Positions 1 through 64,000 of a stretch of 64,000 nt of DNA are shown one piece after another. The notes below the pieces were generated by a model. The model did no database searches. It worked only from the letters and a program-made list of their open reading frames with translations, and had not been told where the DNA came from. Each line of letters starts with the position of its first letter. Positions within the stretch are counted from its first letter, which is position 1. This stretch comes from Erysipelotrichaceae bacterium (GTDB lineage: Bacteria; Bacillota_I; Bacilli_A; Erysipelotrichales; Erysipelotrichaceae): NCBI GenBank assembly GCA_017431225.1, contig JAFRLM010000015.1, forward strand, positions 1 through 64,000, read 5' to 3'. The position numbers and the translations under genes were made by a program.

Positions 1-207
1 ATCAACAGTGAAATCCATAGACATCAGCCAAGGATCATTGAATGGCATGATGATTGCCCTCCGAATATTGAACTGATCCATGATCTTCTGATAGGAGGAA
101 ACTTTAGCAAAGGAAAACTCATCATCCGAGTCAGGGTTTGCAGCATGAACCTCATCAGGAATGATGTGTATATGTGCATCAATCTTTGGAATATCTCTCC
201 ACTTCAT
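1..207 (-). CDS. Amidohydrolase-family protein, N-terminal part only
   Basis: The reverse strand reads open from an ATG at 207 to the window edge, giving 69 residues. It begins MKWRDIPKIDAHIHIIPDE; the D-A-H-I-H stretch at residues 10-14 is the N-terminal metal-binding His-x-His of amidohydrolase (amidohydro_2-type) TIM barrels. These usually hydrolyse or decarboxylate small cyclic or carboxylic substrates; the substrate here cannot be read. The ATG at 207 is preferred over the ATG at 213 because AAGGAG lies 7 bases upstream of it. The C-terminal catalytic Asp and the rest of the barrel lie outside the window. The region is more AT-rich than the core genes further on. Confidence 0.75.
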   Translation of the reverse strand, partial: MKWRDIPKIDAHIHIIPDEVHAANPDSDDEFSFAKVSSYQKIMDQFNIRRAIIMPFNDPWLMSMDFTVD

Positions 208-292
208 ATTCATGCTCCTTACAAATACCGATTTGGCGACTTCCCGGTAAACTGGAATTTGAATTACCCCAAATCACAGGCGTTTGCCGCTG

Positions 293-298
293 ATTATA
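293..298 (-). promoter_or_regulatory. Possible -10 element for the amidohydrolase gene
   Basis: Read on the minus strand this is TATAAT, about 86 bases upstream of the start at 207. The hexamer 17 bases further upstream (TTCAGA) is a weak -35, so the call rests mainly on the perfect -10. Confidence 0.3.
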
Positions 299-423
299 GG
301 ACTCTAATAAAAATCTCTGAAACCGCCCCAAACAAAGAATTCTTCGCAATCTTCTCACTGAATCCCTTTTTAAATGTTACACCATTTCAACAACGCCTGC
401 GCTGCTCATAAGGGCAAAAGCAA

Positions 424-441
424 GGGCAAACGGATTTGCCC
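424..441. repeat. Hairpin in the 208-570 intergenic region
   Basis: GGGCAAA, a CGGA loop, then TTTGCCC form a perfect 7-bp stem. No T-run follows on either strand, so it is not an obvious intrinsic terminator. The rest of 208-570 has no convincing gene; a short plus-strand reading frame at 145-411 lacks a ribosome binding site and overlaps the amidohydrolase. Confidence 0.35.
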
Positions 442-484
442 GGAAGGTTTATTCCACCAGAAGTAGAATTTTCTCAATTTTCTC

Positions 485-534
485 GTTATTTATGAATAAC
501 TTCTCTTTCGGTATCATGTAATTGCGGACCGCAA
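485..534. promoter_or_regulatory. Two palindromes upstream of the XRE regulator gene, candidate operators
   Basis: GTTATT-TATG-AATAAC (485-500) and TTGCGG-A-CCGCAA (522-534) are perfect inverted repeats ending 36 bases before the ATG at 571. XRE regulators commonly bind such dyads and often regulate themselves, so these are candidate operators for the adjacent gene. That link is inference. Confidence 0.35.
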
Positions 535-570
535 GAATCGCAAGAACAATGAACAACGAAGGAGCATACT

Positions 571-1113
571 ATGGACACTTTGAAAATCGGACATTATATC
601 CAGCATTTACGGAAAGCTGCCGGCATGACGCAGAAAGAACTGGCAGAGAAGTTGAATATTTCTTTTCAAGCCGTCTCAAAATGGGAGAACGGGGATACGC
701 TTCCCGATACCGGTATTCTTCTCGATTTGTGCGACGTACTGAATACAACGGCAGATAAGCTGCTCAACGGAGGAAGTCTCGCGGCAGTCGAGCGCAGACT
801 TATGAAGCTTGAGGACGTTAAAGCCGGCTTTCAGTATATGGAAAGCATAGGAAAGCTTTTCGGCGAAGACTGTACTTTTTTCGTGGGCATGATCGAGGGA
901 ATCAACGAAAAAATGAATATTGACCTTTTGACCTATCTGAAGGATCCTATGACCCGAGAGGTAATGTATGCGGAGGTGCTGATCCAGGGGATCCTTTCCG
1001 GGCGTACCGTAGATATGGACGAAATTGAGGCAAACTTCCAAAACGAAAAGATGGTGAAAGCAATTCGACGCTATCTTGCCAAAGCAAGCGGGAATCCCGA
1101 GACAGCAGTATAG
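571..1113 (+). CDS. XRE-family transcriptional regulator
   Basis: A 180-residue protein with an N-terminal XRE/Cro helix-turn-helix at about residues 6-60 (core MTQKELAEKLNISFQAVSKW), the classic DNA-recognition fold. The C-terminal 120 residues match no family I can name and probably sense a ligand or mediate oligomerisation. AAGGAG lies 7 bases before the ATG. The gene stands alone: palindromes that may be its operators lie upstream and a hairpin terminator follows. Targets are unknown. It differs clearly from the second XRE protein at 1509-2030, which ends in membrane segments. Confidence 0.8.
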   Translation: MDTLKIGHYIQHLRKAAGMTQKELAEKLNISFQAVSKWENGDTLPDTGILLDLCDVLNTTADKLLNGGSLAAVERRLMKLEDVKAGFQYMESIGKLFGEDCTFFVGMIEGINEKMNIDLLTYLKDPMTREVMYAEVLIQGILSGRTVDMDEIEANFQNEKMVKAIRRYLAKASGNPETAV

Positions 1114-1127
1114 ACCCTCTGAGAAAT

Positions 1128-1170
1128 CACCCCTCGTATAAATCCGGCGATTTGTGCGAGGGGTGTATTT
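1128..1170 (+). terminator. Intrinsic terminator after the XRE gene
   Basis: CACCCCTCG (1128-1136) pairs perfectly with CGAGGGGTG (1157-1165) and is followed by TATTT. The remaining bases up to 1341 hold no further feature I can support. Confidence 0.6.
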
Positions 1171-1341
1171 CGCTCTCAATCCTCGAGACCTTCATGATTG
1201 ATATATCATGCTCGAAGTGTTGCTCCCTCGTTTTGCCCCGCAAGGACAAAAATAAGGAAAACGGAGCTTTTTATGGCAGCAGACCTGCGGGAAATGCAGG
1301 AAATCAAGGGTTTTCAGAGATTCGGATAGATAAGCCGGAAT

Positions 1342-1512
1342 CTATCGATCCAATTCCACCGATCTCCTGCTTTTGATCATTCCTGCAATAATCATAATTA
1401 CCGCAGCCGTGAACAATACTACTGCCAGCCAATGAGGCAATACATAGACCAGATGATCTACAGCGATCGTTCCTGCGGCAAGGGCAATTCCAATAATAAT
1501 GAAAGCGTTCAT
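1342..1512 (-). CDS. Small two-helix membrane protein (56 aa)
   Basis: A 56-residue frame starting at the ATG at 1512 and ending at TAG 1342-1344. It is almost entirely hydrophobic, with helices at about residues 3-25 and 28-46 followed by a basic tail (KSRRS). The ATG overlaps the TGA of the upstream XRE gene as ATGA, and AAGGAG lies 8 bases before it, so the two are translationally coupled. Membrane-segment XRE proteins are often paired with a small membrane protein that may act as sensor or antagonist; that role is inferred from position only. No family recognised. Confidence 0.6.
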   Translation of the reverse strand: MNAFIIIGIALAAGTIAVDHLVYVLPHWLAVVLFTAAVIMIIAGMIKSRRSVELDR

Positions 1513-2030
1513 CGACTGTTCTCCTTAGCCTTACCAAGGAGTCTGTATTTAAACTCCCTGATTTTTGCGGCATATCGGCTTGTAAAGATCACCCCGATGA
1601 TGATCATACCAAAAGCAATGCCGAGCCCAAAACTGCCGATCGCTTCGTAAGGCGGGGTCGAGTCAAGCCCCAGTAATGCGATCAAAAGGAATACAATAAA
1701 TCCAAATAGACCGGCAATAAACAGCCAATGCATTCTTCGCACAAGCCTCGATTTTTCCTCATTGCTGTAATCTGCAACCTGTAATACGGTTTCCTTCAGT
1801 TCTTCATTCATTTGCTCACTTTTCCTTTCTCCGCTCAAGATCTCACGAAGGTCGACTGAATAGAGATCGGAAAGTTCTATCAGGATGTCCATGTCCGGCA
1901 TGTTGCTTCCGGTCTCCCAGCGGGAAACTGTCCTGCGGGCTACTCCGGTCTTCTCCGCAAGCTGTTCCTGGGTCAACCCTTTCTCTCTGCGAAGCTCCTG
2001 AAGAAATTTTCCAATTTTGATGAGATCCAT
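1509..2030 (-). CDS. XRE-family regulator with C-terminal membrane segments
   Basis: A 173-residue protein with an XRE helix-turn-helix at residues 5-65 (core LTQEQLAEKTGVARRTVSRW) and two hydrophobic helices at about 101-122 and 131-151. A DNA-binding head tethered to the membrane suggests direct sensing of a membrane signal, though family members vary. AAAGGAGG lies 8 bases before the ATG. Its stop overlaps the start of the 56-residue membrane protein. A small dyad (GAGCA-AG-TGCTC, 2094-2105) lies about 65 bases upstream and could be an operator. Confidence 0.8.
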   Translation of the reverse strand: MDLIKIGKFLQELRREKGLTQEQLAEKTGVARRTVSRWETGSNMPDMDILIELSDLYSVDLREILSGERKSEQMNEELKETVLQVADYSNEEKSRLVRRMHWLFIAGLFGFIVFLLIALLGLDSTPPYEAIGSFGLGIAFGMIIIGVIFTSRYAAKIREFKYRLLGKAKENSR

Positions 2031-2178
2031 TTGACGACCTCCTTTCTGATTTCAGCATAGTCTGCTTTTATCCATGAATACAGGACACAAAGTGAGCAAG
2101 TGCTCTGTATCCGGCAATGAGACATACCGTGTCCCACAAAAACCCGATATATCGATTCGTTTTCCGTTTTTTTGTCTT

Positions 2179-2586
2179 TTATTTTGCGTACTTCTCATAG
2201 CACCATCTGGCAATTCTCTCGATCAGTTCTGCCGGCAGCGGCCGATCATAGGGGAAGCGGATCGTCCCTTTGCTTACACTGAAGCCAGAAAGCTCTTCCG
2301 CAAATTCTGCCGCAGCCTCATCACCGGGATAGATCCCGAGATGTTTTTTTGAAGCTGCGAAATGAATGATATTCCTGCCTTTCCAGTATGTCGGCATAGA
2401 CCAGGAAATACGTTCTTCCGCTTCCGGCAGGGCTTTTTGAAGAACCATCCTGACTTCTTTGAGCATTGGCTGATACTTCTCATCCTGCAAGGCGATATAC
2501 TCGTCAATATTCTGCGGCTTCACACAGTAATGATCCTGATTCTGTTTTTTGAATTCTCTTCCGCATTTCGGGCATTTCCAAGTCAT
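2179..2586 (-). CDS. DUF1801 / YdhG-like protein with N-terminal zinc ribbon
   Basis: A 135-residue protein beginning MTWKCPKCGREF. The N-terminal CPKC and the later HYC look like a small zinc ribbon; the rest (ISWSMPTYWKGRN, then a KGTIRFPYDRPLP stretch) matches the DUF1801 fold of YdhG-like proteins. Some relatives have been proposed to bind iron or act in stress responses, but the function is not settled. This start is preferred to the ATG at 2610 because AGAGGA lies 8 bases before it. It stands alone between the XRE operon and the metallo-beta-lactamase terminator. Confidence 0.65.
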   Translation of the reverse strand: MTWKCPKCGREFKKQNQDHYCVKPQNIDEYIALQDEKYQPMLKEVRMVLQKALPEAEERISWSMPTYWKGRNIIHFAASKKHLGIYPGDEAAAEFAEELSGFSVSKGTIRFPYDRPLPAELIERIARWCYEKYAK

Positions 2587-2670
2587 GCTGAATATCCTCT
2601 GTACAAACATCGTTTGTTTTAGTCATTTTACCATTGCCGGCCGGCGCAGCCAATTGTCTTGTTTATGAAA

Positions 2671-2703
2671 CAAAAAGCGGGCGCTTCTTTACGAAGCGCC
2701 CGC
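2671..2703 (-). terminator. Intrinsic terminator of the metallo-beta-lactamase gene
   Basis: On the minus strand GCGGGCGCTTC, a 5-base loop and GAAGCGCCCGC form an 11-bp GC-rich stem (2677-2703) followed by TTTTTG. Confidence 0.85.
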
Positions 2704-2717
2704 CTCTGCAGGATCGT

Positions 2718-3554
2718 TTAGTTCTGCGTGAATTCGATCTCTCTGCCGTTGCTACGCAGGAGGATGTTGCCATCTTTGGTCTCAAAGACCGTACCTCTGC
2801 CTTCGAGCAGTTCCAGAGTCTCTTTATCAGCGGGATTCTTTTTCGAGTCACAGATCGCGATATACTCGGGCTGCGTCTTTGACAGCAGCAGTCCCAGCGC
2901 AGAGTTGTAGACCCCGTGGTGCGGGAATTTCATGAAAGTGAACTGACCGTGGTCTTTCGCGAGCCATTCGTTCAGACGCTTCTTTTCGCTGTCGCCCATA
3001 AAGAGCAGGCGGTGCTCACCGTAAGTCACGGTCGTGATCAGCGACAGATCGTTATCATTATCGAGATCGGGATCATAGCCCGCGAAGGAAGAGGGGACTT
3101 CGATCTCGACTCTGCATCCGCCAAAGTTGAATTCGCAGTCTTCGTTCAGCCGGATCAGCTCGCTCCCGCTTTTTTCCGCTTCCCTGAGGAATTCGCGGTA
3201 TTCGGAGCTGACGCTATCATAGTCCGGCAAGATCGCCTTTTTGACCGGCAGTGTGCGGATCAGGGTATCCGCTCCGCCGACGTGGTCCTTGTCGTAATGG
3301 GTGATGATCAGGTATTCGATCTCCTTAACGTTTTCCCGGAACAGGAAATCCACGAGATCTTCGCCGTCATCTTCCTCGCCGGTATCGATCAGCAGTGCTT
3401 TTCTGTCCTGTTCAAGCACGATCGCGTCGGCCTTGCCGACCTTCAGCATCGTTACTTTCAGCGGTCCGTGTTCTCCGATCGTTCCTGTTTCGCCGCTGAC
3501 TAAAAGCAGCGGCAGAAGGGACTTTAAAGACTGTATTCCGTATTCTCTTCTCAT
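2718..3554 (-). CDS. ComEC-like metallo-beta-lactamase-fold hydrolase
   Basis: A 278-residue protein with the metallo-beta-lactamase fold. Metal-binding motif THYDKDHVGG at residues 85-94 has the H-x-D-x-D-H form typical of stand-alone ComEC/Rec2-type domains, with D188 (FMGDSEKKR) and H212-H213 (KFPHHG) as further ligands. Relatives are predicted nucleases or phosphodiesterases linked to DNA uptake; this one lacks the ComEC membrane channel. Residues 9-20 are hydrophobic, so export is possible but not clear. GGAGG lies 7 bases before the ATG. It is a single gene with its own terminator. Confidence 0.75.
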   Translation of the reverse strand: MRREYGIQSLKSLLPLLLVSGETGTIGEHGPLKVTMLKVGKADAIVLEQDRKALLIDTGEEDDGEDLVDFLFRENVKEIEYLIITHYDKDHVGGADTLIRTLPVKKAILPDYDSVSSEYREFLREAEKSGSELIRLNEDCEFNFGGCRVEIEVPSSFAGYDPDLDNDNDLSLITTVTYGEHRLLFMGDSEKKRLNEWLAKDHGQFTFMKFPHHGVYNSALGLLLSKTQPEYIAICDSKKNPADKETLELLEGRGTVFETKDGNILLRSNGREIEFTQN

Positions 3555-3741
3555 GCTTTTTCCTCCGGATATGCAAGTGGAAACAGTGGTTCATTTTTCT
3601 AAAAAATAATCCAAAAGAGAAAAAAGCACAACCTCCTGTGACCCGATCCTTCCGGATCACATAAGTTGCAGGCGGTTTCGCCTTTTCCGTAAAGGGGAAA
3701 ATAGGTATACTTGTTTTGTCTGGATTTTGGAGGAAAGATCT

Positions 3742-4671
3742 ATGGGAATCGTCGTATTCGGAGCAGTATTCGTTGATATCAAAGGATATCCGCTTGCACA
3801 GTATATCCCGGGCGGAAGAAACGTCGGAAGAGTCATACAGACCCATGGCGGTGTCAGCCGTAATGTTGCGGAGGATATCGCGAATGTCGAGCTGCGCCCG
3901 ACCTTCGTTTCCGTCGTCGATGACAGCGGCAGCGGCTATGATGTCATCAATAAGCTGCAGAAGCATAAAGTCAACACGCAGTATATCGCGCAGGCGCCGG
4001 ATACACTGGGCACCTGGCTCGCTGTTTTTGACAATAACGGCGATGTCGTCGCTTCGATCTCCCGCCGTCCCGATCTTTCCAAGATCTCCGAGATCCTCGA
4101 TCAGTATGGGGAAAAGATCATCTCCGAATGTGACAGTGTCGTCGTCGAGATCGATATGGAACCTGATCTTCTGAACCGCATCTTCTGGCTGGCGGAAAAA
4201 TACAACAAGGAAGTCTATGGCGTCGTCTCCAATATGTCGATCGCCGTGGAACGCCGTGATCTTCTGAAGAAGACTGGCTGCTTCGTCTGCAACGAGCAGG
4301 AAGCCGGCATGTTCTTCTCGGATGACTTTACCGAAGTCAGCGAGGATGAGCTTGTCGATATTCTCCCCGAAAGAGTGCGTAATGCGGGATTGAAGCAGAT
4401 GGTCGTCACCCAGGGCTTCAAAGGCGCGGTCTATGCGGACTGCGAAGGAAACTCCGGCTACGTGCCGGCCTGGAAGGTGGATGTGATCGATACCACCGGT
4501 GCCGGGGACGCCTTCTTCGCGGGAACGACGATCGGTCTGACTTACGGAAAAACACTGAAGGAAGCCTGCGAGATCGGAACACGTCTCGCGGCATCAGTCA
4601 TTACGACCAAGGAAAGCGTCTGTCCGCGTTTCCAGCCGGAGGAATTCGGCATTCCATCTCCGGAAGAATAA
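3742..4671 (+). CDS. PfkB-family sugar/nucleoside kinase
   Basis: A 309-residue ribokinase-like protein. The N-terminal GGRNVGRVIQTHGGVSRNVA region binds the sugar, and the C-terminal TTGAGDAFFAG is the PfkB signature with the anion hole and catalytic Asp. It should phosphorylate a sugar or nucleoside with ATP in the cytoplasm; the substrate is not readable. The ATG at 3742 is chosen because GGAGG (3729-3733) is correctly placed; an upstream TTG at 3727 is unlikely. A TATACT-like -10 lies near 3703. It converges on rnhC and no neighbour suggests a pathway. Confidence 0.8.
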   Translation: MGIVVFGAVFVDIKGYPLAQYIPGGRNVGRVIQTHGGVSRNVAEDIANVELRPTFVSVVDDSGSGYDVINKLQKHKVNTQYIAQAPDTLGTWLAVFDNNGDVVASISRRPDLSKISEILDQYGEKIISECDSVVVEIDMEPDLLNRIFWLAEKYNKEVYGVVSNMSIAVERRDLLKKTGCFVCNEQEAGMFFSDDFTEVSEDELVDILPERVRNAGLKQMVVTQGFKGAVYADCEGNSGYVPAWKVDVIDTTGAGDAFFAGTTIGLTYGKTLKEACEIGTRLAASVITTKESVCPRFQPEEFGIPSPEE

Positions 4672-4697
4672 AAAAGCCTTTCCCGATAGGGAAGGCT
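4670..4697 (-). terminator. Intrinsic terminator of rnhC
   Basis: On the minus strand AGCCTTCCC, a TATC loop and GGGAAAGGCT form the stem, followed by TTTTTATTC. The T-run overlaps the stop codon of the convergent PfkB gene. Confidence 0.85.
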
Positions 4698-4729
4698 GTA
4701 TAGCAGAATAACGATAACGAGATACGATA

Positions 4730-5599
4730 TTATTTGGAACTGCTTTGATCGAGCAGTTCTTTTACTTTCTCGGTGTTCTTGAAATGCAGCTTGGCGACTT
4801 CTCCCAGACGGTCGTAACCGTATTTACGGACGAAGTTCAGCGCGGAAAGATCAGCCTGTTCACCGCCGCCTTTATGCAGTTTCATGCCGTAAAAAGCCTC
4901 CATCGCCTCCATTTCCTTCAGGAAGGCGTAACGGGCGATCATACTGGCGCAGGCGACCGCCGGGTGACTGCTCTCAGCTTTGGTCTCGAAGATCAGATCG
5001 TGAACGACTTCCTTCTCGTTTATCAAATAACGATAATATAGATTCTCCTCGGCGAACTGATCGACATAGGTCGCCTTGGGCAATGTATATCCCTTGCGAA
5101 GCAGATTGACGTAAGCCTGGTTATGCATCTTCGCCTTGATCTCATTCATGTTGTTGGTCTTTGCGACTTCGTTATACTTCTTCGGCTTCAGGATCAGAAG
5201 CGAATGGGGGAGCTTTTCCATCAGCTTCGGCGCTGTCTCCCGGATCTGTTCGTCCTTGAGTTCTTTGGAGTCGTTGATCTGCAGGGCATCGAGCCAGGTG
5301 TGCATCTCGGCGCTGACGATGCAGGCGCAGACACAGACCGGACCGAAATAATCACCGGTGCCGACTTCATCTGATCCCGCCTCATCATGGTAACGTCTGG
5401 TCAGATAGGCAGAGGCGTAGAGATTTGCGTCCTTCCCCTGGAAGACGACCTTTCCGCTCGTATAAACGGTGATCGTGACGTCATCGTTCTGAATGAATGC
5501 GCGCACGTAGGGATTCGGGTTTTCTTTGATGTCGTCGCGGAAAGCGCCGGTCAGACGGACGATCGCTTCTTCATCGAGTTTCAGGCTTAAGGTATTCAT
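4730..5599 (-). CDS. rnhC: Ribonuclease HIII
   Basis: A 289-residue RNase HIII, which cuts RNA in RNA-DNA hybrids in the cytoplasm. The N-terminal 70 residues form the TBP-like substrate-binding domain; the catalytic domain starts with GSDEVGTGDYFGP (75-87), where D77 and E78 are active-site acids, and continues with NDSKEL and an ASMIARYAFL helix. The window also encodes RNase HII at 19913. rnhC is divergent from cvpA-mutS2 as in many Bacilli. The start has no Shine-Dalgarno sequence and sits 8 bases from a -10 box, so the mRNA is probably leaderless. Confidence 0.95.
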   Translation of the reverse strand: MNTLSLKLDEEAIVRLTGAFRDDIKENPNPYVRAFIQNDDVTITVYTSGKVVFQGKDANLYASAYLTRRYHDEAGSDEVGTGDYFGPVCVCACIVSAEMHTWLDALQINDSKELKDEQIRETAPKLMEKLPHSLLILKPKKYNEVAKTNNMNEIKAKMHNQAYVNLLRKGYTLPKATYVDQFAEENLYYRYLINEKEVVHDLIFETKAESSHPAVACASMIARYAFLKEMEAMEAFYGMKLHKGGGEQADLSALNFVRKYGYDRLGEVAKLHFKNTEKVKELLDQSSSK

Positions 5600-5607
5600 A
5601 CGAATAT

Positions 5608-5636
5608 ACTTTACAACCTGTTCGGCTTCTTGGCAA
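5608..5636 (-). promoter_or_regulatory. rnhC promoter, leaderless type
   Basis: Minus strand: -35 TTGCCA (5631-5636), 17-base spacer, -10 TAAAGT (5608-5613), then 8 bases to the ATG. Its -35 overlaps the -35 of the divergent cvpA promoter. Confidence 0.65.
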
Positions 5637-5658
5637 AAAGAATCGGGGAGGGTAGAAT
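5630..5658 (+). promoter_or_regulatory. cvpA-mutS2 promoter, leaderless type
   Basis: -35 TTGGCA (5630-5635), 17-base spacer, -10 TAGAAT (5653-5658), then only GAGGAT before the ATG, placing the expected transcription start at or within a base of the start codon. Confidence 0.7.
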
Positions 5659-5664
5659 GAGGAT

Positions 5665-6267
5665 ATGAATATTGATCTTGTTTTAGCTATTAATATCGCG
5701 GTCGCCGTGATCTATGTATATTCGATCGTCAAGGGCTATAAAAGCGGATTTCTATATGAATTTCTCTATCTGGCGCTGACGCTCGGATCCTTCTGGCTGG
5801 CGCTGCGTCTGAATCCGATCCTCTGCAATCTGTTTCCGCTGCTGAAGCCGGAACAGTTCTCGGAGGTCCTTCTCATTGCCCTGATACCGCGTTTTAACCA
5901 GATCCTCTGGTTCCTGATCATCGTGATCCTGATCCGCCTGATCGTCCTGTTCTTTCTGCCGGCTTTCAAAAAGCTTTCGGATGTGCCGCTTCTGGGAAGC
6001 GTCAACCAGCTTCTTGGCGCTGCTTTAGGTGTGATCAACGCGACGATCCTTGTTTTTCTGATCTCCATGTTCCTGACGCTGCCGCTGATCAAGAACGGAC
6101 CCGCACTGCGTGAGAAGACCGTTCTCAAACCGATCAACGAGCTGACGAACCAGGGGATCAATTACATGATGTCCAAAGTGGATGTCGACGAGCTGGAAGA
6201 GAACGTCAAGGAAATGGACCAGAGATTCCAGCAATGGCTGCAGGAGCAGATCGATGCCGCTGAATAA
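5665..6267 (+). CDS. CvpA-family membrane protein
   Basis: A 200-residue protein with four hydrophobic segments (about 4-22, 27-46, 78-101 and 113-140) and a charged C-terminal helix, the layout of the CvpA/YshB family. E. coli CvpA is linked to colicin V production and bile tolerance; the molecular activity is unknown. It lies directly upstream of mutS2 as in Bacillus, overlapping it by 14 bases. The start codon is 6 bases from a -10 box. A GAGG just before the ATG is too close to act as a normal ribosome binding site. Confidence 0.85.
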   Translation: MNIDLVLAINIAVAVIYVYSIVKGYKSGFLYEFLYLALTLGSFWLALRLNPILCNLFPLLKPEQFSEVLLIALIPRFNQILWFLIIVILIRLIVLFFLPAFKKLSDVPLLGSVNQLLGAALGVINATILVFLISMFLTLPLIKNGPALREKTVLKPINELTNQGINYMMSKVDVDELEENVKEMDQRFQQWLQEQIDAAE

Positions 6268-8548
6268 CAATTATCACAGCCTTGAATTCGACGCGGTCCT
6301 TGAAAAGATCGCCTTTTACTGTGGAATGGATTCTTCTCCGGAACGTCTTCAGAACGAAGAGGTTCCTTTTAATCCGCTGCTGATAGAACGCAATCTGGCT
6401 CTGACAAGCGAGGCGATGGCGATCCTCGAAGAGGGGAAGGAAGTCTCCTTTGAAGGCATCAATGATGTCCGCGAGCTGCTGCAAAGAGCTTCCAAGGGCG
6501 AAACGCTGACAGCTTATGAGCTCAACCAGTGTCTGGTCTTTCACCGTCACTGCGACCGTCTTAAAAAGAGCTTTAAAGAGAACCATTCCGAATATCTGAA
6601 CGATTACTTCCAGACGCTTGTCCTGGATAAGAATTACCGTGAGATCGAAAAGATGCTCGATCTGAACGGCAAGATCCGCAAGGACGCTTCCGAAAAACTG
6701 AGCCGCCTTTACAATGCCGGTTATGAGATCAACAAGCGCATCAGCGAGGAAGCCCGGGAATTCATCAAGGAACACCGCAGTTCCCTGCAGGAGGAGAACA
6801 GTTTCACCAGAAATGACCGTGTGACCTTCCTTTTGAAAAACGCCGACAAGAATAAATACAAAGGCTACCGCTACGGGGAAAGTTCCAGCGGCCAGGCAGC
6901 CTATGTCGAACCGGAACAGTTCATTGAGCTGAACAACGCCCGAAACGACAACTCGATCGCGGTCGAGGAAGAGATCCGGCGGCTTTTACGCATGGCTTCG
7001 CGGATCGTTTCCGGATCGGCGGACATGTATCTTACCAATTACGACTCCTTAAGCACCCTGGATCTGATCTTCGCCAAAGCGAAGTTCGGTCACAGCCATA
7101 AAGGCATCCTGCCGGAATTTGACCGGGACGGGGAGCTTTATCTCGAATACATCGCGCATCCTCTGATCGACCCGCGGAAGGTCGTCCGCAATACTTACCA
7201 TTTCGGACACGATATCTCCGGCATCGTGATCAGCGGTTCAAATACCGGCGGCAAGACAGTCTCTTTAAAACTGATCGGTCTGAGTGTCCTGATGACCTAT
7301 GCCGGGATCCCACTGATCGCGGAAAAGGCTGTGATCCCGCTCTATGATCAGGTCTATGCGGATCTCGAAGACGATCAGTCGATCTCGAACGCTCTGTCTT
7401 CCTTCTCCGCCCATCTTTCCAAGATCCGTTACTATCTTGAGAACGCGACCAGCAATTCCCTGGTCCTGATCGATGAGATCGGCACCGGCACGGATCCCAA
7501 GGAAGCGGAGGCGCTGTCTTTAGCGATCCTCGAACGTTTCCTGGAAAGAAAGATCCCGTTCGTTTTGACGACACATTACGAGGAGATCAAGAAATTCGCT
7601 TACCGCAATGAGGATATCCTGCTTTCCGCTGTCGGTTTCGACCGCGAAAAACTGGTTCCGACCTACCGTTATTACGAGAATACACTTGGGGAATCCAACG
7701 CTCTGAAGATCGCCGGCAAGTATCTGCAGGACGAAGATCTTTTAAAGCGGGCGGAATACTACCTTGAAAGCAACCGCTCCGAAGAGGAGAAGGCACTTTC
7801 CGAGATCAAGCAGAATCTGGCGGCTGCCAAGGAAAACGAGGAGCGCACCGCCGCTCTTCTGAAAGAAGCGGAGCAGGCAAAGCAGAAACACGAGGAAGAG
7901 CTGCGCCGTTTTGAAGAGACCCAAGAAGCCCGGAAGAAGGAGGCCAGCCAGGAACTGGATGCCTATCTTGAAGCCAAGAAGGAAGAAGCGCAGCAGCTGA
8001 TCGATGAGATCCGCAAGAGCGAGCTGCGCAGCGAACAGCTGAAAAAGAAGACGGAGCAGTTTGAAAAGATCAATACGCTCGAAGTCAAAGAAAAAGTCGA
8101 ACCGATCCGCGTCGGCGACCGTGTCCGCATCGGAGACGGCGAACGCGTCGGTACGGTCATCTCACTGGAGAAGGGCAGAGCCAAGGTCGATCTGAAGGGC
8201 CTTTCGATCGATGTCAAACAGAAGGAACTGACCCGTCTGCCCCCGCTCGCAAAGAAAAAGTCCTATACAGAACGGGCACTGAAAAAACGCGTTTCCGCGG
8301 AGCTGAATCTGGTCGGGATGCGTGTCGAAGAAGCGCTTCCCATTCTGGAGAAGTATCTGGATGACGCTTTCGGCAGCAAGCGCAGCAGCGTCAAGATCAT
8401 CCACGGCATCGGCACCATGGCTCTGCGCAATACCTGCCGCAATTATCTGAAGAAATGCAGCTTCGTCAATGCATTCCATGACGGAGATTATTATGACGGC
8501 GGAGGCGCCGTAACGATCGTGGAGTTCGTCAATGGATCTCAAGGATAA
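6254..8548 (+). CDS. mutS2: MutS2 family ATPase / ribosome-rescue and anti-recombination factor
   Basis: A 764-residue MutS2. After the core-lever region comes the ABC-type ATPase with Walker A GSNTGGKT near residues 328-335, Walker B LVLIDEIGTGTDP, a long coiled coil, a KOW-like beta segment and a C-terminal Smr domain (NLVGMRVEEAL, then HGIGTMALR). MutS2 suppresses homologous recombination and, in B. subtilis, acts on collided ribosomes. The Smr motif reads HGIGT where many relatives have HGKGT. AGGAG lies 7 bases before the ATG at 6254, inside the end of cvpA; the end overlaps uvrC by 17 bases, so the three genes are coupled. Confidence 0.95.
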   Translation: MPLNNNYHSLEFDAVLEKIAFYCGMDSSPERLQNEEVPFNPLLIERNLALTSEAMAILEEGKEVSFEGINDVRELLQRASKGETLTAYELNQCLVFHRHCDRLKKSFKENHSEYLNDYFQTLVLDKNYREIEKMLDLNGKIRKDASEKLSRLYNAGYEINKRISEEAREFIKEHRSSLQEENSFTRNDRVTFLLKNADKNKYKGYRYGESSSGQAAYVEPEQFIELNNARNDNSIAVEEEIRRLLRMASRIVSGSADMYLTNYDSLSTLDLIFAKAKFGHSHKGILPEFDRDGELYLEYIAHPLIDPRKVVRNTYHFGHDISGIVISGSNTGGKTVSLKLIGLSVLMTYAGIPLIAEKAVIPLYDQVYADLEDDQSISNALSSFSAHLSKIRYYLENATSNSLVLIDEIGTGTDPKEAEALSLAILERFLERKIPFVLTTHYEEIKKFAYRNEDILLSAVGFDREKLVPTYRYYENTLGESNALKIAGKYLQDEDLLKRAEYYLESNRSEEEKALSEIKQNLAAAKENEERTAALLKEAEQAKQKHEEELRRFEETQEARKKEASQELDAYLEAKKEEAQQLIDEIRKSELRSEQLKKKTEQFEKINTLEVKEKVEPIRVGDRVRIGDGERVGTVISLEKGRAKVDLKGLSIDVKQKELTRLPPLAKKKSYTERALKKRVSAELNLVGMRVEEALPILEKYLDDAFGSKRSSVKIIHGIGTMALRNTCRNYLKKCSFVNAFHDGDYYDGGGAVTIVEFVNGSQG

Positions 8549-10307
8549 ACTGCTGACTCTGCCTTCCAAACCGGGCTGTTACCAGATGCTGAATGCCGAC
8601 GGCAAGATCATTTATGTCGGCAAGGCGATCAATCTGAAGAATCGGGTGAACTCGTATTTTCGTGGTGCCCATGACTACAAGACAACGAAGCTCGTCTCTC
8701 ATATCGCGGATTTCAACTACATCGTCACCAAGAGCGAAAAGGAAGCCCTGATCCTGGAATACAACCTGATCAAGGAACACGATCCGGAATACAACATCAT
8801 TTTCCGGGACGACCAGTCCTATCCCTATATTCTGCTTTCCGATGAGCAGGAGCCTTACTGCGCGGTCGTACGTCTGCGCAAGAAGGGCGCCAAATACAAA
8901 GGTAAGCTCTTCGGTCCTTATCCGGATGTCGGCGCAGCCCGTCATACCGTTGATCTGATCAATTCCCTGTTCGAGACCCGCAAGTGCTTTCCGCTGAAAA
9001 AGGAACTGTGTCTTTACTACCATATCCAGAAATGTCCCGGATACTGCGTGAAGGAAGTGCCGGCCGAGGAAAAGGAGAGGATCCGCAACGAGATCGACGC
9101 CTTTTTATCGGGCGATATCGGTGATACCATCAAGGATCTGAAGACGAAGATGCTGGAAGCCTCAGAAGCGATGGATTTCGAGAAAGCCGCGTCTTACCGC
9201 GATCTTCTCAATGATGTGCAGTATGTCGCCTCCAAGCAGGATGTGCAGATCCGCAACCGCGAGGATTTCGATGTCTTCAACTACGCTGCCCAGGACGGCT
9301 ATATCGCGATCACCGGGCTTTTCATCCGCAAGGGCAAGCTATTAAGCGACCATAAGTTTCTGGATTACCTGATCGGCGACCCGGAGAACTATGTCTCTTC
9401 GTATCTCTATCAGTTCTATTCTCTGCAGAAAGAACCGAAGACCTTATATATTCCGGAAAGTCTGAGCGTTTATCTTGATGAGGCGTTCCCGTTCCCGGTC
9501 AAGACCGTTACCCGCGGCAATAAGCGCGCCTTGCTGAAGCAGGCGGAGGAGAACTCCTTAGTCAACCTGAAACAGCATCAGAGCATCCTCTCCCGCAAGG
9601 AGCACTATTATGACGATGCCCAGAAAGAGCTGGACCGGATCTTCGGAAAAGAGATCCACCGCATTGAGCTTTTCGATAACTCGCATACTGCCGGTAAGGA
9701 GACCGTTGCCGCGATGGTCGTCTATAAGGATCTCAAGCCTTCCAAGAAGGATTACCGTCTCTATAAGCTTGAGGAAGGGGCAGACGATCTTAAGTCGATG
9801 CATGAGGTCTTATACCGCCGTTATTTCCGGCTGATCAGCGAAGGCGGGGAAGCGCCCGATCTTCTGATCGTCGACGGCGGACGCATCCAGATCGATGTCG
9901 CCAAGGAGGTCTGCGGATCGCTGGGACTGACGTTCCCGATCGCCGGTCTCGGCAAAAATGACAAGCATGATACGAATTATCTCATGTCTTCGGACTATGC
10001 TATGATAGATATTGACAAGAGTTCCAACCTGTTCTTCATCCTGGCCAACATGCAGGATGAAGTCCACCGCTTCGCGATCACCTATCACCGCAAGCGGCGC
10101 GCGAAAGCGGTCTATGCATCACCGCTCGACGGGATCCCGGGACTCGGAAAGAAACGCAGGACCTCGCTCCTCCGTCTGTACGGATCGATCAAGGCGCTGC
10201 GGAACCTGCCGATCGAAAAACTGGCGGAATCGCTGCCGCAGAAAGTCGCGGAAGCGGTATATCAGAAACTGCACGAGGAGGGGGAAGATGCTGGAAACGT
10301 TCAATGA
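8532..10307 (+). CDS. uvrC: UvrABC excinuclease subunit C
   Basis: A 591-residue UvrC, the dual-incision nuclease of nucleotide excision repair. Domains in order: GIY-YIG nuclease from residue 12 (GKIIYVGKAINLKNRVNSYF), a Cys-rich segment (CFPLKKELCLYYHIQKCPGYC), the UvrB-binding UVR helix (MDFEKAASYRDLL), the RNase H-like nuclease (ELFDNSHTAGKETVAAMV and LLIVDGGRIQID) and C-terminal helix-hairpin-helix repeats (DGIPGLGKKRRTSLLR). The start lies in the last codons of mutS2. Length and motifs are normal for the family. Confidence 0.97.
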   Translation: MDLKDKLLTLPSKPGCYQMLNADGKIIYVGKAINLKNRVNSYFRGAHDYKTTKLVSHIADFNYIVTKSEKEALILEYNLIKEHDPEYNIIFRDDQSYPYILLSDEQEPYCAVVRLRKKGAKYKGKLFGPYPDVGAARHTVDLINSLFETRKCFPLKKELCLYYHIQKCPGYCVKEVPAEEKERIRNEIDAFLSGDIGDTIKDLKTKMLEASEAMDFEKAASYRDLLNDVQYVASKQDVQIRNREDFDVFNYAAQDGYIAITGLFIRKGKLLSDHKFLDYLIGDPENYVSSYLYQFYSLQKEPKTLYIPESLSVYLDEAFPFPVKTVTRGNKRALLKQAEENSLVNLKQHQSILSRKEHYYDDAQKELDRIFGKEIHRIELFDNSHTAGKETVAAMVVYKDLKPSKKDYRLYKLEEGADDLKSMHEVLYRRYFRLISEGGEAPDLLIVDGGRIQIDVAKEVCGSLGLTFPIAGLGKNDKHDTNYLMSSDYAMIDIDKSSNLFFILANMQDEVHRFAITYHRKRRAKAVYASPLDGIPGLGKKRRTSLLRLYGSIKALRNLPIEKLAESLPQKVAEAVYQKLHEEGEDAGNVQ

Positions 10308-10452
10308 CTGGCTCAGCTTTATCGTTCTGATGCTGATCGTCGTCTTTTGCCTGCGCATCATGGTCGGTTCCTTCTTTAACTTCCGGACATCCTCCAGTCT
10401 GAGACACACGCTGAACAGTCTCTCACGCTACAACGAGAACGAAGACGAATAA
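10288..10452 (+). CDS. Small single-pass membrane protein (54 aa)
   Basis: A 54-residue frame with one strong hydrophobic helix at about residues 8-30 (LSFIVLMLIVVFCLRIMVGSF) and a polar tail ending NENEDE. Its ATG lies 20 bases inside the end of uvrC, preceded by GAGGAGGGGGAAG, a very good ribosome binding site, and a strong terminator follows directly. Position and signals support a real gene as the last member of the cvpA-mutS2-uvrC operon. No family recognised; the role is unknown. Confidence 0.6.
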   Translation: MLETFNDWLSFIVLMLIVVFCLRIMVGSFFNFRTSSSLRHTLNSLSRYNENEDE

Positions 10453-10455
10453 AGG

Positions 10456-10485
10456 AACCCTGCGGCACCATCCGCTGGGTTTTTG
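10456..10485 (+). terminator. Terminator of the cvpA-mutS2-uvrC operon
   Basis: AACCCTGCGG, loop CACCAT, CCGCTGGGTT form a stem with one internal mismatch, followed by TTTTG. Confidence 0.8.
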
Positions 10486-10510
10486 TCAGGACCAGAGAAA
10501 GGGGAAACAC

Positions 10511-11605
10511 ATGAAATACAGGATCAACCGCAGGACCGGCGACCGCATCAGCGAGATCGGCATCGGCTCCTCCTATATGTATGAAGCCGGCAGGGAAGAA
10601 GCGGTAAAAGCGCTGCGCCGCGCATTTGAAGGCGGGATCAACTATTTTGATCTGGCAGCCGGACACGGTGATTCCTTCCCGATCTATGGAGAAGCATTGG
10701 AACCTTTCCGGGACAAGATCTTTTATCAGATCCATTTCGGTGCCGATTACACAAAAGGCGACTACGGCTGGACGCTTGATCTTGAAACTGTCAAAGCTTC
10801 TGTCGCAAAGATGCTGAAGGAATTGCGCACGGACTATATCGACTACGGTTTCATCCATTGCCAGGACGAATTCTCCGACTGGGAAAGCTATAAGAAAAAC
10901 GGGATCTACGACTATATCCTGCAGCTGAAAAAAGAAGGCGTCGTCCGCCATATCGGTCTCTCTTCACATACCCCGAAAGTGATCGAGAAGGTCCTGGACG
11001 AAGCTGAGGTCGACATGCTGATGTTCTCAGTGAACCCGGGCTATGACTACGGAAAAGGGGAATATGCCTACGGTGAAGTTGAGGAAAGGGAGAAGATCTT
11101 CCGCCGCTGTGAAAAGGAGGGCATCGGGATTTCGGTCATGAAGCCGTTCTCCGGCGGCCAACTGCTCGACGCTAAGACCTCGCCGTTCGGCAAGGCACTG
11201 ACAGTTCATCAGTGTCTGAAATACATCCTCGATAAACCGGGTGTGCTCGTCGCGCTTCCGGGTGCGCAGAGCGTTGCCCAGGTCGAAGAGCTGCTTTCCT
11301 ATTACGAAAAGAGCGAAGAGGAACTGGACTATTCCGCGATTTCCTCCTTTGAGCCGATCCGCACGAGCGGCCGTTGCGTTTACTGCAATCACTGCAAACC
11401 CTGTCCGATGGGGATCGATATCGGTCTGGTCAACAAGTATTACGATCTTTCCGTTGCCGGGGATGAGATGGCGGCTGAGCATTACCGCACTCTCGAAAAG
11501 AACGCATCCGACTGTATCGGCTGCGGACACTGCGATTCCCGCTGCCCGTTCTCGGTGCATCAGTCGGAGAAAATGCAGCAGATCCGCGAGTATTTCGGAG
11601 ACTGA
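10511..11605 (+). CDS. Aldo/keto-reductase-fold protein with C-terminal 2x[4Fe-4S] domain
   Basis: A 364-residue protein. Residues 1-270 form an aldo/keto reductase barrel and the C-terminus carries two ferredoxin-like clusters: C289-x2-C292-x2-C295-x2-C298 and C335-x2-C338-x2-C341-x3-C345. Such fusions are common in anaerobic Firmicutes as putative Fe-S oxidoreductases of unknown substrate. The usual DTAxxYG segment reads DLAAGHG (from D47), so His stands where the catalytic Tyr is expected and classic carbonyl reduction is doubtful. GAAAGGGG lies upstream of the ATG. The next gene starts 2 bases after the stop. Confidence 0.85.
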   Translation: MKYRINRRTGDRISEIGIGSSYMYEAGREEAVKALRRAFEGGINYFDLAAGHGDSFPIYGEALEPFRDKIFYQIHFGADYTKGDYGWTLDLETVKASVAKMLKELRTDYIDYGFIHCQDEFSDWESYKKNGIYDYILQLKKEGVVRHIGLSSHTPKVIEKVLDEAEVDMLMFSVNPGYDYGKGEYAYGEVEEREKIFRRCEKEGIGISVMKPFSGGQLLDAKTSPFGKALTVHQCLKYILDKPGVLVALPGAQSVAQVEELLSYYEKSEEELDYSAISSFEPIRTSGRCVYCNHCKPCPMGIDIGLVNKYYDLSVAGDEMAAEHYRTLEKNASDCIGCGHCDSRCPFSVHQSEKMQQIREYFGD

Positions 11606-11607
11606 AA

Positions 11608-12108
11608 ATGAGAAAGATACTGATCTTCAGCATCTGCATTCTGTTGCTGGGGTTTTGCGGCTGTCAGAACGCAGCACCGCAGCAGGAAATACAGGCGACA
11701 GAACCGCCGGAGACGGCGGAGACCGTAAAAGAAACCGAGGAGGAAAAAGATATGCAGCTGTATCTGCGCATCAAAGACACGGAAGTACAGGTATCCTGGG
11801 AAGACAACGAGACCGTGGACGCCTTAAAGAAACTTGCTGGAGAAGGGGAGCTGACTGTTGAACTGTCTATGTACGGCGGCTTCGAGCAGGTCGGGCCGCT
11901 CGGCACCTCACTGCCCCATAAGGACGCGCAGACGACGACCGCCAGCGGCGATATCGTCCTCTATTCCGGAAACCAGATCGTTGTCTTCTACGGACCGAAC
12001 GCCTGGGCTTATACGCGGATCGGCCATATCACAGACAAGACACCGTCCGAGATGACAGAACTGCTGAGCAAGGGTGACGTTTCGGTCACTTTCTATTGCG
12101 CCGAGTAA
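11608..12108 (+). CDS. Lipoprotein with cyclophilin-like domain
   Basis: A 166-residue protein with a lipoprotein signal peptide ending FCGC (lipidated C19), a Thr/Glu-rich linker to about residue 48, and a beta-rich domain. That domain has the hallmarks of the cyclophilin-like fold family found in Firmicutes (SMYGGFEQVGPLGTSLP, then GDIVLYSGNQIVVFYGPNAWAYTRIG). These lack proven prolyl isomerase activity. It should sit on the outer face of the membrane. The 2-base gap to the Fe-S protein gene suggests co-transcription, so the two may act together in redox chemistry at the envelope (inference). Confidence 0.75.
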   Translation: MRKILIFSICILLLGFCGCQNAAPQQEIQATEPPETAETVKETEEEKDMQLYLRIKDTEVQVSWEDNETVDALKKLAGEGELTVELSMYGGFEQVGPLGTSLPHKDAQTTTASGDIVLYSGNQIVVFYGPNAWAYTRIGHITDKTPSEMTELLSKGDVSVTFYCAE

Positions 12109-12167
12109 ACAGTAAAGGAACTCTTCCCGCGCCGCGAACGTCTGCGTCCGCTGCCGGAAAAAGAGTG

Positions 12168-12173
12168 TATAAT
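12168..12173 (+). promoter_or_regulatory. -10 element of the YitT-family gene, leaderless type
   Basis: Perfect TATAAT with only 8 bases (ATCCTGGT) before the ATG at 12182 and no Shine-Dalgarno sequence. No good -35 is visible at 16-18 bases. Confidence 0.5.
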
Positions 12174-12181
12174 ATCCTGGT

Positions 12182-13054
12182 ATGACAGAAACACAATCAC
12201 AAGCAAAAAAAGATCTGACCAATCTGCTGTGGGTCATCCTGTCGGCTGTGCTGCACGCGACCAGCCTGGTGACTTTTTCCATGGCTGCGCATCTGTATCC
12301 GGGCGGATATACCGGTATCTGCCGCATCCTGGTCGATTTCCTGAAGGACTATTTCAACCTGGTGATCCCGTTCGCGGCACCTTATGTCCTGCTGAACGCG
12401 GCGACTCTGATCTTCGTCTTCCAGAAGATCGGCAAACGCTTCAGCATCCTTTCGCTGATCCATATCATCCTTGTCTCCGTCTTCACGCTGATCTTCAAAC
12501 CGCTGCCGCTCGATGTGCACGATCCGCTTCTGATGGCGGTCTTCGGCGGTATCATGAACGGTTTCGCGATCTCGCTGGCGCTGACGCACAATGCCAGCAG
12601 CGGCGGCACGGACTTCATCGCGATCTATGTCAGCAGTCTCTACAAGAAACCGATCTGGAACTATGTCATGATCGGCAATGCCGTCATGCTGGCGGTCGCC
12701 GGCATGCTGTACGGCTGGGAGACAGCCCTGTATTCGATCATCCTGCAGTTCTGCTCGACCCAGATCATCAACCGCATGCACAAACGCTACAGTATGGAAA
12801 CACTGATGATCGTCACTTCCTATCCGCAGGAGGTGGAAGAAGCGATGCTGCACTGCGTCCGTCACGGCATCACTGAGATCCACGCCCGCGGCGCCTACAA
12901 GCACGGGGAGAACACGGTCTTATATTCCGTTATCAATTCCTATCAGTCCGGTGACGTCATCCGGGCCATAATAAAAGCCGACAGCCACGCGTTCATCAAT
13001 ATCCTTGAGACACGCCGGGTCATCGGCAATTACTATCAGAAACCTTTGGATTAA
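12182..13054 (+). CDS. YitT family membrane protein (DUF161 + DUF2179)
   Basis: A 290-residue protein with about five hydrophobic segments (around 15-38, 60-81, 86-106, 112-135 and 158-185, including the GGTDFIAIYVSS family motif) and a C-terminal cytoplasmic DUF2179 domain (about 205-285) with the GVTEI/HARGAY-like core found in YitT proteins. Function is unknown; DUF2179 resembles ligand-sensing regulatory domains. The gene converges on trpS and their stop codons overlap as TTAA. The start is 8 bases from a -10 box. Confidence 0.85.
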   Translation: MTETQSQAKKDLTNLLWVILSAVLHATSLVTFSMAAHLYPGGYTGICRILVDFLKDYFNLVIPFAAPYVLLNAATLIFVFQKIGKRFSILSLIHIILVSVFTLIFKPLPLDVHDPLLMAVFGGIMNGFAISLALTHNASSGGTDFIAIYVSSLYKKPIWNYVMIGNAVMLAVAGMLYGWETALYSIILQFCSTQIINRMHKRYSMETLMIVTSYPQEVEEAMLHCVRHGITEIHARGAYKHGENTVLYSVINSYQSGDVIRAIIKADSHAFINILETRRVIGNYYQKPLD

Positions 13055-14037
13055 CGGATCTCGAGTCCGATCTTCTTGGTTACTTCATCAAGCTTTTTCG
13101 CAGCGATCAGGGTGGCTTTCTCAGCGCCCTGTTTTAATACTTCGTCGATCACGTTGTTGGCGAGGATGTCGCGGTATCTTGCCTGGATGCCTTCCAGGGT
13201 GGTCGCGACCGCGTCGCCGACGTAGCGTTTGAGTTCGCCGTAACCTTTTCCGGCAAATTCCTCCGCGATCTTTTCCGGTGTTGAGCCGTTGAGGGAAGCG
13301 GCGATCTCCATCAGGTTATAGAGACCGGGCTGGTTGACTTTATCAGCCTTGATCTCACCGAAGCTGTCGGTGACCGCGCCCATGATCTTTTTCTTTGCCT
13401 TCGCCGGATCGTCGAGCAGGTAGATGCAGCCCTTGTCGGAATGCTCGGACTTGGACATCTTTCTGGTCGGATCGGTCAGGGACATGATCCTGGCGCCGAC
13501 TTTCGCGGACAGCGGTTCCGGGACCTTGAAGGTCGGGGAGTACTTATTGTTGAAACGGATGGCGATGTCTCTGGTCAGCTCGACGTGCTGTTTCTGGTCA
13601 TCACCGACCGGTACATAATCCGGATCGTAAAGCAGGATATCCGCCGCCATCAGGCAGGGGTAGGTGAAAAGACCGGCTGTCAGGTTCTGCTCGTTCTTGG
13701 CGGTCTTGTCCTTGAACTGGGTCATGCGGTTGAGCTCGCCGAGATAGGTGTAGCAGGCAAGGATGTAGCCGAGTTCGGCATGCTGCTTGACGTCGGTCTG
13801 TAAAAAGATCGTGGCTTTTTCCGGATCAAGACCGCAGGCCAGGTACAAGGCGACCGCGTCACGCAGGTTGGTCGAGAGCTCTTTCGGATCCTGGTAGACC
13901 GTGATGCAGTGCAGGTTGGCGATAAAGGCGATCATTTCATAATCGTCCTGGTATTCCACGAAATGGTGCAGAGCGCCGATATAGTTTCCCAGTGTCAGCT
14001 GCCCGGTCGGTTTGATACCCGATAACATTCTTTTCAT
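13051..14037 (-). CDS. trpS: Tryptophanyl-tRNA synthetase
   Basis: A 328-residue class I synthetase that charges tRNA-Trp. The HIGH-type motif is TGQLTLGNYIGAL near the N-terminus, the KMSKS loop is present as RKMSKSEHSD, and GDDQKQHVELTRD is the conserved active-site segment. AAGGAG lies 8 bases before the ATG. Expression should be controlled by the tryptophan T-box immediately upstream. The last bases overlap the stop of the convergent YitT gene. Confidence 0.97.
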   Translation of the reverse strand: MKRMLSGIKPTGQLTLGNYIGALHHFVEYQDDYEMIAFIANLHCITVYQDPKELSTNLRDAVALYLACGLDPEKATIFLQTDVKQHAELGYILACYTYLGELNRMTQFKDKTAKNEQNLTAGLFTYPCLMAADILLYDPDYVPVGDDQKQHVELTRDIAIRFNNKYSPTFKVPEPLSAKVGARIMSLTDPTRKMSKSEHSDKGCIYLLDDPAKAKKKIMGAVTDSFGEIKADKVNQPGLYNLMEIAASLNGSTPEKIAEEFAGKGYGELKRYVGDAVATTLEGIQARYRDILANNVIDEVLKQGAEKATLIAAKKLDEVTKKIGLEIR

Positions 14038-14056
14038 AACTGTGTCTCCTTAAAAT

Positions 14057-14248
14057 AAAAAAACGCCCCTTTGGGACGACTGTCTGCCGTGGTGCCACCC
14101 AACTTCGTTCAGAAAGAACCTTGATTCGGTAACGGCGAAATCCGGAACCGACTCGTGCCGGTTCAACGAGGAAGTCCCACTTCAGTCCGGTATGAGTAAT
14201 CTCAGCATTTTTACTCTCTCTGTCGGCTGCGGACCTACTTCAGCTTCA
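14057..14248 (-). promoter_or_regulatory. T-box riboswitch (tRNA-Trp) controlling trpS
   Basis: Minus strand: conserved T-box TGGGTGGCACCACGG (14087-14101) followed by the terminator stem CGTCCC-AAA-GGGGCG (14064-14078) and a run of seven T. A TGG triplet at 14177-14179, in the stem I region, is the likely tryptophan specifier. Uncharged tRNA-Trp should pair with the specifier and T-box and stop termination. Confidence 0.92.
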
Positions 14249-14254
14249 TCAAAA

Positions 14255-14283
14255 ACTATACTTCATGCTTCATTGAAAATCAA
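14255..14283 (-). promoter_or_regulatory. trpS T-box promoter
   Basis: Minus strand -35 TTGATT (14278-14283), 17-base spacer, -10 TATAGT (14255-14260). The -35 overlaps that of the divergent spx promoter by one base. Confidence 0.6.
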
Positions 14284-14301
14284 GTATACATGCCGTATAA
14301 T
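14273..14301 (+). promoter_or_regulatory. spx-mnmA-recD2 promoter
   Basis: -35 TTGAAA (14273-14278), 17-base spacer, -10 TATAAT (14296-14301); the expected start leaves a short leader carrying GGAGG. Confidence 0.75.
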
Positions 14302-14329
14302 TAGACCGTTAAAAACTGGAGGAAATGCT

Positions 14330-14755
14330 TTGATCGTCATCTATACTTCACCCGGCTGCGCCTCCTGCCGAAAGGTAAAAGCGTGGCTGAAAGAGAATGG
14401 ATTACCGTTTGTGGAAAAGAACATTTTTTCCGTTGCCCTGAACCGCACGGAGATCATGTATCTTTTGAAACGCTCCGAAAACGGTGCCGACGATATCATC
14501 TCAAAGCGTTCCAAGATCGTTCAGGAGCAGCAGGTCGACCTCGAGTCGATGTCTGTCAGCGAGCTGGTCGATTTCATCATCGCGAACCCGTCGGTGCTGC
14601 GCCGTCCGCTGATCCTCAGCGACCGCCAGTTCCAGATCGGTTATGATTCGGAAGAGATCGAATCCTTCCTGCCGGACAAGCTGCGGAAGATCGCCAAGTG
14701 TGATCCGTCCTGCCCGGAATTCGCTCACTGCTCCGGTTTGGGAGAAGAAGCGTGA
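14330..14755 (+). CDS. spx: Spx/ArsC-family redox regulator
   Basis: A 141-residue Spx-like protein starting at a TTG with GGAGG 7 bases upstream. The thioredoxin-like N-terminus carries the redox switch C10-A-S-C13, and residues 88-95 (SVLRRPLI) match the Spx surface that binds the RNA polymerase alpha C-terminal domain. Spx reprogrammes transcription during disulphide stress in Firmicutes. Unlike standard Spx it ends in a Cys-rich tail (C124, C128, C134). It begins an operon with mnmA and recD2; its stop overlaps the mnmA GTG start. A plain arsenate reductase is less likely given the CxxC switch. Confidence 0.85.
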   Translation: MIVIYTSPGCASCRKVKAWLKENGLPFVEKNIFSVALNRTEIMYLLKRSENGADDIISKRSKIVQEQQVDLESMSVSELVDFIIANPSVLRRPLILSDRQFQIGYDSEEIESFLPDKLRKIAKCDPSCPEFAHCSGLGEEA

Positions 14756-15888
14756 AAGTCCTGGTAGGTCTTTCCGGAGGAGTTGACTCCGCAGTCGCCG
14801 CATATCTATTACAGCAGCAGGGCTATGACGTATGCTGCTGTTTTATGCGTAACTGGGATTCGGCCTTAAATAACGACACGCTCGGCAATCCGACATTGAA
14901 CGATGACATCTGTCCCCAGGAGAGCGACTATCTCGACGCTCTGCGCACCGCGGAGAAGCTCGGTCTTGAACTGCGCCGGGTCGACTATATCTCCGAATAC
15001 TGGGAACATGTATTCCGCAATTTCGTCGAGGAATACGGAAAGGGGAGAACGCCCAATCCGGACATCCTCTGCAATAAATACATCAAATTCGATTCCTTCC
15101 TGCATTATGCGATGGAGAATGGTTTTGACATGATCGCCACCGGCCACTATTTCAAAAGAGAGACCGTGAACGGCGAAGACCGTTTTCTGAAAGCCTTTGA
15201 CCGCAATAAGGACCAGTCCTATTTCCTGGCCCAGGTCTCCCGCGAGGCTCTCTCCAAGTGTCTTTTCCCGCTGGGCGACATCACAAAGCCGGAAGTCCGT
15301 AAGATCGCGGAGGATCTCGGTCTTCCGATCGCCGCGAAGAAGGATTCGACCGGCATCTGTTTTATCGGGGAGCGAAATTTCCGCGAATTCCTGAAGAACT
15401 ATCTGCCGATGAAAGAAGGAAATATCATCGACCTGGCGGACGGCAAGGTGATCGGCCGTCATCAGGGCGTTTATTACTATACCTTAGGCCAGCGCAAGGG
15501 CTTTGCCGTAGGTGGCGAGAACGGCCCGTATTACTGCGCCGGCAAGGATGTCAAAAAGAATGAGCTCTATCTGACTTCTCACAAGGATGAGAGTTTCCTT
15601 TATTCCGATCAGGCGGAGATCCGCGAGATCAACTGGATCCGCAAGCCGGAAAACGGTCCGCTGCAGGTCAAATTCCGCTACCGTCAGGAGGACCAGCAGG
15701 TCACGCTTCAGCACATCGGCGAAGACGCGGTCATGTTGTCGTATCCGCAGGGGATCAAGGCGGTCACGCCCGGCCAGCAGGCGGTCTTTTACCAGAATGA
15801 CGAGATGCTCGGCGGCGGCGTGATCGAGGAGACTTTTGTCGGCGGCGAGTCTTCCGCGGAAAGACTGCAGAAACGACTTTATGGATGA
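14752..15888 (+). CDS. mnmA: tRNA-specific 2-thiouridylase
   Basis: A 378-residue MnmA, which installs sulphur at U34 of tRNA-Lys, tRNA-Glu and tRNA-Gln. PP-loop SGGVDS is at residues 8-13; the catalytic Cys lies in NPDILCNKYIKF and the second in STGICFIGERNF; the C-terminal beta domain follows. The start is a GTG overlapping the spx stop (GTGA). The C-terminus overlaps recD2 by 8 bases. Confidence 0.96.
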   Translation: MKVLVGLSGGVDSAVAAYLLQQQGYDVCCCFMRNWDSALNNDTLGNPTLNDDICPQESDYLDALRTAEKLGLELRRVDYISEYWEHVFRNFVEEYGKGRTPNPDILCNKYIKFDSFLHYAMENGFDMIATGHYFKRETVNGEDRFLKAFDRNKDQSYFLAQVSREALSKCLFPLGDITKPEVRKIAEDLGLPIAAKKDSTGICFIGERNFREFLKNYLPMKEGNIIDLADGKVIGRHQGVYYYTLGQRKGFAVGGENGPYYCAGKDVKKNELYLTSHKDESFLYSDQAEIREINWIRKPENGPLQVKFRYRQEDQQVTLQHIGEDAVMLSYPQGIKAVTPGQQAVFYQNDEMLGGGVIEETFVGGESSAERLQKRLYG

Positions 15889-18010
15889 AGAGATCATCAG
15901 ATTACAGGGAAAATTCCTGAAATGCCATTTTGCGAGTGACAGCTATGCTGTCTATCTTTTTACGGACGGCGAAGAGAAGATCACGGTCTGCGGACCGCTC
16001 GTTGATATCGATCCGCAGTTTGAATACTGCCTTTACGGAAACTACTATATGCATCCGCGTTACGGTTTCCAGTTTCAGGTCGATCATTTTGAAAAGCTGC
16101 TGCCTTCGGAAAGAGAAGAGGCTGTCCGTTTTCTTTCCGGCGGCTTTTTTAAAGGCATCGGTGAAAAAACAGCCGTCAAGATCGTCAATGTGCTGGGCGA
16201 CCGTGCCCTGGATATCCTGAAAGAGGAACCGGAGGCGATCGAGGATCTGCCGCTGACTGCCAAACAGAAAATGGCGCTGGTCGAAGGGATCGCCGGTTTC
16301 AACGATCCGTTTGAAGAAGAACGGATGAAGCTGCTGACAGCCGGTTTCGGCCGCAAGGAGATCAATCTGCTGTTCGCGCACTTTGAGCAGGATTATTTCG
16401 CGGTCACCGAGGAAGATCCCTACCAGATGTTCTATGACGTCTACGGCATCGGCTTCACGAAAGTCGACCGCTATGCCTTGAATTCCGGGGTGGAGGTGAC
16501 CGATCTGCGGCGCAAGACCGCATTGCTGGTCCATCTTTTCGAGGACCGTTCCTTCCAGAGCGGCAATACCTATCTTTACTACAACGAATTCGTCGACCGC
16601 TATAACCGCGAGAGCGGCTTCAAGGACGGCGACTTCGTTCTTGATAACGCGCTGCGGGCACGTCTTCTGGTCGAAGAGGGCGACCGCTATTACCGCTACA
16701 ACGACTGGCTGGATGAATGCCTGATCGCGGAGCGGCTGAAGGAATATGCCGGACACGAGCCCGGCAGCTTCGCTTCGCTCGAGGAGGAGATCACAGCTCT
16801 CGAGGATGAAAACGGCATCGTCTACAGCGATCAGCAGTATGAAGCGATCTCCGCTTTCTTTGAGAACGATTTTTCGATCATCACCGGCGGACCCGGTACC
16901 GGCAAAACGACACTGGTCAAGGCGCTCGTTGATCTCAGCCGCAAACGCAATCCCTATGATCTGATCAACGTTGCCGCCCCGACCGGCCGTGCAGCCAAAC
17001 GTATCAATGAATTATGTGATGTCGAATCCAAGACGATCCACTCGCTTCTGGGCTGGGATAAAGAGACCAACCGTTTCAATTTCAACGATCAGAATCCGCT
17101 GATGCTGGATATCCTGATCATCGATGAGTTCTCCATGGTCGATAACCAGCTGTTCGCCAGCCTTTTACGGGCCAGCGGCGCGGTCAAGAAGATCTGCGTG
17201 ATCGGCGATAAGGACCAGCTGCCTTCGATCCGTCCGGGCGATGTCCTGAACGATCTGCTGAGCAGCGGCTGTTTCGTCTCAACGGCGCTTTCAGCCAATT
17301 TCCGCCAGCGCAAGGACAATGAGATCATCGCCCTTGCCGGGGACATGCTGAAAGGGGAAGTGGATTTCAGCAGCTACAATAAGGATGTTCTGTTCCTGGA
17401 GACTGAGACACCGGAGGATATCCTGCTCAAGAAGATCGATGAGCTGCAGGAGCAGGGCGTGGAACTCGACGAGATCCAGGTGCTCTCGCCGATGTATAAG
17501 GGAGGTTCGGGCATCGACAGCCTGAATCATCTGCTGCAGGAACGCTATAACCCGGGCGAGCGGGACCGCCGTGAGATCAAGAACGGACCGCACACACTGC
17601 GTGTGAACGATATGATCCTGGAGCTGAAAAACCAGCCGATGGACGATGTCTATAACGGTGATATCGGCGTGCTCAAAGAGATCGATTACGCGACCAAGAG
17701 CGTCATGGTGCTTTTTGACCGCAACTTCGTTTCCTATCCTTTTGATGACCTGAGCCCGCTGACGCTGGCGTACGCGCTTTCCGTCCACAAATCGCAGGGC
17801 AGCGAATATCCGTATGTCTTCCTGATCATTTCGCGCTATCATCAGCGCATGCTGGAGAAAAAACTGCTCTATACGGCTGTCACGAGAGCCAAGAGCCGCC
17901 TTTATATCCTGGGCAGCCGGCAGGTCTTCACGGACGCCTTGAAACGGGAACGCCCCAAGCGCAACACGGGTCTGCTCGACCGTCTGACCAACAATACGCC
18001 CGACTTCTGA
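15881..18010 (+). CDS. recD2: RecD2-type 5'-3' DNA helicase
   Basis: A 709-residue SF1B helicase of the RecD2/YrrC type, which works without RecBC in Firmicutes replication and repair. The N-terminal OB-like region is followed by helix-hairpin-helix segments (FFKGIGEKTAVKIVNVLG), then motif I GGPGTGKTT, motif II IIDEFSMVD, motif III GDKDQLPSIRPG and the C-terminal SVHKSQGSEYPYVFL with VTRAKSRLYI. The start at 15881 overlaps the mnmA stop; no strong ribosome binding site precedes it, so coupling is likely. mnmA-recD2 adjacency is common in Bacillota. Confidence 0.94.
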   Translation: MDEEIIRLQGKFLKCHFASDSYAVYLFTDGEEKITVCGPLVDIDPQFEYCLYGNYYMHPRYGFQFQVDHFEKLLPSEREEAVRFLSGGFFKGIGEKTAVKIVNVLGDRALDILKEEPEAIEDLPLTAKQKMALVEGIAGFNDPFEEERMKLLTAGFGRKEINLLFAHFEQDYFAVTEEDPYQMFYDVYGIGFTKVDRYALNSGVEVTDLRRKTALLVHLFEDRSFQSGNTYLYYNEFVDRYNRESGFKDGDFVLDNALRARLLVEEGDRYYRYNDWLDECLIAERLKEYAGHEPGSFASLEEEITALEDENGIVYSDQQYEAISAFFENDFSIITGGPGTGKTTLVKALVDLSRKRNPYDLINVAAPTGRAAKRINELCDVESKTIHSLLGWDKETNRFNFNDQNPLMLDILIIDEFSMVDNQLFASLLRASGAVKKICVIGDKDQLPSIRPGDVLNDLLSSGCFVSTALSANFRQRKDNEIIALAGDMLKGEVDFSSYNKDVLFLETETPEDILLKKIDELQEQGVELDEIQVLSPMYKGGSGIDSLNHLLQERYNPGERDRREIKNGPHTLRVNDMILELKNQPMDDVYNGDIGVLKEIDYATKSVMVLFDRNFVSYPFDDLSPLTLAYALSVHKSQGSEYPYVFLIISRYHQRMLEKKLLYTAVTRAKSRLYILGSRQVFTDALKRERPKRNTGLLDRLTNNTPDF

Positions 18011-18049
18011 AAACCCGTATCGGATAAGTAAAAAACCTGGAAAAAACGC

Positions 18050-18079
18050 TTGTCCTTCCCGGTTTCTTTATGATATATT
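18050..18079 (+). promoter_or_regulatory. rplS promoter
   Basis: -35 TTGTCC (18050-18055), 18-base spacer, -10 TATATT (18074-18079). An imperfect AAACC...GGTTT hairpin overlapping the -35 could end recD2 transcripts. Confidence 0.55.
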
Positions 18080-18095
18080 AGTAAAGCACTTGTGC

Positions 18096-18134
18096 ATCAA
18101 TGTTCCGCTTTTCCTATGGATTATGAGCGTTGAT
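18096..18134 (+). promoter_or_regulatory. Candidate ribosomal protein L19 leader hairpin
   Basis: In the roughly 75-base rplS leader, ATCAATG (18096-18102) pairs with CGTTGAT (18128-18134, one G-U), just ahead of the GAGGAGG site. L19 leaders that mediate autoregulation are known in low-GC Gram-positives; assignment here is from position and one helix only. Confidence 0.35.
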
Positions 18135-18159
18135 TATAGCTGACTTAGAGGAGGATAAG

Positions 18160-18507
18160 ATGAATTTACAGTTAGTAGGTGACATCACCAAATCGCAGTT
18201 ACGTTCTGATCTGCCCGAATTAAAACCAGGACAAACCGTACGTGTTGATGTACAGATTAGAGAAGGCGACAAGACACGTATCCAGGCCTTTGAAGGTGTA
18301 GTAATCCGTGTAAAGGGTACAGGTATCAACGAGACAATCACTGTTCGTAAGATCTCCAATGGTGTTGGTGTCGAAAGAACATTCCCGCTTCATTCCCCGA
18401 CCATCGACAAGATCCAGGTCCTGCGCGTCGGTCGTGTAAGAAGAGCTCGTCTCTACTACTTACGTAGCCGTTCCGGTAAGAACGCACGTCTGAAAGAGGT
18501 ACGCTAA
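18160..18507 (+). CDS. rplS: 50S ribosomal protein L19
   Basis: A 115-residue L19, a large-subunit protein at the interface with 30S. The [17 protein letters not shown] and [12 protein letters not shown] core and the [17 protein letters not shown]-terminus are canonical. The ATG follows GAGGAGGATAAG; an upstream in-frame TTG at 18130 is not needed. Its own promoter and a strong terminator make it largely monocistronic, although lepB and rbgA follow as in other Firmicutes. Confidence 0.98.
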
Positions 18508-18509
18508 AG

Positions 18510-18529
18510 GCCGCATCATGCGGCTTTTT
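18510..18529 (+). terminator. rplS terminator
   Basis: GCCGCA-TCA-TGCGGC followed by TTTTTG. Confidence 0.85.
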
Positions 18530-18547
18530 GTTTAACTGAGGTCATAT

Positions 18548-19054
18548 ATGAAAAAGTTCACGGAAACACTGCTTGATCTGCTGAAAACGATCTTGATCTC
18601 GCTCCTGATCGTTTTTCTGCTGCGTGTTTTCGTGCTCATGCCGGTCCAGGTCGACGGCCGGTCGATGGATCCGACGCTCAAAGACGGCGACCGTGGTTTC
18701 AGTTTCGTGATCACCCGCAAATTCGGTCTCGAGCGCTTTGATACCGTGATCATTGAGAATGAGATCACCAGCGGCAAGCTCGTCAAGCGGATCATCGGCA
18801 TGCCCGGGGAAACGATCCGCTGCACCAATGATCAGATCTATATCAACGGCGAGCTTCTGGAACAGCCGTTCCTTGAAGATGCCGTTACCTCGGATTTTGA
18901 GTATGAACTGCAGGAGGATGAATACTTCTGTCTCGGCGACAACCGCGAGGTGTCCCGCGATTCCCGTTATTACGGACCGTTTAAGGGAAAGGATATCACT
19001 GCCAACCATGTCTTCCTGATCTGGCCGCTGCAGGATTTTGGGTGGCGAAAATGA
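18548..19054 (+). CDS. lepB: Signal peptidase I
   Basis: A 168-residue type I signal peptidase that removes signal peptides from exported proteins. One N-terminal membrane anchor (about 10-33) is followed by box B GRSMDPTL with catalytic Ser39, box D KLVKRIIGMPGE with general-base Lys80, and box E GDNREVSRDSRYYG. Single-anchor size is typical of Gram-positive enzymes. GAGG lies 6 bases before the ATG. The stop overlaps the rbgA start as ATGA. Confidence 0.96.
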   Translation: MKKFTETLLDLLKTILISLLIVFLLRVFVLMPVQVDGRSMDPTLKDGDRGFSFVITRKFGLERFDTVIIENEITSGKLVKRIIGMPGETIRCTNDQIYINGELLEQPFLEDAVTSDFEYELQEDEYFCLGDNREVSRDSRYYGPFKGKDITANHVFLIWPLQDFGWRK

Positions 19055-19923
19055 ACGAATTGCTCGAAGAAAAGATCCCGACCATGGACATCAACTGGTA
19101 TCCGGGCCATATGGAAAAAGCCAGAAGGGAAATGAATGAGGCGGTCAATAATGTCGACCTCGTTATTGAGCTTCGTGACGCGAGAGCGCCTCTGGCGACC
19201 TCTAATCCCATGCTGGCGGAAATGATCAAGGACAAGCCGCTCCTTTTGGTGCTGACCAAAAAAGATAAAGCCGATCCCGAGGAAAACGCGAAATGGCTTT
19301 CCTATTTCGCGGAAAAACAGAAGACACTGCTTTTCGATCTGAACCGTGACCCTTTTAAAAAGGAACTGCTCGCGGCGATCGAGGAACTGCTCAAGGACAA
19401 GCGTGAACGGGCCCTGCGCCGCGGTATCCGCAACAAGACTTTCCGTGTGCTGGTCGTCGGGATCCCGAACGTCGGGAAATCAACTTTCATCAATAAGCTT
19501 TCCGGGAAGAAGAGCCTGAAGACGGAGAACCGTCCGGGCGTGACCAAATCCCTGGCCCAGATCCGTCTGGCCGAAGGGCTGGCGCTGCTCGATACTCCCG
19601 GTGTCCTGTGGCCGAAATTCAGTGATCCCCAGACCGGGGTGATCCTGGCTCTGATCGGCTCGATCAATCCCCAGATCGTCGACGCCAAGGAGCTTGCCCG
19701 TCAGGGCGTCTATTATCTGCTGAAGGAATACCCGGGACGTCTTCATGAGTATTACGGATGTGAGGAAGGTTCCAGCATCTCGACCCTGGAATCGATCGGC
19801 AGAGCCAAGAACTGGCTGCAGAAAGGCGGCGAGGTCGACGCTCTGAAAACAGCGGAGCAGGTCCTCTACGATCTGCGTGAGGGACAGCTGAATATCAGCT
19901 GGGAGAAACCCTGTGCTGAATGA
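19051..19923 (+). CDS. rbgA: Ribosome biogenesis GTPase RbgA (YlqF)
   Basis: A 290-residue circularly permuted GTPase needed for late 50S assembly. Motif order is G4 TKKDKAD (69-75), then G1 GIPNVGKS (137-144), then G3 DTPG (181-184), diagnostic of the YlqF/YawG family; the N-terminal NWYPGHMEKARRE is also characteristic. The ATG at 19051 overlaps the lepB stop and has GGTGG 5 bases upstream; an in-frame GTG at 19042 is less likely. It is followed by rnhB with 11 bases of overlap. Confidence 0.96.
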   Translation: MNELLEEKIPTMDINWYPGHMEKARREMNEAVNNVDLVIELRDARAPLATSNPMLAEMIKDKPLLLVLTKKDKADPEENAKWLSYFAEKQKTLLFDLNRDPFKKELLAAIEELLKDKRERALRRGIRNKTFRVLVVGIPNVGKSTFINKLSGKKSLKTENRPGVTKSLAQIRLAEGLALLDTPGVLWPKFSDPQTGVILALIGSINPQIVDAKELARQGVYYLLKEYPGRLHEYYGCEEGSSISTLESIGRAKNWLQKGGEVDALKTAEQVLYDLREGQLNISWEKPCAE

Positions 19924-20530
19924 ATATGAGAATCTCTATGCCGGCGAGCCGGTGATGGGGATCGACGAAGCCGGAAGGGGACCTCTGTGCGGACCGCTGG
20001 CGGTCGGCTGCTGCATCCTGCCCTCCGGTTATCAGAATGACGAGATCAATGACTCCAAAAAGCTGACAGCCAAAAAGCGGGAGAAGCTCTTTGAGGTCAT
20101 CAAGAATGATGCGCTCTACTGGAAGGTCCTGCTCGTCGATCCGGAAACGATCGACCGCAAGAACATCTATGCGGCGACCCGTGACGCGATGAAGGAGCTT
20201 GCGCTTTCCTATGACTGCCGTATCATCTTAAGCGACGCGATGCCTTTTGAGATCCCCGGCAAGACTGTCATCCCGATCATCAAGGGCGATGCCAAGAGCA
20301 TCTCGATCGCGGCTGCCAGCATCCTGGCAAAAGTGACACGGGACAGGATCATGGAGGAATATGACCGTCAGTATCCCGAATATGAATTCGCCAAACACAA
20401 AGGCTATCCGACCAAACGCCATCTGGAGCTGCTGGAGAAATACGGTGTTCTGCCGTTCTACCGCAGGAGCTACCGGCCGGTCGCACGCCTGTTAGAAGAA
20501 ATCGAAAATCCGGACCTCTTCCATATGTGA
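19913..20530 (+). CDS. rnhB: Ribonuclease HII
   Basis: A 205-residue RNase HII that removes ribonucleotides embedded in DNA. GIDEAGRGPLCGP (16-28) carries D18 and E19, with NDSKKLTAKKRE and SILAKVTRDRIM further along. Translation starts at a GTG with GGGAG 7 bases upstream; no in-frame ATG precedes the catalytic motif. It is coupled to rbgA. RNase HIII is encoded separately at 4730-5599, a combination normal in Bacillota. Confidence 0.95.
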   Translation: MLNEYENLYAGEPVMGIDEAGRGPLCGPLAVGCCILPSGYQNDEINDSKKLTAKKREKLFEVIKNDALYWKVLLVDPETIDRKNIYAATRDAMKELALSYDCRIILSDAMPFEIPGKTVIPIIKGDAKSISIAAASILAKVTRDRIMEEYDRQYPEYEFAKHKGYPTKRHLELLEKYGVLPFYRRSYRPVARLLEEIENPDLFHM

Positions 20531-20559
20531 AGAGGTTTGCTATTAATAAGGATAGAAGG

Positions 20560-20627
20560 GCATACTTTCATCCGCGGAAAAAATCAATTTTTTACAGATT
20601 GCGCTTTTATAGAAAGTATGCTAATAC
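20560..20627 (+). promoter_or_regulatory. topA promoter with long-spaced inverted repeat
   Basis: -35 TTGCGC (20599-20604), 17-base spacer, extended -10 TGC-TAATAC (20622-20627). GCATACTTTC at 20560-20569 is exactly repeated in inverse as GAAAGTATGC at 20612-20621, the right arm filling the spacer up to the -10. Confidence 0.55.
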
Positions 20628-20656
20628 TATTCATTGAAAAAAAAGGAAACACCAAA

Positions 20657-22678
20657 ATGAAAGAATTAGTTATTGTCGAGTCACCATCCAAGGCAAAAAC
20701 GATCGAAAAATATCTGGGCAAGAATTATCGTGTCCTTTCTTCCAAGGGTCACATCCGTGATCTTGCGATCAAAGGAAAGGGCGGTCTCGGAGTCGATGTC
20801 GAAAACGGTTTTGAACCGACTTATGAGATCTCCAAGGATAAGAAGGAAGTCGTCAAGCAGCTGCAGAACGAAGTCGCGAAAGCCAGCAACGTTTTACTGG
20901 CGACCGACCCGGACCGCGAAGGAGAAGCGATCTCCTGGCATTTAGCGGAAGTCCTCGGTCTTCCGGAAGATGTGACGAACCGTATCGAGTTCCATGAGAT
21001 CACCAAGAACGCTGTTTTAAAAGCCGTCAATGAGCCGCGCAAGATCGATATGAACCTGGTCAAATCCCAGGAAACACGCCGTATCCTTGACCGTATCATC
21101 GGCTTCAAGCTCTCCAAACTGCTCCAGAAGAAGATCAAGTCCAAGTCCGCCGGACGCGTTCAGTCCGTCGCTTTAAAGATGATCTGCGACCGCGAGAAGG
21201 AGATCGAAGCCTTCGTACCGGAAGAATACTGGTCGATCAGTGCCCAGTTCGAGAAGAGCAGACATAAATTCGAGGCATCCCTCAGCAAGATCGCCGGTGA
21301 AAAAGCCGAGGTCCATTCCCGTGAGGAAGCGGATGCCGTTCTCGGAAGAGCGGTCAATCCTTTTACCGTATCTTCTTTGAAATCAAGCACCAAGAAGCGT
21401 CCGCCGCGCCTGCCGTTCACGACTTCCACACTGCAGCAGGAAGCTTCCACAAAACTGAATTTCGGCGCCAAGAAGACGATGATGGTCGCACAGATGCTGT
21501 ATGAAGGTATCGACATCGGTGAAGAGACACAGGGTCTGATCACCTACATGCGTACCGACTCTACCCGTATGAGCGGTGAATTCGTCGCCAGCGCGATGAA
21601 CTATATCGAAGACGAATTCGGCAAGGAATACAAAGGCTTCTACCGCGTCAAAAACGATGAGAATTCCCAGGACGCGCATGAAGCGATCCGTCCGACCGAT
21701 ATCCGCAATACCCCGGAGAAAGTCAAACAGTACCTGACAGCGGATCAGTACAAGCTTTACCGCTTCATCTATCTGCGCGCTCTTGCCTCACTGATGGCTC
21801 CCGCCAAGAACGACACCGTCAGCTGTCTTCTGACGACCAACGATCTTGAATTCACAGCCAACGGTTCCGTCCTGATCTTTGACGGTTACCTCCGTGTATA
21901 TAAGGAATACGATTCCAGCAAGGATGTCCTGCTTCCGGCACTCGTGGAAGGGGAACAGCTCGATGCCAAGAAAGTGGAGAGCGCCCAGCATTTCACTGAG
22001 CCGCCGGCACGCTATACCGAAGCGAAGCTGATCAAGGCGCTGGAAGAAGAGGGCATCGGCCGTCCGTCAACTTACGCGACTGTCATCGATACGATCGTAA
22101 AACGGAACTACACCGATCTGAAGAAAGCTGCCGACAACTCCCGCACCAAGGTCTTCTTCCCGACAGAACAGGGAAGACTGACGACCGAAAAACTTACCGA
22201 ATACTTCCCGAGCATCATCAACGAGAAGTACACGGCGAAGATGGTAGAAGAACTGGATGAGATCGCCTTGGACAATCTCGATTCCCGAAAAGCGCTTCAG
22301 GAATTCTACGATAAATTCATGCCGCTCTATGAAAAGGCGGATGAGAAGATGGAAAAGAAGGAACCGGAGAAGACCGGTGAGAAATGTCCTCTCTGCGGCA
22401 GCGATCTCGTGATCCGCAGCGGCCGTTTCGGACAGTTCATCTCCTGCTCCAACTTCCCGTCCTGCAAATACACGGCAAATCTGAACAAGACACCGAAGGA
22501 AGAACCGGAAAAGACCGGCAAGATCTGTCCGGAATGCGGCGGCGAACTGCTGAAACGCAAGAACCGCTACGGTAACTATTTCCTCGGTTGTTCCAACTAT
22601 CCGAAATGCCATTATCTGGAGAACATCGAAGGAGAAAAACCGCGCTTCGTAAGGCGCAGAAAGAAAAATGAAGGTTAA
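20657..22678 (+). CDS. topA: DNA topoisomerase I
   Basis: A 673-residue type IA topoisomerase that relaxes negative supercoils. The Toprim domain starts ELVIVESPSKAKTI and includes DPDREGEAISWH; the active-site Tyr is Y297 in GLITYMRTDSTR. Two C-terminal zinc ribbons follow (CPLCGSDLVIRSGRFGQFIS and CPECGGELLKRKNRYGNYFL, each with a second Cys pair). The ATG at 20657 follows AAGGAAACACCAAA. topA-trmFO-xerC is a conserved Firmicutes order, and topA overlaps trmFO by 11 bases. Confidence 0.97.
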   Translation: MKELVIVESPSKAKTIEKYLGKNYRVLSSKGHIRDLAIKGKGGLGVDVENGFEPTYEISKDKKEVVKQLQNEVAKASNVLLATDPDREGEAISWHLAEVLGLPEDVTNRIEFHEITKNAVLKAVNEPRKIDMNLVKSQETRRILDRIIGFKLSKLLQKKIKSKSAGRVQSVALKMICDREKEIEAFVPEEYWSISAQFEKSRHKFEASLSKIAGEKAEVHSREEADAVLGRAVNPFTVSSLKSSTKKRPPRLPFTTSTLQQEASTKLNFGAKKTMMVAQMLYEGIDIGEETQGLITYMRTDSTRMSGEFVASAMNYIEDEFGKEYKGFYRVKNDENSQDAHEAIRPTDIRNTPEKVKQYLTADQYKLYRFIYLRALASLMAPAKNDTVSCLLTTNDLEFTANGSVLIFDGYLRVYKEYDSSKDVLLPALVEGEQLDAKKVESAQHFTEPPARYTEAKLIKALEEEGIGRPSTYATVIDTIVKRNYTDLKKAADNSRTKVFFPTEQGRLTTEKLTEYFPSIINEKYTAKMVEELDEIALDNLDSRKALQEFYDKFMPLYEKADEKMEKKEPEKTGEKCPLCGSDLVIRSGRFGQFISCSNFPSCKYTANLNKTPKEEPEKTGKICPECGGELLKRKNRYGNYFLGCSNYPKCHYLENIEGEKPRFVRRRKKNEG

Positions 22679-23951
22679 GATCATCGGAGCCGGCCTGGCC
22701 GGTTGTGAAGCAGCCTATCAATTAGCGGAAAAAGGGTTCGAAGTAACCCTTTTTGAGCAGAAACCCGTAAAACGCCATCCGGCATTCAATACGGACTGCT
22801 TTGCGGAACTGATCTGTTCGAACTCCCTGCGCAGCGACCGTAAGGAAAATGCAGTCGGTCTTCTGAAAGAGGAATGCCGGGAACTGAACTCTCTGATCAT
22901 GAAAAGCGCGGACAAACACCGTCTGCCGGCAGGTTCCTCGCTTGCTGTCGACCGCGAAGGTTTTTCCGAAGAGATCACGAAGGCGATCCTCGAACATCCG
23001 CGGATCACCGTCGTGCATGAGGAAGTCACTGCGATCGATCTGAACGAACCGACGATCCTCTGTGCCGGACCGCTCTGCGAAGGAGCGCTGGCGGAGGAAC
23101 TGCGCAAACTGACCGGCGAGGACTCCTTATACTTCTACGATGCTGTCGCCCCGATCGTTACCCGTGACAGTATCGACTTTTCGAAAGCATACTATAAATC
23201 CCGTTATGACGAGAGCGATGGCGACTACATCAACTGCCCGATGAACCGGGATGAATTCTTTGATTTCTACCAGGCGCTGATGCACGCCGAGAAGACGAAA
23301 GTCCGCGACATGGATAAGGAGATCTATTTTGAGGGCTGCATGCCGGTCGAGGCAATGGCGGAAAGAGGGATCAAGACCCTGCTTTACGGACCTTTAAAAC
23401 CGGTCGGCCTGGAGAAGGACGGACGCCGTCCCTACGCAGTCGTTCAGCTGCGCAAGGACAACGCGATCGATACGCTTTATAACCTTGTCGGTTTCCAGAC
23501 CCATCTGACCTACAAGTCGCAGAAGGAAGTCTTCTCGATGATTCCCGGTCTCGAACATGCGGAATTCGTCCGTTACGGCGTCATGCACCGCAACAGCTAT
23601 ATCAATTCCCCGAAACACCTCAACGCCCATTACCAGTTCAGGAACTATCCGAATCTTTTCATCGCCGGACAGATCTCCGGAGTCGAAGGCTATGTCGAAA
23701 GCATGGCTTCCGGTCTTTACGCGGCGCTGTCCATGGCGCAGTACCTGGAAAAGGGGTCGGTGAAGGAACTCGGAAGAGATACCGTCATCGGCTCGATGGC
23801 GATCTATGTCTCCAATCCGACGATCAGCAAGCTGGTTCCGATGAACGCCAATTTCGGCATCATGGAGACCGGTGATCTCTTCAAGAAGGACAAGAGCGCT
23901 TTCGCCGATGCGGACCTGCAGAAGATCCGGGAGTACCGTGACAGCTTATGA
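22668..23951 (+). CDS. trmFO: Folate/FAD-dependent tRNA m5U54 methyltransferase TrmFO
   Basis: A 427-residue flavoprotein that methylates U54 of tRNA using methylene-tetrahydrofolate. The N-terminal FAD-binding GAGLAGCEAAYQLAEKG, the CSNSLRSD segment, the ADKHRLPAG stretch and GQISGVEGYVESMASGL near the C-terminus are canonical. It starts inside topA and ends with an ATGA overlap with xerC. Confidence 0.97.
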   Translation: MKVKIIGAGLAGCEAAYQLAEKGFEVTLFEQKPVKRHPAFNTDCFAELICSNSLRSDRKENAVGLLKEECRELNSLIMKSADKHRLPAGSSLAVDREGFSEEITKAILEHPRITVVHEEVTAIDLNEPTILCAGPLCEGALAEELRKLTGEDSLYFYDAVAPIVTRDSIDFSKAYYKSRYDESDGDYINCPMNRDEFFDFYQALMHAEKTKVRDMDKEIYFEGCMPVEAMAERGIKTLLYGPLKPVGLEKDGRRPYAVVQLRKDNAIDTLYNLVGFQTHLTYKSQKEVFSMIPGLEHAEFVRYGVMHRNSYINSPKHLNAHYQFRNYPNLFIAGQISGVEGYVESMASGLYAALSMAQYLEKGSVKELGRDTVIGSMAIYVSNPTISKLVPMNANFGIMETGDLFKKDKSAFADADLQKIREYRDSL

Positions 23952-24847
23952 ATGAACTGCTGGAGCGCTTTGAAGCCTATTTGAGACAGCAGCACAGCGG
24001 CTCGGAGAATACCGTTACCGCCTACGGCAAGGATGTGCGCCGTTTCTGCGCCTATCTGCAGGAAGAGGGGATCAGCGATCCCGGACAGGTCGGAAAGGAA
24101 ACAGTACTGAAATACAGCGCGGCTTTACGCAGCGGCTCACTGACCGACGGAAAGAAGATCTCCAACGCGACCTATTCCCGCTCGCTTTCGGCGCTCAGGA
24201 CGTTCTACCGTTATCTCTGTGAGCAGGGACGCTGTGAAAACAATCCCTTCACGCTGATGAAAGGCATCCATGTGGAGAAACATCTGCCGGACGTTCTGAC
24301 CTTCGATCAGGTCGAACGGCTCCTGAGCAGTTTCGATCTCGAGGATAAAAGACAGCTGCGCAGCCGCACGATCACCGAAACGATCTATGCCTGCGGGCTG
24401 CGTATCTCGGAATGCTGCAGTCTGAAACTCAGTGACATCGATAAAAGAGAGTGCACGATCCGGGTCTTCGGTAAAGGAAGCAAGGAACGGATCATGCCGT
24501 ATTATCCGGGACTGAATGACCTGTTCGATCTCTATGAAAGGGAATACCGCAGTCTCTACGCGAAAAATGACGATTATTTCGTCAGTGAAAGGGGAAGCGC
24601 GCTGACGCCCCGTTCCGTACAGCTGATGCTGAAGGAAAGCGGGGAGAGGATCGGCCTGCCGTTCTCCTTACATCCTCATATGCTGCGTCATTCCTTCGCG
24701 ACCCATCTGCTCGATAACGGCGCGGATCTCAAGACCGTGCAGGAGCTTTTGGGACACGCGAAGCTCTCGACGACGCAGATCTATACCCATCTGACCTATG
24801 ACCGTCTGGCGAAAGCGATCCTGGCGGCTCATCCCCACAGCAAGTGA
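23948..24847 (+). CDS. xerC: Tyrosine recombinase XerC-type
   Basis: A 299-residue tyrosine recombinase. Residues 1-105 form the SAM-like core-binding domain; the catalytic set is R152, K176, H244-x2-R247, H270 and nucleophile Y279. By position after topA and trmFO it is the CodV/XerC orthologue that resolves chromosome dimers at dif. No dif-like site was identified in the window. The start is coupled to trmFO by ATGA. Confidence 0.93.
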   Translation: MNELLERFEAYLRQQHSGSENTVTAYGKDVRRFCAYLQEEGISDPGQVGKETVLKYSAALRSGSLTDGKKISNATYSRSLSALRTFYRYLCEQGRCENNPFTLMKGIHVEKHLPDVLTFDQVERLLSSFDLEDKRQLRSRTITETIYACGLRISECCSLKLSDIDKRECTIRVFGKGSKERIMPYYPGLNDLFDLYEREYRSLYAKNDDYFVSERGSALTPRSVQLMLKESGERIGLPFSLHPHMLRHSFATHLLDNGADLKTVQELLGHAKLSTTQIYTHLTYDRLAKAILAAHPHSK

Positions 24848-24850
24848 TCC

Positions 24851-24879
24851 TTGTCCGGCTCTGTGCGGACAGGTATAAT
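24851..24879 (+). promoter_or_regulatory. miaB promoter
   Basis: -35 TTGTCC (24851-24856), 17-base spacer, -10 TATAAT (24874-24879). TGTCCG...CGGACA within it is a 6-bp dyad. Confidence 0.7.
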
Positions 24880-24925
24880 TTGCTTGTTTAAAAAAGCCTG
24901 CGGAAAGCAGAGACAAAGAAAGAAA

Positions 24926-24945
24926 GTCAGGCCTTCCTGGCTTTT
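24926..24945 (+). promoter_or_regulatory. Possible attenuator hairpin in the miaB leader
   Basis: GTCAGG-CCTT-CCTGGC followed by TTTTGC looks like a weak terminator 15 bases before the start codon. An earlier GCCTG (24896-24900) could pair with CAGGC (24928-24932) and prevent it. Whether this regulates miaB is unproven. Confidence 0.3.
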
Positions 24946-24960
24946 GCGAGGAAGTGCATT

Positions 24961-26394
24961 ATGAACGATTATAAACTGCCATCACTGCGCCAGGCGGCGC
25001 GCCGTTCCCGGGAAGTTGTCATCGAAGACAACCTTTTCGTGCTCCCGGAGGAACTGAAGACTCTTGGCAGCGGAAAGAAATACTATATCCGCACCCACGG
25101 CTGCCAGGCGAATGAGCGTGACTCGGAAACGATGTCCGGCATCCTGCAGGACATGGGCTATACAGCGGCCGAAGATCCCGCGGAAGCGGATCTGATCCTG
25201 ATCAACACCTGCGCGATCCGTGAGAACGCGGAAAAGAAGGTCCTTGGTGAATTCGGTTTCTTCAAGGACTACAAGCGCCGCAACCCGGATCTGCTGCTGG
25301 CGATGTCCGGCTGCATGGCACAGGAAGAAAAGACCGTGGACGAGATCCTGAAAAAATATCCGCAGGTCGATCTGATCTTCGGCACGCATAACATCTACCG
25401 TCTGCCGCTGCTTCTTGAAAGAGCAGTCAGGGAAAAGAAAAGAGTCGTTGAAGTCTTCTCCAAGCAGGGGGAAGTCATCGAGAATCTGCCGGCCAGCCGT
25501 GTTCTGAACCATAAGGCCTGGGTCAACATCATGTACGGCTGCGACAAGTTCTGCACCTACTGCATCGTCCCTTACACCAGAGGCAAGGAGCGTTCCCGCC
25601 GCATGGGCGAGATCGTTGAGGAAGTGCGTCAGCTCAAGGAGCAGGGCTATAAGGAAGTCACACTGCTTGGACAGAACGTCAATGCCTACGGTCTCGACCT
25701 CGGCATGGAGAACGGTTTCGCGCAGCTGCTTGAGGAAGTGGCGAAGACAGAGATCCCGCGTATCCGTTTCACGACCCCGCATCCGCGCAACTTTGACGAG
25801 GCCGCAGTCGCGATGCTGGCGAAATATCCCAATATCATGCCGGCCTTCCACCTGCCGGTGCAGTCCGGCAGCAACCGGGTGCTGAAGGCGATGAACCGCA
25901 GCTATACCCGCGAGATCTATCTCGATCTTTTTGACCGCATCAAGGCAAGCGTTCCCAACGCCTCTTTTACAACGGATATCATCGTCGGTTTCCCCAACGA
26001 GACGGACGAGGAATTCGAAGAGACGATGACGCTGTATGACCGCTGCGCCTTTGACAATGCCTTTACCTTCATCTACTCGCCGCGCAACGGCACGCCGGCT
26101 GCCAAGATCGAGGATCATACCCCGACGGAAGTCAAGGAAGAGCGTCTGCGCCGTCTCAATGAGAAGGTCACTTACTACGCGAAAAAACACAATCTTGAAT
26201 ACCAGGACCGTATCGTCGAAGTTCTGACGGACGGACCTTCCAAAAAACGCAGCGACATCTATGCCGGCTACACAAAGGAAAACAAGCTGGTCAATTTCGA
26301 AGGAAAAGACCTGCAGCCGGGAGATCTGGTACGGGTGAAGATCACCGAGTGCCACAACTTCTCGCTCAACGGTGTCGCAATTGAAAAGGTATAA
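24961..26394 (+). CDS. miaB: tRNA-2-methylthio-N6-dimethylallyladenosine synthase
   Basis: A 477-residue radical-SAM methylthiotransferase acting at A37 of tRNA. The N-terminal auxiliary cluster is bound by C48, C84 and C118; the radical-SAM cluster by C194-x3-C198-x2-C201 (YGCDKFCTYCIVPYTRG). The C-terminal TRAM domain binds RNA. GAGGAAG precedes the ATG. The window also carries rimO, the ribosomal protein S12 paralogue. Confidence 0.96.
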   Translation: MNDYKLPSLRQAARRSREVVIEDNLFVLPEELKTLGSGKKYYIRTHGCQANERDSETMSGILQDMGYTAAEDPAEADLILINTCAIRENAEKKVLGEFGFFKDYKRRNPDLLLAMSGCMAQEEKTVDEILKKYPQVDLIFGTHNIYRLPLLLERAVREKKRVVEVFSKQGEVIENLPASRVLNHKAWVNIMYGCDKFCTYCIVPYTRGKERSRRMGEIVEEVRQLKEQGYKEVTLLGQNVNAYGLDLGMENGFAQLLEEVAKTEIPRIRFTTPHPRNFDEAAVAMLAKYPNIMPAFHLPVQSGSNRVLKAMNRSYTREIYLDLFDRIKASVPNASFTTDIIVGFPNETDEEFEETMTLYDRCAFDNAFTFIYSPRNGTPAAKIEDHTPTEVKEERLRRLNEKVTYYAKKHNLEYQDRIVEVLTDGPSKKRSDIYAGYTKENKLVNFEGKDLQPGDLVRVKITECHNFSLNGVAIEKV

Positions 26395-26409
26395 GCTTTT
26401 CAATATAAT
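26381..26409 (+). promoter_or_regulatory. rnjB-ftsK promoter with internal dyad
   Basis: -35 TTGAAA (26381-26386), 17-base spacer, -10 TATAAT (26404-26409). TTGAAAAG and CTTTTCAA (26381-26388 and 26396-26403) form a perfect 8-bp dyad across the -35 and spacer, a plausible operator. Confidence 0.65.
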
Positions 26410-26438
26410 TAAATAGATTTAACAGGAGGATATCATCT

Positions 26439-28100
26439 ATGCAAAGAGTGCGCATAATGGTTTTGGGCGGACTCAGTGAAGACGGCAAAAATATGGCTGT
26501 CATCGAGATCGATCAGGATATCTTTGTTGTTGACTGTGGTCTAAAATACCCGAATTCGGAACAGCTGGGTGTGCAGTGCATTATCCCGGATTTTACGTAT
26601 ATCCTTGAAAATAAAGAGCGCGTGAAAGCAGTACTGATCACGCACGGGCATGATGATGTCATGGTCGGTCTCGGCTATCTTCTGCAGGAAGTGGATCTGC
26701 CGGTCTACGCGACGCCGCTGACTGCGAAGATCCTTGGCAGGCAGTTCGATGCCATGGGTATCCGTAATAAACACGTCAATCTGCTGCGCCGCAACAGCGA
26801 CATCACGATCGCCGGCCATAAGATCCATACCTTTGCCGTTACCCAGTCCATCCCGGACTGCATCGGCATCTCCTTTGAGACGGAGAACGGCCAGATCGTT
26901 TACAGCAGCGAATTCATCTTCGATTACGACGGTCTCAACGAGTCCTTCCAGATGGACTTCCCGACGCTTTCCAAGATCGGCTCCGGAAAAGTACTGGCGC
27001 TTCTGGGCGAGTCCGTCGGCGCCCACCGGATCGGCTTCACTTCCCCGCATCACCGCATCACCCCGGCGATCGACCGCTACTTCGAAGCGGAACGCGGCCG
27101 TTTCTTCATCACTTTATACAAACAGAACCTGTACCGTATCTTCGAAGTTCTCGAACTGGCGAAGAAATACAAGCGCAGAGTCTACTTTACCGAAGAGGAC
27201 CAGCGCCGTATCCTGCAGGATGTCGAGCAGCTCGGCTATTATAAATTCCCGGCTTCGCTGATCGTCAACAAGAAGGACTTCAGCAATTCTCTGGATGATC
27301 TGATCATCATCGTCTCCGGTTCCGGTAACGAAGTCTTCCGCCGCATGAACCGCATCGCGATCGGTGATGACCGTGAGATCGAGCTTTCCCGCAATGACGC
27401 TGTCATCGTCGCTTCCCCGGTCGTCCCCGGTACTGAAAAGGAATCCGCCAATATGGAGGATGACCTTTATATCGCTGGTGTCCGGGTCTTCAAGATCGGC
27501 AAGGAACAGGCATACTCCATGCATGCTTCCCAGGAAGATCTGAAGATGATGCTGAACATCCTCAAGCCGGAATATTACATCCCGGTAAAAGGGGAATACC
27601 GTTCCCTGATCGCGAACGCTGAAGTCGCCACGGCTGTCGGCTATCTGCCGAACCGCATCGTTGTGCTGGATAACGGCCAGTTCGCGGAATTCACCGACGG
27701 TCATCTCATCTCGACCCATGAGACGCTTGAGCTGAACGATACATTGATCGACGGCAAGGATAAGCTTGATGTCACCGGTATGGTCCTGAAAGACCGTGAG
27801 ACCCTGTCCACGGACGGCGCGATCATCCTCGGTATCGTTCTGAACTTTGAGACCAAGAAAGTCATCGGCGGCCCCGATGTCCAGAGCCGCGGCGTCATCT
27901 ATCTGAAAGACGCGGATTATATCCTGGAAGAAGTTGGCAAGATCCTCATCTCTTCTGTAGAAGAAGCGGTAAAGGAAGGCCGTTATGATAATATGAAAGT
28001 ACGTGCTGAGGCTAAGGAAAAGATCAGCCGCTATATCGCCAAGCAGACCGGCAAACGGCCGATGATCCTGCCGGCGATCGTTGAGATCAACGAGGCATAG
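26439..28100 (+). CDS. rnjB: RNase J-family protein with degenerate active site (J2-like)
   Basis: A 553-residue beta-CASP metallo-beta-lactamase-fold protein of RNase J length and domain order. Several metal-binding residues are replaced: the HxHxDH motif reads H69-G-H71-D-D73-V74, the next His motif reads VTQSIPD (Q136), the following Asp is E158 (SSEFIFD), and the C-terminal PVHGEYR-type motif is PVKGEYR (K384). H362 is kept. In Firmicutes RNase J2 is the weakly active partner of J1 and is found next to spoIIIE/ftsK as here, so a J2-like scaffold role is likely. AGGAGG precedes the ATG; ftsK follows after 1 base. Confidence 0.85.
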   Translation: MQRVRIMVLGGLSEDGKNMAVIEIDQDIFVVDCGLKYPNSEQLGVQCIIPDFTYILENKERVKAVLITHGHDDVMVGLGYLLQEVDLPVYATPLTAKILGRQFDAMGIRNKHVNLLRRNSDITIAGHKIHTFAVTQSIPDCIGISFETENGQIVYSSEFIFDYDGLNESFQMDFPTLSKIGSGKVLALLGESVGAHRIGFTSPHHRITPAIDRYFEAERGRFFITLYKQNLYRIFEVLELAKKYKRRVYFTEEDQRRILQDVEQLGYYKFPASLIVNKKDFSNSLDDLIIIVSGSGNEVFRRMNRIAIGDDREIELSRNDAVIVASPVVPGTEKESANMEDDLYIAGVRVFKIGKEQAYSMHASQEDLKMMLNILKPEYYIPVKGEYRSLIANAEVATAVGYLPNRIVVLDNGQFAEFTDGHLISTHETLELNDTLIDGKDKLDVTGMVLKDRETLSTDGAIILGIVLNFETKKVIGGPDVQSRGVIYLKDADYILEEVGKILISSVEEAVKEGRYDNMKVRAEAKEKISRYIAKQTGKRPMILPAIVEINEA

Positions 28101-28101
28101 A

Positions 28102-30534
28102 ATGTCCAAGAAAAAGAAAAACACGAAACAGGCAGATACTTCGAATCTTCTTTTATACGCAATAGGAACGATCGTTCTGATCGTTCTTTTGGTGTTGTCC
28201 GTCGGACGTATGGGCATCGTTGGCGCCAGCAGCGACGGTTTCCTGTCCTTCCTGTTCGGCGATTTCTATCTGCCGATCATGCTGACGCTGATCTTCTTAT
28301 GCGTCTACAAGCTGCTGTTTGAAAGAAAACACCCGATCCGGGTGAACTTCTTCATCGGCCTCTGGCTCGTCAATATCGCCATCTTCCTCTTCCTGGGTGT
28401 ACTGAAAAAAGACATCAGCACGCTTTCCGCCATGGGCGGCTGGATGAAAGAGGGGATCTGGCACATGGCCGATAAGACCAAATACACTTACGGCGCCGGA
28501 ATGATCGGCTACTTCCTTTACAGCGCCTTATGCCAGTTATTTGACCGCGTCGGCGCGATCCTCTTCCTCGTGCTCATCTTTGTGATCGGTGTCCTTCTGA
28601 TGATCCCGTTCAGCTTCTACCGCAGCTCGATGGATAAGGTCAAGGAGAGCGGCGAGAAGTACGCGGAGGAAAGACGCCAGTACCGCGAGGAACGGGAACG
28701 CGAAAAAGAAGCAGAGCGTCAGCGTCTGCAGGCGGAAAAGGAACAGCGTCTGGCGATCGAACGCGCCAAACAGGCGGAGATCGACCGCAAGAAACAGGAG
28801 GCCAGAGATGCCTACCTGCATAATCCGGATCTGCCGGTTTTTATCGACAAGCGCCTGATCTTCGGTGATGAAGAGGATCAGCCGGCTGAGAATCTGACAC
28901 AGGTAAAGTCCAAGTATTTCATCGATGTCTCTAAAAAGGAAACTGCCCGTCCGGCAGTGGAAGATCCTGTTGTGGATATTCCGGTCACAGAGCCTGCTCC
29001 GGTCACAGAAAAAGCAGAAGAAAAGGAGACTCCGGAAGAAGTCCCGGCCAAAACGACCCGGGTCGTCAAACCGGCCAAGACCTACCGTCTGCCGCCGATC
29101 TCCCTGCTCGATAAGGCGGATACCCGCAGAGGCGGCGCCAATACCGTTTCTGCAAAAGAGAAGGGACAGAAAGTCCTCGAGATCCTGAACAACTTCGGTA
29201 TCCCGGCGGAACTCGTCAATACCCACATCGGACCGTCCGTCACCAAATTTGAGATCAAACCGGATTCCTCGGTCAAGGTCAACCGTATCCAGAACGTCTC
29301 CGACAACATCAAGATGGAACTGGCGGCCAAGGATATCCGTATCGAAGCCCCGATCCCGGGCCGCAACGCGGTCGGTATCGAGATCCCGAACGTCGAGCCG
29401 GTCCCGGTCTACATGAGTGAGCTCATGCAGAAGATCCCGGATAAACTGAAGGATTCCCCGCTGCTTTTCGTACTGGGCAAAGATCTTTTAGGCAAAGGCG
29501 TTTACTGTGAGCTTGACCGTATGCCGCATCTTCTGATCGCCGGCGCTACCGGTTCCGGTAAATCCGTCTGTATCAACACGATCATCATGTCGCTGATCAT
29601 GCGCAATCATCCGGACGATGTGAAGCTCGTCCTGGTCGACCCGAAGAAGGTCGAATTCACGCCGTATCATGATGTCCCGCATCTGCTCTGGCCGGTCGTT
29701 ACCGATAACGCCATCGCTTCCTCGCTCTTGCAGCGCATCGTCGCGATCATGGAGGAACGTTATGACGTCTTTGCGGCTGCCGGTGTCCGCAAGATCGGAG
29801 ACTATAACGAACTCGTCGAAAGAAACAATGAGAACCTCGAGGAAGGGCAGACCCCGATGAACAAGATGCCCTATATCGTCGTGATCATCGATGAGCTTGC
29901 CGATATGATGGCGATCGCCGGAAAGGAAGTCGAACTCTCCATCCAGCGTATCACCCAGCTCGCCCGTGCCTGCGGCATCCATCTGATCGTCGCGACCCAG
30001 AGACCGAGCACCGATGTCATCACCGGTCTTATCAAGGCGAACATCCCGTCCCGTATCTCCTTTGCGGTCTCTTCCAGCATCGACTCCCGTACGATCCTTG
30101 ACCAGACCGGCGCTGAGCGCCTTCTGGGCTATGGCGATATGCTGTATTATCCGCAGGGTGAGAGCGCGCCGATCCGTCTGCAGGGCGTCTTTGTCCGTGA
30201 CGATGAGATCAAGCGTGTTACTGACTTCTTGAAGAAGGAAGCGACTCCGGATTATGACGATACCTATTTCGCTCTGGTCAACAACCAGAAGGTCAATGGC
30301 GAAGGCAGCAAGGGACGTCAGGACGAAGATCCGATGATGCCTGAAGTCGTTGAATACATCCGTGAAGCACAGAAAGCCTCGACGTCGCTCCTGCAGCGCC
30401 GTTTCGGCATCGGCTACAACCGCGCTGCCCGTCTGATCGACGCTCTGGAAGAAGCAGGCTATATCGGACCGGTCAACGGTTCCAAGCCGCGCGAAGTCTA
30501 CCTGAAAAAAGAGGGAGACGCCGAAGAAGAATAG
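28102..30534 (+). CDS. ftsK: DNA translocase FtsK/SpoIIIE family
   Basis: An 810-residue membrane-anchored DNA pump that clears chromosomes from the division septum. Four N-terminal membrane helices lie between about 13 and 175, followed by a charged coiled coil (about 185-240), a proline/glutamate-rich linker, and the motor with Walker A GATGSGKS and Walker B VVIIDELADMM. A C-terminal gamma winged helix (TSLLQRRFGIGYNRAARLID) reads polar sequences. The start at 28102 has GAGG upstream and lies 1 base after rnjB. The pheS T-box promoter overlaps its last codons. Confidence 0.96.
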   Translation: MSKKKKNTKQADTSNLLLYAIGTIVLIVLLVLSVGRMGIVGASSDGFLSFLFGDFYLPIMLTLIFLCVYKLLFERKHPIRVNFFIGLWLVNIAIFLFLGVLKKDISTLSAMGGWMKEGIWHMADKTKYTYGAGMIGYFLYSALCQLFDRVGAILFLVLIFVIGVLLMIPFSFYRSSMDKVKESGEKYAEERRQYREEREREKEAERQRLQAEKEQRLAIERAKQAEIDRKKQEARDAYLHNPDLPVFIDKRLIFGDEEDQPAENLTQVKSKYFIDVSKKETARPAVEDPVVDIPVTEPAPVTEKAEEKETPEEVPAKTTRVVKPAKTYRLPPISLLDKADTRRGGANTVSAKEKGQKVLEILNNFGIPAELVNTHIGPSVTKFEIKPDSSVKVNRIQNVSDNIKMELAAKDIRIEAPIPGRNAVGIEIPNVEPVPVYMSELMQKIPDKLKDSPLLFVLGKDLLGKGVYCELDRMPHLLIAGATGSGKSVCINTIIMSLIMRNHPDDVKLVLVDPKKVEFTPYHDVPHLLWPVVTDNAIASSLLQRIVAIMEERYDVFAAAGVRKIGDYNELVERNNENLEEGQTPMNKMPYIVVIIDELADMMAIAGKEVELSIQRITQLARACGIHLIVATQRPSTDVITGLIKANIPSRISFAVSSSIDSRTILDQTGAERLLGYGDMLYYPQGESAPIRLQGVFVRDDEIKRVTDFLKKEATPDYDDTYFALVNNQKVNGEGSKGRQDEDPMMPEVVEYIREAQKASTSLLQRRFGIGYNRAARLIDALEEAGYIGPVNGSKPREVYLKKEGDAEEE

Positions 30535-30561
30535 ACATTCCCAAAGCTTTGGGCGTATAAT
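30532..30561 (+). promoter_or_regulatory. pheST T-box promoter
   Basis: -35 TAGACA (30532-30537) overlapping the ftsK stop, 18-base spacer, -10 TATAAT (30556-30561). Confidence 0.65.
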
Positions 30562-30567
30562 AGATAA

Positions 30568-30763
30568 AACGCAGTAAAGAAACGTGGTTGACAGAAAGCG
30601 GCCAAGAGAGGGGAAGGGAGCTGCGAATTCCCTGCCGCCGGTCAACGGATTCCTCTTTACAGTGAGGCCAATCACCTCCGGTATGACCCGTTATCGTCAA
30701 AAGAGTGCAAAAGTAGGATGGTACCACGGTTAAGAATCGTTCCTTAAGCGTGGTTTTTATTTT
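30568..30763 (+). promoter_or_regulatory. T-box riboswitch (tRNA-Phe) controlling pheST
   Basis: T-box AGGATGGTACCACGG (30715-30729) overlaps the 5' arm of the terminator stem 30724-30734/30743-30753 (one mismatch), followed by TTTTTATTTT. A TTC triplet at 30650-30652 is the likely phenylalanine specifier. Confidence 0.92.
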
Positions 30764-30772
30764 GGAGGGCAA

Positions 30773-31804
30773 ATGGACACAGTTACATTAAAGAATGAAG
30801 CACTTCAGCGAATCGAAAAAGCTGAAAAAACCAGCGATCTGGAGCAGCTGCGCATCGAATACCTGGCCAAAAAGGGCATGGTCCAGCAGCTGATGGTCCA
30901 GATGAAAGACCTTTCTCCGGAAGAAAAGCCGGCGTTCGGTCAGAAAGTCAACGAATTGAAAAAGGTCATCACCCAGGCTCTTGAAGACCGTCAGAAACAG
31001 CTGGCGGAAAGCGAGCTCAATGAGCGTCTGAAGACCGAAAAGATCGATATCAGTCTCGATGCCAGCAGCGCCCCGGTGGGCAGCCTGCATCCGCTGACAC
31101 TGATCACCCAGCAGATCGAAGACATCTTTGTCGGTCTCGGCTATGAAGTCGCCGAGGGTCCGGAAGTTGAGCTTGACCTGTACAACTTTGAAAAAGCGAA
31201 CATCCCTGCGGATCACCCGTCCCGTGACATGCAGGATACCTTTTATATCGATCCCAACACGCTGTTAAGAACGCATACCACCGCGATCCAGATGCGTGTT
31301 CTGGAAGCTGCCCACGGCAAGACGCCGATCAAGCTCGTCTGCCCGGGCAAGGTCTACCGCCGTGACGATGATGACGCGACCCATTCCCATCAGTTCATGC
31401 AGTCGGAAGGCCTGGTCGTCGGTGAGGGCATCACCCTGGCCGATCTCAAGGGCACGCTGCAGTTCATGATCGAATCCCTGTTCAAGGAGGGAACCAAGAT
31501 CCGTTTCCGTCCTTCCTATTTCCCGTTCACTGAGCCTTCCTTCGAAGTCGATATGTCCTGCCACATCTGCGGCGGCAAAGGCTGCAATGTCTGCAAACAT
31601 ACCGGCTGGATCGAGATCCTGGGCAGCGGCATGGTCCATCCGCATGTCCTCGAGATCAACGGTTTCGATCCCAAGAAATATACCGGTTTCGCCTTCGGTG
31701 TCGGTCTTGAGCGTATCGCGATGCTGAAATACGGCATCACCGATATCCGTGATCTCTACACCAACGATATCCGTTTCCTGCAGGGCTTCAAGAAGTATCA
31801 ATAA
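30773..31804 (+). CDS. pheS: Phenylalanyl-tRNA synthetase alpha subunit
   Basis: A 343-residue alpha subunit of the (alpha-beta)2 synthetase. The N-terminal coiled coil binds tRNA-Phe; the class II catalytic core shows HPLTLITQQIEDIFVGLGY, the RTHTT segment (motif 2 region), FRPSYFPFTEPSFEVD and motif 3 FGVGLERIAMLKYG. A Cys cluster (CHICGGKGCNVC) is typical of many bacterial PheS. GGAGG lies 4 bases before the ATG. pheT follows 15 bases after the stop. Confidence 0.97.
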   Translation: MDTVTLKNEALQRIEKAEKTSDLEQLRIEYLAKKGMVQQLMVQMKDLSPEEKPAFGQKVNELKKVITQALEDRQKQLAESELNERLKTEKIDISLDASSAPVGSLHPLTLITQQIEDIFVGLGYEVAEGPEVELDLYNFEKANIPADHPSRDMQDTFYIDPNTLLRTHTTAIQMRVLEAAHGKTPIKLVCPGKVYRRDDDDATHSHQFMQSEGLVVGEGITLADLKGTLQFMIESLFKEGTKIRFRPSYFPFTEPSFEVDMSCHICGGKGCNVCKHTGWIEILGSGMVHPHVLEINGFDPKKYTGFAFGVGLERIAMLKYGITDIRDLYTNDIRFLQGFKKYQ

Positions 31805-31819
31805 GGAGGACAGCGAACA

Positions 31820-34216
31820 ATGAAATTAAGTTTAAAATGGCTTTCTCAGCTGGTCGATCTTGAAGGCCTGACTGAAGAAGAGATCGTAAACCGCACCATC
31901 AAGGCGGGCTTTGAGATCGAAGAGATCACCCGCATGGGTGTCGGCACCAAACTGGTCGTCGGTAAAGTCATCGAATGTCATGATCATCCGGATTCCGACC
32001 ACCTGCATGTCACCAAGACCGATATCGGCAGCGAAGTGCTCGATATCGTCTGCGGTGCTCCCAACTGCCGTGAAGGTCTGAAGGTCATCGTTGCCCAGGT
32101 CGGCTCTGAACTGCCGGGCGGCACCATCAAGGCCGGCAAGATCCGCGGCGAAGTCTCCAACGGCATGCTGTGCTCCTTGCTGGAGCTCGGTGTCCCGAAA
32201 GAGCTCTTACCGGATGATTCCCCGTCCCAGAACGGTATCGAGGAACTCGATGACCGTTTTGAGGTCGGTGAGACCGATATCCTGAAGAAACTCGGTTATG
32301 AGGATTCGATCCTTGAAGTCGAGATCTATGCCAACCGCCCGGACTGCCTTTCCATGTACGGCATGGCAAAGGAAATGGGCGCGATCCTCGACCGCAAATG
32401 TGTTCTGCCGGAATTCGACGGCGCTGCCGCAGTCGGCGGTCCGAGCACACTGAAAGTCGCTTCCCGCAGCGCGAACTGCCCGCACTACATGGCGAAGGTC
32501 GTCAACCACGTCAAGCTTGGTCCGTCCCCGGAATGGATGCGTCAGCTGCTCCGCAGCAACGGCGTCAAATCCATCAACAACGTCGTTGATATCTCGAACC
32601 TCGTCATGCTGGAAACAGGTCAGCCATTGCACTTCTTCGATCTGCGTTCCAACCCGAACCGCAACATCACGGTCGTGGATGATTATGAAGGCGCGTATAC
32701 CGCGCTCGACGGGATCTCCTACGATCTCAAGAAGGGCGATATCCTGATCACCAGCGATGAGCAGCCGATCGCGATCGGCGGCATCATGGGCGGTGACGGT
32801 TCCAAGATCCTCGACGATACGACCGGCATCATCATCGAAAGCGCGCTCTTCAACTACGCGCAGATCCGCCGTACCGCGAACCGTCTCGGTCTGCAGACCG
32901 AAGCGGCGATGCGTTTTGCCAAGGGTCTTGATCCGCTGGCCCAGCAGAAGGCGATGGACAGAGCTGTCCAGCTGTTAAAGGAATATGCGGAAGCAGACGG
33001 CTTCGAAGAGACCGTTGAAGCCGGCAAATGCGATTATGAACCGCATGAGGTCCGTGAGACTTTAGCGCACCTCAATGCTCTGATCGGTAAGGAATACGCC
33101 CAGGAGGAAGTTCTTTCCGTCCTGCGCCGTCTCGATTTCGATCCGTATGTCGAAGGCGAAGAGATCGTTGCCCGCATCCCGAGCTGGAGAAGCGATGACA
33201 TCCGTCTGCGTGAGGATATCGATGAGGAAGTCATCCGTCTGACTGACTTCGACGACCTGGCCGCCACACTGCCGGTCATGCCGCAGACGATCGGCCGTCT
33301 CTCCAGAAAGCAGGCGCTGCGCCGCGTGATCCGCACTTATCTCTCCCAGCATGGTCTGCACGAGACCGTCAGCTACACCCTGACCGATGAGGCAGGCATC
33401 CGCAACAGCATCCGTCCGCTGGGTGAAACGATCGCTCTGGCTTCCCCGCTGAGCGATGCCCGCAAGTACATCCGTGTCTCCCTCTTCAGCAACATGATGG
33501 AGACCCTGAAATACAACCTCGACCACGGCATGAACAATGTCAATATCTTTGAGCTTTCCTCGCTCTACGCAGCCGGGGACAAGCATGATGAGCGTCTGGC
33601 GATCGCCCTCTGCGGCACACCGGAATCCAAACGCATCGGCAGGGAAACAGCAAAGAGCGATTTCTACTCCCTGAAGGGACTGCTCTGCGACCTGCTCGAT
33701 GAACTCGGCTACGGCAAAAAGCGTATCCATCTCGAAGAGCTCGAAGACGAACCGCTCATGCATCCGTACCGTTCCGCGAAGATCCAGATCGACCGTCAGG
33801 AAGTCGGTATCCTGGGTCAGGTCCATCCGGGATTTGCCGGAAAGCAGAAGCTCGGCGAAGTCTATTATCTCGAACTCTCGCTCGATCAGCTGATGAACAA
33901 GCAGGCAGCCGTTACCAAGGCGCCTGTGATCCGCCGTTTCCCGGCGATCAGCCGTGATATCTCCGTCCTCGTTGACAAGGCTGTCAAAGTCGAAGATCTG
34001 ATGAAGACGATCAAGAAGAGCGGCGGCAATCTGGTCGACAGCGTTGAAGTCTTCGACGTTTACGAAGGCAAGGGCATCGATGACAACATGCGTTCCCTGT
34101 CCTTCACGATCCGCTTCCTTGATCCGGAGAGAACCCTGAAGACCGAAGAGGTCCAGCCGCTGTACGACAAGATCCTGGCGGATCTTGAAAAGCAGTACCA
34201 TACGACACAGCGCTGA
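31820..34216 (+). CDS. pheT: Phenylalanyl-tRNA synthetase beta subunit
   Basis: A 798-residue beta subunit with the usual domain order: EMAP-like tRNA-binding domain (about 40-150, VGKVIECHDHPDSDHLHVTK), B3/B4 editing domain, B5, the catalytic-like core, and the C-terminal anticodon-binding (FDX-ACB) domain (IRRFPAISRDISVLVD). AAGGAGG lies 10 bases before the ATG. It is co-transcribed with pheS from the Phe T-box and ends at a bidirectional terminator. Confidence 0.97.
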   Translation: MKLSLKWLSQLVDLEGLTEEEIVNRTIKAGFEIEEITRMGVGTKLVVGKVIECHDHPDSDHLHVTKTDIGSEVLDIVCGAPNCREGLKVIVAQVGSELPGGTIKAGKIRGEVSNGMLCSLLELGVPKELLPDDSPSQNGIEELDDRFEVGETDILKKLGYEDSILEVEIYANRPDCLSMYGMAKEMGAILDRKCVLPEFDGAAAVGGPSTLKVASRSANCPHYMAKVVNHVKLGPSPEWMRQLLRSNGVKSINNVVDISNLVMLETGQPLHFFDLRSNPNRNITVVDDYEGAYTALDGISYDLKKGDILITSDEQPIAIGGIMGGDGSKILDDTTGIIIESALFNYAQIRRTANRLGLQTEAAMRFAKGLDPLAQQKAMDRAVQLLKEYAEADGFEETVEAGKCDYEPHEVRETLAHLNALIGKEYAQEEVLSVLRRLDFDPYVEGEEIVARIPSWRSDDIRLREDIDEEVIRLTDFDDLAATLPVMPQTIGRLSRKQALRRVIRTYLSQHGLHETVSYTLTDEAGIRNSIRPLGETIALASPLSDARKYIRVSLFSNMMETLKYNLDHGMNNVNIFELSSLYAAGDKHDERLAIALCGTPESKRIGRETAKSDFYSLKGLLCDLLDELGYGKKRIHLEELEDEPLMHPYRSAKIQIDRQEVGILGQVHPGFAGKQKLGEVYYLELSLDQLMNKQAAVTKAPVIRRFPAISRDISVLVDKAVKVEDLMKTIKKSGGNLVDSVEVFDVYEGKGIDDNMRSLSFTIRFLDPERTLKTEEVQPLYDKILADLEKQYHTTQR

Positions 34217-34230
34217 TCCGCGAAAAACGA

Positions 34231-34264
34231 AAACACCGAAGTCCTGTGACTTCGGTGTTTTTTT
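34231..34264. terminator. Bidirectional terminator between pheT and the MurE-like gene
   Basis: AAACACCGAAGTC-CTGT-GACTTCGGTGTTT forms a perfect 13-bp stem with T-runs on the plus side and a T-rich stretch (TTTTCGTTTTTC) on the minus side, serving both convergent genes. Confidence 0.9.
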
Positions 34265-34287
34265 GTCTTTTGTTTTGTGTGAAGGAT

Positions 34288-35721
34288 CTAGAAGGGGAAA
34301 TTGCGCAGACGTTTCTTGACCGCGATCTCCGCGCAGCGGATATCGCCCGGGAAGGGGACATCCTCTCCGTTGATGACGTTGCTGTCTTCGCTTCCTTTGC
34401 CTAAGATCAGGATGATATCGCCTTTCTCCGCCATGAAGACGGCTTTCTCGATCGCAAGATAACGATCAACGACGGTCTCATAATTATGCAGATCAGGGAT
34501 GCGTTCGCACATCATGGCGGCGATGTCTTCGACCTTTTCAAAACGCGGGTCTTCCAGTGTCCAGATACACCAGTCACTGTTGCGGGCGATCGCCTCGCCG
34601 ACGAATTTACGCTTTTCGGCATCGCGTCCGCCGGCCTGGCCGGAGACGGTGATGATACGTTTGCCGTTGAGCCTCTTGACGAAATCCATCAGTTTATGGA
34701 TGCCGTTGGGAGTATGGGCATAGTCAACGATGACCTGGAAATCCTGTCCGAGATCGATCGCTTCCATACGTCCCTCGACATGGAGCTTTTCCATCTTGCC
34801 GAGGAGCTGCTCGAAGGGAATGCCGATGCTGAGGCACGTCAGCATCGCTTCCGCGAGGTTTTCGACATTGAATTCGCCGACGAGCGGGGAAGTGAAGTTA
34901 TACTCTTTTCCTTCATAGACGAAGGTGATCTCCGTATTGACGGCGCTCAGCTTGTAATCCTTGATCCAGAGATCATTTTCCGGATCACGGCCGTAGGTGC
35001 GTACGTTTTTCGCGACTGCGGCAAACTCACTGTAATGCTGGTCGTCCTTGTTCAGGATCGAGGGACCGGCATTCTGCAGGAAGAGCTGCTGTTTGCAGGC
35101 AATGTAGTTCTCTAAAGTCTTATGTGTATTGAGATGTTCGCTCGTGACATTGGAGATCGCGGCTGCCTGGAAGGTCAGACCGCGCAGACGGTTGTAAAAG
35201 AAGGCTTCGGAACTTGCTTCCATCGCCACATAACGGCAGCCGTGATCGAGAAAGTCGCGGAAGTAACCGAGAAGATAGTCACGGTCCGGTGTCGTATTGG
35301 CGTTGTCCTCGTAGTAGCCGCGGCAGGAAACACCGTTGGTGCCGATGTAGCCGCAGTTCTCATCGCCTAAGAAAGTCTGGATCAGAGTCGCGGTGCTTGT
35401 CTTGCCGTCGGTGCCGGTCACGCCGATCAGGCACAGCTTGTCCTGGGGACGGTCATAAAAACGGTCATGGATCTCATCGGCGACTTTATTCACATCCTCG
35501 ACACGTACTGTGGGGATCGTGCATTCGACGTCTTTTGAGACGACAGCCGCTGCCGCGCCGTGAGCAATGGCATCCGGTAAATAATCATGACGGTCGGCAT
35601 TCATGCCGCTGATGCAAAGGAAGAGATCTCCCGGCTCAACTTCACGGGAATTGGTCTTCAGTCCGGTGATCTCGGGATCTTCGGTTAAGACTGCCTGGGG
35701 AAAGAGTTTGCTGAGTTTCAT
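34288..35721 (-). CDS. murE: MurE-type UDP-MurNAc-tripeptide ligase
   Basis: A 477-residue Mur ligase that adds the third amino acid of the peptidoglycan stem peptide. ATP-binding GVTGTDGKTSTA, the SNVTSEHLNTH segment, the carbamylated-Lys region and VDYAHTPNGI are MurE-specific. The motif that reads DNPR in diaminopimelate-adding enzymes is EDPR here (WTLEDPRFE), so the amino acid added cannot be assigned. The ATG at 35721 follows GGAGG. It lies 1 base after the GT39 stop, so the two are co-transcribed. Its terminator is shared with pheT. Confidence 0.88.
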   Translation of the reverse strand: MKLSKLFPQAVLTEDPEITGLKTNSREVEPGDLFLCISGMNADRHDYLPDAIAHGAAAAVVSKDVECTIPTVRVEDVNKVADEIHDRFYDRPQDKLCLIGVTGTDGKTSTATLIQTFLGDENCGYIGTNGVSCRGYYEDNANTTPDRDYLLGYFRDFLDHGCRYVAMEASSEAFFYNRLRGLTFQAAAISNVTSEHLNTHKTLENYIACKQQLFLQNAGPSILNKDDQHYSEFAAVAKNVRTYGRDPENDLWIKDYKLSAVNTEITFVYEGKEYNFTSPLVGEFNVENLAEAMLTCLSIGIPFEQLLGKMEKLHVEGRMEAIDLGQDFQVIVDYAHTPNGIHKLMDFVKRLNGKRIITVSGQAGGRDAEKRKFVGEAIARNSDWCIWTLEDPRFEKVEDIAAMMCERIPDLHNYETVVDRYLAIEKAVFMAEKGDIILILGKGSEDSNVINGEDVPFPGDIRCAEIAVKKRLRNFPF

Positions 35722-35722
35722 A

Positions 35723-37552
35723 TTAGCCTCCAAAATACCACCAACCGCGTACCACGGCCAGGATCTTCGTCACGTAGAAACGTGAACTCAGGAAACCTCC
35801 GCTGACCGGGAGATACGCGAGGAATAATAAGATCGTGAAAAAGAGATAGACTGCAACTGTTTTTCTGCGTACAGAATCCTCCTTGATCGCTTCGAAGAGA
35901 TCGATGATCAGAAGGATCAGGAAGGGGATGCAGGGATAGTAGTGATAAGCGAATGCCGTCCGCGAGATGAAGATCCAGGGCAGCAGCAGGGTGATATAGC
36001 CGGCGAAGGGAAGCAGGAAGAAACGTCCGTTTACCTTTCGGCAGTACGGCAGCATCAGCAGCGCCGCGATCCCGCCATAGGAGATCAGCGGATTGTTGAA
36101 GCAGGAGATGCTGCGGATATTGTCATCATAGTATTTAACATAATACCAGATCGGACGCAGATCGATCAGCCACATGAACCATCTTGAGGAATAGGGGTGG
36201 GTATCATCGAGTCCGGCATGGTAGGTGAATGCGTATTTGATATAGTCCGCGACCTGATAGAGATGCTCGAGCAGGTTCACCGGTGTGTGATCATAGATGC
36301 GGATACCGATGTAGCAGAGGAAATAGACGGCCATCGGGATCAGCACAAAGAAGAAGAAACAGGCGATGATGATCATCAGCGTGATGGCTGCCTTATCCTC
36401 GTTTTCCTCCTTCCGCCAGCAGCGGAAGAGATGTTCGAAGAAGATGAAGGCCAGTCCCACCGAAGCATAGATCGCGGTCCATTTGACCGACCAGGCAAAT
36501 GCCATGGAAAGGCCGGAAAGGAAGAGCCACTTCAGCGCTTCAAAAGGTCTGTGATAGATCTCCGTCCGGCGGAAGAGCGCCATGAACAGATACATCAGCA
36601 GGATGAAGAAGAGCGAGAAAGGCTCAAGCGTCGCGATCCGTCCGGTCGTGAAATGCATGAAATCACAGGCGAACAGCAATGCTGCCAGATCCGCCGCTTT
36701 TCTTTTCCGGAAAAGCACGTAGGCCAGGGCGTACATCAGCGGGATCAGAAGCACAGAAGTAACGGCGCCGGCGAAACGGTAACCGAAGGGATTCATGCCG
36801 AACAGCTTGATGCCGAGCGCGATGAATCTAGTTCCCAGAAGCGGATGAACGGCTGTGTAGAAGGGCAGATGATGCGCGATCTCGTAGGCGTTGCGGGCGT
36901 GATAGATCTCATCGAAATAGGTCTCGTTGCGGTAATCCGGATCGGCGGTCAGCGTATCCTGTTCATCGATCAGCTTCCCTGCCTCTTCCGATTCGGAAGA
37001 GAAGATCTCCAAAGGAAGAAACTGCTTGCTGCTGCTGTCGTAAAGGCCGATCTCGGTAAGGATGCTCGCCTCATTGAAACTCAGCCGCAGATAGTCATAA
37101 TCCTTTTGTCCGCATTCCTCGATATCCCATTTCAGATAGCTTTTCTCATCCAGGACAGCGAATTCTTCCCAGTTTTTGAGATCATTCGAGCCGGCGATGC
37201 GGATATCGTGATAATAGACCCGGTAGCGGCTGCCTTCGACCGGCGTATCGCCTTCCAGCGCAGTCGTATAGATCTTATCGAATGAAGCTTTTTCGTCGAG
37301 CTTCAGGATGACCTCTTCCCCGGCATGACTGCTCTGAAAAGTCGTCTCGGGGCTCTTTAAGGAGCCAAGCTGCAGGAAGGTCAGGAAAGCATAATTGACC
37401 GTCAGCCAGAGCAGAAAGGCATATTTGTTCAGACGGGAATGTGAGCGGTAAAGCAGCAATGCCGGTATCGCCGTGAGCATCGCGAAGAGGGCGAAAAACA
37501 GCAGAATACCTTTGAAAGACAGTGATTCAAACATCGAAGTCAGGCCGCTCAT
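35723..37552 (-). CDS. GT39 (PMT-type) glycosyltransferase with inserted soluble domain
   Basis: A 609-residue polytopic membrane protein. After two N-terminal helices (about 13-35 and 44-62) comes a soluble beta-rich insert (about 63-210) with discoidin-like character, then the PMT/GT39 core with the acidic FDE motif at 213-215, TAVHPLLGTRF and at least eight more helices. PMT-family enzymes transfer a sugar from a lipid carrier to proteins or envelope polymers. Acceptor and sugar are unknown. The start codon is 7 bases from a -10 box with no Shine-Dalgarno sequence. Operon with the MurE-like ligase suggests a cell-envelope role. Confidence 0.8.
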   Translation of the reverse strand: MSGLTSMFESLSFKGILLFFALFAMLTAIPALLLYRSHSRLNKYAFLLWLTVNYAFLTFLQLGSLKSPETTFQSSHAGEEVILKLDEKASFDKIYTTALEGDTPVEGSRYRVYYHDIRIAGSNDLKNWEEFAVLDEKSYLKWDIEECGQKDYDYLRLSFNEASILTEIGLYDSSSKQFLPLEIFSSESEEAGKLIDEQDTLTADPDYRNETYFDEIYHARNAYEIAHHLPFYTAVHPLLGTRFIALGIKLFGMNPFGYRFAGAVTSVLLIPLMYALAYVLFRKRKAADLAALLFACDFMHFTTGRIATLEPFSLFFILLMYLFMALFRRTEIYHRPFEALKWLFLSGLSMAFAWSVKWTAIYASVGLAFIFFEHLFRCWRKEENEDKAAITLMIIIACFFFFVLIPMAVYFLCYIGIRIYDHTPVNLLEHLYQVADYIKYAFTYHAGLDDTHPYSSRWFMWLIDLRPIWYYVKYYDDNIRSISCFNNPLISYGGIAALLMLPYCRKVNGRFFLLPFAGYITLLLPWIFISRTAFAYHYYPCIPFLILLIIDLFEAIKEDSVRRKTVAVYLFFTILLFLAYLPVSGGFLSSRFYVTKILAVVRGWWYFGG

Positions 37553-37559
37553 AACCACT

Positions 37560-37565
37560 ATTATA
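37560..37565 (-). promoter_or_regulatory. -10 element of the GT39-murE operon, leaderless type
   Basis: TATAAT on the minus strand, 7 bases before the ATG at 37552. No good -35 at 17 bases (T-run). Confidence 0.55.
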
Positions 37566-37591
37566 CACTTCCTTTCAAAGTTAAAAAAACC

Positions 37592-37597
37592 TATAAT
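37592..37597 (+). promoter_or_regulatory. -10 element of the LacC/FruK-like kinase gene, leaderless type
   Basis: TATAAT with 6 bases (GAATGT) before the ATG at 37604. Only 51 bp separate the two divergent start codons, so both promoters share DNA. Confidence 0.55.
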
Positions 37598-37603
37598 GAA
37601 TGT

Positions 37604-38485
37604 ATGATCTATACCTGTACAACAAATCCATCGCTCGACTATTATCTCGAGCTGAGTGAGCCTTTGACGGAAGGACAGGTTAACAGGACAACAGTCGAAC
37701 ACTATGAAGCCGGAGGGAAAGGAGTAAATGTTTCGATCGCTCTGAGCCATATGTCGATCCCCAGCGTTGCCCTGGGTTTTTTAGGCGGTTTCCCGCGTGA
37801 ATACTATCTGTCTTTTTTGAGCGGTCACCGTTCTGTCCAGCCGATCTTTACCAGGATCAAAGATAATACCCGAATCAATATCAAAGTCACCAAGACCAAA
37901 ACAGCCGTGAATGCCCGCGGTCCGCAAGTTACGAACGAAGAGTATGAGCGTTTCATGAAGTATCTTGAACGCATCTACGCGAACGACTATTTCGTTCTGA
38001 GCGGCAATGTTCAGGATGACCTGCAGGAACGCATGCTGGATGCTGTGGAAACACTGATCTATGACCGTGTCAAAGTCCTGCTCGATACCAATCCCTGCAT
38101 CATGAAGGGAGCACTGGGATTCCATCCGTATCTTGTCCGTCTGAATGAATTTGATCTTCCGTTCCTGACAGATAAGAAGGATCTTAAGGAAGCTCTGAAG
38201 GATATCTATCATCAGGGCGCTTCCCACGTTCTCTACAACAATGAGGATGAGGTCTACCTCTGCTGCGAGGAAGGCATCTATCATACCCGTGCCGATGAGA
38301 CCGAAGACGCGATCGGCCGTGATGACTCCCTGATCGCCGGCTTCCTGCTGGCAAAACAGCGCGGTGCCACCGGTAAAGAGGCTTTCACCTACGCGGTCGC
38401 CGCTTCTCAGATCAACTATCTTGAAGAACACAATCCGGATGACCTGGAAGGCTTCGCGAGCCAGCTGGACGTAAAGAAACTATGA
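37604..38485 (+). CDS. PfkB-family kinase, 1-phosphofructokinase/tagatose-6-phosphate kinase type
   Basis: A 293-residue protein of the FruK/LacC branch: TTNPSLDYY at the N-terminus and EAGGKGVNVSIAL (35-47) bind the phosphorylated sugar. The C-terminal signature that normally reads GAGDS is G238-R-D-D241-S, so the catalytic Asp is kept but the glycine-rich anion hole is altered; activity is uncertain. The central part also lacks the usual SGSLP-type strand and has SGNVQDD. The start is 6 bases from a -10 box. It overlaps the next gene as ATGA, pairing it with a thioredoxin-like lipoprotein. Confidence 0.8.
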   Translation: MIYTCTTNPSLDYYLELSEPLTEGQVNRTTVEHYEAGGKGVNVSIALSHMSIPSVALGFLGGFPREYYLSFLSGHRSVQPIFTRIKDNTRINIKVTKTKTAVNARGPQVTNEEYERFMKYLERIYANDYFVLSGNVQDDLQERMLDAVETLIYDRVKVLLDTNPCIMKGALGFHPYLVRLNEFDLPFLTDKKDLKEALKDIYHQGASHVLYNNEDEVYLCCEEGIYHTRADETEDAIGRDDSLIAGFLLAKQRGATGKEAFTYAVAASQINYLEEHNPDDLEGFASQLDVKKL

Positions 38486-39045
38486 AGAAACTGCTGCTCT
38501 GTTTGATGCTGATCCTGCTGTGCGCCTGCAACGGCAAACAGCAGAAGATCGTCAGCAAAGTGGAGATCGCCACCAGTAAAGTCGATATGTCGGCGTACCA
38601 GGGTCTGTCCTCCACCGATCACCAGTTCGTCGAGGTGAATCTGTACGATGTTTATGAGTTCATCGAGAAGGGTGGCTCCGGTATCTTCTACCTGGGCTAT
38701 CCCAACTGTCATAACTGTCAGGATGGCGTGCGCTATCTGAACGAAGTCGCCAAGGAGCTTGGGGTAACGGTCTATTACATCAATATCGACCGTGCCGACT
38801 ACAATGTCGCCGGCAACGGGGAAGTCTATGATGAAGTCGTTGCCCGGTTCGAACCGATCCTCGGTACGGACAAGGAAGGCAAGAAGGGTATCTATACGCC
38901 GGATGTCTTCCAGCTGATCGATGGTGAATTCGGTGATTATCACGTCGGTCTTGTCACCTCGTTCTCTTCCACAAATCCTTCCAAGGAAAGCATCAACGAA
39001 CTGAAAGCGATCTATCGGAAACTATTACTGCCTTATGCTGATTAA
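38482..39045 (+). CDS. Thioredoxin-like lipoprotein (PedC/BrcD-like)
   Basis: A 187-residue protein with a lipoprotein signal ending LCAC (lipidated C16) and a thioredoxin-like domain whose active site is C76-H-N-C79 (FYLGYPNCHNC). Such surface-anchored thiol proteins act on extracellular disulphides; related proteins occur in bacteriocin clusters, though none is seen here. It is translationally coupled to the PfkB-type kinase; the terminator stem overlaps its last codons. Confidence 0.8.
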   Translation: MKKLLLCLMLILLCACNGKQQKIVSKVEIATSKVDMSAYQGLSSTDHQFVEVNLYDVYEFIEKGGSGIFYLGYPNCHNCQDGVRYLNEVAKELGVTVYYINIDRADYNVAGNGEVYDEVVARFEPILGTDKEGKKGIYTPDVFQLIDGEFGDYHVGLVTSFSSTNPSKESINELKAIYRKLLLPYAD

Positions 39046-39054
39046 GGCAGTTTT
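39028..39054 (+). terminator. Terminator of the kinase / thioredoxin-like operon
   Basis: CTGCCTTA, 7-base loop, TAAGGCAG, then TTTTCTTTT. The 5' arm includes the last sense codons before TAA. Confidence 0.85.
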
Positions 39055-39112
39055 CTTTTGCCGGATATTCGATAACGATAAACGATATATGCAAAAACGG
39101 AAGGACCCAAAG

Positions 39113-39133
39113 AAAAACGCACCGTGAGATGCG
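39113..39133 (-). terminator. Terminator of the FlaR-like kinase gene
   Basis: On the minus strand CGCAT and GTGCG (with one G-U pair) form a short stem followed by TTTTTC, directly after the stop at 39134. Confidence 0.5.
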
Positions 39134-39652
39134 CTATTTCAGTTCATTTTCAAGTCTGCGGACATACGCGTCGATCTCTTTGTGCGTATGCAATGTCACG
39201 AATTTCTCCGGATACTGGCGCCCGATCGAACGGTATTTCGCGAGCCATTTTCCGGAACGCCCGTTAAAGAGGATCCAGGCCAGGAAAGAAGGGGTGATAC
39301 GGTCATGACAGCCTTCCGCCAGATCATCCCGCTGTTTGCCGCGGTAGCGCCAGGCCCGGGCCAATGCTTGATATAGGCAACGGAAGCGATTACAATTTAA
39401 AAACAGGATCCGGTCCGCCTCCGCAAAACGGCGGTCCATCCCCAGAGAGAAGTAATTTCCCTCGATGACCCAGGAAGGGAGATCGCAGAAACGGTCGATC
39501 TCGGCATACGCTTCTTTCCGGTCGCGGCGCTGCCACTGCGCTTCAAAATGCACCTTATCCAGGTGCATCAGCGGGCAGTCAAGCAGTTCCGAGAGGCGAA
39601 GCGCCAGAGAACTTTTTCCGGAGCCGGTAAAACCGATCACTGCGATTTTCAT
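39134..39652 (-). CDS. P-loop kinase of the adenylate-kinase-like / FlaR family
   Basis: A 172-residue NMP-kinase-fold protein: Walker A GFTGSGKSS at residues 7-15, LDKVHFEAQW (acceptor region) and WVIEGNYF. This pattern fits proteins annotated as DNA topology modulation protein FlaR, whose biochemical role is not established. The ATG at 39652 is chosen because the family motif begins there and a promoter (TGGACA-17-TATCAT) ends 7 bases before it; a longer frame upstream is not protein-like. Confidence 0.7.
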   Translation of the reverse strand: MKIAVIGFTGSGKSSLALRLSELLDCPLMHLDKVHFEAQWQRRDRKEAYAEIDRFCDLPSWVIEGNYFSLGMDRRFAEADRILFLNCNRFRCLYQALARAWRYRGKQRDDLAEGCHDRITPSFLAWILFNGRSGKWLAKYRSIGRQYPEKFVTLHTHKEIDAYVRRLENELK

Positions 39653-39659
39653 TGAATTA

Positions 39660-39688
39660 ATGATAAGGAGATAACTGCTGAATGTCCA
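39660..39688 (-). promoter_or_regulatory. Promoter of the FlaR-like kinase gene, leaderless type
   Basis: Minus strand -35 TGGACA (39683-39688), 17-base spacer, -10 TATCAT (39660-39665), 7 bases before the ATG. The -35 lies inside the first codons of the divergent VanZ gene. Confidence 0.6.
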
Positions 39689-40101
39689 GAAAAATGCTGA
39701 TACGCGGGATCCTGCTGGCGCTGTGGTGCGCTGTGATCTTTTCCTTTTCCGCGCAGGGCGGTCAGCAGTCTCAGGAACTATCGGACGGTTTCCTCCTTTT
39801 TCTTCCGCTGTTTGCCCGGTTTCCCCTGGCCGGCGTGCTGATCCGCAAATTCGCCCATGCCCTGGAATACTTCGTTCTGGCTTTCTTCGCTTTCCGCTTT
39901 TTTGAGATATTTGAAAAAGGGGATATCCCCGCATTCGTCTTTTGTTTTCTTTACGCGTGCAGCGATGAACTGCATCAGCTCTTCGTCGGCGGCCGCAGCG
40001 CGCAGTTCCGGGATGTGCTGATCGATATGGCCGGCGTGCTGCTGTTCTGGTTCATCCGCCGTCTGTTTCTTTATCTCTTCCGCCGGATCCGCGGGAACTG
40101 A
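39682..40101 (+). CDS. VanZ family membrane protein
   Basis: A 139-residue protein with four hydrophobic helices and the VanZ signature residues: RKFAHALEYFVLA (about 55-67) and DELHQLFVGGRSAQFRDVLID (about 94-114). VanZ proteins are membrane proteins of unclear activity; some raise tolerance to glycopeptide or lipoglycopeptide antibiotics. AAGGAG lies 11 bases before the ATG. It shares its upstream region with the divergent FlaR-like kinase gene. The 40102-40213 gap holds a GTTCCGGAAC palindrome and the inverted repeat described separately. Confidence 0.85.
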   Translation: MSRKMLIRGILLALWCAVIFSFSAQGGQQSQELSDGFLLFLPLFARFPLAGVLIRKFAHALEYFVLAFFAFRFFEIFEKGDIPAFVFCFLYACSDELHQLFVGGRSAQFRDVLIDMAGVLLFWFIRRLFLYLFRRIRGN

Positions 40102-40150
40102 GCGGGTCTCAAAGGCTTTGAAATCAATGTTCCGGAACGTCAGCCGGGAG

Positions 40151-40203
40151 AGCATAAAAGCGTTTCCATTCGCTGACGGATAGTTCCGGTTTTATGCTAA
40201 AAT
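40151..40203 (+). promoter_or_regulatory. Promoter with inverted repeat upstream of the lipoprotein operon
   Basis: Extended -10 TGC-TAAAAT (40198-40203), 10 bases before the ATG at 40214. AGCATAAAA (40151-40159) pairs with TTTTATGCT (40190-40198); between the arms two small hairpins (GCG...CGC and CGGA...TCCG) could make a three-way junction. Confidence 0.5.
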
Positions 40204-40213
40204 CATAATAGAT

Positions 40214-40948
40214 ATGAAAAAGTTCTTTTTCCTATTAGCTGTTTTGCTGCTTTGCAGCTGCAGCGCAACGATACAGGATACGGATACTTTGCTGGACAGC
40301 TTCGAAAACGGTTATGTTTTCCGCCGCCCGAATGTCACCAGCAAGTATTTTTCATATTACCTTCCGTCGGATATGCACCGTTTCCAGAGTGAGGAGACCG
40401 GCGTCGTGATCGAGTATAACGACAGCTCGATCCTGATGAGTCTGAATATCGCCGGTCTATTGCACCGCAATATCTCCGATATGCCGCTTTCGCTCGAATC
40501 CGGATTCTACCCGGAGAAGAACCTCATGTATAACCGGGAGGGAAGTTTCGTCAACTACAACGGCGGTCACGAGCCGTATCTGTGCTCGATCTACCGTTTC
40601 GAGGACCGCAGCCTGATCATCCTGCGCACGCAGGGTTTCAAGATCTACAGTTTCACGAACGAGCAGGAGCAGAACGATGTGCTGCGTCACATGCTGTTGC
40701 TGGGAAAGAACGCGACCTTCGAATATGAACGAATCCGCGGAGATTTCAGCGATACGATCGATATCGATTACCAGAAAAAGCAGGTGGATCTGTTCGACAT
40801 CATTATTCCGAAGAACGGACACCTAAGTGATATGATTATTGATGATTCAGGAACGAAAAAGGAAGAGCCTGTGGAAAGCAGCTCACCACAGGAAGAGGCA
40901 GAAACAGAAGTAGAAGGAGAAGATGTAGGTTATGAAGAAGTGGATTGA
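40214..40948 (+). CDS. Lipoprotein of unknown function
   Basis: A 244-residue protein with a lipoprotein signal ending LCSC (lipidated C16), a folded middle region rich in aromatic residues (SKYFSYYLPSDMHRF and later SFVNYNGGHEPYLCSIYRF) and an acidic C-terminal tail of Glu, Ser and Pro. I do not recognise the family. The start is 10 bases from an extended -10 box without a Shine-Dalgarno sequence. It overlaps the next gene by 17 bases and heads a likely operon ending in murC, which suggests an envelope role (inference). Confidence 0.7.
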   Translation: MKKFFFLLAVLLLCSCSATIQDTDTLLDSFENGYVFRRPNVTSKYFSYYLPSDMHRFQSEETGVVIEYNDSSILMSLNIAGLLHRNISDMPLSLESGFYPEKNLMYNREGSFVNYNGGHEPYLCSIYRFEDRSLIILRTQGFKIYSFTNEQEQNDVLRHMLLLGKNATFEYERIRGDFSDTIDIDYQKKQVDLFDIIIPKNGHLSDMIIDDSGTKKEEPVESSSPQEEAETEVEGEDVGYEEVD

Positions 40949-41909
40949 TTATCTGTTTGAACCGGAACCGGTAAAGACCGACAAACCCGAACAGAAGCCG
41001 GAAGAACCAAAACCGGCGGCCGCTCCGGAGAAGAAACCGGAAGTCAAGGCTGAGCAGCCTGAACCAAAACCGGAAGAGACGAAGACGGAGCAGGCGCAGA
41101 CCACCCGCAAGCATTCCGGCTCCTTTATCAATCTGGAAGAACTCCAGGTCAAAAAGAATGATAAGCAGGAGGAGAAGCCCAGGATCGAGGCGGATCCCAA
41201 ACCATACGAAAGCCATCCGACGATCAGTCCGATCTTCGGTTATCTGGATGGCGAAAAGCCGAAAGACTTTGTCCTTCACACACCGCAGATCAAGACCGAT
41301 ACCGGTTCGCTTTTAGGCACGATCTATTCTCCGTACTACGGTGTCATGAAACAGGATTACCGCAGCAACGGAAAACACAGCGCCGCTCCGAAGGAAGAGA
41401 TCCCGGAGCCGGAACGGCATATCGAAGAGCCGGTACGCGCGGAAGAACGCCCGGTCCCGGCTGTCACTGAAAGAGTCGTCCCGGAAACTGTCTGGGAGAC
41501 GATCCCGCTGAGCCCGATGCACCTCAATGGCTATGAGGCACCGGAAGAAGAGGAACCCGTTGTCGAAGAAGCTCCGGTCACTGCTGAACCGGAACATAAG
41601 GATACCCGCGAAGAGATCGAACAGATCTCCATTTCCGAGGAACCGCTCTCCATGGAGAAGATCGAAGAGCTTGAACCGGATGATCTCGACAGAACCTTTG
41701 ATCATCTGGAGCTCGAACTCGGCGACCTTGGCGATGACCTTTTCTCCGATCTGCTGGATAAACCGGAAGAGAAGAAGGAAGGCGAGGTAAAAGAGGATTT
41801 CGTAAATCATCCGATCGAGGAGATCCTGGACAACCGTCCGCAGGAAAAAGAGGAAGAGATCAGCCTGTTTGATGAACTGTTCAAACTGGACAAGGAGAAA
41901 AAAGCATGA
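40932..41909 (+). CDS. Proline/glutamate-rich, largely disordered protein upstream of murC
   Basis: A 325-residue acidic protein with no signal peptide, dominated by Pro, Glu and Lys. It begins MKKWIDYLFEPEP. Three short conserved-looking islands share the pattern T-I-x-S-P-x-G: TISPIFGYL (97-105), TIYSPYYGV (130-138) and TIPLSPMHLNGYE (190-202). The C-terminal third has charged helices (LDDLFSDLL-like: ELELGDLGDDLFSDLLD). Such linear motifs in a disordered chain suggest a cytoplasmic scaffold. AAGGAG lies upstream, and its stop overlaps the murC start as ATGA. I do not recognise the family. Confidence 0.7.
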   Translation: MKKWIDYLFEPEPVKTDKPEQKPEEPKPAAAPEKKPEVKAEQPEPKPEETKTEQAQTTRKHSGSFINLEELQVKKNDKQEEKPRIEADPKPYESHPTISPIFGYLDGEKPKDFVLHTPQIKTDTGSLLGTIYSPYYGVMKQDYRSNGKHSAAPKEEIPEPERHIEEPVRAEERPVPAVTERVVPETVWETIPLSPMHLNGYEAPEEEEPVVEEAPVTAEPEHKDTREEIEQISISEEPLSMEKIEELEPDDLDRTFDHLELELGDLGDDLFSDLLDKPEEKKEGEVKEDFVNHPIEEILDNRPQEKEEEISLFDELFKLDKEKKA

Positions 41910-43210
41910 TCTTCTTCATCGGCATCAAAGGAACCGGTATGGCGGCTTTAGCCGCGATGCTGCATGATATCGGCGAGGAAGTCGCCGGCAGTGACCTGAG
42001 TGAACACTTCTTTACCGAAGAGGAACTGATCGCGCGCAATATCCCGATCGTTGATTTCGATCCGGCAAATATCCGCGACAACATGACCGTGATCATCGGC
42101 AACGCTTTCCTGGAGGATTTCCCGGAAGTCATCGCTGCCCGCTCCAATCCGACCTGCAAATGCTACCGTTACCACGAGTATCTCGGTCTTCTGATGGAGA
42201 ATTACACCAGTATCGCGATCAGCGGTTCCCACGGCAAGACCACGACGACCACGATGGCCAAGGAAGTCGTTTCCCGTTTTCTGCCGACCGGCTATCTGAT
42301 CGGCGATGGGGAAGGCTGCCTTTCCAAGGACAGCAAGTATCTGTGTGTTGAGGCGGATGAATTCCGTCATCACTTTCTGAAGTATTATCCCAACTATGCC
42401 CTGATCACCAATATCGAGATCGACCATGTCGACTATTTCAAGGATGAGGAAGATTACTTCAACGCCTATCAGGAATACGTCAAACAGGTCAAGGACATTG
42501 TCTTCTATAACGGTGATGATCCGTGGTGCCGGAAACTGCAGATCCCCTGTGAGAATTACTCCTTCGGTTTTGCACCGGAGAACGATTTCCATCCGGTCGA
42601 TCTGAAAGATGAGATCGAATCCGCGTCTTTCGCGTTCTATTTCCGCGATAAGAAGATCGCTGATTATACATTGCCTTTCTCTGAGAAACATCTTCTTTAT
42701 GATGCAATGGCTGTGCTTTCGCTGTCCTACATGCTGGCGTTTGACCCGCTCGTCGTTGAGCAGGCTTTCAGTGCCTACAGCAGCCCGAAGCGCCGTTTCA
42801 AAGTCGAGAAGGTCGGCAATACCGTATTCATCGATGACTACGCACATCATCCGACTGAGGTAAAGGTCACTCTGGAGACTGCCAGACACCGTTACCCGGA
42901 CAAGGAGATCGTTGCTGTCTTTAAACCGCACCGCGCCAGCCGGGTACTCTATTTTGCCCAGGATTTCCGCGATGCCCTGAACCTGGCCGACAAGGTCTAT
43001 CTGCTCGATTTCACCAGTATCGATGACAAGCAGGATGGTACCGATATCGACATCCATTACCTGGCGAACGGCTTTGAAAAAGCAGTCGTTCTCAGCGAGG
43101 ATGAGAAGGGTGTGAAACAGCTCGCATCCCACAAAGATGCCTGCTTCGTGTTCATGTCCAGTAAGGATATTTACCATCTGGCGCAGAAAGTTAAGGATTT
43201 ATTGAAATAA
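41906..43210 (+). CDS. murC: UDP-N-acetylmuramate-L-alanine ligase
   Basis: A 434-residue Mur ligase that attaches L-Ala to UDP-MurNAc. MurC-specific N-terminal FIGIKGTGMAALA, ATP loop SGSHGKTTTTT, EADEFRHHFL, TNIEIDHVDYF and the C-terminal DDYAHHPTEV and KPHRASR motifs are present. It is coupled to the proline-rich protein (ATGA). ytxG, ytxH and ccpA follow downstream as in Bacillus, though from a new promoter. Confidence 0.95.
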   Translation: MIFFIGIKGTGMAALAAMLHDIGEEVAGSDLSEHFFTEEELIARNIPIVDFDPANIRDNMTVIIGNAFLEDFPEVIAARSNPTCKCYRYHEYLGLLMENYTSIAISGSHGKTTTTTMAKEVVSRFLPTGYLIGDGEGCLSKDSKYLCVEADEFRHHFLKYYPNYALITNIEIDHVDYFKDEEDYFNAYQEYVKQVKDIVFYNGDDPWCRKLQIPCENYSFGFAPENDFHPVDLKDEIESASFAFYFRDKKIADYTLPFSEKHLLYDAMAVLSLSYMLAFDPLVVEQAFSAYSSPKRRFKVEKVGNTVFIDDYAHHPTEVKVTLETARHRYPDKEIVAVFKPHRASRVLYFAQDFRDALNLADKVYLLDFTSIDDKQDGTDIDIHYLANGFEKAVVLSEDEKGVKQLASHKDACFVFMSSKDIYHLAQKVKDLLK

Positions 43211-43233
43211 TATAGCAAATGTAACCCTTTACA

Positions 43234-43262
43234 TTGAAAATTATTTTCATTTCATCTAAAAT
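43234..43262 (+). promoter_or_regulatory. Promoter of the ytxG-ytxH-ccpA operon with internal palindrome
   Basis: -35 TTGAAA (43234-43239), 17-base spacer, -10 TAAAAT (43257-43262). TGAAAATTATTTTCA (43235-43249) is a perfect 15-bp palindrome overlapping the -35; it resembles a cre site in its outer bases but lacks the central CG. Confidence 0.65.
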
Positions 43263-43286
43263 ATAGACAAGAAAGAGAGGTCAAAT

Positions 43287-43709
43287 ATGGACGCATTTTT
43301 AATCGCGAGCGGTGATTTGGCCAGTTTATTATTGCCTATCGCTGGTTTAGTGGCATTGATCTGCCTGATCGTTTTTCTCATCCGTTTAACGAAGCTTTTG
43401 AAACAGATCGGAGATACTCTGGGGAAGACTCATACCACTATCGACCTGGTCGATCAGAGCATCACCAAATTACAGTCACCTTTAGATACAGTTGTTAAAG
43501 TTTCCGGCGGTGTAGACAGGACCTATGATGCCGGAGTAAAAGCCATGGGCGATATGAAGGATTATGTCGCCAAAAACAAGGATGCCATCAAAGTCAAGGC
43601 GGATGAGATGATCGGCAAAGCCGATGCCATGATCGAGAAGGTCAAGAATACCGCCAAGAAGGAACCGGTCGTCAAGGAACCCGGTCCGGAAGACATCATC
43701 GGAGAGTGA
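43287..43709 (+). CDS. DUF948-type membrane protein, YtxG-like
   Basis: A 140-residue protein with one N-terminal membrane helix (about 13-34) followed by a long amphipathic helical region, matching DUF948/YtxG proteins. In B. subtilis ytxG lies after murC and is part of the general stress regulon; the function is unknown. GAGAGG lies upstream of the ATG. It is followed 2 bases later by the YtxH-like gene. Confidence 0.75.
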   Translation: MDAFLIASGDLASLLLPIAGLVALICLIVFLIRLTKLLKQIGDTLGKTHTTIDLVDQSITKLQSPLDTVVKVSGGVDRTYDAGVKAMGDMKDYVAKNKDAIKVKADEMIGKADAMIEKVKNTAKKEPVVKEPGPEDIIGE

Positions 43710-43711
43710 CC

Positions 43712-44434
43712 ATGACAGAAGAAGAAAAGAAAGCACTGGAACAGGAAGTCGAAGAGACGATCAGTGAAATGAAGGATCGCGCTGCCGGACTTATGAAGAC
43801 GGCGGAAGAGATCACGGATCTTGAAGTCGGCGCCAAAGCGCGCGAACTCGCCGAAAAAGTCAGCGAAAGCTTTGCGAAGACTTCTGTCAAACTGACCGAC
43901 AGTCTGCAGACAGCAGCCGATTCGGATCAGGTGAAGAAGACGATCGAATATGTCCGCTCCAAGACAGATGAGATCAGCGGCTACGCATCGGAAAAACTGG
44001 AAGAGCTGAAGAAGAGCGATATCGTTCTTGTCAATCACACATACGAGCCGAAGAACGGAACAGTCAAAGAGACTGCTCTGAAGGTCGGCGAAAAGATCAA
44101 CGAGAGCCTTGACCAGCTTAAAAACTCGGAAGCTTACAAACGTGTTAACGAGGGCTTCGATCAGCTTAGAAATTCGAATGCATATAAACGTGTCAACGAA
44201 GGTTTCGATAACCTGAAGAAGACCGATTCCTATAAACGGGTCGCGGATAAGGTGACGGATGTTACCGGTTCTGCCCGTGAGGCGTTCGTGGAATTCGCGG
44301 AAAAGAACGATCTGGACACAAAGATCGACCGCGTTAAGGACACGACCATTGAATTAGCCGAAAAAGGCGTCAGCGCCCTGAAACGCTGGCTGAGACCGGA
44401 ACTGTACGGCAAGAATAAAGAGGAAAAGAAATGA
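43712..44434 (+). CDS. YtxH-like helical protein with 16-residue tandem repeats
   Basis: A 240-residue highly charged, almost wholly helical protein with no signal peptide or membrane helix. By position between ytxG and ccpA it corresponds to YtxH, but it is longer. A 16-residue unit (consensus QLKNSxAYKRVNEGFD) occurs three times at about residues 135-182. ATG 43712 has GGAG 7 bases upstream and is preferred over the GTG at 43706. The stop overlaps the ccpA start. Likely cytoplasmic or membrane-associated; the role is unknown. Confidence 0.65.
   Translation: MTEEEKKALEQEVEETISEMKDRAAGLMKTAEEITDLEVGAKARELAEKVSESFAKTSVKLTDSLQTAADSDQVKKTIEYVRSKTDEISGYASEKLEELKKSDIVLVNHTYEPKNGTVKETALKVGEKINESLDQLKNSEAYKRVNEGFDQLRNSNAYKRVNEGFDNLKKTDSYKRVADKVTDVTGSAREAFVEFAEKNDLDTKIDRVKDTTIELAEKGVSALKRWLRPELYGKNKEEKK
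44114..44257 (+). repeat. Three tandem 48-bp units inside the YtxH-like gene
   Basis: Units 44114-44161, 44162-44209 and 44210-44257 encode QLKNSEAYKRVNEGFD, QLRNSNAYKRVNEGFD and NLKKTDSYKRVADKVT. The first two differ mostly at synonymous sites, so the protein repeat is under selection or the duplication is old. Confidence 0.8.
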
Positions 44435-45426
44435 AGAGAGTGACCATCTATGACGTTGCCAAAGAAGCGGGCGTTTCCCTGGCAACGGTATCACGGGTGA
44501 TCAATGATTCCACGGTTGTTAAGTCGGCCACGAAACAGAAGGTAGAAGACGCGATCATGCGCCTCGGTTATAAACCGAACGCGATCGCTCAGGGACTGGC
44601 TCTGCAGAAAACGACCATGATCGGTTTGATCGTGCCGGATACGAGCTTCAGCTATACAGGACAGATCATCAACGGTTTGCTTGATGTCTCCAAGATCTAC
44701 AATTACAGCGTCGTACTGCACACGATCACGGAAGGGATCTCGGATGTCGATAAGATCATCGATGTCATCATCAAGTCCCGTGTCGACGGCGTGATCATTT
44801 GTTCCGATAAGATCCGCAGCGAAGAGATCAATCTTTTAAGCGACTACAACATCCCGATCGTTGTCATCGGAAACAAGATCTCCGCTTCCCGCATCTGTTC
44901 TGTTTACGTGGATTTTGAAAACGCGATCTATGAACTGACGAACAGTTATCTGAAGAAGGGCAAAAAGGATATCGTTATCCTGGAAGACCGCAAGAACCGT
45001 TCGACATCCAAACAGCTTGTCAGCGGCGCGGAAAAAGCTTTTGCCGAGAACGGCCTGACCTTTAACGGTTTTGTGCCGATCCCGAAGGAAGAGCGCTCCA
45101 GTTACCGTTTCCTGTCACACTATTTCAAAGATCATAAACATGAACTCGTGATCGTGAACCGTGACTCTCAGGCATTCGCCGCACTGAATGCCGCCAGAGA
45201 AAACGGTATCTCTGTTCCGGAAGAAATGGAACTTGTCTGTGTGATCGATACCAAGTATAATTCTATGGTAAGGCCGATGATCTCGGCTTATACCATCCCG
45301 TCCTACGATCTCGGTGCCGTCGGCATGCGTCTGATGACCAAGATGCTGGAGAACGGGAGCGTCGAGGACAAGGAGAAGTGCCTGACATATCTCTTTGTCG
45401 AAAGACAGACAACATTAAAGGACTGA
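44431..45426 (+). CDS. ccpA: LacI-family regulator, CcpA-type
   Basis: A 331-residue LacI/GalR regulator. The N-terminal helix-turn-helix (TIYDVAKEAGVSLATVSRV, 4-22) and hinge KPNAIAQGLA are followed by a periplasmic-binding-protein-like sensor ending VRPMISAYTIPSYDLGAVGM, close to B. subtilis CcpA, which senses HPr-Ser-P and controls carbon catabolite repression. Position (murC-ytxG-ytxH-ccpA, then tyrS) supports orthology. It overlaps the YtxH-like gene as ATGA. Confidence 0.82.
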   Translation: MKRVTIYDVAKEAGVSLATVSRVINDSTVVKSATKQKVEDAIMRLGYKPNAIAQGLALQKTTMIGLIVPDTSFSYTGQIINGLLDVSKIYNYSVVLHTITEGISDVDKIIDVIIKSRVDGVIICSDKIRSEEINLLSDYNIPIVVIGNKISASRICSVYVDFENAIYELTNSYLKKGKKDIVILEDRKNRSTSKQLVSGAEKAFAENGLTFNGFVPIPKEERSSYRFLSHYFKDHKHELVIVNRDSQAFAALNAARENGISVPEEMELVCVIDTKYNSMVRPMISAYTIPSYDLGAVGMRLMTKMLENGSVEDKEKCLTYLFVERQTTLKD

Positions 45427-45609
45427 GAAAAGAAAGAGTAGCTTCGTAACGATGCACAGAGAGCTCCCGGTCGCTGAAAGGGAGTCATCTGAAGAGGTGA
45501 ATACAGCTTTGAGTCTCTTATCAGAAAAGGTAAGACGTTCCCCGCGTTAAGGGATAAGTAAGAAATAAAGGTGGGACCTCGCGAAAGCGACCTTGGTTCT
45601 GCCTTTTTT
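45427..45609 (+). promoter_or_regulatory. T-box riboswitch (tRNA-Tyr) controlling tyrS
   Basis: The leader fills the ccpA-tyrS gap. T-box core GGTGGGACC (45570-45578) forms the 5' arm of a stem with GGTTCTGCCTT (45595-45605) using G-U pairs, enclosing a TCGC-GAAA-GCGA hairpin and followed by TTTT. TAC at 45502-45504 (GAATACAGC) is the likely tyrosine specifier. No clear promoter was found, so it may also be read from ccpA. Confidence 0.88.
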
Positions 45610-45625
45610 ATGGAGGAATTGAAGT

Positions 45626-46852
45626 ATGGGTATCTATGAAGAACTGGAATGGCGCGGACTGATCAAAGACGTTTCCTCGCCGGATCTGCGTGAAAAACTG
45701 AATGCCGGAGGCATGAAATTCTATATCGGAACCGACCCGACAGGCGACAGCCTGCATATCGGTCATTTTTCCTCGTTCCTGATCAGCCGCCGTCTGAAGG
45801 CTGCCGGACATCATCCGATCCTGCTCGTTGGCGGTGGTACCGGTCTCATCGGCGATCCGAAACCGGACGCGGAAAGACCGATGATCACTTATGAGGAAGT
45901 TGCGCACAACGTTGAATGCCTGCGCAATCAGGCGGAAAGCATCTTCGGTTTTGAAGTCGTCAACAACTATGAATGGCTGAAAGACATCAAGACGATCGAC
46001 TTCCTGCGTGACTATGGTAAATTCTTCAACATCAACTACATGCTGGATAAGGATATCGTCAAGCGCAGACTGGACGAAGGCATCACCTATACGGAATTCT
46101 CCTACATGCTGCTGCAGGCTTTGGACTTCTACTATCTGCACGAGACCAGAGGCGTCAACATGCAGGTCGCCGGACAGGACCAGTGGGGCAACATCACTGC
46201 CGGTATGGAACTGATCCGCAAGAAGACAGGCGACGAGGCTTACTGCTTCACGATGCCGCTTCTGACCAAGAGCGACGGCACCAAGTTCGGCAAGAGCAAC
46301 GGCAAAGCCATTTGGCTCGATCCGAATAAGACATCCGATTATGAGATGTACCAGTTCTTCCTGAACTCCGAAGACGACAAGGTCATCGACTATCTGAAGT
46401 TCCTCACTTTCCTCAGCAGGGAAGAGATCGAGGCGCTTGAGCTCTCCAATAAGGAAGAACCGCATCTGCGTAAAGCCCATAAGACTCTGGCGCACGAAGT
46501 CATCACTTTCCTGCGCGGGGAAGAAGCATACCAGAGCGCAGTCAAGATCTCCGAGACGCTGTTCTCCGGCAAGATCCGTGAACTGACTCCGCAGCAGCTG
46601 ACCTCCGCGATCGCCGATATGCCGAGCTTTGAAGTCAGCGAAGATCTGCCGCTGGTCGACGCTCTGATCCAGGTCGGCGCCGCATCCTCCAAAAGAGACG
46701 CGCGTGAGCTGATCAAGGGTTCCTCCATCAGCCTGAACGGTGAAAAAGAGACCAACGTCGAGGCGGTCCTGACGATCGACCGCGCGCTGGCCGGAAATCT
46801 TTTTATCCTGCGCAAGGGCAAGAAGAACTACTTCGTGATGAAGAGGGTATAA
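45626..46852 (+). CDS. tyrS: Tyrosyl-tRNA synthetase
   Basis: A 408-residue class I synthetase for tRNA-Tyr. YIGTDPTGDSLHIGHF carries the HIGH motif, QVAGQDQWGNI the tyrosine-site segment, and KFGKSNG the KMSKS loop; the C-terminal S4 domain (SKRDARELIKGSSISLNGE) binds tRNA. GGAGG lies 9 bases before the ATG. Regulated by the tyrosine T-box upstream. Confidence 0.97.
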   Translation: MGIYEELEWRGLIKDVSSPDLREKLNAGGMKFYIGTDPTGDSLHIGHFSSFLISRRLKAAGHHPILLVGGGTGLIGDPKPDAERPMITYEEVAHNVECLRNQAESIFGFEVVNNYEWLKDIKTIDFLRDYGKFFNINYMLDKDIVKRRLDEGITYTEFSYMLLQALDFYYLHETRGVNMQVAGQDQWGNITAGMELIRKKTGDEAYCFTMPLLTKSDGTKFGKSNGKAIWLDPNKTSDYEMYQFFLNSEDDKVIDYLKFLTFLSREEIEALELSNKEEPHLRKAHKTLAHEVITFLRGEEAYQSAVKISETLFSGKIRELTPQQLTSAIADMPSFEVSEDLPLVDALIQVGAASSKRDARELIKGSSISLNGEKETNVEAVLTIDRALAGNLFILRKGKKNYFVMKRV

Positions 46853-46864
46853 ATCCCGGGTTTT

Positions 46865-46873
46865 TGGTATAAT
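46865..46873 (+). promoter_or_regulatory. Extended -10 of the lipoprotein-murJ operon, leaderless type
   Basis: TGG-TATAAT (46865-46873) with 6 bases (ACTTTT) before the ATG at 46880. Confidence 0.55.
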
Positions 46874-46879
46874 ACTTTT

Positions 46880-47380
46880 ATGAAACGCCTCATACTCGTG
46901 TTTTTTGTGTTGCTGTTCTGCTTCGGATGCGCGAAGAAACAGGAAGTCCTTCAGGATCCGACAGAGCGCTACTATGCAATGGTCGACTTAGCCAGCACAT
47001 ATGAAGTCTCCGAAACGAAACCGGAGTATTATGATTTGAGCGGCGAAGTCAGCAAGATCGATGACGGTTACCGTTATTATGTTTTCATCGACAACCCGCG
47101 TGTTGCCATGTATGACGTGGAAGCGATCGCGGTCGTCGAGGGCGTCGATCACAAGAAGACCATGGCTGCCAACGTTGGTATCTTTGAAGAAAAAGAATAC
47201 AATATGGTCCCGAACCAGAAAAATATCGATATTGGTTATGTCGGGGGTATCGCGATCAGCGGAACATGCGCGACCGAAAATGTCAGTCTGAGAGTTCTGA
47301 TCCGCTGGGAAAATAACGGCGGCACTGCTTCCTACAGAGAGTGCTACCGTCTGGAAATCGCTTATGACAGCGAACAATAA
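46880..47380 (+). CDS. Lipoprotein of unknown function upstream of murJ
   Basis: A 166-residue protein with a lipoprotein signal ending CFGC (lipidated C17) and a compact beta-rich domain (DGYRYYVFIDNPRVAMYDVEAIAVVEG). I do not recognise a family. The start is 6 bases from an extended -10 and lacks a Shine-Dalgarno sequence. It overlaps the flippase gene by 17 bases, so it may assist lipid II export or simply be co-expressed (inference). Confidence 0.7.
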   Translation: MKRLILVFFVLLFCFGCAKKQEVLQDPTERYYAMVDLASTYEVSETKPEYYDLSGEVSKIDDGYRYYVFIDNPRVAMYDVEAIAVVEGVDHKKTMAANVGIFEEKEYNMVPNQKNIDIGYVGGIAISGTCATENVSLRVLIRWENNGGTASYRECYRLEIAYDSEQ

Positions 47381-48998
47381 AAAGCAGTCGCTGCTGACCG
47401 GGGCTCTGACCGGTTCCTTTGGTGTTTTCCTTTCCAAGGCACTTGGATTGTTTTATGTCGTGCCGCTGAACTCCTTTGCCGGAGAGCGCAACATGGCATT
47501 CTACAGCATCACCTATACCTATTACGACCTGCTGCTGAAAGTATGCTCCGCAGGTATTCCTTTCGCGATCGCGGCCATGGTCGCGAAATACGTCAGCCGT
47601 GAAGATTATAAGACAGCCGCCCTGGTCAGAAGGCTCGGTACCTCCCTGATCATGGGGCTTTCTTTTGTTGGTGCCTGTGTGTTCTTCCTCGGTTCCCGGC
47701 CGCTGGCGGCCAGAGCTCTGGGTCATGCGGCAACACCGGAAGACATCGCTTCGCTGCTGACGCTTTTCCGGATCCTGCTTCTGGCGATCGTCTTTGTACC
47801 GTTCCTCAGTTCGGTACGCGGCTTTTACCAGGGCTTGAAGCGTCTTGATATCTACGCCGCTTCCCAGGTCCTGGAGCAGTTCATCCGTGTCTTCTGCATC
47901 GTCGCCTTCGGCTTCCTGCTGGTCCGGGTGCTGCACTTTGATTCTGTCTACGCGATCTATATGGCGATCTTCGCCGCCGGACTGGCCGCGATCCTAACAG
48001 TCGTTTATTTCCTACTGGCCGCCAAAAAAGAAGGGGAGAACTTCGACAGACTGGTCGCTGCCCAGAACGGGGAAGCGCTGCCGGCTAAGCGGATCTTCAA
48101 TGAATTGCTTTCGATCGGTCTGCCCTATGTCGCCGTTTCCTTTATCGGCACTGCCGGACCATTGGTCAACGCCAATTTCTTCGTACCGTACGCGACCCGC
48201 GTCGGCATCGATTATGATACCGCCATGAAGGCGCTGGGCATCGTGCAGGTCAACTGCAGTAAGATCGCTTCGATCCCGCAGGTCCTGACGCTCGGCTTCA
48301 GTGCCGGACTGGTCCCGTATCTGACGGAATCGCTGGAACAGCAGAATCAGACGCGTCTCCGTGAGCAATTGGCGGATATCTTCAAGACCGTCATCTATAT
48401 CCTCACGCCGGTCGTTCTGATCATCGCTTTCTTTGCTTCGGCGATCTACGCGATCATGTATGGCGGCAGAAGCCTTGAGCAGGGTGCCCGTTTACTAGCG
48501 TTCTATTCGCTGGTCGCCTTTACCGACACCGTCGCGCCGATCTTCTCTTCGGTGCTGATCACGCTGCGCTTCCGCCGCAACGCGATCATCTTCCTGATCA
48601 TCGCGGCTGTCGTCAAGCTGATCAGCTTCTTTATCTTTGTCTATCTCTTCGGTGAGCTCGGCATGATCTTCTCGACCGCTTTATCGAGCGTCATCGTTAT
48701 CTTCTTAGGACTGGTGCTTCTGAAACGCAACTTCCAGTTCAACATCCGTTCCCTGCTGCAGGTCACACTGCGCTCGGTGATCTCCTCGCTCTGCGCGATC
48801 CTGCCGGTCCTTCTGCTGAACCATTTCCTGCCGCTGAACTACGGCAGCCGTCTGCTGTGTCTTGTTCATTTCGGGATCGAGGGCATCGTGATGGTCCTGA
48901 TCTATGTCGGTGTCTCGGCGCTGCTTAGAGTCCCGCAGGAAGTCTTCCACATGAAGGATCTCTCAATTAAAAAGATCCTCAGACGTTTCCGTCACTAG
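47364..48998 (+). CDS. murJ: Lipid II flippase, MurJ/YtgP-type MOP-family transporter
   Basis: A 544-residue membrane protein with about 14 helices of the MVF/SpoVB branch of the MOP superfamily; SLLTGALTGSFGVFLSKALGLFYV is the typical first helix. YtgP-type proteins flip the peptidoglycan precursor lipid II across the membrane. SpoVB-type polysaccharide exporters share the fold, so the exact cargo is inferred. Its ATG lies inside the lipoprotein gene without a strong ribosome binding site. The stop TAG overlaps that of convergent ispH as CTAG, and its terminator lies within ispH. Confidence 0.85.
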   Translation: MTANNKKQSLLTGALTGSFGVFLSKALGLFYVVPLNSFAGERNMAFYSITYTYYDLLLKVCSAGIPFAIAAMVAKYVSREDYKTAALVRRLGTSLIMGLSFVGACVFFLGSRPLAARALGHAATPEDIASLLTLFRILLLAIVFVPFLSSVRGFYQGLKRLDIYAASQVLEQFIRVFCIVAFGFLLVRVLHFDSVYAIYMAIFAAGLAAILTVVYFLLAAKKEGENFDRLVAAQNGEALPAKRIFNELLSIGLPYVAVSFIGTAGPLVNANFFVPYATRVGIDYDTAMKALGIVQVNCSKIASIPQVLTLGFSAGLVPYLTESLEQQNQTRLREQLADIFKTVIYILTPVVLIIAFFASAIYAIMYGGRSLEQGARLLAFYSLVAFTDTVAPIFSSVLITLRFRRNAIIFLIIAAVVKLISFFIFVYLFGELGMIFSTALSSVIVIFLGLVLLKRNFQFNIRSLLQVTLRSVISSLCAILPVLLLNHFLPLNYGSRLLCLVHFGIEGIVMVLIYVGVSALLRVPQEVFHMKDLSIKKILRRFRH

Positions 48999-49900
48999 AG
49001 GATCTTACTGATCTCAACCGATGTTTTTTCCAATATGCCGGTCTCGGCATATTTTTTTAATGTCGCAATCACCTGATCGGTCAGATAGGGCGGGGTGGAG
49101 GCGCCGGCTGTTACATAGACTTTTTCCTTGCCTTTCAGCCAGTCTTCCTGAAGTCCGGAAGCGTCTTCGATCATCACCGCTTCCTTTACGCCGTTTTTCA
49201 GGCCGATCTCGCGCAGCTTGTTGGAATTGTTGGAGCCGGGATCGCCGACGACGATCAGAAGGTCGGCGTCCTTGAGATCGATCACCGCCTGCTGGCGCTG
49301 GGTGGTGGCGCTGCAGATCTCCTTTTCAAATTCCGCTTCCGGGAAACGTTCCGCGATCGCGGCAAAGAGATCACGGACCTCGAAGAGCGACATCGTCGTC
49401 TGGTTGGTGACGAAGATCTTTCCTTCCGCTTCGATCTTCGCGATATCCTCTAAGGAATAGACAGGGGAGATCGCTTCGCTGATCGAGAGCACCGCTTCCG
49501 CTTCGGGATGTTTCTTCTTGCCGATGTAGAGGACTTTATAACCTTCCGCGAGTTTCTTTTTGATCAGTTCCTGGGTAGCGATCACATCCTCACAGCTCGC
49601 GTCGATCACTTTGAGACCTTTATCAAGCGCTTTCTGCTTGATCGCGGCGGAGATGCCGTGAGCGCTGAAGATCACGATCCCTTCCTCGATCTGCTCCAGC
49701 ATTTCCTCCCGGGAAGCACCGCCCTCAAGGGTCTTGATATCATACAATTCTAATGCCTCGGCGACATAGCGGTTATGAACGATCCGTCCCAGGACATAGA
49801 TCTTTTCGCCGGGATGATCCTTTCTCGCTTTCTTCGCCATCATGACAGCGCGGACAACACCTTTGCAGTATCCGCTGGGAATGACTCTTTTGATTTCCAT
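48995..49900 (-). CDS. ispH: 4-hydroxy-3-methylbut-2-enyl diphosphate reductase
   Basis: A 301-residue Fe-S enzyme that makes IPP and DMAPP in the MEP isoprenoid pathway. Cluster ligands are C12 (SGYCKGV), C103 (DASCEDV) and C196 (EICSATTQRQ); the conserved His residues lie in GRIVHN and SAHGIS, with DPGSNNSNKL near the substrate site. C103 sits in DASCEDV where many homologues have DATCP. The ATG is 6 bases from a TAAAAT box. It is divergent from prsW, with the DEAD-box helicase nearby as in Bacillus. Confidence 0.95.
   Translation of the reverse strand: MEIKRVIPSGYCKGVVRAVMMAKKARKDHPGEKIYVLGRIVHNRYVAEALELYDIKTLEGGASREEMLEQIEEGIVIFSAHGISAAIKQKALDKGLKVIDASCEDVIATQELIKKKLAEGYKVLYIGKKKHPEAEAVLSISEAISPVYSLEDIAKIEAEGKIFVTNQTTMSLFEVRDLFAAIAERFPEAEFEKEICSATTQRQQAVIDLKDADLLIVVGDPGSNNSNKLREIGLKNGVKEAVMIEDASGLQEDWLKGKEKVYVTAGASTPPYLTDQVIATLKKYAETGILEKTSVEISKIL
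49033..49058 (+). terminator. murJ terminator embedded in the ispH coding region
   Basis: ATATGCCG-GTCT-CGGCATAT (49033-49052) followed by TTTTTT on the plus strand. The same bases encode residues near the IspH C-terminus (KKYAETGI) on the minus strand. Confidence 0.75.
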
Positions 49901-49906
49901 GACCTT

Positions 49907-49912
49907 ATTTTA
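49907..49912 (-). promoter_or_regulatory. -10 element of ispH, leaderless type
   Basis: Minus strand TAAAAT, 6 bases (AAGGTC) before the ATG at 49900. A clear -35 is not visible. Confidence 0.5.
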
Positions 49913-49932
49913 TCGTAGTTGCGGAATTCGTG

Positions 49933-49938
49933 TACAAT
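49933..49938 (+). promoter_or_regulatory. -10 element of prsW
   Basis: TACAAT, leaving a short leader that contains GGGAGG before the start; a weak -35 TTATCG lies 17 bases upstream at 49910-49915, overlapping the ispH -10. Confidence 0.5.
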
Positions 49939-49962
49939 AAGTGAATAGGGAGGGTGAGTGTT

Positions 49963-50826
49963 ATGTTGAAATACTTTTCCTTTAGCGATTCCATGCTGGT
50001 CCTGGTACTGGCTGCTCTGATACCGCCGTTTTATCTGCTCATGCGGGTTTACCGTCTGGACCGCATCGAAAAAGAACCGCTGAAACTGCTGTTATTCCTT
50101 TTTCTGCTGGGTGTGGTATCCACCGTCCCGGCGATCGCGCTTGAGCTCGGTCTCGGGAATCTTCTGGTCAAGATCTTTGATAATGTCCGTCTGACGGATT
50201 TTACGGTAAATCTCTATTACCTGATCGATAACCTGATCTGTGTGGCGCTGGTCGAGGAAGGACTGAAGTATCTCTTCCTGCGTTTCGCCACCTGGAACAA
50301 CAAATCCTTCAATTACCGTTTTGACGGGATCGTCTACGCGATCTTCGTCTCGCTTGGCTTCGCGGCTGCCGAAAACGTTCTCTATGTTACCAGCAACGGC
50401 ATGAGCAACGCGGTCCTGCGCGCCCTGACAGCGATCCCCGGCCACTGCATCTTCGGTATCTATATGGGTACCTACTACGGCTGGGCCAAGATGTATGACA
50501 GAAGAGGCATGACCGGACGCCGGAACTACGAACTGTTCAAGACGCTGGCAGTGCCGACCCTGCTGCACGGCATCTACGATTATTCTCTGACGATCAACAG
50601 CGACTACGCGTTCTACGGTTTCCTGATCTATATCATCGTATTGGACGTCATGGCGCTCAAACATATCCGCCGTTCGGCCAGCCTTGATGAGGATATCACC
50701 TATGGCTCTGACACGGAAGTCGGTGTCCGCATTCCCACGGGCGAGCAGAAGATCGAGAGTCTGGCGGAACTCAAGGAAACGCTCAATCATGCGAAGAAGG
50801 ACAAGGATCCTTTCTCGCTCAAGTGA
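49963..50826 (+). CDS. prsW: PrsW-family intramembrane protease
   Basis: A 287-residue protein with about eight hydrophobic segments and the PrsW signature: VEEGLKYLFL (EExxK), RFDGIVYAIFVSLGFAAAENVLY, PGHCIFGIYMG and LLHGIYDY, the Glu and His residues being the proposed metal-site ligands. B. subtilis PrsW cleaves the anti-sigma factor RsiW; the substrate here is unknown and no anti-sigma gene is in the window. The ATG at 49963 has GGGAGG 8 bases upstream and is preferred over the in-frame GTG at 49954. Confidence 0.85.
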   Translation: MLKYFSFSDSMLVLVLAALIPPFYLLMRVYRLDRIEKEPLKLLLFLFLLGVVSTVPAIALELGLGNLLVKIFDNVRLTDFTVNLYYLIDNLICVALVEEGLKYLFLRFATWNNKSFNYRFDGIVYAIFVSLGFAAAENVLYVTSNGMSNAVLRALTAIPGHCIFGIYMGTYYGWAKMYDRRGMTGRRNYELFKTLAVPTLLHGIYDYSLTINSDYAFYGFLIYIIVLDVMALKHIRRSASLDEDITYGSDTEVGVRIPTGEQKIESLAELKETLNHAKKDKDPFSLK

Positions 50827-50893
50827 GTGATCAAATCAGTTTGTTTTCAAATTGAAGTGTGTTAAATTCAAAATATGTGAAGGAGATTTGTAC

Positions 50894-52087
50894 ATGAAAA
50901 ACGAAATCACTGAATCTGTATTAAAGAAGTTTGCCGATGAGTATGAAAACGATCCGGTACAGAAGGCAGTCCGCCGTGTCCTTTACCGCACAAAGCTGAA
51001 CGAAGCCGCGTTAGTCCAGGAGAATGAAGGCAAGATCGCTGACCGCTTCTCGATCGACATCAAGACGCTGCCGGTCACCAACCAGAGACAGTCCGGCCGC
51101 TGCTGGATCTTCTCCGCGCTGAATACCCTTCGTGAAGATACAGCAACGAAACTGAAACTCGAGAAATTCGAATTCTCCCAGAACTATATCGCTTTCTGGG
51201 ATAAGCTCGAAAAGATCAATTTCTATATGGAATCCGTCATTGAGCTTGCGGACAGAGAATGGGATGACCGCACTTTAGACTGGATCAACCGCTGGGGCGT
51301 CGGTGACGGCGGCCAGTGGGATATGTTCACCGCTCTCGTTGAGAAATACGGTCTGGTCCCGAAAGACGCGATGCCGGAGACCGCTTCCTCCAACGCCACC
51401 AGAACGATCAACACACTGACCAACCGCCGTCTGCGCCGTTTCTGCGCCGATGTCAAGGCGGCCAACGGCGATAAGGAAAGGATTGCTGCCCTCAAGGAAG
51501 AATGCCTGAACGAGCTCTACCGCATGCAGTGCAGCTGCTTCGGTGTTCCGCCGAAGAAATTCGATTTCGAATATGTCGACAAGGATAAGAAGTATCACTG
51601 TGTCAAAGGTCTGACACCGAAGTCCTTCTTCAAGAAATATGTTGACTGGGATTTCTCGGACTATGTATCCATGATCCATGCCCCGACCGAAGACAAGCCG
51701 TATTACAAGCGCTATACCGTCAAGTACCTCGGCAATGTCGTCGGCAAGAAGGTCAAGCACCTGAACCTGCCGTTAGGCGAATTCAAGAAGGCTGTCATCG
51801 ACCAGCTGAAAGACGGCAAGGTCGTCTGGTTCGGTTCCGACTGCTCTCCGTTCGGCGACCGCCAGGGAGGCTACTGGGCACCGGAAGCCTTTGATTACGA
51901 ATCGCTCTTCAATATCGATTTCCGGATCAATAAGGAAGATGCCCTGAATTCCAGAGAAAGCGCGATGAACCACGCGATGGTCATCACCGGTGTCAACCTC
52001 GACGATGACAAACCGACCAAGTGGAAGATCGAGAACAGCTGGGGCGATGAGATCGCTCATAAGGGTTACTTCGTTGCCAGCGACTAA
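50894..52087 (+). CDS. pepC: Aminopeptidase C (bleomycin hydrolase family), truncated by an in-frame stop
   Basis: A 397-residue C1-family cysteine peptidase. The catalytic triad is intact: C70 (NQRQSGRCWIF), H360 (NHAMVITGV) and N381 (ENSWGDE). The frame ends at TAA 52085-52087 after GYFVASD, but the same frame continues for 42 more codons (starting WFDRYVYQAV and ending WDPMGTLAD) that match the normal PepC C-terminus, where Glu is expected at the stop. In bleomycin hydrolases the C-terminal arm reaches the active site and sets exopeptidase specificity, so a truncated enzyme could be altered or inactive. AAGGAG lies 9 bases before the ATG. Confidence 0.85.
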   Translation: MKNEITESVLKKFADEYENDPVQKAVRRVLYRTKLNEAALVQENEGKIADRFSIDIKTLPVTNQRQSGRCWIFSALNTLREDTATKLKLEKFEFSQNYIAFWDKLEKINFYMESVIELADREWDDRTLDWINRWGVGDGGQWDMFTALVEKYGLVPKDAMPETASSNATRTINTLTNRRLRRFCADVKAANGDKERIAALKEECLNELYRMQCSCFGVPPKKFDFEYVDKDKKYHCVKGLTPKSFFKKYVDWDFSDYVSMIHAPTEDKPYYKRYTVKYLGNVVGKKVKHLNLPLGEFKKAVIDQLKDGKVVWFGSDCSPFGDRQGGYWAPEAFDYESLFNIDFRINKEDALNSRESAMNHAMVITGVNLDDDKPTKWKIENSWGDEIAHKGYFVASD

Positions 52088-52216
52088 TGGTTTGACCGCT
52101 ATGTCTACCAGGCTGTCGTCAACAAGAAGTACCTCAGCAGCAAGGCTGTCAAGGCGCTCAACACTAAGCTTGTCGAGCTCGAACCCTGGGATCCGATGGG
52201 AACTCTGGCTGACTAA
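52085..52216 (+). pseudogene. pepC: Separated C-terminal part of pepC after the in-frame TAA
   Basis: Begins with the TAA at 52085-52087 and runs in the same frame to TAA 52214-52216. The sequence is well conserved (YVYQAVVNKKYLSSKAV) with no other stop, and no start codon or ribosome binding site of its own. Intact pepC would be 440 residues. A GAA or GAG to TAA change, a sequencing error, or stop-codon readthrough would explain it. Confidence 0.8.
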
Positions 52217-52244
52217 GCTGAGCACGAATCTTTTAAAACGAACG

Positions 52245-52279
52245 AAAGCTGAACCGTTCTCGACGGTTCAGCTTTTTTT
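52245..52279 (+). terminator. pepC terminator
   Basis: AAAGCTGAACCGT-TCTCG-ACGGTTCAGCTTT, a perfect 13-bp stem, then TTTT. The promoter of the next gene starts in its loop. Confidence 0.9.
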
Positions 52280-52288
52280 CTGTACAAT
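52260..52288 (+). promoter_or_regulatory. Promoter of the DEAD-box helicase gene, leaderless type
   Basis: -35 TCGACG (52260-52265, in the terminator loop), 17-base spacer, -10 TACAAT (52283-52288), then 6 bases (GTAGCC) to the ATG. Confidence 0.5.
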
Positions 52289-52294
52289 GTAGCC

Positions 52295-53644
52295 ATGGCA
52301 AAAACAGAATTAAGAGAAGAGACCCGGAAGTTCTTTGAACTGAACGGTTTCCGTGAATTTACGAGTATCCAGAAAATGGTCCTCGAGACGAGACGCCGCA
52401 AGAAGGATCTGATCGCCGTCGGCGCGACCGGAACCGGCAAGACCCATGCTTTTCTGTTCGCGGTATCTGAGATCATCGACCCGGAAAAGGATGAGACCCA
52501 GGTCATCATCAGTGCCCCGACCAGAGAGCTGGCGTTCCAGATCAACTCCGCGGCCGCGGTGCTGAAAGAAGTCTATCCGGGACTGCGCGTCAAGATGCTC
52601 AGCGGCGGTACGGACAGCACCCGTGCCCGTCAGGGCTTCAAGAACGCTCCGCATATCATCATCGGCACCCCGGGCAGGATCCGTTCCTTCTTTGAGGAAC
52701 AGCTTTTCCGTACCGATACGGTCCGCATGTTTATTATCGATGAAGCGGATATGACACTCGAATACGGTTTCCTGGATGACATCGACGTCGTCCTCGGCCG
52801 TGTTCCCCAGGAAGCAGAGATCCTCTGCTTCAGCGCGACGCTTCCTGAAGGACTTAAACCCTTCATCGCCAAATACCTCAGCAATCCCGAGATCCTGAAG
52901 GTCGAAGGGGAGAAGACCGCTCCCCAGATCGATCACATCCTGATCGACGCCAAGCACCGCAGCTATGCCGAAGCGCTGCTGACGATCCTGCCGGGATTTG
53001 ATCCCTATGTCTGTCTGATCTTCGCGAACACCCGTGAGGAATGCGATTCCGCGTATGAGCTGCTGCGTCAGAACGGCATCCGCTGTCTCGAACTGCACGG
53101 TGGTCTCAATCCGCGTGAGCGTTCCAAAGTCATGCGCGCTCTCAAGAACGATGAGGTGCGCTATGTCGTCGCTTCCGACGTTGCTTCCCGCGGTATCGAT
53201 ATCGAAGGCATCACTCATGTCGTCTCGCTCGGTTTCCCGAAGGAGCTCGCTTTCTATACGCACCGTGCCGGCCGTACCGGACGCAACGGCAGGGAAGGCA
53301 CCTGCTTCGCGATCTTCAACAAGACCGATGAGAACGCGATCCGCACACTCCGCAAACAGGGCATCGAATTCCGTTACCGCTCCTTCAAGAACGGGGAGTG
53401 GAAGGATCTGAAGGATCCCTTTGCCGGACGTATCTCCAAGGATGATCTCCGTGAAAAAGAGATCGCCAAACGCTTCACGCCCAAAAAGCAGAAGGTCAAA
53501 CCGAATTATAAAAAGAAGAGACGCCAGCTGGTCGAGGAGACCAAGCGCAAGGAACGCCGCGACTTCATCCGTTCCAAGATCAACGAGGAGAAGAAACAGC
53601 GTTACCGCGCGGCTGCGCGCGCAAAAAAAGAGGAGAAGGATTAA
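52295..53644 (+). CDS. cshB: DEAD-box RNA helicase, CshB-like
   Basis: A 449-residue helicase. Q motif FTSIQ, motif I GATGTGKT, Ia PTRELA, motif II DEAD, motif III SAT and motif VI HRAGRTGR are all present, and a Lys/Arg-rich tail of about 70 residues follows the core, as in cold-shock RNA helicases that act on ribosome assembly and mRNA. Closeness to ispH resembles the B. subtilis yqf region, where cshB (yqfR) lies. The ATG is 6 bases from a -10 box. The last codons form a palindrome with the convergent gene. Confidence 0.88.
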   Translation: MAKTELREETRKFFELNGFREFTSIQKMVLETRRRKKDLIAVGATGTGKTHAFLFAVSEIIDPEKDETQVIISAPTRELAFQINSAAAVLKEVYPGLRVKMLSGGTDSTRARQGFKNAPHIIIGTPGRIRSFFEEQLFRTDTVRMFIIDEADMTLEYGFLDDIDVVLGRVPQEAEILCFSATLPEGLKPFIAKYLSNPEILKVEGEKTAPQIDHILIDAKHRSYAEALLTILPGFDPYVCLIFANTREECDSAYELLRQNGIRCLELHGGLNPRERSKVMRALKNDEVRYVVASDVASRGIDIEGITHVVSLGFPKELAFYTHRAGRTGRNGREGTCFAIFNKTDENAIRTLRKQGIEFRYRSFKNGEWKDLKDPFAGRISKDDLREKEIAKRFTPKKQKVKPNYKKKRRQLVEETKRKERRDFIRSKINEEKKQRYRAAARAKKEEKD

Positions 53645-53653
53645 TCCTTCTCC
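53632..53653. repeat. Perfect 22-bp palindrome across the shared stop codons
   Basis: GGAGAAGGATT followed by its exact complement, centred on TTAA (53641-53644), where both convergent genes stop. Each gene reads GAG AAG GAT TAA, so both proteins end Glu-Lys-Asp. As RNA it could fold into a 9-bp stem with a UUAA loop on either transcript; no T-run follows. Confidence 0.9.
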
Positions 53654-56088
53654 AGCAGTTCTTTAAGATCCTGAAGGGGACGGTTCGCCGGCGCGTTATG
53701 CACCGGAGGAGCCGTCTTTTCTTTTGTCTCACTGATCCGTTTCCAGAATTCCGCCGAGGAAAGTCTTCTGACCGGACGGCTGAAGACAGCCAGCTGGACC
53801 AGACGGTCGGAACTGACGACGTGCAGACGGTAGTGTTTCGCCAGCAGTTCGGTATTCTCCTGGATGTAGCGGTCGGCGGACTGATCCTTGCCGGTAAAGA
53901 TGACGGTCAGATCATCGCTTCTGGTCAGGGTGGGGATGCTGCGGTCGCGGTTATAGGCGTCGAATACGACGATCAGCCGTGCCTGCAGATACCCCTGGGC
54001 ATCCGCCAGTTTATCGATCAGACGGATGCGCGCGTTATAGAGATCGCTTTTGGCGATCGCGTCGCATTCGGGATCGGCATGCAGAAGGTTGTAGCCATCG
54101 ATCAGATAAGCGTTCTCTTTTGTGACGGATTCCTTGATATCGACATGGGCCGGTTCTTCCTTGGCCGGCTTCGGTCTTTCTTTTTCACTTACCCGTTCCT
54201 TGTCCTTATGGGTCATAGCCCAGACCCGGCGCAGTTCACTGTCGGAGATCTTCTGGGGATTGTATAAAGGAGTATGCGGCTGATTGATACCGAGGTATTC
54301 TTCGACTTCACTGCCGCGGACTTCAAGGATCTTCCCGCTTTTCTGGAAGATCGAGGAAGAGCTTCCGGAGATCTCATTGCGCATCTCGGGCTCCGGGGTC
54401 GGTGAGGGCAGATACATCTCTTCAACAAGTTCCGCTTCAAGTCCCGTACGGCTGAGCTCCTCGATCAGAGAGAAACTGTCTCTGGCCGGACACAGGAAGA
54501 GGAAACCATTCTCTGTTTCTTCGTACTGGATATTGCGCCGCGCGAAGAACATGTGCAGTTCTTCCTTATCTTCTGTTTCCAGGCGGTAGCGGACAAAGTC
54601 CTCGATCAGCAGGTTGCCGGCTTTTTCCTGTCCCTGGTTGATCGCCCGGTAAAGTGCCTCGCGGCATTCCTCATAGGCGTCCTGACGGCTCGTGGTGATC
54701 GAAAGGATCTCGATCCGCATCGCTTTTAAAGGCAGACCGCTGCGGAAGCCGAGCGGCGGATTATAACGCAGTTCTTCAAGAAGTCTATGACTCAGCGGCT
54801 GATGCGCCAGGTCGGCAGCCTCCATTTCTTTATCATATTCAAGCGGCAGCAGATCAACGGTGACTTCCGCACTGCGGGTAAGCGATTCATAATGGGCCAC
54901 ACCGGTCTCTTCATTCGTGATCGTTTCGTAATAGGGATAGACGATCTCTGAAAGCAGCGGACGATAACCGTAGCGCTCCTCAAAGTCCTGTAAGAAGATC
55001 TCGGCTGCCAGCAGTCCCGGCAGGGAGACGGTCAGCACGTTTTTCCGCGGATCGAAGTCACTGCCGATCTCGGGATGTTCCTGGCCGATCTCACGCAGTT
55101 TCAGATAGAGGGCGCTGTTGTCCTCACGCTCCGAAGAGAGGATGAAGCGTAGGGAGCCCTTGCGTTTTTCCTTTTCGACCGCGCGGGGCGGATAGTAGGA
55201 AGGCGCCTCGCATTTCAAGCCTTTGACAGCGCAGAGCTCGCCGGCCATGGCTTCACTGACATTCTCGTATTTCACGCCGTTATAGAGACGGATCTCCTCG
55301 ATCTTGGCTCCGTCAACGACGTCCTTGACTTTTAAGCGGCCGCCGAGCATTTTCAGGAAATGCATCTTCTCGCGGCCGATCTTCGCGTATTTATAGACAT
55401 AGAAGGAAGGATCTTCGCCTTCCTCGCGCTGTGCTTTGAAGGACTCAAGCCAGGGCAGGAGTTCCATGATCCCTTCTTCCTTTAAAGCGGAACCGAAGAA
55501 GCAGGGGATATAGACACGGCGCGCAAAAAGATCCTGCTTCAGGGCAAAATCGACAGTGCCGTCGCGCAGATACTGTTCAAGAACTTTTTCATCGTTCAAA
55601 GCTGCCAGATCGTTGAGTTCCTCCTCGGTCACGATCAGCGGGGAAAGCTCTTCCTTGATACGTTTGCGCAGTTCCTGGGGATCCCCGCGGAAACGGTCCA
55701 TCTTATTGACGAACACCAGCATCGGGATCTGCTGGGATAAAAGCTCGGCAAAGATCTGTCTGGTCGCCCGGCTGATATCTTCCGAGGCCGGCAGGATCAG
55801 AAGGGCGAGATCGATCGCCTTGACTGCCCGCCGGCGTTCCGGGGCAAAGTCCCGGTGACCCGGGGTATCGAGCAGGATCAGTTCCTTTTCCGCTAAAGTG
55901 ATACGGGCGCTTTTGACGGTGATCGTTATCCCGCGCTTACGCTCCTCACTGCCGTAATCCAGCAGAGAATCGCGGTTGTCAACACGGCCGGCTTTCGCCA
56001 GCATCCCGGTCGCGTGCAGAAGCGCTTCACAGAAGGTCGTTTTTCCGGCATCGACATCCGCGTAAATGCCCAGTACGGTCTTTTCCAT
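53641..56088 (-). CDS. EF-G/TetM-like translational GTPase fused to a Rae1/YacP-like NYN nuclease domain
   Basis: An 815-residue fusion. GTPase motifs: P-loop DVDAGKT (11-17), RGIT (52-55), DTPGH (74-78), NKMD (128-131), SA (200-201). Residues 225-560 resemble EF-G/TetM domains II-V. A charged linker (about 561-658) leads to an NYN domain (659-790) like YacP/Rae1, with likely catalytic acids D664 (IDGYN), D710 (VVFDA), D739 (SADR) and D761 (SSDR). Rae1 cuts mRNA in the ribosomal A site in B. subtilis; ribosomal-protection GTPases bind the same site. The P-loop has Asp where TetM has His (AHVDAGKT), and the domain IV loop region is short, so tetracycline resistance is doubtful. The start is 7 bases from a -10 box. 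Confidence 0.88.
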   Translation of the reverse strand: MEKTVLGIYADVDAGKTTFCEALLHATGMLAKAGRVDNRDSLLDYGSEERKRGITITVKSARITLAEKELILLDTPGHRDFAPERRRAVKAIDLALLILPASEDISRATRQIFAELLSQQIPMLVFVNKMDRFRGDPQELRKRIKEELSPLIVTEEELNDLAALNDEKVLEQYLRDGTVDFALKQDLFARRVYIPCFFGSALKEEGIMELLPWLESFKAQREEGEDPSFYVYKYAKIGREKMHFLKMLGGRLKVKDVVDGAKIEEIRLYNGVKYENVSEAMAGELCAVKGLKCEAPSYYPPRAVEKEKRKGSLRFILSSEREDNSALYLKLREIGQEHPEIGSDFDPRKNVLTVSLPGLLAAEIFLQDFEERYGYRPLLSEIVYPYYETITNEETGVAHYESLTRSAEVTVDLLPLEYDKEMEAADLAHQPLSHRLLEELRYNPPLGFRSGLPLKAMRIEILSITTSRQDAYEECREALYRAINQGQEKAGNLLIEDFVRYRLETEDKEELHMFFARRNIQYEETENGFLFLCPARDSFSLIEELSRTGLEAELVEEMYLPSPTPEPEMRNEISGSSSSIFQKSGKILEVRGSEVEEYLGINQPHTPLYNPQKISDSELRRVWAMTHKDKERVSEKERPKPAKEEPAHVDIKESVTKENAYLIDGYNLLHADPECDAIAKSDLYNARIRLIDKLADAQGYLQARLIVVFDAYNRDRSIPTLTRSDDLTVIFTGKDQSADRYIQENTELLAKHYRLHVVSSDRLVQLAVFSRPVRRLSSAEFWKRISETKEKTAPPVHNAPANRPLQDLKELLEKD

Positions 56089-56095
56089 AACTCTT

Positions 56096-56124
56096 ATTTT
56101 ACGGAAGACGTCTGTTTCTGTGAA
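56096..56124 (-). promoter_or_regulatory. Promoter of the GTPase-NYN fusion gene, leaderless type
   Basis: Minus strand -35 TTCACA (56119-56124), 17-base spacer, -10 TAAAAT (56096-56101), 7 bases before the ATG at 56088. Confidence 0.65.
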
Positions 56125-56133
56125 TAGACAAAG

Positions 56134-56142
56134 TGTTACAAT
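56134..56142 (+). promoter_or_regulatory. Extended -10 of rimO, leaderless type
   Basis: TGT-TACAAT (56134-56142) with 6 bases (AAAGAC) before the ATG. The -35 position (about 56114-56119) overlaps the -35 of the divergent fusion gene. Confidence 0.55.
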
Positions 56143-56148
56143 AAAGAC

Positions 56149-57456
56149 ATGTTAAATGTTGGATTTATATCATTGGGCTGTTCGAAGAATCTGGTCGATT
56201 CCGAACGTATCATCGCGCTTTTTAAGGACGGCTTCCGGGTGGAAAATGACCCCTCCAAATGTGATGTCATCCTGATCAATACCTGCGGTTTCATCCTCTC
56301 TGCCAAGGAGGAAGCGATCGACACGATCCTGGAGATGGCCGCCTACAAAAAGGACCGTCTGAAAAAGCTGATCGTCTGCGGCTGCTTTGTCCAGCGTTAT
56401 TTTGAGGAATGCAAAGAGGAATTCCCGGAAGTCGATGCCTTTATCCGCATCGACGACTACGACCGGATCACCGAGATCCTCGGGGAAGTCCTTGAACATG
56501 ATTTCTCCGGCTGCGACCGGAACGAAAGAACGCTCTTAACGCCGTCGCACTTTGCCTATCTGCGCATCGCCGACGGCTGCAATCACCGCTGCGCTTACTG
56601 CGCGATCCCCGGCATCCGCGGCAACTATGTTTCTGAGCCTCTGGAAAAACTCATCGAAGAGGCGAAGAAGCTTTCCACTGCCGGTGTGAAGGAGCTTGAT
56701 CTGATCGCCCAGGACTGCGCCTACTACGGACGCGATCTCTATAAGCACTGCGCTTTGAGCGAGCTTTTAGCCGAACTCGATAAGATGGATTTCACCTGGA
56801 TCCGGATGCTGTATCTTTATCCGGAAGAGATCGACGAAAAACTGCTGAAGACGATCAGAGATTCAAAACACGTTCTGCCGTATTTCGATATGCCGGTGCA
56901 GTACGGTTCCGACAGGATCCTGCGCAGCATGCGCCGCCCCACGAACGTGAAGATGCTGAAGGAGAAATTCGCCCTGATCCATTCCTATTTCAACGGCGAG
57001 GAGACCATGCGCACGACGATGATGGTCGGCTTCCCGGGCGAAGAGGAAAAGGATTTTGAAGAAACGATGGAATTCGTCAAGGAATGCCGTTTTGACTCCC
57101 TGGGCGCTTTCACCTATTCAAGAGAAGAAGGAACTCCGAGCTACGATTTCCCCGACCAGGTCGAGGAGGAGCTCAAGGAGGAACGATACGAAAAACTGAT
57201 GGCGCTTCAGCAGGAAGTCGTCACCGAAAAGAACCAGCAGCGTGTCGGCCGGGTCTATCCGGTCCTGGTCGAACAGAACGACCCGCTGCGCCGCCTTTCC
57301 TACGGCCGGGCGGCCTTTGCCGCGCCGGAAGGAGTGGATCCGGCTCTGATCATCCGTCATGCCGGACATCTCCCGATAGGGGAATTCGTGAATGTTAAGA
57401 TCGAAAAGGCGGATGCTTATGAATTCTACGGAAGTGTTCAGGAGGAAACAGTATGA
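56149..57456 (+). CDS. rimO: Ribosomal protein S12 methylthiotransferase RimO
   Basis: A 435-residue radical-SAM methylthiotransferase. N-terminal cluster ligands C11, C46 and C79; radical-SAM ligands C144-x3-C148-x2-C151 (DGCNHRCAYCAIP); C-terminal TRAM domain. The FISLGCSKNLVDSE start and LYLYPEEID segment distinguish RimO from MiaB. It modifies an Asp of S12 near the decoding centre. Its stop overlaps the next gene as ATGA, so it leads a run with the ROK kinase, galM and galK. Confidence 0.95.
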   Translation: MLNVGFISLGCSKNLVDSERIIALFKDGFRVENDPSKCDVILINTCGFILSAKEEAIDTILEMAAYKKDRLKKLIVCGCFVQRYFEECKEEFPEVDAFIRIDDYDRITEILGEVLEHDFSGCDRNERTLLTPSHFAYLRIADGCNHRCAYCAIPGIRGNYVSEPLEKLIEEAKKLSTAGVKELDLIAQDCAYYGRDLYKHCALSELLAELDKMDFTWIRMLYLYPEEIDEKLLKTIRDSKHVLPYFDMPVQYGSDRILRSMRRPTNVKMLKEKFALIHSYFNGEETMRTTMMVGFPGEEEKDFEETMEFVKECRFDSLGAFTYSREEGTPSYDFPDQVEEELKEERYEKLMALQQEVVTEKNQQRVGRVYPVLVEQNDPLRRLSYGRAAFAAPEGVDPALIIRHAGHLPIGEFVNVKIEKADAYEFYGSVQEETV

Positions 57457-58334
57457 AAAAATCGATCGGCGTCGACCTCGGCGGTACCAGTGTCCGCACC
57501 GCGATCGTCGACAGCGAAGGAAAGATCCTGAAAGATCTTAAGGAAAGCAGCTACGCCAAGGAAGGTCCTTCTGTCGTCTTATCCCATATCGCGGACATGA
57601 TCGAGAGTCTCGGCGATATCTCGGATTGCGAAGGCATCGGTATCGGTGTCCCGGGACCGGTCGACAGCGAACGCAAAGTCATGACTTTAGCGACCAATCT
57701 GCCCGGTTTTGCCGGTTATCCGATCGCCAGCGTGCTGGAAGAACGCTTTAAACTGCCGGTCTTCGTCGGCAACGACGCCAATGCCGCCGGTCTTGCGGAA
57801 GCTTTGGTCGGTGCCGGCAAAGGCAAGAAGATCGTTTACTATGTCACCCAGTCCACCGGGATCGGGGGCGCTCTGATCATCAACGGCAAGGTCGTTTCCG
57901 GTAAGAACGGCTATGCCGGAGAGATCGGCAATATCATCATCGACCGCGACCGCAAAAAGATCAATGGCCTGAATATCGGCGCAGTGGAGAGCGAGGCTTC
58001 CGGTACGGCTATCGGCCGTTACGGCAAGGAAGCGCTCGGTGTCGAGACAGCGATCGATGTCTTTGATCTGGCCCGCAAAGGCGATGAGAAAGCCTGGGCG
58101 ATCATCGAGAGAATGAGCGAAGATTTCGCGCAGCTTTTGGCAACGATCGCGCATGTCGTTGATCCGGATATCTTCGTGATCGGCGGCGGCTGCAGCAATG
58201 CCTCCGACCTCTATTTCGACAAGGTCCGTGTCTACTATGATCAGATGGTGCACCCTGCGATGCGCGGGGTACCGATCGAAAGAGCTGTCTTAAAGGAACC
58301 GGGCGTGCTCGGCGCGGCGTTCTTCGTGGAATGA
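57453..58334 (+). CDS. ROK-family sugar kinase (glucokinase-like)
   Basis: A 293-residue ROK protein. ATP-binding GVDLGGTSVRTA (6-17), GIGVPGPVD and the catalytic region GNDANAAGLAEAL are clear. The usual ROK zinc motif is missing: the GEIGH position reads GEIGN, and the CxCGxxGCxE stretch reads INGLNIGAVESE. It therefore belongs to a zinc-free ROK subgroup; the substrate may be glucose or another hexose. AGGAGG lies 7 bases before the ATG. galM begins 1 base after the stop. Confidence 0.82.
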   Translation: MKKSIGVDLGGTSVRTAIVDSEGKILKDLKESSYAKEGPSVVLSHIADMIESLGDISDCEGIGIGVPGPVDSERKVMTLATNLPGFAGYPIASVLEERFKLPVFVGNDANAAGLAEALVGAGKGKKIVYYVTQSTGIGGALIINGKVVSGKNGYAGEIGNIIIDRDRKKINGLNIGAVESEASGTAIGRYGKEALGVETAIDVFDLARKGDEKAWAIIERMSEDFAQLLATIAHVVDPDIFVIGGGCSNASDLYFDKVRVYYDQMVHPAMRGVPIERAVLKEPGVLGAAFFVE

Positions 58335-58335
58335 T

Positions 58336-59370
58336 ATGAAACATTTTGGAGAATACGAAGGAAAAGAGATCCTTCTCAGTCATCTTGAAAACGAATATAT
58401 CGAAGCGGAAGTTTTCAACTACGGCGCGTCTTTACGCAGCTTTACTGAAAAGCAGAGCGGCCGCGATGTCGTTCTCGGCTTTGACAGCTTTGAACCCTAT
58501 ACCGATCTGAGAGGTTCCTGCCTCGGGGCAACGGTCGGACGTTGTGCCAACCGCATCGGCAAAGCCTGCTTCACCCTGAACGGAAAGGAATACAAGCTCG
58601 CCGTCAACAACGGTCCCAACTGTCTGCACGGCGGGATCGTCAATTATTCCCAGCGTGTCTTTGAACTCGTTGAGGAAAGCGAAACGAAGGTCGTTTACCG
58701 TTATGTTTCCCCGGACGGGGAAGAGGGTTTCCCCGGAAAGCTCGAGCTCACGATCATCTATGAGCTTGACGGCCCGACTCTTCTCTATAAGATCGAGGCA
58801 GAGAGCGATCAGGATACGGTCCTGAATATCACCAATCACAGCTACTTCAATCTTGAATGCCGGGAACATAAGACGGTCTTTGATCAAAAGATGAAGATCG
58901 CAAGCGGGAAAGTCGCTTTAGCCGATCCGGACGGCATGGCTTCCCCGGAGATCCTCGATGTCGAAGGAACGGCCTTTGACTACCAGAACTTCCACCGCAT
59001 CGGCGATGCCCTGGAACATCCCCATCCCAACATGGAGATCACCGGCGGGATCGATCACAATTATCTTTTTGAAGACAGCAGGGGATATACGGAGATGGCG
59101 GTCCTGCGCAGCGACGAACTTGAACTGACGACCGGCAGCGATCTGCCGGGACTGCAGGTCTATACCGCGAACTTCCTGGATCTGCCGGAACCCGGGAAAG
59201 AGGGATTCCTCTATAAGCCCCGCTGCGGAATCTGCTTCGAAGGGCAGTTCTATCCCAACGCGGTCAACTACGATTTCTGCCGCAGCCCGATCCTTCGCAA
59301 AGGCGAGAAGGCTGCGTACAGGATCACATATAAACTCACAAGAAGGACATGTTATGAAGATCAGAAATGA
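58336..59370 (+). CDS. galM: Aldose 1-epimerase
   Basis: A 344-residue mutarotase that interconverts alpha and beta anomers of galactose or glucose. GATVGRCANRIGKACF, NNGPNCLHGG (catalytic His region), NITNHSYFNL (second His) and the C-terminal FEGQFYPNAVN with the catalytic Glu are canonical. It lies between a sugar kinase and galactokinase, fitting galactose entry to the Leloir pathway; galT and galE are not in the window. It overlaps galK by 17 bases. Confidence 0.93.
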   Translation: MKHFGEYEGKEILLSHLENEYIEAEVFNYGASLRSFTEKQSGRDVVLGFDSFEPYTDLRGSCLGATVGRCANRIGKACFTLNGKEYKLAVNNGPNCLHGGIVNYSQRVFELVEESETKVVYRYVSPDGEEGFPGKLELTIIYELDGPTLLYKIEAESDQDTVLNITNHSYFNLECREHKTVFDQKMKIASGKVALADPDGMASPEILDVEGTAFDYQNFHRIGDALEHPHPNMEITGGIDHNYLFEDSRGYTEMAVLRSDELELTTGSDLPGLQVYTANFLDLPEPGKEGFLYKPRCGICFEGQFYPNAVNYDFCRSPILRKGEKAAYRITYKLTRRTCYEDQK

Positions 59371-60628
59371 TGAAAAACTGAAACAGTTCATTCACAAAGA
59401 ACTCTCACGCGACAGCGCTACCGAGATCCCGCGCTACGAAAGACTTTACGAACGCGCCCAGGCGTTATACGGGGAAGGGGAATACCGTCTTTTCTCCGCA
59501 CCGGGAAGAAGTGAACTGATCGGCAACCATACCGACCACCAGCTGGGCCGGGTCATGGCAGCAGCCGTCAATATCGATTCTCTGGCCTGGGCTAAGAAAA
59601 CGGATCAGCCCCTGATCCGCATCGATTCCGAAGGTTTCGCGATCGCGCCGGTCGATCTGACCGAGACAGCGATCAAAGCAGAGGAAAAGAATACGACTGA
59701 AAGTCTGATCCGCGGTATGGCGGTGATCTTCAAGGAAGAGGGGTATCAGAGCGGCGGCTTTGACGCGGCTGTGACCTCGGAAGTGCTCCCGGGTTCCGGG
59801 ATCTCCTCCTCGGCATCCTTTGAGATCCTGGTCGGCGAGATCATCAACCATTTATACAACGACGGAAAGATCGATCCGGTCACCATCGCCCGCATCGCCC
59901 AGAAAGCGGAGAACCGCTTCTTCGGAAAACCCTGCGGTCTGATGGACCAGTGCGCCATTGCCTGCGGCGGTCTCGTCTATATCGATTTCTATGATGCTGA
60001 GGATCCCAAAGTCGAGAAGCTTGATTTCGATTTCGGGGATTACGGGTATGAACTCGTTTTGACCGACTCCAAGGCGGATCATTCCCAGCTGTCGGATGAA
60101 TACGGCAAGATGCCGGCGGAAATGAAGATGGTCGCTAAGGCTCTGGGCTGCGAAGTCTTATCCCGCACGAGCGAGGCGGAATTCGCCGCCAGACTTCCGC
60201 AGCTGAAAAAAGAGCTGAAGAATGACCGCGCCTTATTGCGCGCCTACCACTTCTTCAAAGAGAACGACCGTGTTGCCCGTGCCCGGAAGTGCGTGGAAGA
60301 GAAGGACTGCGAAGGACTTCTCAGCTGCATCCGCGAGTCCGGACTCTCCTCCTATCGTTATCTGCAGAACGTCTTCGTTCCTTCACAGAGCGTTTCCCAG
60401 GATTACGCGCTGGCGATAATGCGCAGCGAGGAACTGCTTGGCGATCAGGGTGTCACCCGTGTCCACGGCGGCGGTCTCGGCGGAACGATCCAGGCCTTCG
60501 TCCCGGAGACGATGCTGGAAAGCTACGCGGCCGGAATGCGCGCCTTATTCGGGGAAGACAGCGTCAGGATCCTGCATGTCCGCCATGCGGGCGGTACCGA
60601 GATCCCGGCTGTTCCCGAGGAGAATTAA
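59354..60628 (+). CDS. galK: Galactokinase-family GHMP kinase
   Basis: A 424-residue GHMP kinase. The galactokinase signature is GRSELIGNHTDHQLG, a Firmicutes variant of GRxNLIGEHTDY; the phosphate loop is LPGSGISSSASFE, and CGLMDQCAI and HGGGLGGTIQAF complete the site. It should make galactose-1-phosphate. AAGGA lies upstream inside galM. The variant signature leaves open a related sugar substrate, but linkage to galM supports galactose. Confidence 0.88.
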   Translation: MKIRNDEKLKQFIHKELSRDSATEIPRYERLYERAQALYGEGEYRLFSAPGRSELIGNHTDHQLGRVMAAAVNIDSLAWAKKTDQPLIRIDSEGFAIAPVDLTETAIKAEEKNTTESLIRGMAVIFKEEGYQSGGFDAAVTSEVLPGSGISSSASFEILVGEIINHLYNDGKIDPVTIARIAQKAENRFFGKPCGLMDQCAIACGGLVYIDFYDAEDPKVEKLDFDFGDYGYELVLTDSKADHSQLSDEYGKMPAEMKMVAKALGCEVLSRTSEAEFAARLPQLKKELKNDRALLRAYHFFKENDRVARARKCVEEKDCEGLLSCIRESGLSSYRYLQNVFVPSQSVSQDYALAIMRSEELLGDQGVTRVHGGGLGGTIQAFVPETMLESYAAGMRALFGEDSVRILHVRHAGGTEIPAVPEEN

Positions 60629-60632
60629 GTCT

Positions 60633-60660
60633 TTTATCAGTAAAGGGCTTGTGTTAAAAT
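60633..60660 (+). promoter_or_regulatory. Promoter of the YebC-family gene
   Basis: -35 TTTATC (60633-60638), 16-base spacer, extended -10 TGT-TAAAAT (60655-60660 for the hexamer), then a short leader with GAGGTG. Confidence 0.55.
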
Positions 60661-60681
60661 CAGTAACGAGGTGAATTTTTT

Positions 60682-61419
60682 ATGGGAAGAGCACATGAAG
60701 TAAGAGCAGCCTCCATGGCGAAAACGGCTGCGATCAAATCCAAATTATATTCAAGATACGGAAAGGAACTCTACATCGCTGCGAAGAACGGTGTTCCGGA
60801 TCCGGAAATGAACCTGGCGTTAAAGCAGAAGATCAAAGAAGCGAAAGCAAACCAGGTCCCGACAGATGTCATCAACCGCGCGATCGAAAAGGCAAAGGGC
60901 GGCGCTAGTGAAAACTACGACTCCCTGCGTTACGAAGGTTTCGGACCGGGCGCTGCTACGATCATCATCGACTGTCTGACGGACAACACCAACCGCACAG
61001 TCGCTGCGATGAACCAGTGCTTCAACAAGTCCAGATGCAAACTGGGCGTCAAGGGAAGCGTCTCCTTCAACTACGATAACTACGGCGTCCTGACATTCCC
61101 GTACGATGACGAGGAAAAGATCCTCGACACTTTACTGGAAAAGGATGTCAACGTCGCTGACGTCAGCAGCGAAGACGGTTTCGTCCGTGTTTACACAGAC
61201 CCGACCGATCTCCACAATGCTCAGGAAGCGATCGAAGAACTCATTCCGAATGTCGAATTCGAGACCTGCGGACTGAAGATGGTCCCGCGTGAAATGGTCA
61301 AGCTGACTACCGATGACGACAAGATGCTGTGGAACCGTCTGCTGAACCTGCTCGACGAAGTCGACGATGTTCAGGAGATCTACCATAACGTCGAAGAAGA
61401 CGAAGAAGAAGAAGCCTAA
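60682..61419 (+). CDS. YebC-family protein, YeeI type
   Basis: A 245-residue YebC-fold protein. Its N-terminus (AASMAKTAAIKSKLYSRYGK) and GVPDPEMNLAL core resemble B. subtilis YeeI rather than E. coli YebC. Long annotated as a transcriptional regulator, the family has recently been reported to help ribosomes through proline-rich stretches; I recall this from the literature and it is not visible in the sequence. It ends in an acidic tail (EEDEEEEA). GAGGTG lies upstream. Two hairpins follow. Confidence 0.9.
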   Translation: MGRAHEVRAASMAKTAAIKSKLYSRYGKELYIAAKNGVPDPEMNLALKQKIKEAKANQVPTDVINRAIEKAKGGASENYDSLRYEGFGPGAATIIIDCLTDNTNRTVAAMNQCFNKSRCKLGVKGSVSFNYDNYGVLTFPYDDEEKILDTLLEKDVNVADVSSEDGFVRVYTDPTDLHNAQEAIEELIPNVEFETCGLKMVPREMVKLTTDDDKMLWNRLLNLLDEVDDVQEIYHNVEEDEEEEA

Positions 61420-61425
61420 CATAAC

Positions 61426-61465
61426 AAGGGGCTGTTACGAAATAGCTAATCCGTAACAGCCCCTT
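61426..61465. terminator. Hairpin between the YebC-family gene and the phosphorylase, possibly bidirectional
   Basis: AAGGGGCTGTTACG (61426-61439) pairs perfectly with CGTAACAGCCCCTT (61452-61465), a 14-bp stem. Its T-run is short (TTTG) on the plus side. Confidence 0.6.
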
Positions 61466-61487
61466 TGCAATTATGAATTCATTTTAC

Positions 61488-61510
61488 GAGAGCAGTCACT
61501 GCTCTCTTTT
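61488..61510 (+). terminator. Second terminator of the YebC-family gene
   Basis: GAGAGCAG-TCA-CTGCTCTC followed by TTTTATA on the plus strand. Confidence 0.8.
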
Positions 61511-61513
61511 ATA

Positions 61514-62257
61514 TCAGCGTCCGAGTTCTTTCTGCAGACGGTACATTGCCTCGATCGCCACCTGGATCTCCCGTTTCTCACCCTCGGCGGTAAGGGAAGC
61601 GCCGCCCTGGTAATCGCCGACGCTCTCAGCGGAGTCTTCTCCCCAGAGAACGACGTTGTTCAGGATCGAGGCGGTATGCACGCCGCGCAGACGTCCGACC
61701 GTAAACAGAGACGCGGTCTCAAAGTCGCTGGCGAGAACGCCTTTCTTTGACCAGGCTTCGCATTGTTCGAGATCGTCATCGATATAGAAGGATTCGTGGG
61801 AGAGCACGATGCCGGTGTGATAGGGGAAACCCATCTCCTTCGCGGCATCGGCGCAGTGATTCATCAGCCGGTAATCCGGAACAGCCGGATAGATCCCTTT
61901 GACATAGGCGTGGGAAGCGCCGTCATCACGGACCGCGCCTTCGCATAAGATGAGATCCCCGAGACCGATCCCGTTCTGCATGGCGCCGGCAGAGCCGATA
62001 CGCATCATCGTATCGACACCGATCTTTTTCAGTTCCTCGACTGCGATCGAGACAGAGGAACCGCCCATACCGGTCGAGATGCCGATGACCCGCATGCCTT
62101 TATAGGTACCAATGAGTGAACGGTATTCACGGTTGAAGGTCAGCTCCTGCGGATCTTCCAGCAGGGAGGCGATGACATCGACCCGTTTGGGATCGCCGGG
62201 CATCAGCGCGCACTTTGCCTGTACGCTTTCATCCAGCTGGATATGGGGCTGTTTCAT
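61514..62257 (-). CDS. Nucleoside phosphorylase, uridine-phosphorylase-like
   Basis: A 247-residue PNP/UDP-family enzyme that splits nucleosides with phosphate. LMPGDPKRVDVIA, STGMGGSSVSIAVEEL and RIGSAGAMQ are phosphate- and ribose-site motifs; AVRDDGAS resembles uridine phosphorylase. The ribose-binding EMES-type motif reads DFETASLF. Base preference (uridine or purine) cannot be settled. AAGGAGG lies 8 bases before the ATG. Overlap of 4 bases with the deaminase-like gene indicates a nucleoside-salvage operon. Confidence 0.85.
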   Translation of the reverse strand: MKQPHIQLDESVQAKCALMPGDPKRVDVIASLLEDPQELTFNREYRSLIGTYKGMRVIGISTGMGGSSVSIAVEELKKIGVDTMMRIGSAGAMQNGIGLGDLILCEGAVRDDGASHAYVKGIYPAVPDYRLMNHCADAAKEMGFPYHTGIVLSHESFYIDDDLEQCEAWSKKGVLASDFETASLFTVGRLRGVHTASILNNVVLWGEDSAESVGDYQGGASLTAEGEKREIQVAIEAMYRLQKELGR

Positions 62258-63282
62258 TCTTCATCCTCCTTCAGGCAGCTGACGAGCTTCTGCAGGAGTT
62301 CGGTCTTTTCCTCTTCCTTCATGAAGGAAGCCATGACGGAATTCATGTTCATGAGGATGAGGTCATTGTATTCAAAGCCCATCTCTTTCAGACAGTGGTC
62401 ATATTCCATGTCCAGCGTCGTTCTGGCCAAAGTCATATTATCAGTGTTGATCGTGATCTCCATGCCGCTGGCGAAAAGATTCTTCGCCGGATGGAAGGGG
62501 TAGGAGGAGCGGGTCTTGCACTGGATATTGGAGGTCGGGCAGATCTCAAGGGTGATACCTCTTTCGATCGCCTCACGGCACAGTGCCGGGTTCTCATAGA
62601 TATGATGACCGTGGCCGATGCGGGTAACACCGAAAGACATCGCGTCTTCAACAGTGTGCCAGTCCTGGGAATCCCCGGCATGGCAGGTCGCCGGGATCCC
62701 GTATTCATTGATCTTGTCGAACAATGCTTTATATTCCTTTAAGGGAACGATGCCTTCAGCACCGGCAAAGTCGATACCGACGACGCCTTTTCCGAGATAC
62801 TGCCGGCAGACTTCGATCGTCTCTTCGTTCTGCTTCCAGTTCACATCCGGCATACCGACAGACATCATGCAGGTGAGGATGCCGATCCTGATCTGCGGAT
62901 AGTCCGCGAGCGCTCTTTCACGTCCGTCAAGGACCGCTTCGACTGCTTCCGCCTGGCTCATGCCTTTGACGGTATGCAGCTGGGGAGCGAAACGGATCTC
63001 CGCGTAGGCCAGACCCTGTTTTGCCAGATCTTCGATCAGTTCATAGGCGACTCTGCTTAAGGAAGCTTTGTCCTGCATGACCGCGATCGGCGCGTCGAAC
63101 ATCTTCAGATATTCGTTGACCGATTCCGCGTTGCTGCAGTCGTAAAGGAACTGCTTGTAGTCTTCCAAAGTTTGCGCAGGCATCTGCACGTTCTGCTGCT
63201 GTGCGAGCTCCCAGACCGTTTCAATGCGGAAGGAACCGTCGAGATGCAGGTGCAGATCGAGTTTCGGGAAATCGTATTTCAT
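62254..63282 (-). CDS. add: Adenosine-deaminase-family protein
   Basis: A 342-residue metal-dependent deaminase. Zinc ligands H11 and H13 (DLHLHLDGS), H201 and D281, and the RIGHGHH motif are present. Two positions differ from classic adenosine deaminase: HAGE is HAGD (D204 in place of the catalytic Glu) and TDD is TDN (N282). Substrate or rate may therefore differ. AGGAG lies 9 bases before the ATG. It is first in an operon with the nucleoside phosphorylase, supporting a role in nucleoside salvage. A TATGAT -10 with TTGGGC -35 lies upstream near 63316-63345. Confidence 0.82.
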   Translation of the reverse strand: MKYDFPKLDLHLHLDGSFRIETVWELAQQQNVQMPAQTLEDYKQFLYDCSNAESVNEYLKMFDAPIAVMQDKASLSRVAYELIEDLAKQGLAYAEIRFAPQLHTVKGMSQAEAVEAVLDGRERALADYPQIRIGILTCMMSVGMPDVNWKQNEETIEVCRQYLGKGVVGIDFAGAEGIVPLKEYKALFDKINEYGIPATCHAGDSQDWHTVEDAMSFGVTRIGHGHHIYENPALCREAIERGITLEICPTSNIQCKTRSSYPFHPAKNLFASGMEITINTDNMTLARTTLDMEYDHCLKEMGFEYNDLILMNMNSVMASFMKEEEKTELLQKLVSCLKEDEE

Positions 63283-63408
63283 ATGGTTTTTCTCCTGTTT
63301 TCGTCAGTTCCATCATATCATCATTGCCTTTTTTCGCCCAAAGAAGTCGTTCTTCTTTCAAAGGAAAGAATCTGCTAAAGTAGAATTGAATAAAGGAGAT
63401 AAAATACA

Positions 63409-64000
63409 ATGAAAGCTTGGGAAAAATCACTGGAGATCCTGCAGAGCGGCAGTCCCTGCTATGAAGAGAATGATAACGAGATGATCTGGGAGGAAGAAGC
63501 CAACGGTCCCGAGATGGCGCAGGATGCGCTGACGAAGATGCACTGGCATTCCCAGGTGCCGGGCAGCCGCGCCCATGAATCGATCTGCCTGGCTGCTGTT
63601 CAGGCGACCGAGAATAAGGGTTTCAAGGTCGAGAACGGTATGGAGATGATCGAAGAAGGCTTCCGCGTCTACGAAGAAGGGGATATGGTGAAACTGCATA
63701 AGCTGGCATACGAAGTCTTCAATGCCTGCTACCGCGCCAAGAAAGATAATGATAGTCCCTACTGGAAGCAGCACTTCTATGACTGCTTCGAGGAATATGC
63801 CGAAGCCGTCGCTTTCCCGGAGAAAGTCGACGTCGCGATCGATGAGACCTATTATGACCGCACCTATGCCGGCTGGCTCTCTCAGATCATCGGCGGTGCT
63901 TACGGCACCTGCATCGAAGGTTATACCGGTGATGCGATCAAGGAACGCTATGGCGAAGTTGACCGCTATATCCGCAAGCCGAATACCTATAACGACGATA
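63409..64000 (+). CDS. ADP-ribosylglycohydrolase-family protein, N-terminal part only
   Basis: The frame starts at ATG 63409 (AAGGAG at 63394-63399) and is open to the window end, 197 codons. After a helical N-terminal region of about 150 residues, YAGWLSQIIGGAYGTCIEGY matches the entry helix of the ADP-ribosylglycohydrolase (DraG-type) fold, which removes ADP-ribose from proteins or nucleosides. The metal-binding Asp motifs lie beyond the window. A TAGAAT -10 lies near 63381. Divergence from the nucleoside-salvage operon hints at nucleotide metabolism (inference). Confidence 0.7.
   Translation, partial: MKAWEKSLEILQSGSPCYEENDNEMIWEEEANGPEMAQDALTKMHWHSQVPGSRAHESICLAAVQATENKGFKVENGMEMIEEGFRVYEEGDMVKLHKLAYEVFNACYRAKKDNDSPYWKQHFYDCFEEYAEAVAFPEKVDVAIDETYYDRTYAGWLSQIIGGAYGTCIEGYTGDAIKERYGEVDRYIRKPNTYNDD

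Follow-up and report, generated by a model that had tools for sequence, protein, structure and literature searches.

The window analysed here, a stretch of 64,000 nucleotides from an Erysipelotrichaceae bacterium (contig JAFRLM010000015.1), carries on its reverse strand an open reading frame (53641-56088) with an ATG start, encoding a single chain of 815 residues. This one protein comprises a complete GTPase of the EF-G/TetM fold (residues 1-572), a linker and a nuclease domain of the Rae1/YacP NYN type. The features of the gene are as follows.

53641..56088, (-) strand: complete GTPase-NYN fusion gene, 815 aa plus stop; also present, with unchanged gene order, in the congener L038
55447..56088, (-) strand: G domain, residues 1-214, carrying the G1-G5 motifs and a His78 of the catalytic type; Pfam GTP_EFTU, E 3e-42
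56056..56058, (-) strand: D11 codon; alignment of 34 fusions
54949..55446, (-) strand: domains II and III, residues 215-380, boundaries approximate; predicted structure matching EF-G, Pfam EF-G_D2 and EFG_III in relatives
54598..54948, (-) strand: domain IV, residues 381-497, boundaries approximate; predicted structure matching EF-G, Pfam EFG_IV in relatives
54664..54699, (-) strand: domain IV tip loop, residues 464-475; alignment with relatives, TetM and EF-G
54409..54597, (-) strand: domain V, residues 498-560, boundaries approximate, conserved less than any other part; structure match, Pfam EFG_C in relatives
54283..54408, (-) strand: extension at the GTPase C-terminus, residues 561-602, corresponding to GSIFCxHGAGxxVxWxEVxxYMH; alignment
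54115..54282, (-) strand: linker, residues 603-658, disordered for the most part and containing a short conserved helix (about 615-632); pLDDT and motif conservation
53719..54114, (-) strand: NYN_YacP / Rae1-like nuclease domain, residues 659-790; Pfam, sequence and fold match to Rae1
54097..54099, (-) strand: D664, aligned with Rae1 D7; alignment
53959..53961, (-) strand: D710, aligned with Rae1 D53; alignment
53872..53874, (-) strand: D739, aligned with Rae1 D81; alignment
53806..53808, (-) strand: D761, aligned with Rae1 D104; alignment

A preliminary description of this DNA had raised the possibility of a chimera joined during assembly. This can be ruled out, since a locus of the same genus (L038) encodes an 813-aa homologue with 81% identity in an identical gene order; the fusion is genuine. 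The flanking genes are conserved within the genus only, and neither an operon partner nor a mobile context was seen in the gene-neighbourhood comparison; positions 52000-58000 gave no Rfam match to a structured RNA. Two scaffolds from human stool, labelled 'Bacteriophage sp.' and unannotated, also hold a fusion, but these are more likely bacterial DNA and a phage origin was rejected.

The first half of the protein gave a Pfam match to GTP_EFTU at residues 6-214 (E 3e-42), and the G1-G5 motifs and the catalytic-type His of EF2-type translational GTPases are all present, with D13, K16, T55, D74, H78, N128 and D131 invariant across 34 aligned fusions, that of the window included. Domains II-V are undetected by Pfam in the window's divergent copy and are recognised in its relatives as EF-G_D2, EFG_III, EFG_IV and EFG_C. 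The predicted structure of residues 1-572 matches the five-domain fold of EF-G entries with a Z score of 28 (rmsd about 21 A, interdomain angles uncertain), and that of TetM (3j9y) with a Z score of 25.8 over 498 aligned residues. The GTPase plus NYN architecture read from the letters alone is thus borne out by profiles and predicted fold. The C-terminal extension is common to fused and unfused relatives and absent in TetM and EF-G. An Asp at P-loop position 11, to which the preliminary description had drawn attention, is really there, but with His in 31 of the 34 fusions, Asp only in the window and L038, and Ala in L037, it is a quirk of the window's genus and can be discarded as a functional marker.

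The C-terminal half is a Rae1-like nuclease domain by every comparison made, as had been proposed. Pfam NYN_YacP matched residues 662-799 with 105 bits (E 5e-30; gathering cut-off 24.6), the sequence matched the crystal structure of Bacillus subtilis Rae1 (5mq8, E 1e-13), and the best Foldseek matches of the predicted fold were 5mq9 (E 4.5e-9) and 5mq8 (E 2.3e-8). The full acidic set is confirmed, all four Asp residues (D664, D710, D739, D761) aligning with those of Rae1 and being invariant in the 34 fused proteins. What had been described simply as a charged linker is indeed predicted to be disordered (pLDDT 31-37 at residues 600-650), yet it contains a helix (617-626 in the predicted structure) with the motif ISDxELxRVxxxTxxxKxR, retained in the 34 fusions and in shortened forms from a related genus, g4. 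Rae1/YacP of B. subtilis, for its part, is a stand-alone protein of about 170 aa without GTPase, linker or linker helix.

A fusion of this kind is not new. Atkinson 2015 (PMC4342817) described Tet-NYN proteins from ten species of Clostridiales, and the window's protein has the published architecture, with a TetM-like GTPase preceding a YacP-like NYN domain in a single chain; there are homologous fusions in Clostridia. Those fusions were filed under Tet; here, the GTPase falls outside the TetM/O/S clade, the host belongs to another order in which the fusion is near-universal, and shortened forms exist. New are the near-exclusive fusion in this order, the loss of the yacP slot from the host operon, the placing of the GTPase in a clade apart from TetM/O/S with another domain IV tip, and a dismantling series in g4.

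In the window's order, NYN was found in 140 of 196 genomes, and about 127 of the 141 matches lie in frames of at least 700 aa, so that nearly every NYN_YacP found there is the fused form; with few exceptions there is one NYN per genome. As had been suspected, genomes with the fusion mostly lack a separate yacP. Among 291 Clostridia genomes, 104 were fused and 84 not fused, and in Bacilli the NYN is stand-alone in at least 113 of the 117 genomes with a match. The host retains an operon cysS-mrnC-rlmB without yacP, where Neobacillus has cysS-mrnC-rlmB-yacP-sigH; the fusion has replaced the stand-alone gene, whose slot is lost. The GTPase subfamily was absent in all 21 NYN-less genomes tested in the order. 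Fused NYN domains mostly cluster together, and several groupings are shared with the GTPase tree. Unfused GTPases of the same subfamily, without NYN, occur in Neobacillus, Intestinibacter, Collinsella, Bifidobacterium and L. salivarius, with the tip AHxKHTxGGDFR (a variant of it in L. salivarius) and the extension FCxxGxGxxVxW. Those of Neobacillus and Intestinibacter branch first in the GTPase tree and the others nest among the fused proteins, which suggests loss or transfer. Co-occurrence of an unfused GTPase with a stand-alone yacP in Clostridia was not above expectation (10/16 genomes, Fisher p 0.19) and was dropped as proof of a functional link.

On balance, and by analogy with Rae1, we regard the protein as probably a housekeeping factor encoded on the chromosome, whose translational GTPase would help to bring its Rae1 nuclease to ribosomes for mRNA cutting. 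The host's Rae1 would have been relocated out of the cysS-mrnC-rlmB operon, joined to a GTPase of the TetM/EF-G fold and kept vertically. Judging from its fold and intact G motifs, the GTPase would engage the factor-binding site of the ribosome. The A site is where Rae1 attacks mRNA (PMC12320835, PMC6613710), and the tethered NYN may likewise cut in or near that site when GTP has been hydrolysed, or when domain IV has moved out of it. The truncated mRNA would be left to tmRNA, which is present in the window's own genome, and to exonucleases. The nuclease would be the core activity and the GTPase an accessory module for delivery or release, lost partly or wholly in some relatives. In this scheme we infer ribosome binding, GTPase activity and cleavage, together with the rescue role, the order of events and the physiological trigger. 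Against it stands that, in ribosome-bound TetM, domain IV occupies the A site which Rae1 is thought to need; by analogy the two would compete for one site, so that GTPase and nuclease could act only in turn.

The forms found in g4 bear directly on this. Besides the full fusion, two genomes lack domains IV-V (G-II-III plus NYN) and in two more the locus holds no GTPase (linker helix plus NYN), the linker helix and the NYN persisting in all. The GTPase therefore seems dispensable to the nuclease, and the 'self-contained rescue machine' of the preliminary description exceeds the evidence. The fold is shared with EF-G and RF3, and the G-II-III forms carry an RF3-like domain set; to our knowledge, neither EF-G nor RF3 carries a nuclease. 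A tentative and bolder possibility is that docking is mediated by the linker helix rather than by domain IV, and that the NYN takes the A-site place of domain IV. The fusions would then form a class of GTPase-delivered A-site nucleases, with g4 showing stepwise loss from a full EF-G-like carrier over an RF3-like G-II-III carrier to linker helix plus Rae1.

The same forms could be read to mean that the GTPase half does no more than anchor the protein to ribosomes, or is a relic in decay; the protein would then amount to Rae1 carrying an N-terminal appendage, with GTP hydrolysis irrelevant to cutting. Bacilli do employ Rae1 without a fused GTPase. In the window's own copy the subfamily motif AHxKHTEGGDF at the tip of domain IV has eroded and is shorter by one residue, identity to L041 is 13-21% in domains III, V and the C-terminal extension as against 37-38% in the G and NYN domains, and the branch leading to the window's genus measures 2.41 for the GTPase half and 0.68 for the NYN half in separate trees. 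The GTPase half has thus diverged faster than the nuclease and lost its tip motif in this genus, so that its GTPase may be weakened there. We nevertheless consider this reading rather doubtful, since none of the 34 fusions, the window's among them, departs from the G motifs or the catalytic-type His, and the full fusion is retained across an order and much of Clostridia.

A nuclease for rRNA or tRNA maturation, with the GTPase as an assembly checkpoint, appears improbable. Maturation was an earlier proposal for NYN/YacP proteins (cited in PMC4342817), and in Bacilli yacP lies next to rlmB, which encodes an rRNA methylase, and to mini-RNase III; however, later work established that B. subtilis Rae1 cleaves mRNA on ribosomes, and the gene of the window's lineage is no longer part of that operon.

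A tetracycline ribosomal protection protein bearing an extra RNase is what current names imply, RefSeq assigning both the Agathobacter fusion and the unfused L. salivarius homologue to a 'TetM/TetW/TetO/TetS family', and Atkinson 2015 suggested a resistance role for such fusions. With Tet(M), Tet(O) and Tet(S) the protein shares the EF-G-like five-domain fold and the G motifs, but it differs in domain IV tip and C-terminal extension. Against the NCBIfam tet_protect cut-off of 775, the window scored 180 bits and its relatives 374-441, all below it, while Tet(M) reached 877. Loop III of TetM domain IV, YSPVSTPADF, is replaced by HxKHTEGGDF in relatives, and in the window it is eroded and a residue short; the TetM Pro509 loop overlaps bound tetracycline (PMC7456112), 35 of 41 subfamily rows have Lys at the Pro509 position, and Tet(M)/Tet(O) no longer acted on tetracycline when this loop was shortened (PMC4750697). 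In a tree with TetM, O, S and a Tet36-like protein as its sole Tet references, the subfamily forms a separate clade of 40 rows with 100% support. Tet(M), Tet(O) and Tet(S) are usually mobile, whereas this gene is chromosomal, with gene order kept within the genus. Given the separate clade and different tip, a resistance role is unlikely, and we rate this reading as very improbable; the earlier statement that this is not a standard resistance protein holds, though not for the reason given, D11. A toxin or anti-phage effector, conceivable in that joining a nuclease to a translational GTPase might be a way of halting protein synthesis, is hardly credible and was dropped, as the best PADLOC match (21 bits) was to a generic GTPase, no partner gene or conserved neighbourhood extends beyond the genus, and the gene is single-copy in nearly the whole order.

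This gene occurs in many gut bacteria, where the fusion is the usual form of the nuclease, and is possibly auto-annotated as tetracycline resistance despite the missing drug-contacting loop, which could inflate resistance counts in metagenomes. With Rae1 joined to a translational GTPase in this order and much of Clostridia, the question of delivery to the A site becomes directly testable, including whether Rae1 needs a factor to empty the A site beforehand, and the natural forms without domains IV-V or without the whole GTPase are ready-made deletion mutants.

The fusion is a single open reading frame, and Pfam recognizes two domains in its product:

53641-56088, minus strand: fusion gene, single ORF of 815 codons in the window
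residues 6-214 of the product: GTP_EFTU (Pfam)
residues 662-799 of the product: NYN_YacP (Pfam)

The fusion gene shares 4 nt with the end of a convergently oriented DEAD-box helicase gene, and a divergent radical-SAM/TRAM gene, probably rimO, lies 60 nt from its start. Since a congener (G161, locus L038) encodes an 813-aa homologue with 81% identity along its full length in the same gene order, the gene is genuine and not the assembly chimera considered in the preliminary description; a further homologue (G105, L037) is 41% identical. An AlphaFold2 model based on 17 sequences reached a mean pLDDT of 74.8, with residues 600-655 disordered. Residues 1-572 of this predicted structure matched entire EF-G chains (Z up to 28) as well as TetM in its ribosome-bound form (3j9y; Z 25.8 over 498 residues), the large rmsd being due to interdomain angles that are unsettled in the model. 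Pfam sees domains II-V in relatives, not in the window copy, and the structure matches indicate that they are present in the predicted fold, as first described, having diverged beyond Pfam recognition. The isolated NYN domain model (pLDDT 84.3) found B. subtilis Rae1 (5mq9/5mq8) first, followed by 5'-nucleases, which together with the Pfam match bears out its assignment to NYN/YacP.

Whole-genome searches, in which open-frame length told fused from stand-alone copies, revealed NYN_YacP in 140 of 196 genomes of the window's order (141 matches, about 127 of them in frames of at least 700 aa). Eight of the shorter frames were inspected. A frameshift splits one (G045), three are located at the ends of contigs, and the remaining four, which come without exception from genus g4 of the same family, are real shortened forms. 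In the split case (L190), the GTPase and NYN parts occupy neighbouring but different frames, reflecting a frameshift, sequencing error or gene fission. The GTPase subfamily was not found in any of the 21 tested genomes of the order without NYN, the best matches reaching at most 183 bits (true members, 374-662 bits). Other class and phylum samples gave matches above the cut-off only in one other family (f9), in fusion-sized frames. Among 291 Clostridia genomes, 104 carry fusions and 84 an NYN unjoined to a GTPase of this subfamily, and each genome that encodes a GTPase of at least 734 aa also has an NYN match; G754, G757, G822 and G863 have two NYN_YacP matches each, those of G754 being fusions of 894 and 890 aa. 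Of 121 Bacilli genomes, 117 carry NYN_YacP; the frames are short, a few being of 340-430 aa, and none is fusion-sized. Two human stool scaffolds (MT835563.1 and MT835514.1; L186), recorded as unverified "Bacteriophage sp." and probably bacterial DNA, encode a GTPase-NYN fusion that shares 46-50% identity with L041, a related fusion.

The window's own genome (86% complete) yielded no NYN_YacP besides the fusion, in line with the proposal that fused genomes lack a separate yacP. Neobacillus has cysS-mrnC-rlmB-yacP-sigH; in the own genome, a methyltransferase-like ORF and nusG come after cysS-mrnC-rlmB, and yacP is absent there. Rae1 has therefore left its ancestral operon slot and survives as a fusion. 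The slot held by yacP in Bacilli is occupied by a 142-aa ORF (L185:5086-5514, contig C25) matching tRNA (guanine-1)-methyltransferase/SPOUT.

Phylogenetic analysis placed fused and unfused relatives in one clade (40 rows, support 100), to which TetM/O/S do not belong. Its earliest branches are formed by the unfused copies of Neobacillus and Intestinibacter, and unfused lactobacillus and actinobacterial copies are nested among fused ones, although deeper forks are weakly supported; these positions suggest a single fusion event with later losses or transfers. Members share the motif GHFEPLRHYAEV and a C-terminal extension, GSIFCxHGAGxxVxWxEVxxYMH. Their conserved, histidine-rich domain IV tip (GHFEPLRHYAEVH and the loop AHxKHTEGGDFR) is unlike that of TetM (YSPVSTPADF) or EF-G (SYHxVDSSExAF). 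TetM Pro509 overlaps bound tetracycline (PMC7456112), and its position is Lys in 35 of 41 rows. Shortening this loop in Tet(M) and Tet(O) abolished activity on tetracycline (PMC4750697); that of the window protein is eroded and one residue shorter. With tet_protect (cut-off 775), the window protein scored 180, relatives 374-441 and Tet(M) 877. Given the separate clade, the absent TetM tip loop and these scores, the RefSeq name "TetM/TetW/TetO/TetS family" for relatives is probably misleading. Residue 11, taken initially as the mark of a non-standard resistance protein, is His in 31 of the 34 aligned fusions and Ala in L037; Asp occurs solely in the window protein and L038. Some subfamily members reside on large plasmids of Agathobacter (L147), Monoglobus (L146) and L. 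salivarius (pMP118, L148), two being annotated as tetracycline resistance despite lacking the TetM tip loop.

Frames of 814-834 aa occur in five g4 genomes, and that of G117 (L048) was aligned over its whole length. The shortened forms are:

L191:3843-5627 and L192:3752-5563: G-II-III, linker and NYN, without domains IV-V
L188:4850-5455 and L189:2501-3118: linker helix and NYN only

In the former (G006 and G100; 594 and 603 aa), G-II-III continues into linker and NYN, the extension missing as well; the latter (G145 and G135; 201 and 205 aa) show no GTPase at the NYN locus, and adjoin a uracil-DNA glycosylase-like gene. The linker helix (ISDEELxRVFxxTxGxxKR) is discernible in Erysipelotrichales-like and Clostridia fusions. 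As the short forms keep both, nuclease and helix appear to be the part retained by selection. Constraint seems relaxed in the window's own genus too, where identity to L041 is 13-21% in domains III, V and the extension versus 37-38% in G and NYN. The main rival reading is that the GTPase is a mere anchor or relic; in the 34 fusions the G motifs and H78 are invariant, as are four acidic NYN residues, upholding the acidic set noted at the outset.

Rae1 attacks mRNA in the A site (PMC12320835, PMC6613710). Judging from Rae1 biology and the fold, the GTPase would bind the ribosomal factor site and the tethered NYN domain would cut mRNA on the same ribosome. Action in turn is favoured, because a TetM-like domain IV itself occupies the A site: binding would be followed by hydrolysis, domain IV withdrawal and NYN entry. 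The truncated message could then pass to tmRNA, which is present in the own genome.

Tet proteins of ten Clostridiales species were reported to have gained a YacP-like NYN RNase domain, and a resistance role was suggested (Atkinson 2015, PMC4342817); no experimental study of the fusion was found in the literature searched. The window protein belongs to this kind, in diverged form. New here are the findings that the fusion has almost completely replaced stand-alone Rae1 in the window's order (probably Erysipelotrichales), that yacP is lost from its operon and that the GTPase is separate from TetM, along with the shortened forms and the conservation of the linker helix.
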